Shown: positions 1 to 29,373 of the stretch, in pieces
Layout of the letters: each line of letters starts with the position of its first letter
Numbering within the stretch: the stretch's first letter is position 1
DNA from: a virus
Length of the DNA stretch: 29,373 nt
IMG/VR virus record: IMGVR_UViG_3300030380_003829
Location: 1 to 29,373 of that record
Reading direction: 5' to 3' (one strand)
Translations under genes and position numbers: made by a program
The notes under the pieces: generated by a model
Seen by the model: the letters and a program-made list of their open reading frames with translations, nothing else
Told to the model about the DNA's origin: nothing
Database searches by the model: none

Positions 1-14
1 TTAACATTTAACAC

Positions 15-41
15 AAAAAAAAGGGGGAGTATAACTCCCCC
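15..41 (-). terminator. Rho-independent terminator of the recombination operon
   Basis: On the minus strand GGGGGAGT and ACTCCCCC form a perfect 8-bp stem with a 3-nt loop, followed directly by eight T residues. It lies 18 nt after the stop codon of the SSB-like gene and so ends the operon that starts at 2597. Confidence 0.9.
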
Positions 42-59
42 TAGTTTAGTTGGGGTTAC

Positions 60-332
60 CTAAAATGGTAAATCAGGGTCAGCTTTCTCCACTTTGGGAG
101 GAGCTGGAGCAGGAGCATTGTCCTGTGTGGGTTTTACATATGGTTCATTTAGGGTTAGAGAAATCTTCTCGCCTCCAGCCTGGGTTTTACCTTTCCATGC
201 TGAAATCTCTATTTCCTTTCCATCTAATGTGGTTCCAGTACCCTTGTAGTCGGGTTGGTTGCCTCCCTCTTTTTTGTACGAATTAACAAATAAACTTCCT
301 TTCCCATTTGGGTGTACATACTTTTCACTCAT
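60..332 (-). CDS. Small SSB-like protein with acidic DPDLPF tail
   Basis: A 90-residue protein. Residues about 11-65 are rich in alternating beta-type residues (GSLFVNSYKK, then GKEIEISAWKGK), a pattern like the small DUF736-type or OB-like proteins found beside phage recombination genes. A Pro/Ala linker (about 70-80) leads to the last six residues, DPDLPF, which resemble the C-terminal tip of bacterial SSB proteins that recruits partner enzymes. It is the last gene of an operon with an ERF annealing protein and an exonuclease and starts 3 nt after the exonuclease stop. I infer that it coats single-stranded DNA or tethers partners during phage recombination. It is shorter than ordinary SSB (about 110-180 residues), so the OB-fold assignment is tentative. 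Confidence 0.75.
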   Translation of the reverse strand: MSEKYVHPNGKGSLFVNSYKKEGGNQPDYKGTGTTLDGKEIEISAWKGKTQAGGEKISLTLNEPYVKPTQDNAPAPAPPKVEKADPDLPF

Positions 333-335
333 AGT

Positions 336-1151
336 TTAAAATTTAAGATTATATATTACGTTTCTTATGTCTTCTTTTTTATTCTTTCCATGATAGTATT
401 CATAGAGTTGAATGGCTGACTCCACCTTTTTTTTCCCTTCAAGTGCCGAATCCTCACTCACTGGGCAGACATAAATTTCATGATAGGTTTCACCAGTGTC
501 CCCATATACCTTTTTGTTTTTATCTATTGCAATAAAAGTCATCGGCTTGTCAAACAATGTTTGGTAGATGTAAGCCTGAGTATCATAGTAATACTTGTTT
601 TTACCAAGCCACCTAAACTCCTCATCGTGCTTGGCCGTGGTTGTTTTTAAATCAATAACCACACCCTTACTTATAATGTCAGCCTTTGCTTTGAAAGGAT
701 GGCCAAATATCTCCCCAACAACAGGGACCTCATACTCGGCATCCTTGTCTAAAATGAGATCAGCAATCTGTTGCTTTGCTCCCCCATACCCTTTTACATT
801 TAGAAGTTCATCACGCAGTTCCTCCATCAATATAGCCTCGTGTTCTAAAATAGCAGATGAAATATTATTTGCCTTGAGATAGTCTTCATATTTAACTCCC
901 CTTGTTTTGGTTTCAGTAAAAATAGGGAAGTTTTTTGCTTTCTCAGGCTCTAAAATTAGTTGATGAAAGTATCTTCCTTTGATAAAGTTTTCATTGTCTT
1001 CCATCACCTGACCAAACTGCTTGAATGTTTTTGGTTGCAAGTCTTTAATGTTAGAATTAGAAAGCCATTGCTTTCCAAACTCACCGTAATAATCATCATC
1101 ATTACGAAGCCTTTTAATTATTTCTTTGTTACTTAACTTTTTCTTTGCCAT
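336..1151 (-). CDS. RecE-like PD-(D/E)XK exonuclease
   Basis: A 271-residue protein with the layout of RecE/exonuclease VIII-type phage nucleases. An N-terminal GRYFHQLILEP segment (59-69) matches the family's G-x-x-x-H-x-x-x-LEP motif. The catalytic core is KADIISKGVVIDLKTT (156-171), with Asp158, Asp167 and Lys169 as the D...DxK metal-binding set. It is followed by YYYDTQAYIYQ (187-197), matching the Gln-Tyr motif of this superfamily. Such enzymes resect 5' strands to expose single-stranded DNA for an annealing protein, and that partner (ERF) is encoded immediately upstream with a 23-bp overlap. The length is near the usual catalytic-domain size. Family assignment is firm; polarity and processivity cannot be read from the sequence. 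Confidence 0.88.
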   Translation of the reverse strand: MAKKKLSNKEIIKRLRNDDDYYGEFGKQWLSNSNIKDLQPKTFKQFGQVMEDNENFIKGRYFHQLILEPEKAKNFPIFTETKTRGVKYEDYLKANNISSAILEHEAILMEELRDELLNVKGYGGAKQQIADLILDKDAEYEVPVVGEIFGHPFKAKADIISKGVVIDLKTTTAKHDEEFRWLGKNKYYYDTQAYIYQTLFDKPMTFIAIDKNKKVYGDTGETYHEIYVCPVSEDSALEGKKKVESAIQLYEYYHGKNKKEDIRNVIYNLKF

Positions 1152-1734
1152 CTATTTTAGTTTTAAGTTCTTCAATTGTTAGATCATCATATGTCTTTCT
1201 AAGCCATGGGATAATATCTTTTTCTAAATCCTTACCATTGTCAATACCTTTTTTAATAGTAATTAAATCTTCTGACACATCGCCAGTAGGAACACTACCT
1301 TTCTTTTTTGGAACACCCATGTCTAATTGCTTTTTAGCTACTGGTTGAGCTTGTTCCCCATATGCATCAAGGTCTTTGTCACTTACAATACCGAGTTGAC
1401 AAGATAGTGCGTACCTTCTAAAATAGGTGGTTCCAGAACCAAGTGATTGATATAAATTTTGACTTTTCATTTCTACAATTGGTATATCAACTGTATCTGT
1501 ATCGAACTCACCACTTTCTACATGGAATATGGTAGTGGTTAAACATGGTTGTTGTGTTTCTTTATTAGTCCCTAACTTTTGTGTAAATCCTAACCCATAT
1601 TTTTTCATCAGAGGATTAATTGTGTGGATAATTTTGGGTAAGTCAATGTATTTATAATTGAACCCATCGTTTTCTTTTAATAAGACAGGACATTCTTGTT
1701 GGAAATTGGCTAATGCCTTGTAATAATTTTTCAT
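1129..1734 (-). CDS. erf: ERF-family single-strand annealing protein
   Basis: A 201-residue protein with the signature segments of the ERF superfamily of phage recombinases (type member Erf of phage P22). These are FNYKYIDLPKIIHTINPLM (25-43), corresponding to the family's Y-K-Y-x-D-L...I motif, and LGSGTTYFRRYALSCQLGI (98-116), corresponding to G-S-x-x-T-Y-x-R-R-Y-x-L, followed by the acidic DKDLDAYG. The C-terminal third (about 130-201) is charged and probably a flexible or partner-binding region. ERF proteins anneal complementary single strands without ATP and promote circularisation or repair of phage DNA. It overlaps the exonuclease gene by 23 bp and the upstream gene by 4 bp, so the two are probably translationally coupled. 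Confidence 0.92.
   Translation of the reverse strand: MKNYYKALANFQQECPVLLKENDGFNYKYIDLPKIIHTINPLMKKYGLGFTQKLGTNKETQQPCLTTTIFHVESGEFDTDTVDIPIVEMKSQNLYQSLGSGTTYFRRYALSCQLGIVSDKDLDAYGEQAQPVAKKQLDMGVPKKKGSVPTGDVSEDLITIKKGIDNGKDLEKDIIPWLRKTYDDLTIEELKTKIDGKEKVK
1623..1631 (-). promoter_or_regulatory. Exact DnaA-box match inside erf
   Basis: The minus strand reads TTATCCACA, identical to the high-affinity bacterial DnaA box. It lies inside the erf reading frame, encodes part of its Ile-Ile-His-Thr-Ile stretch, and has no neighbouring copies, so chance is a serious alternative. It is recorded because a DnaA-domain-IV-like protein is encoded about 480 bp upstream in the same operon. Confidence 0.25.
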
Positions 1735-2117
1735 AATAGTTGGTTGAGTTTTTGTGTTAACTTAAAATACTTTTTAAGAATGCCTGTTCGCCTTTCTTTT
1801 AATGCAGTCAGACTCTTCTTGTTGTTTAAAATCTCAGGTATTCTTTTCTCTATTATATCCAATCGATTTCTATATGACTGGAGTACCAAAGTGTAAACAC
1901 CTCTTCGCCATCCCCCCTCAAATAATAAATATTCAGGTGGTGTAAGCTCTTCGTAATATTCCTTGCCTCGTGGATTAAATATTTTAATCTCGCCAGTCTC
2001 TTCATAACACATGATCTGAACGCCATGCATCATCCTAGACTCATAACCCCTCCCATCTATGTTGACAGAACTTGGGTCGTTCTTTGCTTGATCAAATATC
2101 TCCATAAGACTAGGCAT
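1731..2117 (-). CDS. Unknown protein of the recombination operon
   Basis: A 128-residue protein that I do not recognise. The N-terminal half is a compact mixed fold with aromatic and glycine-rich stretches (EYLLFEGGWRRGVYTL, about 80-95). The C-terminal part (about 95-128) is a basic helix with heptad-like leucines. It overlaps the upstream DnaA-like gene by 8 bp and erf by 4 bp, so all three are probably translated together. An in-frame ATG at 2105 (Met5) is a possible alternative start. Position suggests an accessory role in replication or recombination, but no motif supports a specific function. Confidence 0.8.
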   Translation of the reverse strand: MPSLMEIFDQAKNDPSSVNIDGRGYESRMMHGVQIMCYEETGEIKIFNPRGKEYYEELTPPEYLLFEGGWRRGVYTLVLQSYRNRLDIIEKRIPEILNNKKSLTALKERRTGILKKYFKLTQKLNQLL

Positions 2118-2409
2118 CTACGATAGATAATTTTTGTAAGATAACTGAGTAGTCAGGATCATTAGCGATCTGTTTTTCAAGTGTAGATAACGCTTGAGGA
2201 ATGGTGTTAGAATAACATACATAACCATTCTCTTCCATGTACGTTTCAATAGCTTTAGTTGTTATCCCTCGATCCTTGCACAATTTGTACAAAAATTTTC
2301 TTGCATCCGAAACATCACTCTTACGATTATTAGCAAAGAGTTGTTCCTTAGTAAATCCAGTATGCTTGAGAATGTTGTCCACAAACTGGTCGAAAATGTA
2401 CTGCTTCAT
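2110..2409 (-). CDS. Stand-alone DnaA domain IV-like DNA-binding protein
   Basis: A 99-residue protein that follows the helix order of DnaA domain IV, the domain that binds DnaA boxes. A first helix ends in TGFTKEQLFANNRKSDVSDAR (split about 17-37), comparable to the DnaA pattern of a helix, a basic R/K-rich turn, then V-x-x-x-R. Next come a helix (FLYKLCKDRGITTKAIETYM) and a C-terminal TIPQALSTLEKQIANDPDY, comparable to the H/N-T-x-x-x-A...I...D ending of DnaA. There is no AAA+ ATPase domain. The full signature (DHTTV) is replaced by YSNTI, so the family call is an inference from pattern. It could recognise a phage origin or compete with host DnaA. It overlaps both neighbours by a few bases. 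Confidence 0.65.
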   Translation of the reverse strand: MKQYIFDQFVDNILKHTGFTKEQLFANNRKSDVSDARKFLYKLCKDRGITTKAIETYMEENGYVCYSNTIPQALSTLEKQIANDPDYSVILQKLSIVDA

Positions 2410-2597
2410 TTGAATAGATTTTTAAATAAAGGATTAATGTTGAGGTCGGTGCTGATTGCACGGCCTAAAGAGATTAAGTCATCAGAGGTAGAGATAGGTT
2501 TCTGCTTTCTCTCTCGTTCTGCTTTCTTAATAAACTCTTGGGATTGATACTCATCATCAGCGAAAGCATCAATGCTTGGGTTGTTGGTTAAACGCAT
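2406..2597 (-). CDS. Small charged protein, first gene of the recombination operon
   Basis: A 63-residue unknown protein. Its middle is strongly charged (KKAERERKQK, about 24-33) and the ends are more hydrophobic. It starts at the first ATG after a promoter-like element and overlaps the following DnaA-like gene by 4 bp (ATGA type). No signal peptide or membrane segment is visible. Its role is unknown; placement suggests an accessory replication or recombination peptide. Confidence 0.7.
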   Translation of the reverse strand: MRLTNNPSIDAFADDEYQSQEFIKKAERERKQKPISTSDDLISLGRAISTDLNINPLFKNLFK

Positions 2598-2623
2598 TTG
2601 ATTAAAATTAAATTAAATTTTCA

Positions 2624-2631
2624 TAAAGATA
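2624..2631 (-). promoter_or_regulatory. Possible Bacteroidota -7 promoter element
   Basis: On the minus strand TATCTTTA differs from TAnnTTTG only in the last base. It sits 26 nt before the ATG at 2597, a spacing like that of the better elements in this window. It also lies between the terminator of the upstream operon (2725-2697) and the first gene of the recombination operon. No clear -33 TTG is seen. Confidence 0.3.
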
Positions 2632-2696
2632 ATATATTTTATTGATATAAGTTTAATTAAAGTTTAGAAAGTTTGGGAAACCCTGATTTTGAATAT

Positions 2697-2725
2697 AAAA
2701 AAAGGAGGAACATTTCTGTCCCTCC
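2697..2725 (-). terminator. Terminator with GAAA tetraloop, end of middle operon
   Basis: On the minus strand GGAGGGACA, loop GAAA, then TGTTCCTCC forms a 9-bp stem (one G-T pair) followed by seven T residues. It is 22 nt past the stop of the 52-residue gene and separates the middle operon from the recombination operon. Confidence 0.9.
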
Positions 2726-2746
2726 CTTCAACAAACAACAAAAAAA

Positions 2747-2905
2747 CTATTTTCTTGTGAACAAATACTCCTGGTGGAGCTGGTTCTTGGCTAACTGTAA
2801 TTCTTCGTTCAGCCTTTTTATTTCTTTTCTTAAAACCACATTGCTCTCTCTTAGAAAGTCAACGTTCATCGGATCATTTACTATTGGATCAATTATTTTA
2901 ATCAT
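2747..2905 (-). CDS. Short coiled-coil protein
   Basis: A 52-residue protein starting at the ATG at 2905, which overlaps the upstream gene by 8 bp. The frame stays open further upstream, but that would be a much larger overlap. Residues about 18-45 (FLRESNVVLRKEIKRLNEEL and on) show a heptad pattern expected for a coiled coil, so it is probably an oligomer or a partner-binding peptide. It is the last gene before a strong terminator. Function unknown. Confidence 0.65.
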   Translation of the reverse strand: MIKIIDPIVNDPMNVDFLRESNVVLRKEIKRLNEELQLAKNQLHQEYLFTRK

Positions 2906-3161
2906 ATTTAAGTTGGTTTTGGAGTTTAAGTTGTTGTAGACTAAGATAAATAATTTGTCGGACTTTCTGATCATTGATTACATAGTCTTTTCTTGTAGGT
3001 GCATTTTTATTGGCTCGTGCCATTTGTAATCTTAACTGCCTACATTTTTGGTCGTTCTTTATTAATTGATCCCACAGCTTATCGTGTCTGCTTTTTCTTA
3101 TTTTGCGTTGCTTAAGTTTTAGTTTTACAAATCTGATTATGGATACAAATATTTTTTTCAT
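2898..3161 (-). CDS. Small strongly basic protein
   Basis: An 87-residue protein rich in Lys, Arg and Gln, with a hydrophobic N-terminus (MKKIFVSIIRFVKLKL) followed by a KQRKIRKSRHDK run. The body looks helical (VRQIIYLSLQQLKLQNQLK at the C-terminus). The N-terminus could be an amphipathic membrane or nucleic-acid-binding helix. It overlaps the upstream gene stop by 4 bp and the next gene by 8 bp. I do not recognise a family. Confidence 0.65.
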   Translation of the reverse strand: MKKIFVSIIRFVKLKLKQRKIRKSRHDKLWDQLIKNDQKCRQLRLQMARANKNAPTRKDYVINDQKVRQIIYLSLQQLKLQNQLKYD

Positions 3162-3412
3162 AGGTCTTTGTTTACTTCCCTTATTATAAATTCATACAGA
3201 TCATAACTATTCACATGGTCGATACTTAGCATCTTATTCGTGCCATTCTCTCGAAGAGATACAGTCTGAATACCTTTATCATTTACTGTTGCCTCTACAA
3301 ATATATCCATTTTTATTCCTCCTCTCCTCTTGTACATCGTATGTACTATGAATGCGACATGGGTGATGTTACCATACCCTTGTCGCTTTCCAAAGTTCTG
3401 TGTTATTCTCAT
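3158..3412 (-). CDS. Unknown small protein with two possible starts
   Basis: An 84-residue frame from the ATG at 3412, which follows the stop of the upstream gene by 3 nt. A second in-frame ATG at 3310 would give 50 residues (beginning MDIFVEATVNDKGIQTV) and is preceded by AGGAGG with 7-nt spacing, a perfect Shine-Dalgarno sequence that is unusual in this window. The bases also encode Arg-Gly-Gly, so the match may be coincidental. The 50-residue part looks like a compact alpha/beta fold. The longer N-terminus (QGYGNITHVAFIVHTMYKRR) also reads like real protein. Function unknown. Confidence 0.6.
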   Translation of the reverse strand: MRITQNFGKRQGYGNITHVAFIVHTMYKRRGGIKMDIFVEATVNDKGIQTVSLRENGTNKMLSIDHVNSYDLYEFIIREVNKDL

Positions 3413-3415
3413 CAA

Positions 3416-3775
3416 TTAAAGTTCAGCAGTAAAATTACAATAATCATCTTCTGGGTTATCATCAAAGAAGTCCTTAACTTGTTTTCCTAAACGATAGTCA
3501 GCGTACTCAGATAAATCTTCTTTTGTAACATTGTATTGTTTCTGAATCTCATCATTGTAGCCATTGTTTTCTTCAAACATTTTGTTTACCCTTTCAATTG
3601 AACCCTTATCAATTGAATCTAGTTCCTTGACTATATCATCATAACTATCTCTACTGATTTGATAATCAATATAGCTTGGTTCCACTTCTTCTGCACCAAA
3701 TCTTGTGTGTGCATCGCTTGATTGTACTGCGAACATAAACTTTCCGTCTACATCGCCATTATAATATCTTCCCAT
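3416..3775 (-). CDS. Acidic unknown protein
   Basis: A 119-residue protein starting at ATG 3775 (MGRYYNGDVDGKFMFAVQSS). This start is preferred because the frame upstream of it runs through the tRNA-like element at 3811-3853, and because the ATG has the A-rich leader seen before other genes here. The protein is Asp/Glu-rich, with a C-terminal half (QYNVTKEDLSEYADYRLGKQ and on) that is probably helical. It resembles the generic small acidic proteins of phage early regions, but I cannot name a family. Confidence 0.65.
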   Translation of the reverse strand: MGRYYNGDVDGKFMFAVQSSDAHTRFGAEEVEPSYIDYQISRDSYDDIVKELDSIDKGSIERVNKMFEENNGYNDEIQKQYNVTKEDLSEYADYRLGKQVKDFFDDNPEDDYCNFTAEL

Positions 3776-3810
3776 TTTATTGTTGGTTAAATTATTGAGC
3801 ATTATTACTC

Positions 3811-3853
3811 GTGGATAGGGAGGAATCGAACCTCCCAATGCACCATGCTATCC
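3811..3853 (-). other. tRNA-like acceptor stem plus T-arm, no D or anticodon arm
   Basis: On the minus strand GGATAG (3853-3848) pairs with CTATCC (3818-3813). Enclosed is GGAGG-TTCGATT-CCTCC, a five-pair stem with a seven-base loop containing an exact match to the tRNA T-arm/B-box consensus GGTTCGANTCC. Only 12 nt lie between the 5' acceptor strand and the T-arm, so there is no room for D and anticodon arms. The 3' end reads ACGAG instead of CCA. It may be a deleted tRNA gene, a tRNA-derived attachment core, a structured RNA element, or coincidence. Confidence 0.45.
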
Positions 3854-3946
3854 TTTTTGATCTAAATACTCTAGTATCTGTTCAAATACATGAGGGAAAT
3901 CCCTCGCAAGAACATCAACTATTTCTTGATCTTCGTGTTCATTCAT
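3848..3946 (-). CDS. 32-residue acidic peptide
   Basis: An acidic open frame of 32 codons (MNEHEDQEIVDVLARDFPHV and on) that starts 1 nt after the stop of the upstream gene, as expected in this compact operon. Its TAG stop lies inside the 5' acceptor strand of the tRNA-like element, so the element would be transcribed as the 3' tail of this gene. The peptide is predicted helical. Function unknown. Confidence 0.45.
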   Translation of the reverse strand: MNEHEDQEIVDVLARDFPHVFEQILEYLDQKG

Positions 3947-3947
3947 T

Positions 3948-4190
3948 TTATTTAAAGTTTATAAATTGTTGGTGTATGTATTCTTCAGGATCAGGACAAT
4001 GTAAATGTACCTCCGTTTCCACATCGCCATCCTCGATGACTTCTGTCATTAGACTTACATCATATCCTGTCGGATCCATGATCGCTATCTCTTTGTTCTT
4101 GTTGTCATTGGTATACTCCCATACCATATAGCTATCCCCATCATAGGAGATAGCTTTTTCAATGACCTTTGTGTTTTCAATTATTCTCAT
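3948..4190 (-). CDS. Unknown acidic protein
   Basis: An 80-residue protein from the ATG at 4190 (MRIIENTKVIEKAISYDGDS). This start lies 11 nt after the stop of the upstream gene; an earlier ATG at 4220 would overlap that gene by 19 bp. The sequence is beta-rich in the first half (YMVWEYTNDNKNKEIAIMD) with an acidic C-terminal half containing HLHCPDPEEYIHQQF. The single Cys between two His is notable but does not form a recognised metal site. Function unknown. Confidence 0.65.
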   Translation of the reverse strand: MRIIENTKVIEKAISYDGDSYMVWEYTNDNKNKEIAIMDPTGYDVSLMTEVIEDGDVETEVHLHCPDPEEYIHQQFINFK

Positions 4191-4201
4191 CTTATTAGGT
4201 T

Positions 4202-4390
4202 TTAAATTTCGTATATCCAATTTTCGTTTATAAATATCTCTACACTTTGCTCATCATTGTCTAAAGTGTGCATAAGTGTAAAGTCATCAGAGCCATGATA
4301 GTCTTTATCATCATTTCCAATCAAGATTTGTATATTTCTTTCTTTGTCTTTAATTTTTTGTAACTCCTGTATTAAATGTTTTACTGTCAT
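4202..4390 (-). CDS. Small phage early-region protein
   Basis: A 62-residue protein beginning MTVKHLIQELQKIKDKERNI. The start resembles a widespread type of small phage protein in which an N-terminal helix (x-V-x-x-L-I-x-x-L-Q-K-I) is followed by a short beta sheet. I recognise the type but know no function. It starts 2 nt after the stop of the upstream gene. Confidence 0.7.
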   Translation of the reverse strand: MTVKHLIQELQKIKDKERNIQILIGNDDKDYHGSDDFTLMHTLDNDEQSVEIFINENWIYEI

Positions 4391-4392
4391 TT

Positions 4393-4566
4393 TTATTTGT
4401 TTTTAGGTTTAAAATAATTTCCGAAATGGTTTTTGATATTACCTGTTGACAGATCAAAATCTTTTTTGATGTTCATTCTTTTAGCATCCTCAACAGATAA
4501 ATTGTCAATCCATTTAGTTAATTCTCTGTTAGTCTTTTTCTGTTCTGTTCCGTAAAATCTTTTCAT
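4393..4566 (-). CDS. 57-residue basic protein
   Basis: An open frame of 57 codons beginning MKRFYGTEQKKTNRELTKWI. It is Lys/Asn-rich with a predicted helix in the middle (NLSVEDAKRMNIKKDF). It fills the gap between two neighbours with 2-7 nt spacing and has an A-rich leader, so it is very probably a real gene. Family and function unknown. Confidence 0.65.
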   Translation of the reverse strand: MKRFYGTEQKKTNRELTKWIDNLSVEDAKRMNIKKDFDLSTGNIKNHFGNYFKPKNK

Positions 4567-4573
4567 AATTTAT

Positions 4574-4681
4574 TTATTTAATTAAATATTCTATTACAGC
4601 TATGGTTAATCCTATTAAATTAATCACTACAATTAATAGAACGCTTTTTAATAGCGTGTTGGTTATTTCTTTTGCTTTCAT
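4574..4681 (-). CDS. 35-residue single-helix membrane peptide
   Basis: A 35-codon frame whose residues about 10-31 (LLKSVLLIVVINLIGLTIAV) form one hydrophobic helix flanked by charged residues (MKAKEITNT and EYLIK), a typical one-span membrane microprotein. It is the first gene after the terminator at 4762-4736. It could alter host membrane function, but there is no direct evidence. Confidence 0.5.
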   Translation of the reverse strand: MKAKEITNTLLKSVLLIVVINLIGLTIAVIEYLIK

Positions 4682-4735
4682 TTTAAATAGTTTTTAAAAG
4701 TTTTATTTCAATATTTGTTAACGTCTGTTACCACC

Positions 4736-4762
4736 AAAACCACGCACTTTTTCAAGGCGTGG
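4736..4762 (-). terminator. Terminator-like hairpin with GAAA tetraloop
   Basis: On the minus strand CCACGCCTT, loop GAAA, then AAG-T-GCGTGG makes a 9-bp stem with one bulged T, followed by TTTT. It lies 20 nt after the stop of the 110-residue gene. The T-run is short, so termination may be partial. Confidence 0.65.
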
Positions 4763-4782
4763 CGTTGTATGTGGGGTTGGGG

Positions 4783-5115
4783 TTATGCCATTTCTAAATT
4801 TCTATTATAGTCTTTTTCTATTTGCTTTAATTCTCTTTTTAAACAATCTTTTTCAATGCTTGACCTAAAAATTATATTTTCCCTCTTGCAATAAGAATAA
4901 AGGGTTTCATAGTTAGGGGAAATTTTATTTGCATAGGTTAAAATTGCTTTTGCCTCTTGTTCATATTGTGAGCCGTAGCCATATTGAAACGGCATTAAAA
5001 AAGTTTCCTCGTTTGTCATGCCATAATTAAGAGTAACAGTTCCACAGAAATAAGAATTTCCGTTTACTTTGTCGAACCATTCTTTAGCATTTATGTCTAC
5101 TGTTTTTGTTCTCAT
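4783..5115 (-). CDS. Unknown early protein
   Basis: A 110-residue protein. The first half is beta-like (NSYFCGTVTLNYGMTNEETF then MPFQYGYGSQYEQEA), and the second half is a charged helix (SSIEKDCLKRELKQIEKDYN). The Y-F-C-G-T-V-T-L-N-Y-G pattern is familiar from small phage and plasmid proteins of unknown function. It overlaps the upstream gene by 4 bp and is the last gene of its operon. Confidence 0.7.
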   Translation of the reverse strand: MRTKTVDINAKEWFDKVNGNSYFCGTVTLNYGMTNEETFLMPFQYGYGSQYEQEAKAILTYANKISPNYETLYSYCKRENIIFRSSIEKDCLKRELKQIEKDYNRNLEMA

Positions 5116-5312
5116 TTGATTAGATTTAAATTTAATTCATTTGCAACATAATTAATGTGCTTTGATGTTGTTGGGCTTGATGTCATGCCGTTAACCCTCC
5201 AAGCAATTTTGTGTAATTCATTGCCGACAATCTCGGCAACGTGGGTATTGTAAGAATAAACGCTATTACCTACAATTTTTAAATTTTGTTTGTACCTTTT
5301 TAATTGTGTCAT
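5112..5312 (-). CDS. Small unknown protein with THVAEI/SKHINYVANE motifs
   Basis: A 66-residue protein. The two segments YNTHVAEIVGNELHKIAW (22-39) and TTSKHINYVANELNLNLIK (48-66) match a small domain seen in phages and plasmids (the type annotated as DUF8033): a T-H-V-A beta hairpin followed by a T-x-K-H-I-N-x-V helix. Function is not known. It lies between two other early genes, with a 4-bp overlap downstream. Confidence 0.7.
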   Translation of the reverse strand: MTQLKRYKQNLKIVGNSVYSYNTHVAEIVGNELHKIAWRVNGMTSSPTTSKHINYVANELNLNLIK

Positions 5313-5317
5313 AATTT

Positions 5318-5506
5318 CTATTCGTTGATTTTAATATTGTTGTTTTTTAATTCGGGCAGTCTTTCCAATTGTTCGCATACATTAAATACTACTGCATGAA
5401 TTAACTTGAAAGTTTTTGGATCAAGGGATCCCGTGTTTAATTTCCCCAATGCGTTGCCCGTTAAGATTTCGCAATTGCTGAAAGGCTTAATTTTAATTGT
5501 TTCCAT
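5318..5506 (-). CDS. First gene of the leftward operon, unknown
   Basis: A 62-residue protein (METIKIKPFSNCEILTGNAL at the start) with a C-terminal helix (VVFNVCEQLERLPELK). It starts 29 nt after a good TAnnTTTG element, making it the first gene transcribed leftward from the divergent region and probably among the earliest expressed. No family recognised. Confidence 0.65.
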   Translation of the reverse strand: METIKIKPFSNCEILTGNALGKLNTGSLDPKTFKLIHAVVFNVCEQLERLPELKNNNIKINE

Positions 5507-5535
5507 ATTATTAGATTTATATTAATAAACTTCTA

Positions 5536-5543
5536 CAAATATA
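5536..5543 (-). promoter_or_regulatory. Leftward early promoter, -7 element
   Basis: The minus strand reads TATATTTG, an exact TAnnTTTG match, 29 nt before the ATG at 5506. No clear TTG is found 17-23 nt upstream, so the -33 element is weak or replaced by an activator site. The palindrome at 5605-5621 lies upstream of it. Confidence 0.6.
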
Positions 5544-5597
5544 TAAAATATATATTAAACTAATCCTTTTAAACTTAAAATTTTTGTTTTTAGTTGG

Positions 5598-5663
5598 TCC
5601 AGGATTTATATATTATATAAACGCTTGGTAATCAGTTACTTATATACTGGTAATTTTCCTGGA
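5598..5663. repeat. Inverted repeat enclosing an AT palindrome
   Basis: TCCAGGA (5598-5604) is mirrored by TCCTGGA (5657-5663) 52 bp away. Just inside the first arm, TTTATATA-T-TATATAAA (5605-5621) is a perfect 17-bp palindrome with a one-base centre. The layout fits operator sites for a dimeric regulator of the leftward promoter, or part of an origin. Confidence 0.5.
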
Positions 5664-5700
5664 TTTTACCTAATAAAATTTATATTCTTTTTTGGTTTGG

Positions 5701-5813
5701 GGGGTATTAAGGGGAAACCCTTAACCCCTGAACGCATGAAAGGGTAAACGCTAAACAAAAAAACGGGATCAAATACGGGGTGATCATAGGCAAAAAAAAT
5801 GCTCATGGTGAGC
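5701..5813. other. Cluster of three stem-loops
   Basis: Hairpin 1 (5701-5728) is GGGG-(TA bulge)-TTAAGGG, loop GAAA, CCCTTAACCCC. Hairpin 2 (5767-5785) is GATCA with a 9-base loop and TGATC. Hairpin 3 (5801-5813) is GCTCA-TGG-TGAGC. None is followed by a T-run on either strand, so they are not ordinary terminators. They could be single-strand initiation or primase sites or protein-binding structures. Confidence 0.5.
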
Positions 5814-5926
5814 AATAGCCACCAAAAAAACGCCAAAAAATCCGAGAAAAAAAATCTAAATTTAAACCCACCCCCCAAAAAAAAATCTTGATTTCCGACA
5901 CGCCCTTGCGCGCGTGCGGGGTAGTA

Positions 5927-5935
5927 TTATACACA
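5927..5935 (+). promoter_or_regulatory. DnaA-box match in the divergent region
   Basis: TTATACACA matches the DnaA-box consensus TTATNCACA exactly. Unlike the match inside erf, it lies in non-coding DNA next to the structured region. One copy alone does not prove function. Confidence 0.35.
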
Positions 5936-5951
5936 AGCCCTACGTATCTAA

Positions 5952-5959
5952 TAAATTTG
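5952..5959 (+). promoter_or_regulatory. Rightward promoter, -7 element
   Basis: TAAATTTG matches TAnnTTTG. The ATG at 5971 follows 11 nt later, so the transcript would have a very short leader. This also argues against the longer GTG-initiated frame starting at 5914. Confidence 0.45.
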
Positions 5960-5970
5960 TATCTTTGGTA

Positions 5971-6126
5971 ATGTCTTATAGGCTAGAGTTATACAACAGG
6001 TTACGAGTAGGGTTTGCATTAGGTTGGTCCTATTACTCTAGAGATAGGGAACATGACTGGTCAGAGCTAGTTATATATTTAGGTTTAATAGGTATAACAA
6101 TAAAGAGTTATGAAAAAAATGAGTAG
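5971..6126 (+). CDS. 51-residue protein, possible membrane segment
   Basis: Starts at ATG 5971 (MSYRLELYNRLRVGFALGWS), chosen because the promoter element at 5952-5959 would exclude the upstream GTG start. The second half contains a charged stretch (SRDREHDWSE) and a hydrophobic segment (LVIYLGLIGITI, about 33-44) too short to be a sure transmembrane helix. It resembles small Bacteroidota-phage proteins with a G-x-S-Y-Y...H-x-W/Y-S/N-E-L pattern, but I know no function. It overlaps the next gene by 17 bp. Confidence 0.6.
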   Translation: MSYRLELYNRLRVGFALGWSYYSRDREHDWSELVIYLGLIGITIKSYEKNE

Positions 6127-6319
6127 AGACAACAAGGTCAGCGATATGGTTGATGGGTTGTATGTAAAAAACGGTAGGTTAATAAACGGCAGGGTTAATA
6201 GCATGACAGGTATACAACAGGCTGCAAACATGAAGAGGATTATTGATGAGGATCGTAAGATCAAGATGATAGCAGAAGGAATAAGTCGAGCTGAAATGAT
6301 GAAGAATTTGTTTGGATAA
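6110..6319 (+). CDS. 69-residue basic protein
   Basis: A Lys/Arg/Met-rich protein (MKKMSRDNKVSDMVDGLYVK at the start), probably largely helical (QQAANMKRIIDEDRKIKMIA in the middle). It overlaps the previous gene by 17 bp and is followed after 28 nt by a clear terminator, so the two genes form a short rightward operon transcribed away from the putative origin. A small DNA- or protein-binding factor is plausible. No family recognised. Confidence 0.7.
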   Translation: MKKMSRDNKVSDMVDGLYVKNGRLINGRVNSMTGIQQAANMKRIIDEDRKIKMIAEGISRAEMMKNLFG

Positions 6320-6347
6320 TTTGTTGGTTAATTATCTTAATTGTGGG

Positions 6348-6380
6348 AAGGCTACTTTACTCAGGGGTAGCCTTTTTTTT
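6348..6380 (+). terminator. Rho-independent terminator
   Basis: AAGGCTAC (6348-6355) and GTAGCCTT (6367-6374) form a perfect 8-bp stem with an 11-nt loop, and eight T residues end the element. It closes the two-gene operon and isolates it from the chaperonin operon. Confidence 0.9.
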
Positions 6381-6439
6381 ATTTAAAAACCAACATATTT
6401 AAGCTATAAAGTATATAAATTGACTTAAAAAAAAGAGTG

Positions 6440-6514
6440 ATGAATTTAAATGATATATATTTCATAGGTATTTTATTATTCTTCATTTGGTTTATAGATG
6501 TAACAAACCGTTAA
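6440..6514 (+). CDS. Possible 24-residue membrane microprotein
   Basis: A 24-codon frame (MNLNDIYFIGILLFFIWFID and four more) with one strongly hydrophobic helix. It lies in the intergenic region before groEL with no clear promoter of its own. Length and AT bias make chance possible. Confidence 0.25.
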   Translation: MNLNDIYFIGILLFFIWFIDVTNR

Positions 6515-6700
6515 TTATGTTGATTTTCGACATAAAGCATGTTAATTATATGTTGGTTATTGATAGTTAACTAATTGATAATCATTACTTATGTTGATTA
6601 TGTTAATTATCCTCGCATGGGAAAAGTTGAAACAACAATAAATAATAAAAAAATATATATATAAGTAAAGGGAAAAAAAATCAACATTCGACATTTTTTA

Positions 6701-6708
6701 TATATTTG
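6701..6708 (+). promoter_or_regulatory. Chaperonin operon promoter, -7 element
   Basis: TATATTTG, an exact TAnnTTTG match, 25 nt before the groEL ATG. The inverted ATGTTGATT copy and the second TTCGACAT lie directly upstream (6679-6694), where an activator or repressor could act. No -33 TTG is apparent. Confidence 0.65.
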
Positions 6709-6733
6709 TATAAATCAAATCAAATAAAATCAA

Positions 6734-8329
6734 ATGGATAATTCGGGAGGATATTCGCCAAAGGATTTACATTTTGGCAAAGACGCACAATCAAAACTTA
6801 TATCGGGAATCACAAAACTATCAGATGCTGTTAAGAGCACTTTAGGTCCAATGGGTAACACAGTTCTAATTGAAAGCCCACATCACACGCACGGCATAAC
6901 TGTTACAAAAGACGGTGTTACTGTAGCTAAGAGCATTCAGCTTTTGGATGCGGTAGAGAACCTATCGGTACAGATGATGAAGGAGGCGGCAGATCGAACA
7001 GCTTCTGAAGCGGGTGATGGTACAACTACAGCAATTGTTTTAACCGAGGCACTAGTAAAAAAGGGTGTTGAGCTTATTGGGCCAAAGGATAATAAGACCA
7101 TGATCTTGAGAGAGGTAGCTGCTCTAAGCGATAAAGTTATTGACAGGTTAAAAAAGCAATCCATACCAGTCACTAAAGATTTACTATTAGACGTTGCTAC
7201 GATATCATCAAACAATGACCCTGAGATTGGCCAGATTATATCACAGACTTATAACCAGGTAGGAGAGAATGGGATAGTAACAGTTGAGAAGAGCCAAACC
7301 TCTGATACCACTTTTGAAACCACGCAGGGGATAAAGGTTGACCGGGGGTACTCAAGCCACCTGTTCATAAACAACCACAAGAAGGATGAGTGTATACTTG
7401 AGGACGTGCATGTCTTGGTGTCTGACTCTGAGATCAATAATATATTATCCATTGAGAATGTTCTAAAGCCAATAATTGCTGAGAACAAAAAACTATTAAT
7501 AGTAGCACCGTGTTCTCAAAACGTAACAAATACGTTGGCGGCTAACGTCATGAAGAACAATCTGAAACTTTGTACCATTATACCTCCCAATTTTGGGTAC
7601 AAACGCCACGAGCTGATGCATGATATCGCTCTCTCAGTAGGTGCTACTTATTTTTCTCAGAGCACAGGTGATGACCTGAGCCTTATGACGTTTAAAGATC
7701 TAGGTAGGGCATCGAAAGTTATCGTAGGAAAAGATAGCACGATCATACTCAAGGACGATAAGAAAGTTAGCAAAGAAGACATTGACAAAAGGGTTGAAGA
7801 ACTCCGGGACGCACATAAGATAACAAAGAAAAAAGCCGACAAAGATTTTATTATGTCTCGCATCGCATCCCTCACAGGCGGTGTAGGCGTTATCTATGTC
7901 GGGGGAAATACTGACCTAGAGCAGAAAGAACTCTATGATCGGGTCGACGACGCCGTATGTGCTGTAAGATCAGCAATCGTTGAAGGTATTCTTCCAGGAG
8001 GAGGCCTTGCGCTGTGGGAGGCAGCGGAGGATATTACAGATTCAAAATCGATCGCTCACGCGATATTAGGGGAGGCGCTTTCAGCGCCTTTAAATCAAAT
8101 TCTATCTAATGCTGGAATTGACTGGTCTCCCAATAGAGCGCAAGTAGGACAAGGGTTAGATGTAAAATCTGGTAAAACTGGCGACATGATTGAGATGGGG
8201 ATCATAGATCCACTAAAGGTTACTCGAACAGCACTTCAAAATGCAGTGTCTGTTGCCACCACGATACTATCAACAAATGCCATAGTTACTATGGCTAGGA
8301 GTTATGAGCAAAAAAATATTGAAGGATGA
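6734..8329 (+). CDS. groEL: Phage-encoded group I chaperonin GroEL
   Basis: A 531-residue chaperonin subunit covering all three GroEL domains. ATP-site motifs are intact: TLGPMGNTVLI (36-46), TKDGVTVAK (58-66), GDGTTTA (94-100), and RVDDAVCAVRSAIVEGILPG (403-422), which places the catalytic Asp corresponding to E. coli Asp398 in the conserved DD pair. The apical domain keeps DRGYSSHLFIN (203-213), but the usual APGFGD segment is changed to PPNFGY (284-289). The C-terminal Gly-Gly-Met repeats that line the cavity floor are absent; the protein ends QKNIEG. A GroES is encoded downstream. Known phage chaperonins are diverse; this one probably forms a ring that folds phage proteins, with or without host GroEL. 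The ATG follows a TAnnTTTG promoter. Confidence 0.96.
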   Translation: MDNSGGYSPKDLHFGKDAQSKLISGITKLSDAVKSTLGPMGNTVLIESPHHTHGITVTKDGVTVAKSIQLLDAVENLSVQMMKEAADRTASEAGDGTTTAIVLTEALVKKGVELIGPKDNKTMILREVAALSDKVIDRLKKQSIPVTKDLLLDVATISSNNDPEIGQIISQTYNQVGENGIVTVEKSQTSDTTFETTQGIKVDRGYSSHLFINNHKKDECILEDVHVLVSDSEINNILSIENVLKPIIAENKKLLIVAPCSQNVTNTLAANVMKNNLKLCTIIPPNFGYKRHELMHDIALSVGATYFSQSTGDDLSLMTFKDLGRASKVIVGKDSTIILKDDKKVSKEDIDKRVEELRDAHKITKKKADKDFIMSRIASLTGGVGVIYVGGNTDLEQKELYDRVDDAVCAVRSAIVEGILPGGGLALWEAAEDITDSKSIAHAILGEALSAPLNQILSNAGIDWSPNRAQVGQGLDVKSGKTGDMIEMGIIDPLKVTRTALQNAVSVATTILSTNAIVTMARSYEQKNIEG

Positions 8330-8474
8330 GCCTCTTTTATCTGAAGAAGATGCAAATATATTAGCTGAAATAATAGCAAGTAAATTGATAATTGAGAAGC
8401 TTAGTAAATCAATAAAAGGCAAAACTGTTTTTGGAGTAGTGCTTGAGATATTATCTGAACATAAAAGTTTATGA
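8304..8474 (+). CDS. 56-residue protein overlapping the groEL end
   Basis: An open frame of 56 codons starting MSKKILKDEPLLSEEDANIL, entered through the last 26 bases of groEL in another frame. It is helical, with a Leu/Ile-rich amphipathic middle (AEIIASKLIIEKLSKSIKGK). The overlap with groEL and a 7-nt gap to the PP-loop gene indicate operon co-translation. No homologous family comes to mind. A small chaperonin-associated factor is possible but speculative. Confidence 0.6.
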   Translation: MSKKILKDEPLLSEEDANILAEIIASKLIIEKLSKSIKGKTVFGVVLEILSEHKSL

Positions 8475-8481
8475 AACCTCA

Positions 8482-9327
8482 ATGATTAAAGTAAATGCAT
8501 TATCTGGTGGAAAAACAAGTTCGTACATAGCGGCTAATTACCCAGCGAATTATGATGTATTTGCTTTAGTAAGAATTGCACACCAACCATCTAAATTTTC
8601 TGATAAGAAGATAAGGCAAGAAGTAGAAGATAGAATACAAGCACCTTTTGTTGCTACAGCCGAAGATGATATGATAATTTATACAATGCTTGACCTTGAG
8701 CAATACATAGGTAGAAAAATAACTTGGGTTACAGGTAAAACTTTTGATAAGGTTCTTGATAGTGCAGGCACCTTGCCTGATCCATTAAGAAGATACTGCA
8801 CAACACAAATGAAAATGGAACCTATGTTTAATTGGTGGAAAAAAACTATAAATATACCATGCGAGTTTAGATTAGGTTTCAGAGCAAATGAAAAAAAAAG
8901 AGCACAAAGAACAACAGAAAAAACAAATTCAAAAGGCTTTTTAGAAATTAAAACAATAGTCGGCAAAAGAGGATCTAGAAATAAATGGGGTATGATAGAG
9001 TGGCAAAAACCATCATATCCCTTAATTAAAGATAATATATACAAAGACACAATTGAAAAGTTTTGGAAAGATAAGCCAGTCAGATTCGCATGGATGAATA
9101 ATTGTGTAGGATGTTTTCATAAAAATCCTTTGCTAATTAGAAAAATGTGGGAAAAACACAAAAATAAATTACAATGGTTTGCATCAAAAGAAAGAATTAA
9201 ACATAAAAAAGATGTATGGTATAAAGATAAAAACTTATCTTTTGAAGATATACGTAAGTGGAATCTACAAACAGAACTATTTGATGATGACTTTAAAGAG
9301 TGTGATTCTGGTTATTGTGGAATATAA
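8482..9327 (+). CDS. PAPS reductase-like PP-loop protein
   Basis: A 281-residue protein from ATG 8482; an upstream in-frame TTG at 8443 is less likely. The N-terminus NALSGGKTSSYIA (5-17) is the SGGxxS nucleotide-binding PP-loop of the adenine nucleotide alpha-hydrolase superfamily that includes PAPS reductase and DndC. Downstream are RRYCTTQMKMEP (103-114), the family's R-x-C-T...K segment, then NNCVGCFHK (206-214) and ECDSGYC (273-279). These give several Cys in C-x2-C and C-x4-C spacing that could bind an iron-sulfur cluster or metal. The substrate is unknown; sulfur or nucleotide-modifying roles, or a role against host defence, are possible. It separates groEL from groES and looks more A-rich than either, suggesting later insertion. 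Confidence 0.8.
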   Translation: MIKVNALSGGKTSSYIAANYPANYDVFALVRIAHQPSKFSDKKIRQEVEDRIQAPFVATAEDDMIIYTMLDLEQYIGRKITWVTGKTFDKVLDSAGTLPDPLRRYCTTQMKMEPMFNWWKKTINIPCEFRLGFRANEKKRAQRTTEKTNSKGFLEIKTIVGKRGSRNKWGMIEWQKPSYPLIKDNIYKDTIEKFWKDKPVRFAWMNNCVGCFHKNPLLIRKMWEKHKNKLQWFASKERIKHKKDVWYKDKNLSFEDIRKWNLQTELFDDDFKECDSGYCGI

Positions 9328-9336
9328 AATATTATT

Positions 9337-9594
9337 ATGAAACCAATTGGAAAATACGTTGTGATCAAAACCATTGAAGAGGAACTAAAAACCTCATCGG
9401 GGTTATTACTTTCTGCGGAGGATTCTAACCAGCTTCGGTATAAGAAGGGGAGGATTGTTGAGGTAGGTACTGATGTTGTAGCTATCGATAAGGATAGCCT
9501 GATATACTACGATAAGCGCGCGGGATATACTATGTTTATTCATGATGAGCCTTATACGATCATTCGTGAGAATGACATTGTTCTTGTCGAATAG
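9337..9594 (+). CDS. groES: Phage-encoded co-chaperonin GroES
   Basis: An 85-residue Cpn10 protein, slightly shorter than bacterial GroES (about 95). It has the family start MKPIGKYVVIKTIEEE, a mobile loop around ELKTSSGLLLSAEDSNQ (16-32) whose Leu-Leu-Leu corresponds to the hydrophobic tripeptide that docks onto GroEL, then KKGRIVEVG (36-44) and a C-terminal strand IIRENDIVLVE. The canonical V-x-x-G-D-x-V region is replaced by IDKDSLIYYDKRAG. It lies 9 nt after the PP-loop gene, so it belongs to the groEL operon. It would cap the phage GroEL ring and possibly the host one. Its 3' end overlaps a convergent gene by 35 bp. Confidence 0.92.
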   Translation: MKPIGKYVVIKTIEEELKTSSGLLLSAEDSNQLRYKKGRIVEVGTDVVAIDKDSLIYYDKRAGYTMFIHDEPYTIIRENDIVLVE

Positions 9595-10012
9595 CTTCGT
9601 TCATTTTTAGAATTTGTTTTCTATAAACCTTATCGCTATAGCCTATGTCTGCCAAAAATATTGGATTGTTTGACTTAGCCGTTGGTATCAAGCCCCCGTC
9701 TAATTTATCGTATATTGACCCTAGCATTCGGTTGGCTTTGAACGATAAACCATAAAGCGCTTTCTTTCTCTCACGTCGGTTGTATGGTTTTATAACTTCA
9801 ATCCACCCCTGTTGACGAAGTTTGTTAAACCTGTTTTTATTCCATCCTAGAACTGAATTAAACTCTTGAAACTTATCAACGTTAAAGTATTCTTCGCTAT
9901 ATAAAAAAAGCAGCATGTCTAGCTCTTGAGTGTTAACTTTATACTTTCTCATAACGAAATATCTGATAACTCTCCAGTATTTTAAGTAGTCTCTATTTCT
10001 TGAATTTTTCAT
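9560..10012 (-). CDS. Winged-helix (MarR-like) DNA-binding protein
   Basis: A 150-residue protein, the only leftward gene in the right part of the window. Residues about 8-105 have the order of a MarR-type winged helix: an N-terminal helix (YLKYWRVIRYFVMRKY), TQELDMLLFLYSEEYFNVDK, a recognition helix near WNKNRFNKLRQQGWIEVIKP, then a basic wing (NRRERKKALYGLSFKANRML). The N-x-x-R-x-x-x-L-x-x-x-G-W-I-E step is typical. The remainder is a charged tail. It may repress or activate the neighbouring virion and chaperonin genes. It is divergent from the gene at 10052 and convergent with groES (35-bp overlap). Ligand and DNA site are unknown. Confidence 0.75.
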   Translation of the reverse strand: MKNSRNRDYLKYWRVIRYFVMRKYKVNTQELDMLLFLYSEEYFNVDKFQEFNSVLGWNKNRFNKLRQQGWIEVIKPYNRRERKKALYGLSFKANRMLGSIYDKLDGGLIPTAKSNNPIFLADIGYSDKVYRKQILKMNEAIRQEQCHSHE

Positions 10013-10034
10013 TAGATTAAATTTTATAACTTTG
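10002..10034 (+). promoter_or_regulatory. Promoter for the right arm, -33 and -7 elements
   Basis: TTG (10002-10004), a 22-nt spacer and TAACTTTG (10027-10034) together match the Flavobacterium consensus TTG-N17-23-TAnnTTTG. The ATG at 10052 follows 17 nt later. The element overlaps the start of the divergent winged-helix gene, which could regulate it. Confidence 0.6.
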
Positions 10035-10051
10035 TATAAAGATATTTATTA

Positions 10052-10447
10052 ATGTGGAAAAAATTTAAACCCATGCAAAAAGATATTGCCAAAGAACTTA
10101 GAAATTACGTTGGAGCTTTAGGAATATTTGTAGTGGTGATAGGCCTTTTATTCTTTTTGTCCTTTCATCAAATACCCACTGAAAACAAAGATTTATTTGT
10201 TTCTATAGTAGGAGTTATTTCAGGATCTTTATCTGTAATTCTATTTACAATCATAGGAAGAAACCCTAATGAAGTTCAAGAGTTAAAAAATACTAACGAA
10301 AAATTATCAGGTCAAGTGCACCAACTTATTAGGCAGAAAGATGAATTAGAAGGAATGCTAATCGAAATGCAAAAAGAAATAGTAGATAAGCTTTCAATCG
10401 CTGGCATATACTTTGAATTGAAAAACAAAAAGAAAGAAGAAAAGTAA
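10052..10447 (+). CDS. Two-helix membrane protein with coiled coil
   Basis: A 131-residue protein with two clear membrane helices (about 19-38, VGALGIFVVVIGLLFFLS, and about 48-69, FVSIVGVISGSLSVILFTII). They are followed by a coiled coil (about 74-115, EVQELKNTNEKLSGQVHQLI and on) and a Lys-rich end. It has its own promoter and heads the array of small basic genes. It could be a holin-like or envelope-anchored factor, but it is far from the endolysin, so no role is assigned. Confidence 0.75.
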   Translation: MWKKFKPMQKDIAKELRNYVGALGIFVVVIGLLFFLSFHQIPTENKDLFVSIVGVISGSLSVILFTIIGRNPNEVQELKNTNEKLSGQVHQLIRQKDELEGMLIEMQKEIVDKLSIAGIYFELKNKKKEEK

Positions 10448-10480
10448 CAAACAATATAATTCTAATCTAAATCAATAATT

Positions 10481-10597
10481 ATGGCTAAAGCTAAAAAAGC
10501 AGCACCAAAAAAAGCTGCACCGAAAAAAGAAAAACCATCAACCCCAAAAACAAAAAGAGTTTGGACGGGAGAGCGATGGGAAATTATTAACCTTTAA
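10481..10597 (+). CDS. 38-residue Lys/Ala/Pro-rich histone-tail-like peptide
   Basis: The first part is almost pure Lys, Ala and Pro (MAKAKKAAPKKAAPKK with an inner AAPKK repeat), like the basic tail of bacterial histone H1-type proteins. The end, RVWTGERWEIINL, is more ordinary. It is first in a run of tiny basic genes. DNA binding or charge neutralisation inside the capsid is a reasonable guess. Confidence 0.65.
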   Translation: MAKAKKAAPKKAAPKKEKPSTPKTKRVWTGERWEIINL

Positions 10598-10608
10598 ATA
10601 TTTTAATC

Positions 10609-10761
10609 ATGCCGACAGTAAAAACTAAAAACATGACAAGAGTATTTCCTTACAATGCTGTAGGGAAAGCACAAGCCGATTCATTTTCAAAAATGATGAA
10701 AGGAAAAATTTCATACAATCCGGGTTATGGAATGGAGAAAAAAACAAAGTCTGGATACTAA
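10609..10761 (+). CDS. 50-residue basic protein
   Basis: Begins MPTVKTKNMTRVFPYNAVGK and is rich in Lys, Gly and Met. The MPTVK opening recurs in the 75-residue protein at 11817, and a RVFPY motif recurs near the end of the gene at 12253, hinting at shared short motifs within the array. Its stop overlaps the next start by one base (TAATG). Function unknown. Confidence 0.65.
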   Translation: MPTVKTKNMTRVFPYNAVGKAQADSFSKMMKGKISYNPGYGMEKKTKSGY

Positions 10762-10916
10762 TGGCTAAGAAAGGACGCACAAAAGGCAATAAAATTTGCC
10801 CAGCAGGAATTGCCTGGGCAAAGCGTACCTTTGACACATATCCATCAGCCTATGCGAATATGGCTGCAAGCAAGTATTGTAAAGACCCTAACTACGCTAA
10901 AAAAAGCAAACGATGA
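10761..10916 (+). CDS. 51-residue basic protein with YPSAYANMAASKYC motif
   Basis: Contains KICPAGIAWAKRTFDTYPSA followed by YANMAASKYCKDP. The Y-P-S-A-Y-A-N...S-K-Y-C segment with two Cys is a pattern I have seen in small proteins of marine phages and some large viruses, annotated only as domains of unknown function. Such proteins may be virion components. The stop overlaps the next start by 4 bp. Confidence 0.75.
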   Translation: MAKKGRTKGNKICPAGIAWAKRTFDTYPSAYANMAASKYCKDPNYAKKSKR

Positions 10917-11032
10917 TAGATTCAAAAAAATTAAAAACCATTTCTGCTGAATTAAAAAAAGCCTCTGCTATGCATAAGGCACAAGCAGGAAAAATTGATC
11001 GTATGTTAAAATCTTTAAATAAGAAGAAATGA
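10913..11032 (+). CDS. 39-residue basic helical peptide
   Basis: MIDSKKLKTISAELKKASAM and a Lys-rich remainder (KIDRMLKSLNKKK). It has an amphipathic helical pattern throughout and overlaps both neighbours by 4 bp. It is probably a nucleic-acid-binding or structural peptide; no family is known to me. Confidence 0.6.
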   Translation: MIDSKKLKTISAELKKASAMHKAQAGKIDRMLKSLNKKK

Positions 11033-11109
11033 GATATCAACCTATGTGTCAGTGTGGCAATACATCTAATTCCGATGGCCACTGCGACGGCTCACACTTA
11101 AACAAGTAG
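11029..11109 (+). CDS. 26-residue CDGSH-type iron-sulfur motif peptide
   Basis: The whole protein is little more than a CDGSH motif. MCQCGNTSNSDGHCDGSH (6-23) carries Cys7, Cys9, Cys19 and His23, the three-Cys-one-His set that binds a [2Fe-2S] cluster in the CDGSH (mitoNEET-type) family. The spacing between Cys9 and Cys19 is one residue longer than in C-x-C-x2-(S/T)-x3-P-x-C-D-G-(S/A/T)-H, and the Pro is missing. Typical CDGSH domains are about 40 residues, so this is a minimal version that would probably need to dimerise or be held by a partner. It overlaps the upstream gene by 4 bp. The ligands are seen directly; cluster binding is inferred. Confidence 0.7.
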   Translation: MRYQPMCQCGNTSNSDGHCDGSHLNK

Positions 11110-11111
11110 AT

Positions 11112-11246
11112 ATGAGTAAAATGAACAAAAAAAGCCGAAAGAAAAAAAGAAGTACTTTCGGAATGCTAAGTGTAAAAGCTGGTATTGATAACAACCCGAA
11201 TGCAACTCAAGCTGATAGAATAGCGGGTGCAACAATGAAGAAGTAA
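11112..11246 (+). CDS. 44-residue basic protein with VKAGIDNNP motif
   Basis: A basic start (MSKMNKKSRKKKRSTFGMLS) leads into VKAGIDNNPNATQADRIAGA, a segment I recognise as recurrent in small proteins of marine Bacteroidota phages, without known function. It lies 2 nt after the CDGSH gene and directly abuts the next start codon. Confidence 0.7.
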   Translation: MSKMNKKSRKKKRSTFGMLSVKAGIDNNPNATQADRIAGATMKK

Positions 11247-11489
11247 ATGGGTGAATTAAAAAAATGGCGAGAACAAAAATGGGTTCGCATAGGTACAGAC
11301 GGAACTATCAAAGGTCCGTGTGGAACTAGCAAAGACAAAAAGAACCCTGACAGATGTTTACCATTAGCCAAAGCCAGGCGTTTATCAAAACGTCAACTTG
11401 CAGCTACCGCCCGCAAAAAAAAGCGAGAAGGCTCCAGAGGTAAAACAGTTGTATCAAATACTAGAGCGGCAAAAGTAAGAAATGCATAA
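11247..11489 (+). CDS. Small basic protein, RIGTDGTIKGPCGTSKDKKN family
   Basis: An 80-residue protein. Residues about 12-40 (RIGTDGTIKGPCGTSKDKKN and DRCLPLAKARRL) and the basic end (KTVVSNTRAAKV) match a family of small viral proteins known only as a domain of unknown function (the type annotated DUF6321), found in marine phages and some large eukaryotic viruses. Two Cys (in GPCGTS and DRCLP) are conserved features. Strong basicity suggests nucleic acid or virion association. It abuts one neighbour and overlaps the next by one base. Confidence 0.8.
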   Translation: MGELKKWREQKWVRIGTDGTIKGPCGTSKDKKNPDRCLPLAKARRLSKRQLAATARKKKREGSRGKTVVSNTRAAKVRNA

Positions 11490-11779
11490 TGGCTGATAAA
11501 TCCAAAATGAAATGCAATGTCGTAATGAAAAGCGACCGGGCAGGTAAGAAAAAAATGGTAAAAGGTTGCGAGGGGGGTAAAGAAAAACTTATACATTTTG
11601 GCGCAACGGGTTATGGTCATAATTATTCCTCGGCAGCGAGAAAATCATTTAGGGCTAGACATAAATGTGGCACAGCGAAATCTAAGCTAACGGCAAGATA
11701 TTGGTCCTGTAAAAAATTATGGGCTGGTCCAGGAGGATCTACAAAAAGTTCTCCCAAAAATAGGCAAGGAAAATATTAG
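11489..11779 (+). CDS. Small basic protein, RHKCGTAKSKLTARYW family
   Basis: A 96-residue protein. The core HFGATGYGHNYSSAARKSFR followed by ARHKCGTAKSKLTARYWSCK and KLWAGPGGSTK matches the small viral domain type annotated DUF5754: a G-A-x-G-Y turn, a basic helix and an R-x-R-H-x-C-G...Y-W-S-C-K-x-L-W motif. Several Cys could pair or bind metal. It starts at a TAATG overlap and is the last gene before the promoter at 11780. Confidence 0.8.
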   Translation: MADKSKMKCNVVMKSDRAGKKKMVKGCEGGKEKLIHFGATGYGHNYSSAARKSFRARHKCGTAKSKLTARYWSCKKLWAGPGGSTKSSPKNRQGKY

Positions 11780-11787
11780 TATATTTG
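11780..11787 (+). promoter_or_regulatory. Internal promoter, -7 element
   Basis: TATATTTG matches TAnnTTTG exactly, 29 nt before the ATG at 11817, in one of the few gaps within the array of small genes. No -33 TTG is seen. Confidence 0.5.
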
Positions 11788-11816
11788 TAATATGTTTAAT
11801 TAAAAATTTTTAAAAA

Positions 11817-12044
11817 ATGCCTACAGTAAAATATTCTCAAGGATACAATGCCAGACTCGATGAGTCCATTGGCATGAAGGACGGAAAAAAATCTCAAAGC
11901 ATGAAAGCTAGAAGAGATGAAAGCAAAGCTATGTCAAAAAAATTATATGGTCATGCGTATGGTGGAGATCACTCCATGGCATACGAATCACATGGTGAAA
12001 AAGGAAGTGTTAAAGGACATTTATCTTCTTTAATTAAAAAGTAA
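11817..12044 (+). CDS. 75-residue basic, His/Ser/Met-rich protein
   Basis: Begins MPTVKYSQGYNARLDESIGM and has a repeated charged pattern (KDGKKSQSMKARRDESKAMS), then a Gly/His segment (YGHAYGGDHSMAYESHGEKG). The MPTVK opening is shared with the gene at 10609. It heads a second subunit of the array behind its own promoter element and overlaps the next start by one base (TAATG). Function unknown. Confidence 0.75.
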   Translation: MPTVKYSQGYNARLDESIGMKDGKKSQSMKARRDESKAMSKKLYGHAYGGDHSMAYESHGEKGSVKGHLSSLIKK

Positions 12045-12250
12045 TGGCTGCACGAGGCAGAACAAAAGCGGGAGCGTTTCCACAGATCAAAGAAAAAAAT
12101 CAAGGTAAGTTTACCAGATGGGCTGAAAGGAATATGCCAGGTAAAAGTACATGTGGTGCTGCTGCCGCTGTTATGAAAAACACAAAAAAATATTCAAAGA
12201 GTGTAGTTGCCATGGCTAACTATGCTAACAATTTTGGATGTAAAAGATAA
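12044..12250 (+). CDS. 68-residue basic protein
   Basis: Begins MAARGRTKAGAFPQIKEKNQ and ends ANYANNFGCKR. The middle has KSTCGAAAAVMKNTKKYSKS. Composition (Lys/Arg/Ala) and the two Cys fit the other array members. There is no recognised domain. It starts inside the previous gene's stop codon (TAATG). Confidence 0.75.
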   Translation: MAARGRTKAGAFPQIKEKNQGKFTRWAERNMPGKSTCGAAAAVMKNTKKYSKSVVAMANYANNFGCKR

Positions 12251-12252
12251 AT

Positions 12253-12408
12253 ATGAAATCAAGAGGTCTTGGAGATAGCGTCGCAAAATTTACAAAAGCT
12301 ACTGGAATCAAATATGTAGTTGATAAAGTTGCTGAGGCAACTAACACCGACTGCGGATGCGATGAAAGACGCGACACTTTAAATCGAGTATTTCCTTATA
12401 AAAGATAA
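12253..12408 (+). CDS. 51-residue protein with DCGCDERR motif
   Basis: MKSRGLGDSVAKFTKATGIK then YVVDKVAEATNTDCGCDERR and a LNRVFPYKR end. I recognise the pattern G-D-x-V-x-K-x-T-K-A-T-G-I-K...D-C-G-C-x-x-R-R-x-x-L-N-x-x-F-P-Y from Bacteroidota phages, where it is a hypothetical protein near virion genes. The C-x-C pair could bind metal. It precedes the virion protein gene by 3 nt. Confidence 0.75.
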   Translation: MKSRGLGDSVAKFTKATGIKYVVDKVAEATNTDCGCDERRDTLNRVFPYKR

Positions 12409-12411
12409 AAA

Positions 12412-12915
12412 ATGGCATATCAAAAATTACAAGCAGGAAAAGCATGGTCAGTATATCCAAGTGATAATACAAACATTCCAGACATAGGAGTGGGTGGTGC
12501 AACTGGAACGACTACAACTGGAAGCGCAACTCAACTTATTGACGCATCAAGAACCGGTGATGATCCCGACAATATGGTAACTCTTAGCTTTTTACTAGCT
12601 GGAATAAAGCCAGGGATGATAATAGTTAATACCTCCGATGGGACTCAGACCACAGTTAAAAGTGTTGTTAACGGAACCACATTAAACGTTGATAATAATA
12701 TATTTACAAACACAGGTAAATCATATGCTATTTATGGTGGTACCCAAGAAGGAGCAGTTCTTTATATTGGTGGTGCAGGAAATATACGTGTAACTACAGC
12801 AGGCGGAGATGACGTAATTTTTGTAGGATTACAAGCAGGTACATTTTTCCCTGTTCAAGTTGTAAAAGTTTTCAATACTTCTACAACTGCAACTAGCATT
12901 ATGGCTTTGTGGTGA
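12412..12915 (+). CDS. Virion structural protein (beta-rich)
   Basis: A 167-residue, nearly all-beta, Thr/Gly/Val-rich protein. The C-terminal part (AVLYIGGAGNIRVTTAGGDD, IFVGLQAGTFFPVQVVKV and TTATSIMALW) resembles a small virion protein found widely in marine phages next to tail genes, in which a L-Y-x-G-x-x-G...G-x-F-x-P-x-Q-V motif is followed by T-x-x-x-I-x-A-L-W. It is probably a head-tail or tail decoration protein. The exact position in the particle cannot be read from sequence. Confidence 0.7.
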   Translation: MAYQKLQAGKAWSVYPSDNTNIPDIGVGGATGTTTTGSATQLIDASRTGDDPDNMVTLSFLLAGIKPGMIIVNTSDGTQTTVKSVVNGTTLNVDNNIFTNTGKSYAIYGGTQEGAVLYIGGAGNIRVTTAGGDDVIFVGLQAGTFFPVQVVKVFNTSTTATSIMALW

Positions 12916-12937
12916 TTGTAATTGGTATTATTATATA

Positions 12938-13078
12938 ATGATTAGTTACATAGCTATAGCAAATTCAATAGGTAGCCTTTTTCCCTCAAGCGGGTCAGGA
13001 GGTGTGCAAAATATTATAACGGAGGCATCTGATCAAATTGTAACAGAAGCAACTAGTCAAAACATAATAACAGAATAA
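12938..13078 (+). CDS. 46-residue peptide with internal ITEA repeats
   Basis: Begins MISYIAIANSIGSLFPSSGS, then three related units NIITEASDQ, IVTEATSQ and NIITE. Similar repeated T-E-A peptides occur near tail genes of marine phages. The repeats could form a beta or coiled structure joining subunits. It lies 10 nt before the first fibre gene. Function unknown. Confidence 0.6.
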   Translation: MISYIAIANSIGSLFPSSGSGGVQNIITEASDQIVTEATSQNIITE

Positions 13079-13088
13079 AAGAAATAAA

Positions 13089-14483
13089 ATGTCAGTAAAA
13101 TTTTCACAATTCACCCAAGAAACAGTAGCAGCAAATGTTACTAGATTAGTTGGATATACGGCGACTGGTGATTTAAACATACAAATACCTCCCGATAATT
13201 TAGATACAACTTATACTTTTGCCACCGCTCAAGATGGCAATAATGTTGACCTTACACTTACTGGTGCAAAAACAGGAACAGCAAATACAACTGAGGTATT
13301 GCAGTTTACTGCAAGTAATGCAATTGCTCTTACTGCAGGAACAGATGAGATAACTATAGCAAGTACGGCTTACGCTTTATCAGCAACAGATAATGCCGAC
13401 CCAGCTCAAAACACTCCTGTAGTATTAACAGGAACTGGCGGTGGTGACTCAGGAACTGATACAGTTAATATCATTGGCTCAGGAACTGTGGGCGTAACCT
13501 CTTCTAGTGGAACAATCACCATAACAGGTTCAAGTGGTTCGACAGGTGTAACAAGTTTTACAAATGCCAATGGTACTTATATTTCGGCAGCTACAGTTAA
13601 TACAAATGCTACAGGGGCTGTAACGACAGGAGCGATAGATTTATCAGCAACAGGAACGCCTTCAGCTTCAAACTTTTTAAGAGGTGATAATACATGGGCG
13701 ACTCCCGCAGGTGCATATACAGATTGGAAGCTTGAGGGCGACCAAGGTACTCAACAAGCTATTGCAGATGGTAATGTAACTACTTTCAAAGAAAATACTA
13801 CAGTAACAGTTAACAGTGTTCAAGTAGGGGGTGGTGTGGTTACTACTGCTTCCAATACTGATAATTTACTTTTGGATCAGACATCAGAGATGACAGTTAC
13901 TGTTGTGAATCCAGGATCAGGAAATCAACTGTATATAGATGGAGCTTATCAAGCATCTATAAATCTAACACCTGGTTTTACATATGAGTTTAATCAAGAT
14001 GCAGCAACAAACGATGGTCACCCGTTAGAAATCGGTGAAGTATTAGATGGAAGTACGCCTTACGCTACAGGAATACAATATTATGGAAGCACATCTGCTG
14101 ACACGCTTACAGCTGTTTCACAAGCAGATTATTCTAATCCAACAAACTTCAATAGCTATGCTACTAGAAGAGTAAGGTTGAGAATTACACAAAATTCACC
14201 TACTCTTTATTACTATTGTTCTATCCATTCAGGTATGGGCGGTAGTATTACATACGGAGGTGGAGCAGGAGTAACTTTTACTATAGCAACTGACACAGGA
14301 ACAGGAACGAACGATACATTAGCTTTAGGTGTTTCTCCAGGTAGTGATAACAATGTTCAGTTATATATTGATGGTGTGTATCAAAGCAAAAGCGCTTATA
14401 GTGTTACAGGATCTAATTTAACATTATCAGGCGGAGCTAAATTCCCAAATGGTTCAGCTGTAGAAGCGACAACTATAACATAA
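13089..14483 (+). CDS. Tail fibre protein with cupredoxin-like domain
   Basis: A 464-residue Thr/Gly/Ser/Asn-rich fibre protein. Residues 1-40 (MSVKFSQFTQETVAANVTRL) look like a virion attachment segment. About 50-150 are beta repeats. TPSASNFLRGDNTWATP (190-206) is the common phage fibre segment before a trimerisation region. About 265-388 form a domain with DGHPLEIG (His311) and YYYCSIHSGMGG (Cys377, His380, Met383), the ligand order His...Cys-x2-His-x2-Met of type 1 copper cupredoxins. This domain recurs in marine phage fibres. The C-terminus has another short fibre module (LYIDGVYQSKSAYSVTGSNL). It probably binds the host surface; actual copper binding is not shown. Confidence 0.8.
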   Translation: MSVKFSQFTQETVAANVTRLVGYTATGDLNIQIPPDNLDTTYTFATAQDGNNVDLTLTGAKTGTANTTEVLQFTASNAIALTAGTDEITIASTAYALSATDNADPAQNTPVVLTGTGGGDSGTDTVNIIGSGTVGVTSSSGTITITGSSGSTGVTSFTNANGTYISAATVNTNATGAVTTGAIDLSATGTPSASNFLRGDNTWATPAGAYTDWKLEGDQGTQQAIADGNVTTFKENTTVTVNSVQVGGGVVTTASNTDNLLLDQTSEMTVTVVNPGSGNQLYIDGAYQASINLTPGFTYEFNQDAATNDGHPLEIGEVLDGSTPYATGIQYYGSTSADTLTAVSQADYSNPTNFNSYATRRVRLRITQNSPTLYYYCSIHSGMGGSITYGGGAGVTFTIATDTGTGTNDTLALGVSPGSDNNVQLYIDGVYQSKSAYSVTGSNLTLSGGAKFPNGSAVEATTIT

Positions 14484-14494
14484 TCTAAAAGTCA

Positions 14495-15577
14495 ATGGCA
14501 ACAACCAAGGTCTCTACGGACGTAATAGACATGAGTGGTAATACTGGTGGGCTCACCTGGGTTAAAGGAACAAGCGCAGATAGGCCAGCGGGCACCTTGG
14601 GAGAGCTACGTGAAAATACAACTACAAAAAAGACTGAAATCTATACTGACGAAACAGGTACAGCAGAGTGGAGAAATCTTAAACAAAGTAATATTTCTTT
14701 TCAAGTTGACTTTTTAGTTGTAGGCGGCGGCGGAGGCGGCGGCGGAACTGCTTCGGATGCTCCTGGGGGCGGTGGAGCAGGTGGGCTAATAACATCATTT
14801 GGAAGTAATTCTGGAGGAGGCGCAAGTTCAGATCCAGCTTTAAATTTATATAAGTCAACAGAATATACCGTTACTATTGGAGCAGGTGGACCAGGTGGAG
14901 TAGGAAAGAACTATGGTAGTGATGGCGAAAATTCTGTAATTCACACAATAATTGCAACAGGCGGAGGCGGCGGCGGAACATCAGAAAGCTCAGCAAGTGA
15001 TGATCAAGGAAAAACTGGTGGATCTGCAGGCGGGTCTGGAACCGGAACGAGTGCTTCAACAAGACCATCCACTGCAGCGGTAAATAATCCAGTGCAAGGA
15101 TATGCTGGTGGTGCTTCTGTAGGAACTCCTAATAAAATTGGCGGCGGCGGAGGTGGTGCGGGAGAGACTGGCAACACTGACGGCCAAGGGCATGGAGGTG
15201 ATGGTTTAGAAGTTAATATAATAGGGGGCACTGGAAACTATTATGCCGGCGGCGGCGGCGGCGGTAAGTTTGGAAGCTCAGATCTAATACCTGGAGGAGA
15301 AGGTGGCGGCGGTGATTCCCCAGCCACGGACAATGGTACCGGAGGTGCTGGATCAGCTAATACTGGCGGCGGCGGAGGTGCTGCTAAACGTAAAGCTGCA
15401 GGGGGTGATCAAAATGGCGGTGCTGGTGGATCAGGAGTTGTTATTTTACGGTATACAACAGCAGATGTGTCTAGTTTTTCAGTTACAGGAACCTTGAACA
15501 CTCCATCGCCGGTAGCAGACGGGTCATCCTCTTCTATAAAATTTACAACAGGAACTGGAACAGTAACATTTAGCTAA
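14495..15577 (+). CDS. Glycine-rich tail fibre / adhesin 1
   Basis: A 360-residue protein. An N-terminal module (about 20-65: ADRPAGTLGELRENTTTKKT, then a W-R-N-L end) is shared in outline with the fibres at 16539 and 17582 and probably anchors them. The body is glycine-rich, with VDFLVVGGGGGGGG at 71-84, GAGGPGG and GGGGGG blocks, and a GGSGVVILRYT closing strand. It resembles the glycine-rich adhesins of tailed phages (gp38-like, polyglycine-sandwich type), where variable loops bind the receptor. Many glycines are encoded by GGC runs that stand out in this AT-rich DNA. A short C-terminal beta module (SVTGTLNTPSPVADGSSSSI) follows. Confidence 0.8.
   Translation: MATTKVSTDVIDMSGNTGGLTWVKGTSADRPAGTLGELRENTTTKKTEIYTDETGTAEWRNLKQSNISFQVDFLVVGGGGGGGGTASDAPGGGGAGGLITSFGSNSGGGASSDPALNLYKSTEYTVTIGAGGPGGVGKNYGSDGENSVIHTIIATGGGGGGTSESSASDDQGKTGGSAGGSGTGTSASTRPSTAAVNNPVQGYAGGASVGTPNKIGGGGGGAGETGNTDGQGHGGDGLEVNIIGGTGNYYAGGGGGGKFGSSDLIPGGEGGGGDSPATDNGTGGAGSANTGGGGGAAKRKAAGGDQNGGAGGSGVVILRYTTADVSSFSVTGTLNTPSPVADGSSSSIKFTTGTGTVTFS
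14723..15265 (+). repeat. GGC/GGA trinucleotide runs in fibre 1
   Basis: In-frame runs such as 14723-14746 (GGC with one GGA) and 15248-15265 (six tandem GGN codons, mostly GGC). Each encodes Gly-Gly repeats, so slippage would change loop length without breaking the frame. Confidence 0.7.
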
Positions 15578-15578
15578 T

Positions 15579-16529
15579 ATGGGACACTACGCACTAATAT
15601 CAAATCTTAAAACAACTGTTACGGAGCGGGAGGAGTTAGAAGTTTTATATCAAACTAAAGAAGATATTATGACTGCTAATACAAATAGCGCAGAATATCA
15701 AGCACTACTAGCTGACTATAATTCTAAAAACACAAGCGCCACATTAGAGGCCCTAGAGGCCGAGCTTCAAGCGCTTTATCCCGAAGATCCTGAAAGTGAA
15801 GATTACCCTACGGCCGAGCAAGTTGATCCTATTAAAAAAGCAATTGAAGATGAAAAGGCTAGTTTGAAGAGTCAACAGGATGATCTAATGGCGCAGATGC
15901 AAACAAAGCAGAATGAAGGCACTGAGACTGTAAATGATCAGATTGCAGCTAAAAATACTGAAATAGCAAACAAGCCGTCTATAGTTGAAAGTGTTATAAC
16001 CGGAATAGACGAAACAATAGAAGAGCGCCCAGTTGGAGACACAACGGATCTTACGCCAGAGGAAATTGCAGCCCTACCCACCGAAACATATGACACCACA
16101 TCTTGGATTGAAAACCTGTATAAGCTAGAAACAAAGGCTCAAGCCGTAAAAAGAACATCTTACAATACTGTTGGAGGTGTACATATATACGGAGGAACAC
16201 CTTTTCGAAAAAACTATGCGGGTAAGGGATACTTATATGACCCTGTAAGAGACGCATTTTATACCCCCCAGCCTTATGCAAGCTGGTCCTTAAATGAAAC
16301 CTCATGTATTTGGGAGCCCCCAACACCAAGACCTGAAGAGGGGACGTGGTATTGGAAAGAAGATACACAAGAATGGGTGGATTATTATTGGCAAGAACCA
16401 GCTAGTGAACAACCTTTTCCGAGCTGGACGTATGATGGCGTTGATTGGATACCACCTGTACCTTATCCCGACGATCCTCCAAAAGAGCCGATGTTAGTTT
16501 GGGATGAAGATATTAAAAATTGGAAATAA
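15579..16529 (+). CDS. Coiled-coil protein with Trp-rich C-terminal repeats
   Basis: A 316-residue protein. Residues about 1-140 are helical and charged (EREELEVLYQTKEDIM, ALEAELQALYPEDPESEDYP), a probable coiled coil. About 195-225 contain GGTPFRKNYAGKGYLYDPVR, the F-R-K-N-Y-A-G-x-G-Y-x-Y-D segment familiar from marine tailed-phage proteins. Two related units follow: QPYASWSLNETSCIWEPPTP ... YWKEDTQEW (about 235-272) and QPFPSWTYDGVDWIPPVPYP ... VWDEDIKNW (about 281-316). It sits between two Gly-rich fibres and may be a fibre hinge, adaptor or assembly chaperone. Its role is inferred from position only. Confidence 0.7.
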   Translation: MGHYALISNLKTTVTEREELEVLYQTKEDIMTANTNSAEYQALLADYNSKNTSATLEALEAELQALYPEDPESEDYPTAEQVDPIKKAIEDEKASLKSQQDDLMAQMQTKQNEGTETVNDQIAAKNTEIANKPSIVESVITGIDETIEERPVGDTTDLTPEEIAALPTETYDTTSWIENLYKLETKAQAVKRTSYNTVGGVHIYGGTPFRKNYAGKGYLYDPVRDAFYTPQPYASWSLNETSCIWEPPTPRPEEGTWYWKEDTQEWVDYYWQEPASEQPFPSWTYDGVDWIPPVPYPDDPPKEPMLVWDEDIKNWK

Positions 16530-16538
16530 AAATAAATT

Positions 16539-17579
16539 ATGGCACTTACCAAAGTAAAATCGGGAAGCGTAGATTTAAATAGAGCCAACAGTGAAAGTGG
16601 ATTGAAAATGCCAACGGGCACTGCATTTTCTGGCACTCCAGTTGAAGGCATGATGAGAAACGACACTGCAGAGTCTTCAGGAGGTTCGGCTAGCACAATG
16701 CAACACTACGATGGTAGCGCCTGGAAGAACTTTGTAAATGTAGATGTTCCTATAAGTGTTGAATATCTATTAGTAGCAGGCGGCGGCGGCGGCGGTTATC
16801 AAGATGGCGGCGGCGGCGGCGGCGGCGGGTTTTTAACTAGCACCATTAGTTCACTAAATAAAGGAACTGTTTTATATTTTACAGTAGGAGCTGGAGCAGC
16901 TGGTGGAACTAAAACTCCAGCAGCAGTTAACAGCGGAGAAGATAGCACTATAGTGTACGGCTCAACAACTATTACCGCTGTCGGCGGCGGCGGAGGTTCA
17001 TCTGATAATAATGGTGCAGGAGGCGCAGCTAATGGAGGATCCGGCGGCGGCGGTGCTTCAGGAAGTGGAACAAGATCTGGGGGATCGGGAACATCAGGTC
17101 AAGGTAATGATGGGGGAGATGGTAATGCTAGCAACCAAGGAGGCGGTGGTGGCGGTGCCGGCGCTGCCGGACAAAATGCAACCGGCTCAGGAGCCAACGG
17201 AGGTGTAGGCCTCACTACTACTATTATATCCACATCCGATGCAACTTCTTCCTCAGTTGGACAAGTCTCTGGCTCAGATCTTTACTTTTCAGGAGGAGGA
17301 GGTGGAGATAATAGAACTGTATTTGGAAGCGGAGGATTAGGGGGTGGTACTAATGCCGCAGCAAGTCCTAACGATGCGAGCGCAAATACTGGCGGCGGCG
17401 GCGGGTCTGCATTTAACGGAAGTCCAGTAAGGGGAGGAAACGGTGGTTCTGGAGTAGTTATTATTAAAATATTAGCCACAGATTATTCAGGCTTAACAAC
17501 CGGTTCTCCTGATGTATATGACAATGGCAGCGGTTATAAAATTTTAGTTTATAAAACAGGTGGAACTCTTACAGCATAA
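16539..17579 (+). CDS. Glycine-rich tail fibre / adhesin 2
   Basis: A 346-residue paralogue in design of the fibre at 14495. The N-terminal module (about 15-68: GLKMPTGTAFSGTPVEGMMR ... QHYDGSAWKNF) matches the common G-x-x-x-P-x-G...G-x-x-R...Y-x-G-S-x-W fibre N-terminus. VEYLLVAGGGGGG (74-86) opens a long Gly/Ser/Asn-rich body, closed by GGSGVVIIKIL. The C-terminal module (TTGSPDVYDNGSGYKILVYK) differs from that of fibre 1. Having two Gly-rich adhesins suggests broad or switchable receptor use. GGC runs are even longer here than in fibre 1. Confidence 0.8.
   Translation: MALTKVKSGSVDLNRANSESGLKMPTGTAFSGTPVEGMMRNDTAESSGGSASTMQHYDGSAWKNFVNVDVPISVEYLLVAGGGGGGYQDGGGGGGGGFLTSTISSLNKGTVLYFTVGAGAAGGTKTPAAVNSGEDSTIVYGSTTITAVGGGGGSSDNNGAGGAANGGSGGGGASGSGTRSGGSGTSGQGNDGGDGNASNQGGGGGGAGAAGQNATGSGANGGVGLTTTIISTSDATSSSVGQVSGSDLYFSGGGGGDNRTVFGSGGLGGGTNAAASPNDASANTGGGGGSAFNGSPVRGGNGGSGVVIIKILATDYSGLTTGSPDVYDNGSGYKILVYKTGGTLTA
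16779..16829 (+). repeat. Long GGC runs in fibre 2
   Basis: Two near-continuous GGC/GGT tracts (16779-16796 and 16806-16829) separated by nine bases encode Gly6 and Gly8. Further GGC tracts are at 16982-16996 and 17391-17405. They are the most GC-rich microsatellite-like stretches of the window. Confidence 0.75.
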
Positions 17580-17581
17580 AT

Positions 17582-19648
17582 ATGGCAATAACAAAAATAA
17601 ATACACCGGAAATATTTGATTTAGGCGCTACGAATACGTCTTTAAAACTCCCTACTGGAGATACAGCATCAAGGCCTTCGAATCCTTCAACTGGTCAATG
17701 GAGATATAATACTACATTAAAATATGTTGAATACTTTGATGGAAGCACTTGGAGACAGATACAAACAGAAGCTGGGTGTACAACTGATACCGTAAATTAT
17801 CCCACAGGCACAACAGTGGTAGCTTACTACAAACTTGACTATTCTGGTCGAGATGAGTCATCAAATAATTATGACGGAACTACCACTGATATTACATACG
17901 TAAATGGTTCTCCATACAGTCAAGCAGCTGTATTTAATGGAAGTAGTAGTAATATATTTAACAGTAATAGAACCTCAACACAAACAAATACACTTACAAT
18001 TTCAGCTTGGGTTAAATCATCTGACACCACTTCAACTATGCAAATTTTGCAAACAGAAAGCATTTGGTTGAGAGCTAATCAAGTATGGCGAATTGACAAC
18101 TATAATGGAACAGGTGCTTACACAAGATATGATTATTCTCAAAGTAACGTAGCTACTGGCAACTGGGTTCACGTTTGTGTGGTAAGAGATGACACAAGTG
18201 TAACCCTTTATGTAAATGGTAGTGTTGAGACTACATCAACAACTACAGGTAGTAATACTGGTGTTTATGATGGAATTAGTATAGGCGCAAGAAACAGGTC
18301 ATCAGATTCTAACAAAGCGTCTCATTTTAGCGGCTCAATAGATCAAGTGAGGATATACGCAAGTGCCTTAGATAGCGATCAAGTCGAGGAACTTTATAAT
18401 GAAGTTCAGTGTCCATGTACAACTAACACAGTAGATGAGCCTACAACAAACTTAGCTTATTACAAGCTAGATGGTAACGCTAACGACTCTACAGCTAATG
18501 GTTATAACGGAACTTGGAGCGGGACTGAAGCTTATAATGTTGCTCCTTATGGAGTTGCTGCGGTGTTTAATGGAAGTAGTAGTTATATATCAGGAACTGT
18601 TGGCGCTACTACAACTACATCTTTTAGTATGTGGGTTATAATAAATGATACATCTTCAAGTCAAATTATACAAGTTTTTGATAATAATAATTTTGCTATT
18701 TTTATTTATAATGGAAAGTTAAATATTCAATATGCCTCTGGCAGTAATAGTAATGGGGTAGCTTGGACAATATCAAATCAATATAACTGGAATCATATAG
18801 CAGGAACATTTACAAGTAGCTCTTCAACTTTATATGTAAATGGAGTTCAAAAGATAGAGTCAATGAATAATTGGGTTAACGCTGAAAGCGTTCCCCACAT
18901 TGGCAATAGAAATGCTTTGGATAGCTACTTTGATGGAGAAATAGATCAAATACGCATATTTTCAACCGCACTTTCAGCCAGTCAAATAACCCAACTTTAC
19001 GAAGAAGTGTATTGTAATACAATAAGCACCCTTGATGTGTTTGGCGGCAGCACAGGAGTAGCGCTTTATCAGTTTGAAAATAATGCTAACTCAACAGACT
19101 CCTCGACATACAATGGAACCTGGACAGGTACTGAAGCTTATGTAGGTGGGTATTTTGATAAAGCTGCGAGTTTTAATGGAAGCAATAATTATATTACAGT
19201 TCCAACCCTTTCAGGTTTTACCAATTACAATTTTACTATGAGTTTTTGGTTTAACTCAACAAGCACTGCACAACAATATTTTATGGACTTTAGAAACCCA
19301 ATATATATGGAATTTGGATATGATGTAGGTAGTGGTGCGTATGCTAACACTTATTCTTTTATTATATATACAGGTAGTATATATGCAGTACATTCAAGTG
19401 CAAATTTAAGAGATGGTAATTGGCATCATATTGCAGTAACTTATGATGGTGCAATCCTAAAAATGTATATAGATAACGCTGCACCTATCACAAACACTAT
19501 TAATGATAATACTCAATTTGCAGGTTCAGGAAATGTAATTGGCGGTGCGGTAGGTGGTACATCAATAATGGATGGCTCAATAGACCAAGTCAGAATCTTT
19601 AATACAGAATTGACAGAGTTTCAAGTAACACAACTTTTTTCAGAATAA
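17582..19648 (+). CDS. Tail fibre with three LamG-like domains
   Basis: A 688-residue protein. The N-terminal module (about 23-62: LPTGDTASRPSNPSTGQWRY ... EYFDGSTWRQI) is the clearest copy of the fibre anchor shared by this gene block. Three concanavalin A/LamG-like lectin domains follow, about 78-275, 288-475 and 493-688. Each has the same landmarks: YYKLDG-type start, N-G-T-W-x-G-T-E-A-Y or its equivalent, AAVFNGSSSYI, a W-x-H-I/V strand, L-Y-V-N-G, I-G-x-R, and an ending D-G-x-I-D-Q-V-R-I-F followed by Q-V/I-x-x-L-Y. Such domains bind sugars or other polymers, so this is probably a receptor- or polysaccharide-binding fibre. The three units may have arisen by tandem duplication. Confidence 0.85.
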   Translation: MAITKINTPEIFDLGATNTSLKLPTGDTASRPSNPSTGQWRYNTTLKYVEYFDGSTWRQIQTEAGCTTDTVNYPTGTTVVAYYKLDYSGRDESSNNYDGTTTDITYVNGSPYSQAAVFNGSSSNIFNSNRTSTQTNTLTISAWVKSSDTTSTMQILQTESIWLRANQVWRIDNYNGTGAYTRYDYSQSNVATGNWVHVCVVRDDTSVTLYVNGSVETTSTTTGSNTGVYDGISIGARNRSSDSNKASHFSGSIDQVRIYASALDSDQVEELYNEVQCPCTTNTVDEPTTNLAYYKLDGNANDSTANGYNGTWSGTEAYNVAPYGVAAVFNGSSSYISGTVGATTTTSFSMWVIINDTSSSQIIQVFDNNNFAIFIYNGKLNIQYASGSNSNGVAWTISNQYNWNHIAGTFTSSSSTLYVNGVQKIESMNNWVNAESVPHIGNRNALDSYFDGEIDQIRIFSTALSASQITQLYEEVYCNTISTLDVFGGSTGVALYQFENNANSTDSSTYNGTWTGTEAYVGGYFDKAASFNGSNNYITVPTLSGFTNYNFTMSFWFNSTSTAQQYFMDFRNPIYMEFGYDVGSGAYANTYSFIIYTGSIYAVHSSANLRDGNWHHIAVTYDGAILKMYIDNAAPITNTINDNTQFAGSGNVIGGAVGGTSIMDGSIDQVRIFNTELTEFQVTQLFSE

Positions 19649-19659
19649 AAATTTTAATT

Positions 19660-19959
19660 ATGGATGTAATAACACTAATTATAATACTAGTAATATCTTT
19701 AATAATATTTAATATAATAGGGGCTATTTGGCTTACCAAAAAAGGATTTACTAAAGATGAGAACAATAACATGATTCCTGACATCTTAGAGGAGAAGTTT
19801 GCTGAAATGAAGGCAGATGTATCTAACAAAGTAGATCGTGTAGGAGAAGAGCTTAGAGACGTTTCTAAGGCTATAAAAGAGGTGGGTAATCAAATTAGTC
19901 ACGTTCCCAAAGCATTAAAAGGCGGAAATAGAGCAGGTAAAAAACCCTCAAAAAAATAG
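19660..19959 (+). CDS. Membrane-anchored helical protein
   Basis: A 99-residue protein with one N-terminal hydrophobic helix (about 4-26, ITLIIILVISLIIFNIIGAI) followed by a charged helical stalk (AEMKADVSNKVDRVGEELRD) and a Lys-rich tail. No signal-peptidase or lipobox site is visible, so it is probably a type II-like inner-membrane protein. It opens the lysis block and might be a holin-associated or spanin-like protein. The assignment is positional. Confidence 0.7.
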   Translation: MDVITLIIILVISLIIFNIIGAIWLTKKGFTKDENNNMIPDILEEKFAEMKADVSNKVDRVGEELRDVSKAIKEVGNQISHVPKALKGGNRAGKKPSKK

Positions 19960-19961
19960 AT

Positions 19962-20042
19962 ATGTATACTTGTTCACATACAGGCGGAGATATAAAAATA
20001 AAATACGTTTATGTTAAATCTAAAGACAGAAACATTGACTGA
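19962..20042 (+). CDS. Possible 26-residue peptide
   Basis: A 26-codon frame starting 2 nt after the previous stop (MYTCSHTGGDIKIKYVYVKS and six more) and overlapping the start of the holin-like gene. The tight spacing and protein-like content favour a real gene, but its small size leaves doubt. Function unknown. Confidence 0.4.
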   Translation: MYTCSHTGGDIKIKYVYVKSKDRNID

Positions 20043-20184
20043 TATAAAAATCTATGGTTTAAACATAGCGGCTGTAGCTACCTCTATGACTGATATAGAT
20101 GTTGCCTTGAAGATCATTGCAACTTTGATAGCCATCGGCTATACTGTTCATAAATGGTACATAATGTATGGAAAGAATAAGTGA
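20011..20184 (+). CDS. 57-residue holin-like membrane protein
   Basis: An N-terminal soluble part (MLNLKTETLTDIKIYGLNIA) is followed by one membrane helix (about 31-50, VALKIIATLIAIGYTVHKWY) and a short basic end. The order D-I/V-x-L-K-x-x-x-x-L-I-x-I-G-Y-T-x-x-K-W resembles small putative holins of Bacteroidota phages. It overlaps the endolysin gene by 17 bp, the usual holin-endolysin arrangement. A single helix would fit a pinholin-type or accessory holin. Confidence 0.65.
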   Translation: MLNLKTETLTDIKIYGLNIAAVATSMTDIDVALKIIATLIAIGYTVHKWYIMYGKNK

Positions 20185-20632
20185 ACATGTTTCATATCGT
20201 GAAGGGGTTAAATCAAATACTGCAACAAGGTTAAATATCGATAATACTCCTGATTCATATGCCCTTAGTAATATGACGGCAATATCAATACATTTATTTG
20301 AACCTTTGAGGCGGTGGGTTGGGGGACCAATCAAAATTAATTCTTTTTATAGATCTGAAGATTTAAATAAAGCTATTGGCGGAAGTTCACGCAGCCAACA
20401 TTGTCAAGGACGCGCAATAGATATAGATGATACTTTTGGTTATAAAACAAACGCTGAAATGTTTTACTTTTTAAAAGGCACCCTGAACTTTGATCAAATT
20501 ATCTGGGAGTTTGGAGATGACAAAAACCCAGACTGGGTTCATATGAGCTTTATATCTTTTAACGAAAACAGAGGTCGAGCACTAATAGCTTACCGGGAGA
20601 AGGGTAAAACTAAATACAAAAACTATGAGTAA
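20168..20632 (+). CDS. Endolysin, peptidase M15 family
   Basis: A 154-residue zinc peptidase of the M15 (D-Ala-D-Ala/L-Ala-D-Glu carboxypeptidase-like) family. SRSQHCQGRAIDID (74-87) gives the zinc ligands His78 and Asp85 in the S-x-H-x-x-G-x-A-x-D motif, and WEFGDDKNPDWVHMSF (113-128) supplies the catalytic acid region and third zinc ligand His125. The N-terminus VSYREGVKSNTATRLNIDNT matches the segment that precedes the domain in many phage homologues. There is no signal peptide, so export would depend on a holin; two candidates flank it. It cleaves peptidoglycan cross-links at lysis. Confidence 0.9.
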   Translation: MERISEHVSYREGVKSNTATRLNIDNTPDSYALSNMTAISIHLFEPLRRWVGGPIKINSFYRSEDLNKAIGGSSRSQHCQGRAIDIDDTFGYKTNAEMFYFLKGTLNFDQIIWEFGDDKNPDWVHMSFISFNENRGRALIAYREKGKTKYKNYE

Positions 20633-21125
20633 GCCAAAGAAAAAGTTTGGCCAAACTACAGTAGGGCGCTTGCTTAAAGCGTCTGTTGGCCTTATTAACC
20701 CAACACTAGGAAAATTAATTCAAGGTGACATGTCGGTTGAACAAGTTGTGTCATCTATAAAAAACTCAGACGCACCCGCTGAAGATAAAATACGAGCTCA
20801 AGAGATGGTTCTAGAAGCATACGAGGCTGAGGTTGCTGACCGTGCGTCTGCTAGGCAACGAGAAATGTCGGCATTAGCTTCTGGGTCAAATGATATACTA
20901 TTTAAAACAGTAGGCTGGGGAATAACTATTTGTTTTGTTGGGGTTGTTGCGGGAGCGATTGGTTTGTGGGAGATACCAGAAGAGTCGAAGCGTTTGTTTG
21001 ACATGGGTTTTGGCGCGGTAGTCGCAGCATTTACACAAGTAATTGGTTATTATTTTGGATCATCAGCTGGCAGCAAGCATAAAACCAACTTAATAAATTC
21101 AAATGGCGAAGGCACTCAACCTTAG
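20625..21125 (+). CDS. 3TM-type holin
   Basis: A 166-residue protein like the holin family first described for gene transfer agent release (GTA holin, 3TM). A basic N-terminal part is followed by a helix with EVADRASARQREMSALASGS (69-88), then membrane helices at about 91-115 (ILFKTVGWGITICFVGVVAG) and 126-148 (GFGAVVAAFTQVIGYYFGSS), ending with the characteristic Y-Y-F-G-S-S-x-G-S-x-x-K. Overlap with the endolysin gene (8 bp) supports a lysis role. It probably forms the membrane lesion that releases the endolysin. Confidence 0.8.
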   Translation: MSKPKKKFGQTTVGRLLKASVGLINPTLGKLIQGDMSVEQVVSSIKNSDAPAEDKIRAQEMVLEAYEAEVADRASARQREMSALASGSNDILFKTVGWGITICFVGVVAGAIGLWEIPEESKRLFDMGFGAVVAAFTQVIGYYFGSSAGSKHKTNLINSNGEGTQP

Positions 21126-21240
21126 TAATTATCAAATAAAAGCCAAAATAAAGCGGCCAGGAGTCCACTCAAAAACTAAATCCTCCGCACTTAAATCTTC
21201 TAAGAACTATCGCAAAAGGTATAGAGGGCAAGGGCGTTAA
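21103..21240 (+). CDS. 45-residue basic peptide, RPGVHSKTKSS type
   Basis: Starts within the end of the holin gene (23-bp overlap). The sequence IKRPGVHSKTKSSALKSSKN then YRKRYRGQGR is a pattern that recurs in small proteins of Bacteroidota phages: R-x-G-x-H-x-K-x-K-x-S...K-N-Y-x-K-x-Y-R-G-Q-G. It is strongly basic, like the array at 10481-12408 but placed apart from it. It is possibly a virion or DNA-binding peptide. Confidence 0.7.
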   Translation: MAKALNLSNYQIKAKIKRPGVHSKTKSSALKSSKNYRKRYRGQGR

Positions 21241-21248
21241 AATATTTG
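21241..21248 (+). promoter_or_regulatory. Possible promoter, -7 element
   Basis: AATATTTG fits TAnnTTTG except for the first position, 30 nt before the ATG at 21279, in one of the few gaps of the right arm. It would start the packaging and head transcript. Confidence 0.35.
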
Positions 21249-21278
21249 TATCTTTATATCTTAATTAAATCAAATCAA

Positions 21279-21503
21279 ATGGATATAAGGAAGATATCTG
21301 TGGGGCCTGATTATAAGTCGGGAGCGATGCATTACTTGGTGGGGCAAGAGGTCTTAAACGGAAGTTATTTTATACATTTAATACAGCATGACATCAGCTC
21401 TAATTCTATAAAAATATGGATTCAAAGAAAAGATGAAATTGTTTTATGGAAAGAGTTTACATCACCCATGCCTATATCTATTGAATACAACATTAATTTT
21501 TGA
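21279..21503 (+). CDS. Unknown small protein before the packaging genes
   Basis: A 74-residue protein from ATG 21279. A longer TTG-initiated frame would begin upstream of any sensible leader, and the chosen start has the AAATCAA leader also seen before groEL. It is beta-rich (GAMHYLVGQEVLNGSYFIHL, SNSIKIWIQRKDEIVLWKEF). Its TGA overlaps the next ATG (TGATG), so the two are probably coupled. No family recognised. Confidence 0.7.
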   Translation: MDIRKISVGPDYKSGAMHYLVGQEVLNGSYFIHLIQHDISSNSIKIWIQRKDEIVLWKEFTSPMPISIEYNINF

Positions 21504-22066
21504 TGAAATCTCCTTTTTATTTTATTGTCAAACCTCTCAAGGGCAGAAGGTACAATAATACAAAATCAATAAGCGGCATTGAATTCATAACAAGTTCTTC
21601 AGAAGAAGACTATACCGTAGCAAACCGAGAGGGCATTGTTACAGAAACACCATTAAACTACACGGGTCCGATTAAGATAGGTGATATCCTTTTAGTACAC
21701 CACAATGTTTTTAAATATTATAATGATATGAAGGGTCGTCAGCAAAGCGGAAAGAGTTATTTTAAAGATGATTTATTTTTTATTGATAATGACCAGTTTT
21801 ACATGTATAAGCAAGATGGCAAGTGGCACAGTCACGACAGGTATTGTTTTGTAAAGGCGATAGACAAGCAAGATTCATTTATGTTTAAAAGAGGGAATGA
21901 AGAGCCGCTTATGGGAGAGATGGTATATCCTAATAAATATTTAATTTCTCAAGGTGTTAATACTGGTTCAACAGTAAGTTTTCAACCTGACAGTGAGTAT
22001 GAGTTTGAGGTTGATGGCGAGAAACTTTATCGAATGTATGACCATCAAATAACAATGACACTATGA
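21503..22066 (+). CDS. Divergent GroES (Cpn10)-fold protein
   Basis: A 187-residue protein whose first 115 residues follow the Cpn10 plan. These are a start strand FYFIVKPLKGRRY, a loop, then GIEFITSSSEEDYTVANREG with a GIVTETP strand, PIKIGDILLVHHNVF (the V-K-x-G-D-x-V strand of GroES) and a closing strand near HDRYCFVKAI. About 70 more residues (FKRGNEEPLMGEMVYPNKYL and on) form an extra domain not present in GroES. It is encoded immediately before the terminase genes, so it may assist head assembly, or it may simply reuse the fold in a structural protein. The fold call is by eye; confidence in real co-chaperonin activity is low. Confidence 0.55.
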   Translation: MKSPFYFIVKPLKGRRYNNTKSISGIEFITSSSEEDYTVANREGIVTETPLNYTGPIKIGDILLVHHNVFKYYNDMKGRQQSGKSYFKDDLFFIDNDQFYMYKQDGKWHSHDRYCFVKAIDKQDSFMFKRGNEEPLMGEMVYPNKYLISQGVNTGSTVSFQPDSEYEFEVDGEKLYRMYDHQITMTL

Positions 22067-22344
22067 GCTCAGAACTTTTGAAATTACAAATTATAGAAGC
22101 TGGGAGAAAAGCAGTTGAACAGCTTATTAAGGTTGCTAAAGAAGATATAATAAAACCAGACCCGGAGGATGAGCTTGCCGCAGATAGATTAAAAAATGCA
22201 GCAGCTACCAAAAAACTTGCAATATTTGATGCTTTTGATATATTAAACAAAATAGATGTAGAGAAAGAAAATATAACTATTAATCAAACTAATGGAGACA
22301 AGATCCAAACTAAACAAGGGTTTGCCGAAAGACGATCAAAATAG
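22063..22344 (+). CDS. Possible small terminase subunit
   Basis: A 93-residue, mostly helical protein (LQIIEAGRKAVEQLIKVAKE, DELAADRLKNAAATKKLAIF) directly upstream of the large terminase and overlapping it. Length, helical content and position fit a small terminase (TerS), although no helix-turn-helix motif is obvious. TerS binds the packaging start site and regulates TerL. It overlaps the upstream gene by 4 bp. Confidence 0.55.
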   Translation: MSSELLKLQIIEAGRKAVEQLIKVAKEDIIKPDPEDELAADRLKNAAATKKLAIFDAFDILNKIDVEKENITINQTNGDKIQTKQGFAERRSK

Positions 22345-24568
22345 ATTGTTTTATGAGGTAAAAAACCTTGTGCCCAATTCAGTGCTAACAAAAAAAAATA
22401 AAGCAAAGACTTGGGTATATGGTTATAGCGAAAAGTACGACATGGTGGTCATAACTAAGCAAGGCCAAATTGGAAAAATTGTAAACATAAACGGTTTAAA
22501 TATTGCTCTTCCTATACAACCCAATAAAGTTGACAAAAGATCAGACATCAATAACAAACAGTATTGGGAAAGAAAAGAATTGCCCAAAGAACTTAATCGA
22601 ATACCATCCATATTCCAATGGAATGAAATGGCAAGTGTTTTTAAAAACAGATGGGTTGATTATATTGAACAAGAATTTGATCGTAGAGATGATGGCTATT
22701 GGTTTTATAATAATGGCAAACCCACATACATTACTGGATCTCACTACATGTACCTTCAGTGGACTAGCATTGACGTTGGATATCCAGACTTTAGAGAAGC
22801 AAATAGAATTTTTTTCATCTTTTGGGAAGCATGCAAAGCTGATAAACGGTCTTTTGGATTAGTATACCTTAAGATTAGACGTTCTGGGTTTTCATTTATG
22901 GGATCCTCTGAGTGTGTAAATACCGGAACCCTTGTAAAAGATTCTAGGGTTGGTATATTGTCAAAGACAGGATCAGATGCTAAAAAAATGTTTACTGATA
23001 AAGTTGTTCCTATAGCCAATAGACTTCCATTCTTTTTTAAGCCAATCCAAGATGGGATGGATAAGCCTAAAACAGAATTAGCTTTTAGAATACCTGCATC
23101 CAAAATTACCAAAAAGAATATGTATGATGCTGTTGATGATGAGTTGTATGGCTTAGACACCACTATAGATTGGAAAAATACTGATGAAAATTCATATGAC
23201 GGAGAAAAGTTACTATTATTAGTACATGACGAAAGTGGAAAATGGGTAAAGCCAAACAACATCCTTAATAATTGGAGGGTGACAAAAACCTGTTTGCGTT
23301 TAGGAAGCAAGATTATTGGCAAGTGTATGATGGGCTCAACATCAAACGCCCTCAGCAAAGGAGGCGATAATTTTAAAAAGCTTTATGAAGATTCTAATAT
23401 AGCAACAAGAAATAGTAACGGTCAAACCAAAAGCGGAATGTATTCTTTGTTTATTCCTATGGAGTGGAACATGGAAGGATTTATTGACAAACATGGAATG
23501 CCTGTTTTTTATAAACCTGAAAAAGATATTTTAGGAGTCGATGATGAATATATAGGGAATGGTGCAGTTGATTATTGGCAAGCAGAAGTAGACTCCTTAA
23601 AAAGTGATGCCAATGCTTTGAATGAATTTTATAGGCAATTTCCTAGAACTGAATCTCATGCTTTTAGGGATGAGAGTAAAACATCATTATTTAATCTTAC
23701 GAAAATATATCAACAAATAGATTACAATGATTCATTAATAATAGAGCATCACGTTACACGAGGCAGATTTTACTGGGAAAATGGAGTAAAAGATTCTAGA
23801 GTAATATTTTCTCCTGACCCTAAAGGAAGATTCAGAATCTCTTGGATGCCAAATAAAAACATAACCAATAAAAAATATAAAAAATATAATCATTATTTTC
23901 CCTTGAATGAACATATTGGTGCTTTTGGATGTGACTCATACGATATTTCAGGCACCGTTGTAGGAAGAGGGTCTAATGGGGCGCTCCATGGGTTGACTAA
24001 GTTTAACATGGAAGAAGCTCCTAGTAATGAGTTTTTTTTAGAATATGTAGCAAGACCACAAACTGCAGAAATATTTTTTGAGGAAGTTTTGATGGCGTGT
24101 GTATTCTATAGTATGCCAATACTGATAGAGAATAATAAACCGAGGTTACTTTATCATTTTAAAAATAGGGGCTACAGGGGATTTTGTATGAATAGACCCG
24201 ATAAACATTTTAATAAATTATCTAAAACGGAAAAAGAGTTAGGAGGGATACCTAATACATCTGAAGACGTAAAACAATCACATGCCTCAGCCATAGAGTC
24301 TTATATTGAAAAGCACATAGGATTGGATTTGTCAGGAGCTTATAGGGACCCTGTGGAGATGGGCAGCATGTATTTTACTAGAACTTTAGATGAGTGGGCA
24401 AGATTTGATATTAACAATAGGACTAAGTATGACGCTAGTATTAGCTCTGGTTTAGCTATAATGGCGAACCAGAAAAACCTTTATTTGCCCGAACAAAAAC
24501 AAAACAAAATAAATCTTAACTTTGCTAGATATACTAATAACGGAATTTATAGTGAATTAATCAAATAG
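22292..24568 (+). CDS. terL: Terminase large subunit
   Basis: A 758-residue packaging motor. The Walker A-like segment is YLKIRRSGFSFMGSSE (192-207), an R-x-G-x-S form lacking the usual G-K-S/T. Walker B is LLLLVHDESG (306-315) with the catalytic Asp-Glu. The coupling motif is MMGSTS (345-350). The C-terminal nuclease begins at IGAFGCDSYDISGT (541-554) with acidic residues Asp547 and Asp550. It is longer than many TerL proteins (about 450-600). The ATG at 22292 overlaps the preceding gene by 53 bp; an in-frame TTG at 22322 is an alternative start. It packages DNA through the portal encoded next. Confidence 0.88.
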   Translation: METRSKLNKGLPKDDQNRLFYEVKNLVPNSVLTKKNKAKTWVYGYSEKYDMVVITKQGQIGKIVNINGLNIALPIQPNKVDKRSDINNKQYWERKELPKELNRIPSIFQWNEMASVFKNRWVDYIEQEFDRRDDGYWFYNNGKPTYITGSHYMYLQWTSIDVGYPDFREANRIFFIFWEACKADKRSFGLVYLKIRRSGFSFMGSSECVNTGTLVKDSRVGILSKTGSDAKKMFTDKVVPIANRLPFFFKPIQDGMDKPKTELAFRIPASKITKKNMYDAVDDELYGLDTTIDWKNTDENSYDGEKLLLLVHDESGKWVKPNNILNNWRVTKTCLRLGSKIIGKCMMGSTSNALSKGGDNFKKLYEDSNIATRNSNGQTKSGMYSLFIPMEWNMEGFIDKHGMPVFYKPEKDILGVDDEYIGNGAVDYWQAEVDSLKSDANALNEFYRQFPRTESHAFRDESKTSLFNLTKIYQQIDYNDSLIIEHHVTRGRFYWENGVKDSRVIFSPDPKGRFRISWMPNKNITNKKYKKYNHYFPLNEHIGAFGCDSYDISGTVVGRGSNGALHGLTKFNMEEAPSNEFFLEYVARPQTAEIFFEEVLMACVFYSMPILIENNKPRLLYHFKNRGYRGFCMNRPDKHFNKLSKTEKELGGIPNTSEDVKQSHASAIESYIEKHIGLDLSGAYRDPVEMGSMYFTRTLDEWARFDINNRTKYDASISSGLAIMANQKNLYLPEQKQNKINLNFARYTNNGIYSELIK

Positions 24569-27004
24569 ATGGAAGACGTAAAAATTAATATTTCATCTGT
24601 AGGTTTTCCAAGTCAGTTTGTATCAGACTCAGAAAAGGCAACCAAGGAATTTGGTTTACAGATAGGACAAGCGATACAATATGAGTGGTTTAGAAAAGAT
24701 TCTAACGGATGTAGGTACTACAGTCAATGGAGAGACTTTAACAGATTAAGACTTTACGCTAGAGGAGAACAGTCAATTGCTAAGTACAAAAACGAATTAG
24801 CAGTGGATGGGGATTTATCATACTTAAATCTAGATTGGACGCCCGTTCCAATTCTTCCGAAATTTGTAGACGTTGTAGTAAATGGTATGCAAGACAGACT
24901 CTTTAAAGTTAAAGCATATGCCCAAGACGCACTATCTCAAGCTAAAAGAAGCAAGTATCAAGATATGATTGAAGGTCAAATGGCCGCCAAAGACATTTTG
25001 AATACGGTACAACAGAACACAGGCTTCGATCCTTTTATTATGAATCCTGATGACTTACCCTCTAGTGATGAAGAGTTGTCTCTTTATATGAATTTAAATT
25101 ATAAGCCAGCCATAGAGATTGCGGAAGAGGAGGCAATCGATACAATGTTTGCCGAAAACCATTATGAGGATATTAGAAAAAGAATAGATTATGATCAAAT
25201 GGTAGTTGGCATCGGCATAGCCAAGCATGAATTTTTACCAGGGGCTGGTATAAAAGTTTCTTATGTAGATCCTGCTAATGTTGTTTATAGTTATACCGAA
25301 GATCCATTTTTTAAAGATTGTTTTTATTGGGGTGAAATTAAAACAGTTTCCATAACGGAATTAAATAAAATAGATACTAGCTTAACAACAGAAGACCTTG
25401 AAAAAATATCTCAATATAGTCAAAGCTGGTATGATTATTTTAACACTGCACAGTATTATGAGAATGATATATTTTATCGGGACACTTGTACACTAATGTA
25501 TTTTAATTACAAGACAACTAAAAAGATGGTCTATAAGAAAAAGATCAATGAGAATGGTTCGTCTCGAATGATTGAAAAAGATGATACTTTTAATCCACCC
25601 GAAGAAATGCTTGATGAAGGCAACTTTGAAAAAATTGAAAAAACTATTGATGTTTGGTATGACGGAGTTATGGTTATGGGAACAAACATTATATTAAAGT
25701 GGGAGCTTGCCAAAAACATGGTAAGGCCCAAGTCATCTTCTCAACACGCTATGCCTAATTATGTAGCAGCTGCTCCAAGAATGTACAAAGGTGTTATTGA
25801 GTCGTTGGTAAGAAGAATGATACCTTTTGCAGACCTCATACAAATGACGCATTTGAAACTCCAGCAAGTTATCGCAAGAGTTGTGCCTGATGGGGTATAT
25901 ATCGATGCGGATGGATTGAATGAGGTGGATTTAGGAACTGGAGCAGCATATAATCCTGAAGACGCATTAAGGTTATATTTTCAAACCGGTAGTGTTATCG
26001 GGAGAAGTTATACCCAAGAAGGTGAATACAATCAAGGTAAAGTCCCTATACAACAGCTCACTAGTAATTCTGGAGCTTCAAAGACGCAAATGCTGATAGC
26101 TAATTATAACCATTATTTAGACATGATAAGGTCGGTAACAGGATTAAATGAAGCAAGAGATGGTTCCACCCCGAACCCAGACGCTTTAGTTGGCGTTCAA
26201 AAGTTAGCAGCACTCAGCTCAAATACAGCTACCCGACATATATTAGATGGAAGTCTTTACATATATCGTACTTTGGCTGAGGCCTTAACGTATAGGGTAG
26301 CTGATATTTTAGAGTATTCAGAATTTAAAGAAGATTTTGTAAATAAAATAGGAAAATATAATGTTAGTATTTTAGGAGAAATAGCTGACTTGTATATTTA
26401 TGACTTTGGTGTGTTTATAGAGTTATCTCCAGATGAGGAACAAAAGGCAATGCTTGAACAAAATATACAGATGGCATTGTCTAAAGGAGATATAAACCTT
26501 GAAGATGCTATTGATATAAGAGAGATAAAAAATATTAAGCTTGCAAATCAACTACTTAAAGTTAAGCGTAAATCTAAACAGGAGCAGGACGAACAAAAAG
26601 AAATGCAGAAACAAGCTATGATTTCTCAGCAGCAACTTAAATCTCAAGAGTTAGCCGCCCAAGTTGCCATACAAAAAATAGAACTTGAAACCCAAGGTAA
26701 ATTAAAGTATAAGCAAGGAGAGATGCAGCTTGAAATTGAGCGTAATAAAGTTGAAGCCCAGCTTAAAAGTCAATTAATGGAGCAAGAGTTTAACTATAAC
26801 CTGCAGCTCCGAAATATGGATGGGATAGCACTGTCTAATCGAGAGCAATCTAGAGAAGACGCAAAGAGTAAAAGAATTAGTCAGCAAAATACTGAACAGT
26901 CAAAATTAATAAACCAAAGAAAAAATAATCTTCCACCCCTAAATTTTGAGTCAAATGAGGATAGTTTGGATGGTTTTGACTTAGCAGAGTTTGAGCCTAG
27001 ATAA
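24569..27004 (+). CDS. Portal protein
   Basis: An 811-residue protein starting directly after the terminase stop, the expected place for the portal. Typical portal features are the W-T-P-V-P-I-L-P-K-F-V-D-V-V-V-N-G-M-x-D region (about 91-110), a long alpha/beta central part with YNHYLDMIRSVTGLNEARDG (the conserved helix that faces the channel) followed by an N-P-D-A-L-V-G-V-Q segment, and a Gln/Lys-rich coiled coil (about 650-780: QQLKSQELAAQVAIQKIELE and on). The protein ends acidic (LAEFEPR). It forms the dodecameric ring for DNA entry and exit. The length fits short-tailed phages and crAss-like relatives. Confidence 0.85.
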   Translation: MEDVKINISSVGFPSQFVSDSEKATKEFGLQIGQAIQYEWFRKDSNGCRYYSQWRDFNRLRLYARGEQSIAKYKNELAVDGDLSYLNLDWTPVPILPKFVDVVVNGMQDRLFKVKAYAQDALSQAKRSKYQDMIEGQMAAKDILNTVQQNTGFDPFIMNPDDLPSSDEELSLYMNLNYKPAIEIAEEEAIDTMFAENHYEDIRKRIDYDQMVVGIGIAKHEFLPGAGIKVSYVDPANVVYSYTEDPFFKDCFYWGEIKTVSITELNKIDTSLTTEDLEKISQYSQSWYDYFNTAQYYENDIFYRDTCTLMYFNYKTTKKMVYKKKINENGSSRMIEKDDTFNPPEEMLDEGNFEKIEKTIDVWYDGVMVMGTNIILKWELAKNMVRPKSSSQHAMPNYVAAAPRMYKGVIESLVRRMIPFADLIQMTHLKLQQVIARVVPDGVYIDADGLNEVDLGTGAAYNPEDALRLYFQTGSVIGRSYTQEGEYNQGKVPIQQLTSNSGASKTQMLIANYNHYLDMIRSVTGLNEARDGSTPNPDALVGVQKLAALSSNTATRHILDGSLYIYRTLAEALTYRVADILEYSEFKEDFVNKIGKYNVSILGEIADLYIYDFGVFIELSPDEEQKAMLEQNIQMALSKGDINLEDAIDIREIKNIKLANQLLKVKRKSKQEQDEQKEMQKQAMISQQQLKSQELAAQVAIQKIELETQGKLKYKQGEMQLEIERNKVEAQLKSQLMEQEFNYNLQLRNMDGIALSNREQSREDAKSKRISQQNTEQSKLINQRKNNLPPLNFESNEDSLDGFDLAEFEPR

Positions 27005-27030
27005 TGTTAAAAGTGTATATAAATTTTATA

Positions 27031-27038
27031 TAACTTTG
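27031..27038 (+). promoter_or_regulatory. Promoter for scaffold and capsid genes, -7 element
   Basis: TAACTTTG matches TAnnTTTG, 27 nt before the ATG at 27066, inside the 61-bp gap after the portal gene. It could boost expression of the scaffold-like and capsid proteins, which are needed in high copy. No clear -33 TTG. Confidence 0.55.
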
Positions 27039-27065
27039 TAATTAATAAAATCAAATCTAAATCTA

Positions 27066-28223
27066 ATGGAAATTAAAGTAAGAGAATTAACTGACGTTGA
27101 AGAAAAGTCAGTGCAAGAAGTAGAGCAAGAATTGCTAGACAAGCATGAAGCTCAACAAGAATTGAAGTTTGATGATGAAACTAAGGTTGAATCAAAAGAA
27201 GAACCTGCTGTCGAAGAATTAGAAGAAAAGCAGGACGAAGTAGAAGATACAACAAGTGAGCCTCAGGAGGAATCAGCTGAGGAAAAGAGTGCTTCTAAAG
27301 AATTATCAGAAGAAGAAGTTCTTTCATATATTGGAAATAGATACGGTAAGGAAATCAATTCTATTGATGAATTGGTTGCCGCAAGAGAAGAGGCGCCAGA
27401 AATGCCTGAAGATGTAGCGGCTTACTTTAAGTATAAAAAAGAAACAGGAAGAAGCATCGAAGACTTTGTAAAATTACAGAGAGATTATTCAGATGTTAAT
27501 CCTGATAGTTTGGTAAGAGAATATTTGACAATTACTGAGGAAGGTTTAGATCCTGAAGACATAGATTCCTTGATGGAGGATTATGAATACGATGAGGAAA
27601 TAGATGATGATTCAACAATTAAGAAGATTAAATTATCAAAGAAAAAAATTACTGCTAAAGCAAAAAAGTTTTTTAAGGAACAGCAAGAACAATACAAGTT
27701 ACCCCTTGAGTCAAGGGAAAACAAGTTCACTGATACTGAAGAATATAATGCTTATAAGCAGTATGTGAATACGGCTCAAAGTCAACAGGAAGAGGCTAAA
27801 CGCAAAAGCGAATGGTTTGTCAAAAAAAGCGACGAAATATTCAACAATGAATTTAAAGGTTTTAAGTTCAATTTAGATCAAAGCGAATTATTCTTTACAC
27901 CTGGTAGTGCTTCTGAATTAAAAAAGGCTCAAGAAACGCCAATGAATTTTGTAAATAAATTTATTGACGATCAAGGGCTTTTGCAAGATGCAGAAGGGTA
28001 CCACCGATCTTTAGCTATTGCAATGAATCCCGAAAAGTTTGCTCAGTTTTTTTATGAGCAAGGTAAATCAAGTGCAACAGAAAATGTAATGCGTAAGACT
28101 AAAAACATTGATATGTCTGAACGTTCTACTCCTGAAGCAGTTGCTAAATCCGGGTTTCAAGTTAAATCAGTATCATCGCCATCAAGCAATGGTCTGAGAA
28201 TTAAAAGTGTAAAAAGAACTTAA
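27066..28223 (+). CDS. Scaffold-like acidic protein
   Basis: A 385-residue protein located between the portal and the major capsid protein, the standard place for a scaffold. The first 110 residues are almost all Glu, Asp, Lys and Gln (EEPAVEELEEKQDEVEDTTS). The middle is helical with coiled-coil character (about 210-250), and the protein ends in a basic tail (GLRIKSVKRT), the usual capsid-binding feature of scaffolds. No protease motif is seen. It would direct capsid shell assembly and then leave the particle. Confidence 0.75.
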   Translation: MEIKVRELTDVEEKSVQEVEQELLDKHEAQQELKFDDETKVESKEEPAVEELEEKQDEVEDTTSEPQEESAEEKSASKELSEEEVLSYIGNRYGKEINSIDELVAAREEAPEMPEDVAAYFKYKKETGRSIEDFVKLQRDYSDVNPDSLVREYLTITEEGLDPEDIDSLMEDYEYDEEIDDDSTIKKIKLSKKKITAKAKKFFKEQQEQYKLPLESRENKFTDTEEYNAYKQYVNTAQSQQEEAKRKSEWFVKKSDEIFNNEFKGFKFNLDQSELFFTPGSASELKKAQETPMNFVNKFIDDQGLLQDAEGYHRSLAIAMNPEKFAQFFYEQGKSSATENVMRKTKNIDMSERSTPEAVAKSGFQVKSVSSPSSNGLRIKSVKRT

Positions 28224-28245
28224 TATTAATTAAAAATTTATTATC

Positions 28246-29373
28246 ATGGCAGGACAAGTCAAAAGTACCCCTACTTTTGCGCTAACGCCAAGTTCAGAAA
28301 GAACTCCGACAGCGCAAAATTATCTAACCAATGCAGATTTCGATTGGTTAAATCAATATTTACCTGACACTTACGAAAAAGAATTTGAGCGTTACGGTAA
28401 CAGAACTATCTCATCTTTCCTACGTATGGTAGGTGCTGAGATGCCTACTAACTCTGACTTAATTAAATGGGCAGAGCAAGGTAGACTACATACTAAATAC
28501 ACAAATGTTGGATCTGGCGGAGCTGGAGCAGCAGACCAAGTAACATTTCAAGTAAATGACGTGCTAGACCCCACGGCAGCAGAACAAGTTATTAGAGTTG
28601 GACAAACTGTAGTAATTGTACAAAACGACGGATCTGGTTCTAACAAAGCTGTTGTAAGTGCTGTAAACAATGCCGCTGGTGGTAGAGGTCAGTTCACAGC
28701 CGACTTCTACGAAGCAGGTGGTTTAGTAACTGCGGGAACTGGAGTAGGTAATGCTGATGTTACAGTATTTATTTATGGATCAGAATTTAAAAAAGGAACA
28801 GCCGGAATGGACGGTTCTCTTGAATCAAATGATTTCATCTTTGACAATAAGCCAATTATCATCAAGGATACTTACAATGTATCTGGATCAGACATGGCCC
28901 AAATTGGATGGATTGAAATTACAACTGAAGACGGTGGAACTGGATACCTTTGGTACCTTAAATCTGAGCATGAAACAAGACTTAGATTTGATGACTATTT
29001 AGAAACAGCAATGATTGAAGCTGTACCTGCTGAGCAAAACTCAGGAGCTGCTGCCATTTTGGGTAGCGCTGGTGCTGCTGCTGATCCAGGAGCTGGATCT
29101 GATGGTATTTTTTACGCTGTACAACAAAGAGGTAATATCTGGGACGGTGGAAACCCAACAGTATTAGCTGACTTTGACAATGTAATTAGTCGTCTAGACA
29201 AGCAAGGAGCAATTGAAGAAAACGTACTATTCGTTGATCGTCAGTTTGCTTTTGATATCGATGATATGTTAGCTGCACAAAACTCTTACGGAGCAGGTGG
29301 TACTTCATATGGTCTTTTTGACAATGACGAAGAGATGGCGTTAAACTTAGGTTTTTCTGGATTCAGAAGAGGT
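28246..29373 (+). CDS. Major capsid protein, 3' end beyond window
   Basis: The frame is open from ATG 28246 to the window end (376 codons visible). It begins MAGQVKSTPTFALTPSSERT. The FERYGNRTISSFLRMVGAEM segment (about 47-66) followed by SDLIKWAEQGRLH is an N-terminal pattern I have seen in major capsid proteins of uncultured marine phages. The body is Gly/Ala/Asp-rich with the mixed alpha/beta look of HK97-type capsid proteins. The codons look regular and unambiguous, as expected of a highly expressed gene. The HK97 fold is inferred from family and position after portal and scaffold. Confidence 0.85.
   Translation, partial: MAGQVKSTPTFALTPSSERTPTAQNYLTNADFDWLNQYLPDTYEKEFERYGNRTISSFLRMVGAEMPTNSDLIKWAEQGRLHTKYTNVGSGGAGAADQVTFQVNDVLDPTAAEQVIRVGQTVVIVQNDGSGSNKAVVSAVNNAAGGRGQFTADFYEAGGLVTAGTGVGNADVTVFIYGSEFKKGTAGMDGSLESNDFIFDNKPIIIKDTYNVSGSDMAQIGWIEITTEDGGTGYLWYLKSEHETRLRFDDYLETAMIEAVPAEQNSGAAAILGSAGAAADPGAGSDGIFYAVQQRGNIWDGGNPTVLADFDNVISRLDKQGAIEENVLFVDRQFAFDIDDMLAAQNSYGAGGTSYGLFDNDEEMALNLGFSGFRRG

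Follow-up and report, generated by a model that had tools for sequence, protein, structure and literature searches.

The window analyzed here, a 29,373-base IMG/VR record, encodes a terminase, a portal and a virion structural protein, as revealed by a PHROG search, together with a GroEL/GroES chaperonin pair. The carrier contig is podovirus-like, the genomes of this lineage are about 60 kb in size, and the carrier is a marine phage, probably with a Bacteroidota host. Genes to the left of about 5.5 kb are transcribed leftward and include those for SSB-, exonuclease VIII- and Erf-like proteins, and from about 5.9 kb transcription is mostly rightward, with groEL coming first and the structural block after it. 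The virion structural protein, presumed to be the major capsid protein, is encoded on the plus strand at positions 28246 to 29373 (PHROG 13704, 3.8e-68) and is clipped by the contig end.

Gene layout, promoter and cargo slot

The groEL gene (Cpn60; 531 amino acids) occupies positions 6734 to 8329 and groES (Cpn10; 85 amino acids) positions 9337 to 9594, both on the plus strand. Their products matched Pfam Cpn60_TCP1 (1.6e-52) and PHROG 5725 (8.6e-132), and Pfam Cpn10 (8.7e-13) and PHROG 3188, respectively. Thus, both genes lie where the original prediction had placed them, with family matches far beyond chance in Pfam, PHROG and NCBIfam. GroEL scored 179.3 bits against the Pfam Cpn60 cut-off of 34.3, 467 bits against NCBIfam PRK12849, the GroEL subfamily (cut-off, 352), and 445.5 against PRK00013 (cut-off, 397), and it stayed below the strict NCBIfam equivalog TIGR02348 (428.7, with 582.1 needed). 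The GroES score was 48.6 bits versus a Pfam Cpn10 cut-off of 21.1, and it fell short of the NCBIfam GroES cut-offs. AlphaFold2 models of the GroEL monomer (pLDDT 82.3) and of GroES (pLDDT 89.8) matched GroEL/Hsp60 chains in the PDB (E about 1e-46) and Cpn10 crystal structures (E down to 1.6e-6), respectively.

The two genes had been described as an operon of their own. They do share the plus strand, but this is not a clean two-gene operon, since two further plus-strand genes intervene: a small ORF of 56 amino acids (8304 to 8474), which overlaps the groEL end and is conserved in the two nearest siblings (L002 and L025), and a gene for a 281-amino-acid protein of the PAPS-reductase/SspD-like ATP-pyrophosphatase family (8482 to 9327; PHROG 424, 1.7e-13; PADLOC SspD, 1.2e-8), for which no Pfam or PDB match was found. 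Downstream, the 3′ end of a minus-strand regulator-like gene (9560 to 10012; PHROG 17028, with a weak match to 12817) overlaps groES. In MW202828, groES is likewise followed by a convergent gene with a repressor annotation, and the regulator-like gene is a marker of conserved synteny that lies outside the chaperonin.

The PAPS-reductase-like gene is absent from L002 and L025, in which the stop of the small ORF overlaps the groES start (ATGA). In L261, by contrast, cargo DNA that is 99.5% identical sits at the same site, while groEL and groES of that relative are only 67.6% and 76.7% identical to those of the window, and ATGAAACC, which forms the groES start, is found at both ends of the insert. 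More generally, the distance between groEL and groES ranges from −5 to 3487 bp (median, 271) and exceeds 400 bp in 32 of 79 loci. Elsewhere the slot is filled by PhoH (10 loci), a 2OG-Fe(II) oxygenase (6 loci), crAss001_48-like proteins, or a minus-strand set with an amidase and a metallophosphatase (up to 6 loci). Judged by these comparisons, the cargo is a recent cassette transfer that the chaperonin machine tolerates. The idea that the PAPS-reductase-like gene is a part of the chaperonin operon was rejected, because the gene is missing from the nearest siblings and the slot holds many unrelated cargos.

The noncoding region upstream of groEL (6320 to 6733, plus strand) contains a hairpin resembling an intrinsic terminator (6345 to 6377), degenerate GTTAATTATGTTGATT repeats, and a Bacteroidota-type −7 box, TATATTTG, at 6701 to 6708, 25 nt ahead of the groEL ATG. 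TAnnTTTG is the −7 element of Bacteroidota according to published work. Over the whole window TANNTTTGT was not enriched (11 occurrences versus 11.1 expected) and only its placement before start codons was, the −7 motif being found 10 to 50 nt before six gene starts (6 versus 0.95 expected, P = 3e-4). Furthermore, 70 of 76 relatives have the motif in the 100 nt preceding groEL, compared with 7.7% of random windows, a contrast that is somewhat overstated since the controls were not matched as noncoding. Because the −7 motif precedes groEL in so many relatives and also six genes of the window, the data support a Bacteroidota host and a promoter of groEL's own, both as predictions. Sigma-70 promoters showed no excess in the window (25 versus 22.3 expected) and are uninformative, so of the host-type promoter proposed originally, the Bacteroidota-type −7 box is plausible and a sigma-70 excess is not there. 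The pair is placed ahead of the rightward structural block and, on the best reading, would be expressed ahead of the structural genes.

Conservation and descent of the pair

Scanning IMG/VR with GroEL yielded 176 relatives, and the best 80 of these 176 are 64 to 93% identical to the query. A profile search detected groES in 78 of the best 80 relatives, always downstream of groEL and in the same orientation (79 of 79 loci when the window is counted); as for the other two, L040 is truncated within GroEL, and no GroES was detected in the roughly 1.5 kb that follow GroEL in L009. Cellular loci show the reverse order, groES-groEL, in 77 of 80 cases. Among 20 contigs carrying a related portal protein, GroEL was present in 9 and GroES in the same 9, with neither gene ever found alone; both genes were present in all 6 of the portal-related contigs of at least 56 kb, and three contigs of 44 to 52 kb without chaperonin represent either fragments or true absence. 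The nearest annotated genome, Podoviridae sp. ctfjg026 (MW202828.1; 60,850 bp, circular), encodes a GroEL and a GroES that are 61.8% and 50% identical to those studied here, and shares the synteny groEL-groES-regulator-...-terminase-portal, without cargo between groEL and groES. Since the pair occurs in the relatives, in portal-related contigs and in ctfjg026 with the same synteny, the GroEL/GroES pair is a regular component of this phage lineage. A full pair had been thought to be uncommon in phages. That view does not hold for the nearest viral loci, and other phages also have the pair, in line with the paired viral chaperonins in the literature (PMC7185714).

In the phylogenetic analysis, the viral GroEL family was monophyletic with 100/100 support, on a stem of 1.6 substitutions per site, and its members are 36 to 40% identical to cellular GroELs. 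The deeper tree is limited by long branches, and a Bacteroidota origin of GroEL was neither shown nor rejected (AU p = 0.20). Other phage GroELs fell elsewhere in the tree, with DAC23 nested in Bacteroidales and KT1024 next to E. coli, and these look like separate captures. Two database matches were set aside: that to "Acinetobacter phage MD-2021a," the region of which consists of bacterial chromosome genes, and that to "Listeria phage LM 4-11-1," an unverified and unannotated record.

The same data bear on the possibility that the locus represents a recent host gene or assembly contamination. Nothing in favor of this was found apart from a GC content of groEL (0.42) that is slightly higher than in neighboring windows. 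The near-identity within a single host genus that such an event predicts was looked for by phylogeny and not seen, given a best cellular match of 40% and the fully supported viral clade; moreover, copies that are 92 to 93% identical, with the same synteny, occur in independent viral assemblies, and terminase, portal and structural genes share the contig with the pair. We consider the chance of contamination to be close to nil, and the pair to be genuinely viral.

GroEL and GroES distances were correlated across 54 nonredundant members (r = 0.80; 0 of 2000 permutations), and comparison with the nearest siblings gave dN/dS values of 0.07 to 0.08 for GroEL and 0.05 for GroES. These results indicated that GroEL and GroES are coinherited and that both are maintained under strong purifying selection.

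Lid, ATP site, groove and ring contacts

The roof region of GroES comprises 13 residues in all 80 family members versus 22 in E. coli and 15 in T4 gp31; relative to the likely Bacteroidota host lid, in which it mostly has 17, the shortening amounts to only about 4 residues. The AlphaFold2 model shows no strand between residues 44 and 54. The roof β-hairpin, which is present in E. coli GroES and missing from gp31, is not a strict criterion for the Cpn10 fold. GroES lacks the roof hairpin, like T4 gp31, to which it showed a weak structural match (1g31; E 4e-3, 14% identity). Loss of the roof is by itself no proof of a larger cavity. The lids of DAC23 and Flavobacterium phage elemo likewise have a roof region of 13 residues, and short roofs probably have more than one origin, because the DAC23 GroEL appears to have been captured separately. 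In the mobile loop, the sequence G-[LI]-[LVI]-L was found in 80 of 80 GroES proteins, the phage studied here having GLLL, with LLL after the Gly in place of the canonical tripeptide IVL.

GroEL residues were compared, in E. coli numbering, across 81 family members, 80 cellular proteins and 13 other phages. T30, G32, P33, K51, D52, D87, G88, T89, T90, D398 and D495 were invariant in 81 of 81 GroEL relatives, and the ATP/Mg/K site including D52, D87, T89 to T91 and D398 was invariant in 80 to 81 of the 81. The claim that the ATP-site residues are intact was therefore borne out for the entire family, and the phage GroEL is predicted to be ATPase competent. The GGM C-terminal tail, which is common in GroEL though not universal, occurred in none of the 81 family GroELs versus 59 of 80 cellular ones, and APGFGD was replaced by PP[N/S/Q]FGY in every family member. 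Both changes had been noted originally, yet they are fixed lineage-wide rather than peculiar to one gene, and this weakened the interpretation of PPNFGY as an altered binding site of a single gene.

In the apical groove, the substitutions Y203L, L234E, A260N, V264A and R268K were fixed in 81 of 81 family GroELs and V263A was present in most, while Y199, F204 and L237 were retained. The family therefore lacks the complete canonical hydrophobic groove of E. coli GroEL (Y199, Y203, F204, L234, L237, L259, V263 and V264), a feature that is typical of cellular GroEL but not a strict family criterion. In E. coli GroEL, comparable groove substitutions abolish binding of both client and GroES, so a compensating change in the partner is likely. 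Since groove positions are nearly as conserved among family members (0.92) as in cells (0.96), the groove is probably still in use, with a different specificity.

The eight inter-ring positions 105, 108, 109, 434, 452, 461, 463 and 464 behaved differently. Their conservation in the family was 0.285, compared with an equatorial mean of 0.706 and with 0.70 at the same positions in cellular GroELs, and no random equatorial set scored as low (0 of 10,000), although the signal may in part be alignment noise, as positions 434 to 467 form an indel-rich stretch. Because part of the inter-ring region has indels, we treat a single ring as a prediction, and the phage GroEL could have an alternative ring-ring interface. 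The roofless lid, the rewritten groove and the unconserved ring-ring contacts, all absent from the original prediction, are the most informative features of the pair.

Possible mode of action and relation to known chaperonins

The reading that we favor, in which we place about even confidence, is that of a dedicated, ATP-driven chaperonin, probably single-ring and paired with a matched, open-topped lid, whose likeliest client is the presumed capsid protein of about 487 amino acids. In such a machine, GroEL subunits would assemble into a heptameric ring without canonical ring-to-ring contacts, which would work for the most part unpaired. The phage mobile loop would be matched to the rewritten apical groove, a combination that fits host GroES and host clients poorly, and the weakened groove would allow the lid to leave without a signal from a second ring. 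The roofless lid would give a taller, open-topped chamber, as with T4 gp31, in which a large virion protein could fold, and the gene between groEL and groES would be a passenger in a variable slot, outside the machine.

The presumed capsid protein is 487 amino acids long in L082, where it is complete, or about 52 kDa by estimate, and its gene comes after those for the portal and a scaffold-like protein. T4 gp31 has no roof loops, a trait believed to allow folding of gp23, the 56-kDa capsid protein, by GroEL-gp31 (PMC6318259). On this analogy and on gene position, the capsid protein, already named as a possible client in the original prediction, is a plausible client and the best candidate; the 688-amino-acid LamG-like fibre exceeds what a classical chamber takes.

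The pair could instead be a general proteostasis booster, an ordinary double ring with no special client that adds to or replaces host GroEL/ES for many viral and host proteins. A full pair that is ATP competent by its residues would suit this role, as would the finding that the chaperonin of phage EL stops model proteins from aggregating (PMC7185714), and a promoter of its own at the divergence point could provide early expression. However, the groove is fixed in a noncellular form (L234E and others in 81 of 81), and the lost GGM tail, the unconserved inter-ring positions and the roofless lid point to specialization rather than to a copy of the host machine; we hold such a general role to be unlikely. 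Alternatively, the two proteins may be decoupled, the phage GroES acting as a gp31-like lid on host GroEL and the phage GroEL as a lidless holdase or foldase. There are precedents for both halves of this arrangement, since T4 supplies a lid only and relies on host GroEL (PMC6318259) and the EL, OBP and AR9 chaperonins function without GroES, and E234 is expected to weaken lid binding. The gene order is nevertheless fixed, the divergences of GroEL and GroES track each other, and groove and mobile loop are each conserved in the lineage, all of which makes separate roles unlikely in our view.

As for the favored single-ring reading, E. coli single-ring GroEL is functional only with weakened GroES binding (PMC5575113), and single rings, at least transient ones, are formed by the EL, OBP and AR9 chaperonins of phages (PMC7185714, PMC5934643, PMC9598537). 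A GroEL of its own, a roofless lid, a rewritten groove and an unconserved ring interface are consistent with a natural version of such a weakened-binding single ring. Tentatively, and with considerable doubt, we suggest a natural virus-encoded single-ring lidded chaperonin, in which the lost ring interface would be offset by a weak-binding groove and mobile loop and the roofless lid would admit oversize virion proteins. If this is true, nature would have arrived by itself at the "Goldilocks" solution known from engineered E. coli GroEL-SR.

Mitochondrial Hsp60/Hsp10, which is mostly a single ring and yet lidded, provides a model that works alike, with about 38% identity to the present GroEL. 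The EL, OBP and AR9 proteins are likewise phage-encoded GroEL-like ATPases (about 26% identity for EL), but this phage also has a GroES. T4 gp31 and RB49 CocO are phage-encoded Cpn10 proteins; gp31 (111 amino acids) is about 14% identical to the present GroES and works with host GroEL, whereas the present phage encodes its own. In phage elemo (e.g., NC_062741.1), groEL is followed directly by an 83-amino-acid groES, but its GroEL differs, being 38% identical, on a long branch, and changed in the ATP motifs (P33Y, G88S and T91C). An uncultured virus GroES of 85 amino acids (BFVD A0A221S3G2) aligns with the present lid over 85 columns at 54% identity (TM 0.93), and thus the databases already contain a close relative. 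Some phages encode both GroEL and GroES, as stated in PMC7185714 citing Marine et al. 2017, and the virioplankton GroEL/GroES of that study (ISME J 11:2479; cited in PMC7185714 and PMC8390657) is, as the citing papers relate it, likewise a group I pair in aquatic viruses. Viral GroEL/GroES pairs have therefore been reported already, and the present one adds to a known type; in the papers searched, no report was found of the roofless lid, the fixed groove changes, the unconserved inter-ring positions or the cargo slot.

The purified phage chaperonins described in the papers searched (EL, OBP and AR9) work without a lid, and the best-known phage lid, gp31, comes without a phage GroEL. The lineage analyzed here offers a complete, abundant and divergent pair in which lid, groove and ring interface have changed together. 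This joint change within one complete pair therefore makes two questions testable, namely, the single-ring cycling of a lidded chaperonin and the evolution by phages of roofless lids for capsid folding.

Exchange of the cassette between groEL and groES

The PAPS-reductase/SspD-like cassette of the window (8482-9327, plus strand) was compared with that of L261, a viral relative carrying the same gene at 1188-2033, and this revealed 99.5% DNA identity, whereas the surrounding groEL and groES genes were only 68-77% identical. The groES start, ATGAAACC, flanks the cassette on both sides. These sequence comparisons indicated a recent exchange of the cassette into one site. Its protein matched the PADLOC model of SspD (1.2e-8), an ATP-pyrophosphatase in a DNA phosphorothioation system, and no further ssp genes were noticed near 8482-9327.

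Contents and surroundings of the groEL-groES gap

Among the 80 nearest IMG/VR relatives (L002-L081; e.g., L045, L012, L065, and L075), the groEL-groES gap is a cargo slot, containing PhoH, a 2OG-Fe(II) oxygenase, an amidase/metallophosphatase on the opposite strand, and crAss001_48-like or small membrane proteins. A conserved 56-aa ORF (window 8304-8474) overlaps the end of groEL; its stop overlaps the groES start in the window's siblings, and similar small ORFs occupy the equivalent position in other relatives. Upstream, degenerate GTTAATTATGTTGATT repeats lie in the divergent non-coding region 5' of groEL (6506-6611), and these are possible regulator or replication sites.

GroES lids of other phages

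The GroES of Bacteroides phage DAC23 (L172:2218-2481) has an equally short roof region and adjoins a GroEL that was captured separately, from Bacteroidales. In Flavobacterium phage elemo (NC_062741.1), a 543-nt gene adjoining the terminase (L163:306-848) is annotated as co-chaperonin GroES as well, which looks like a misannotation or else a divergent second lid. That the short-roofed DAC23 lid stands beside a separately captured GroEL suggested that the roof has been lost repeatedly among phage lids.
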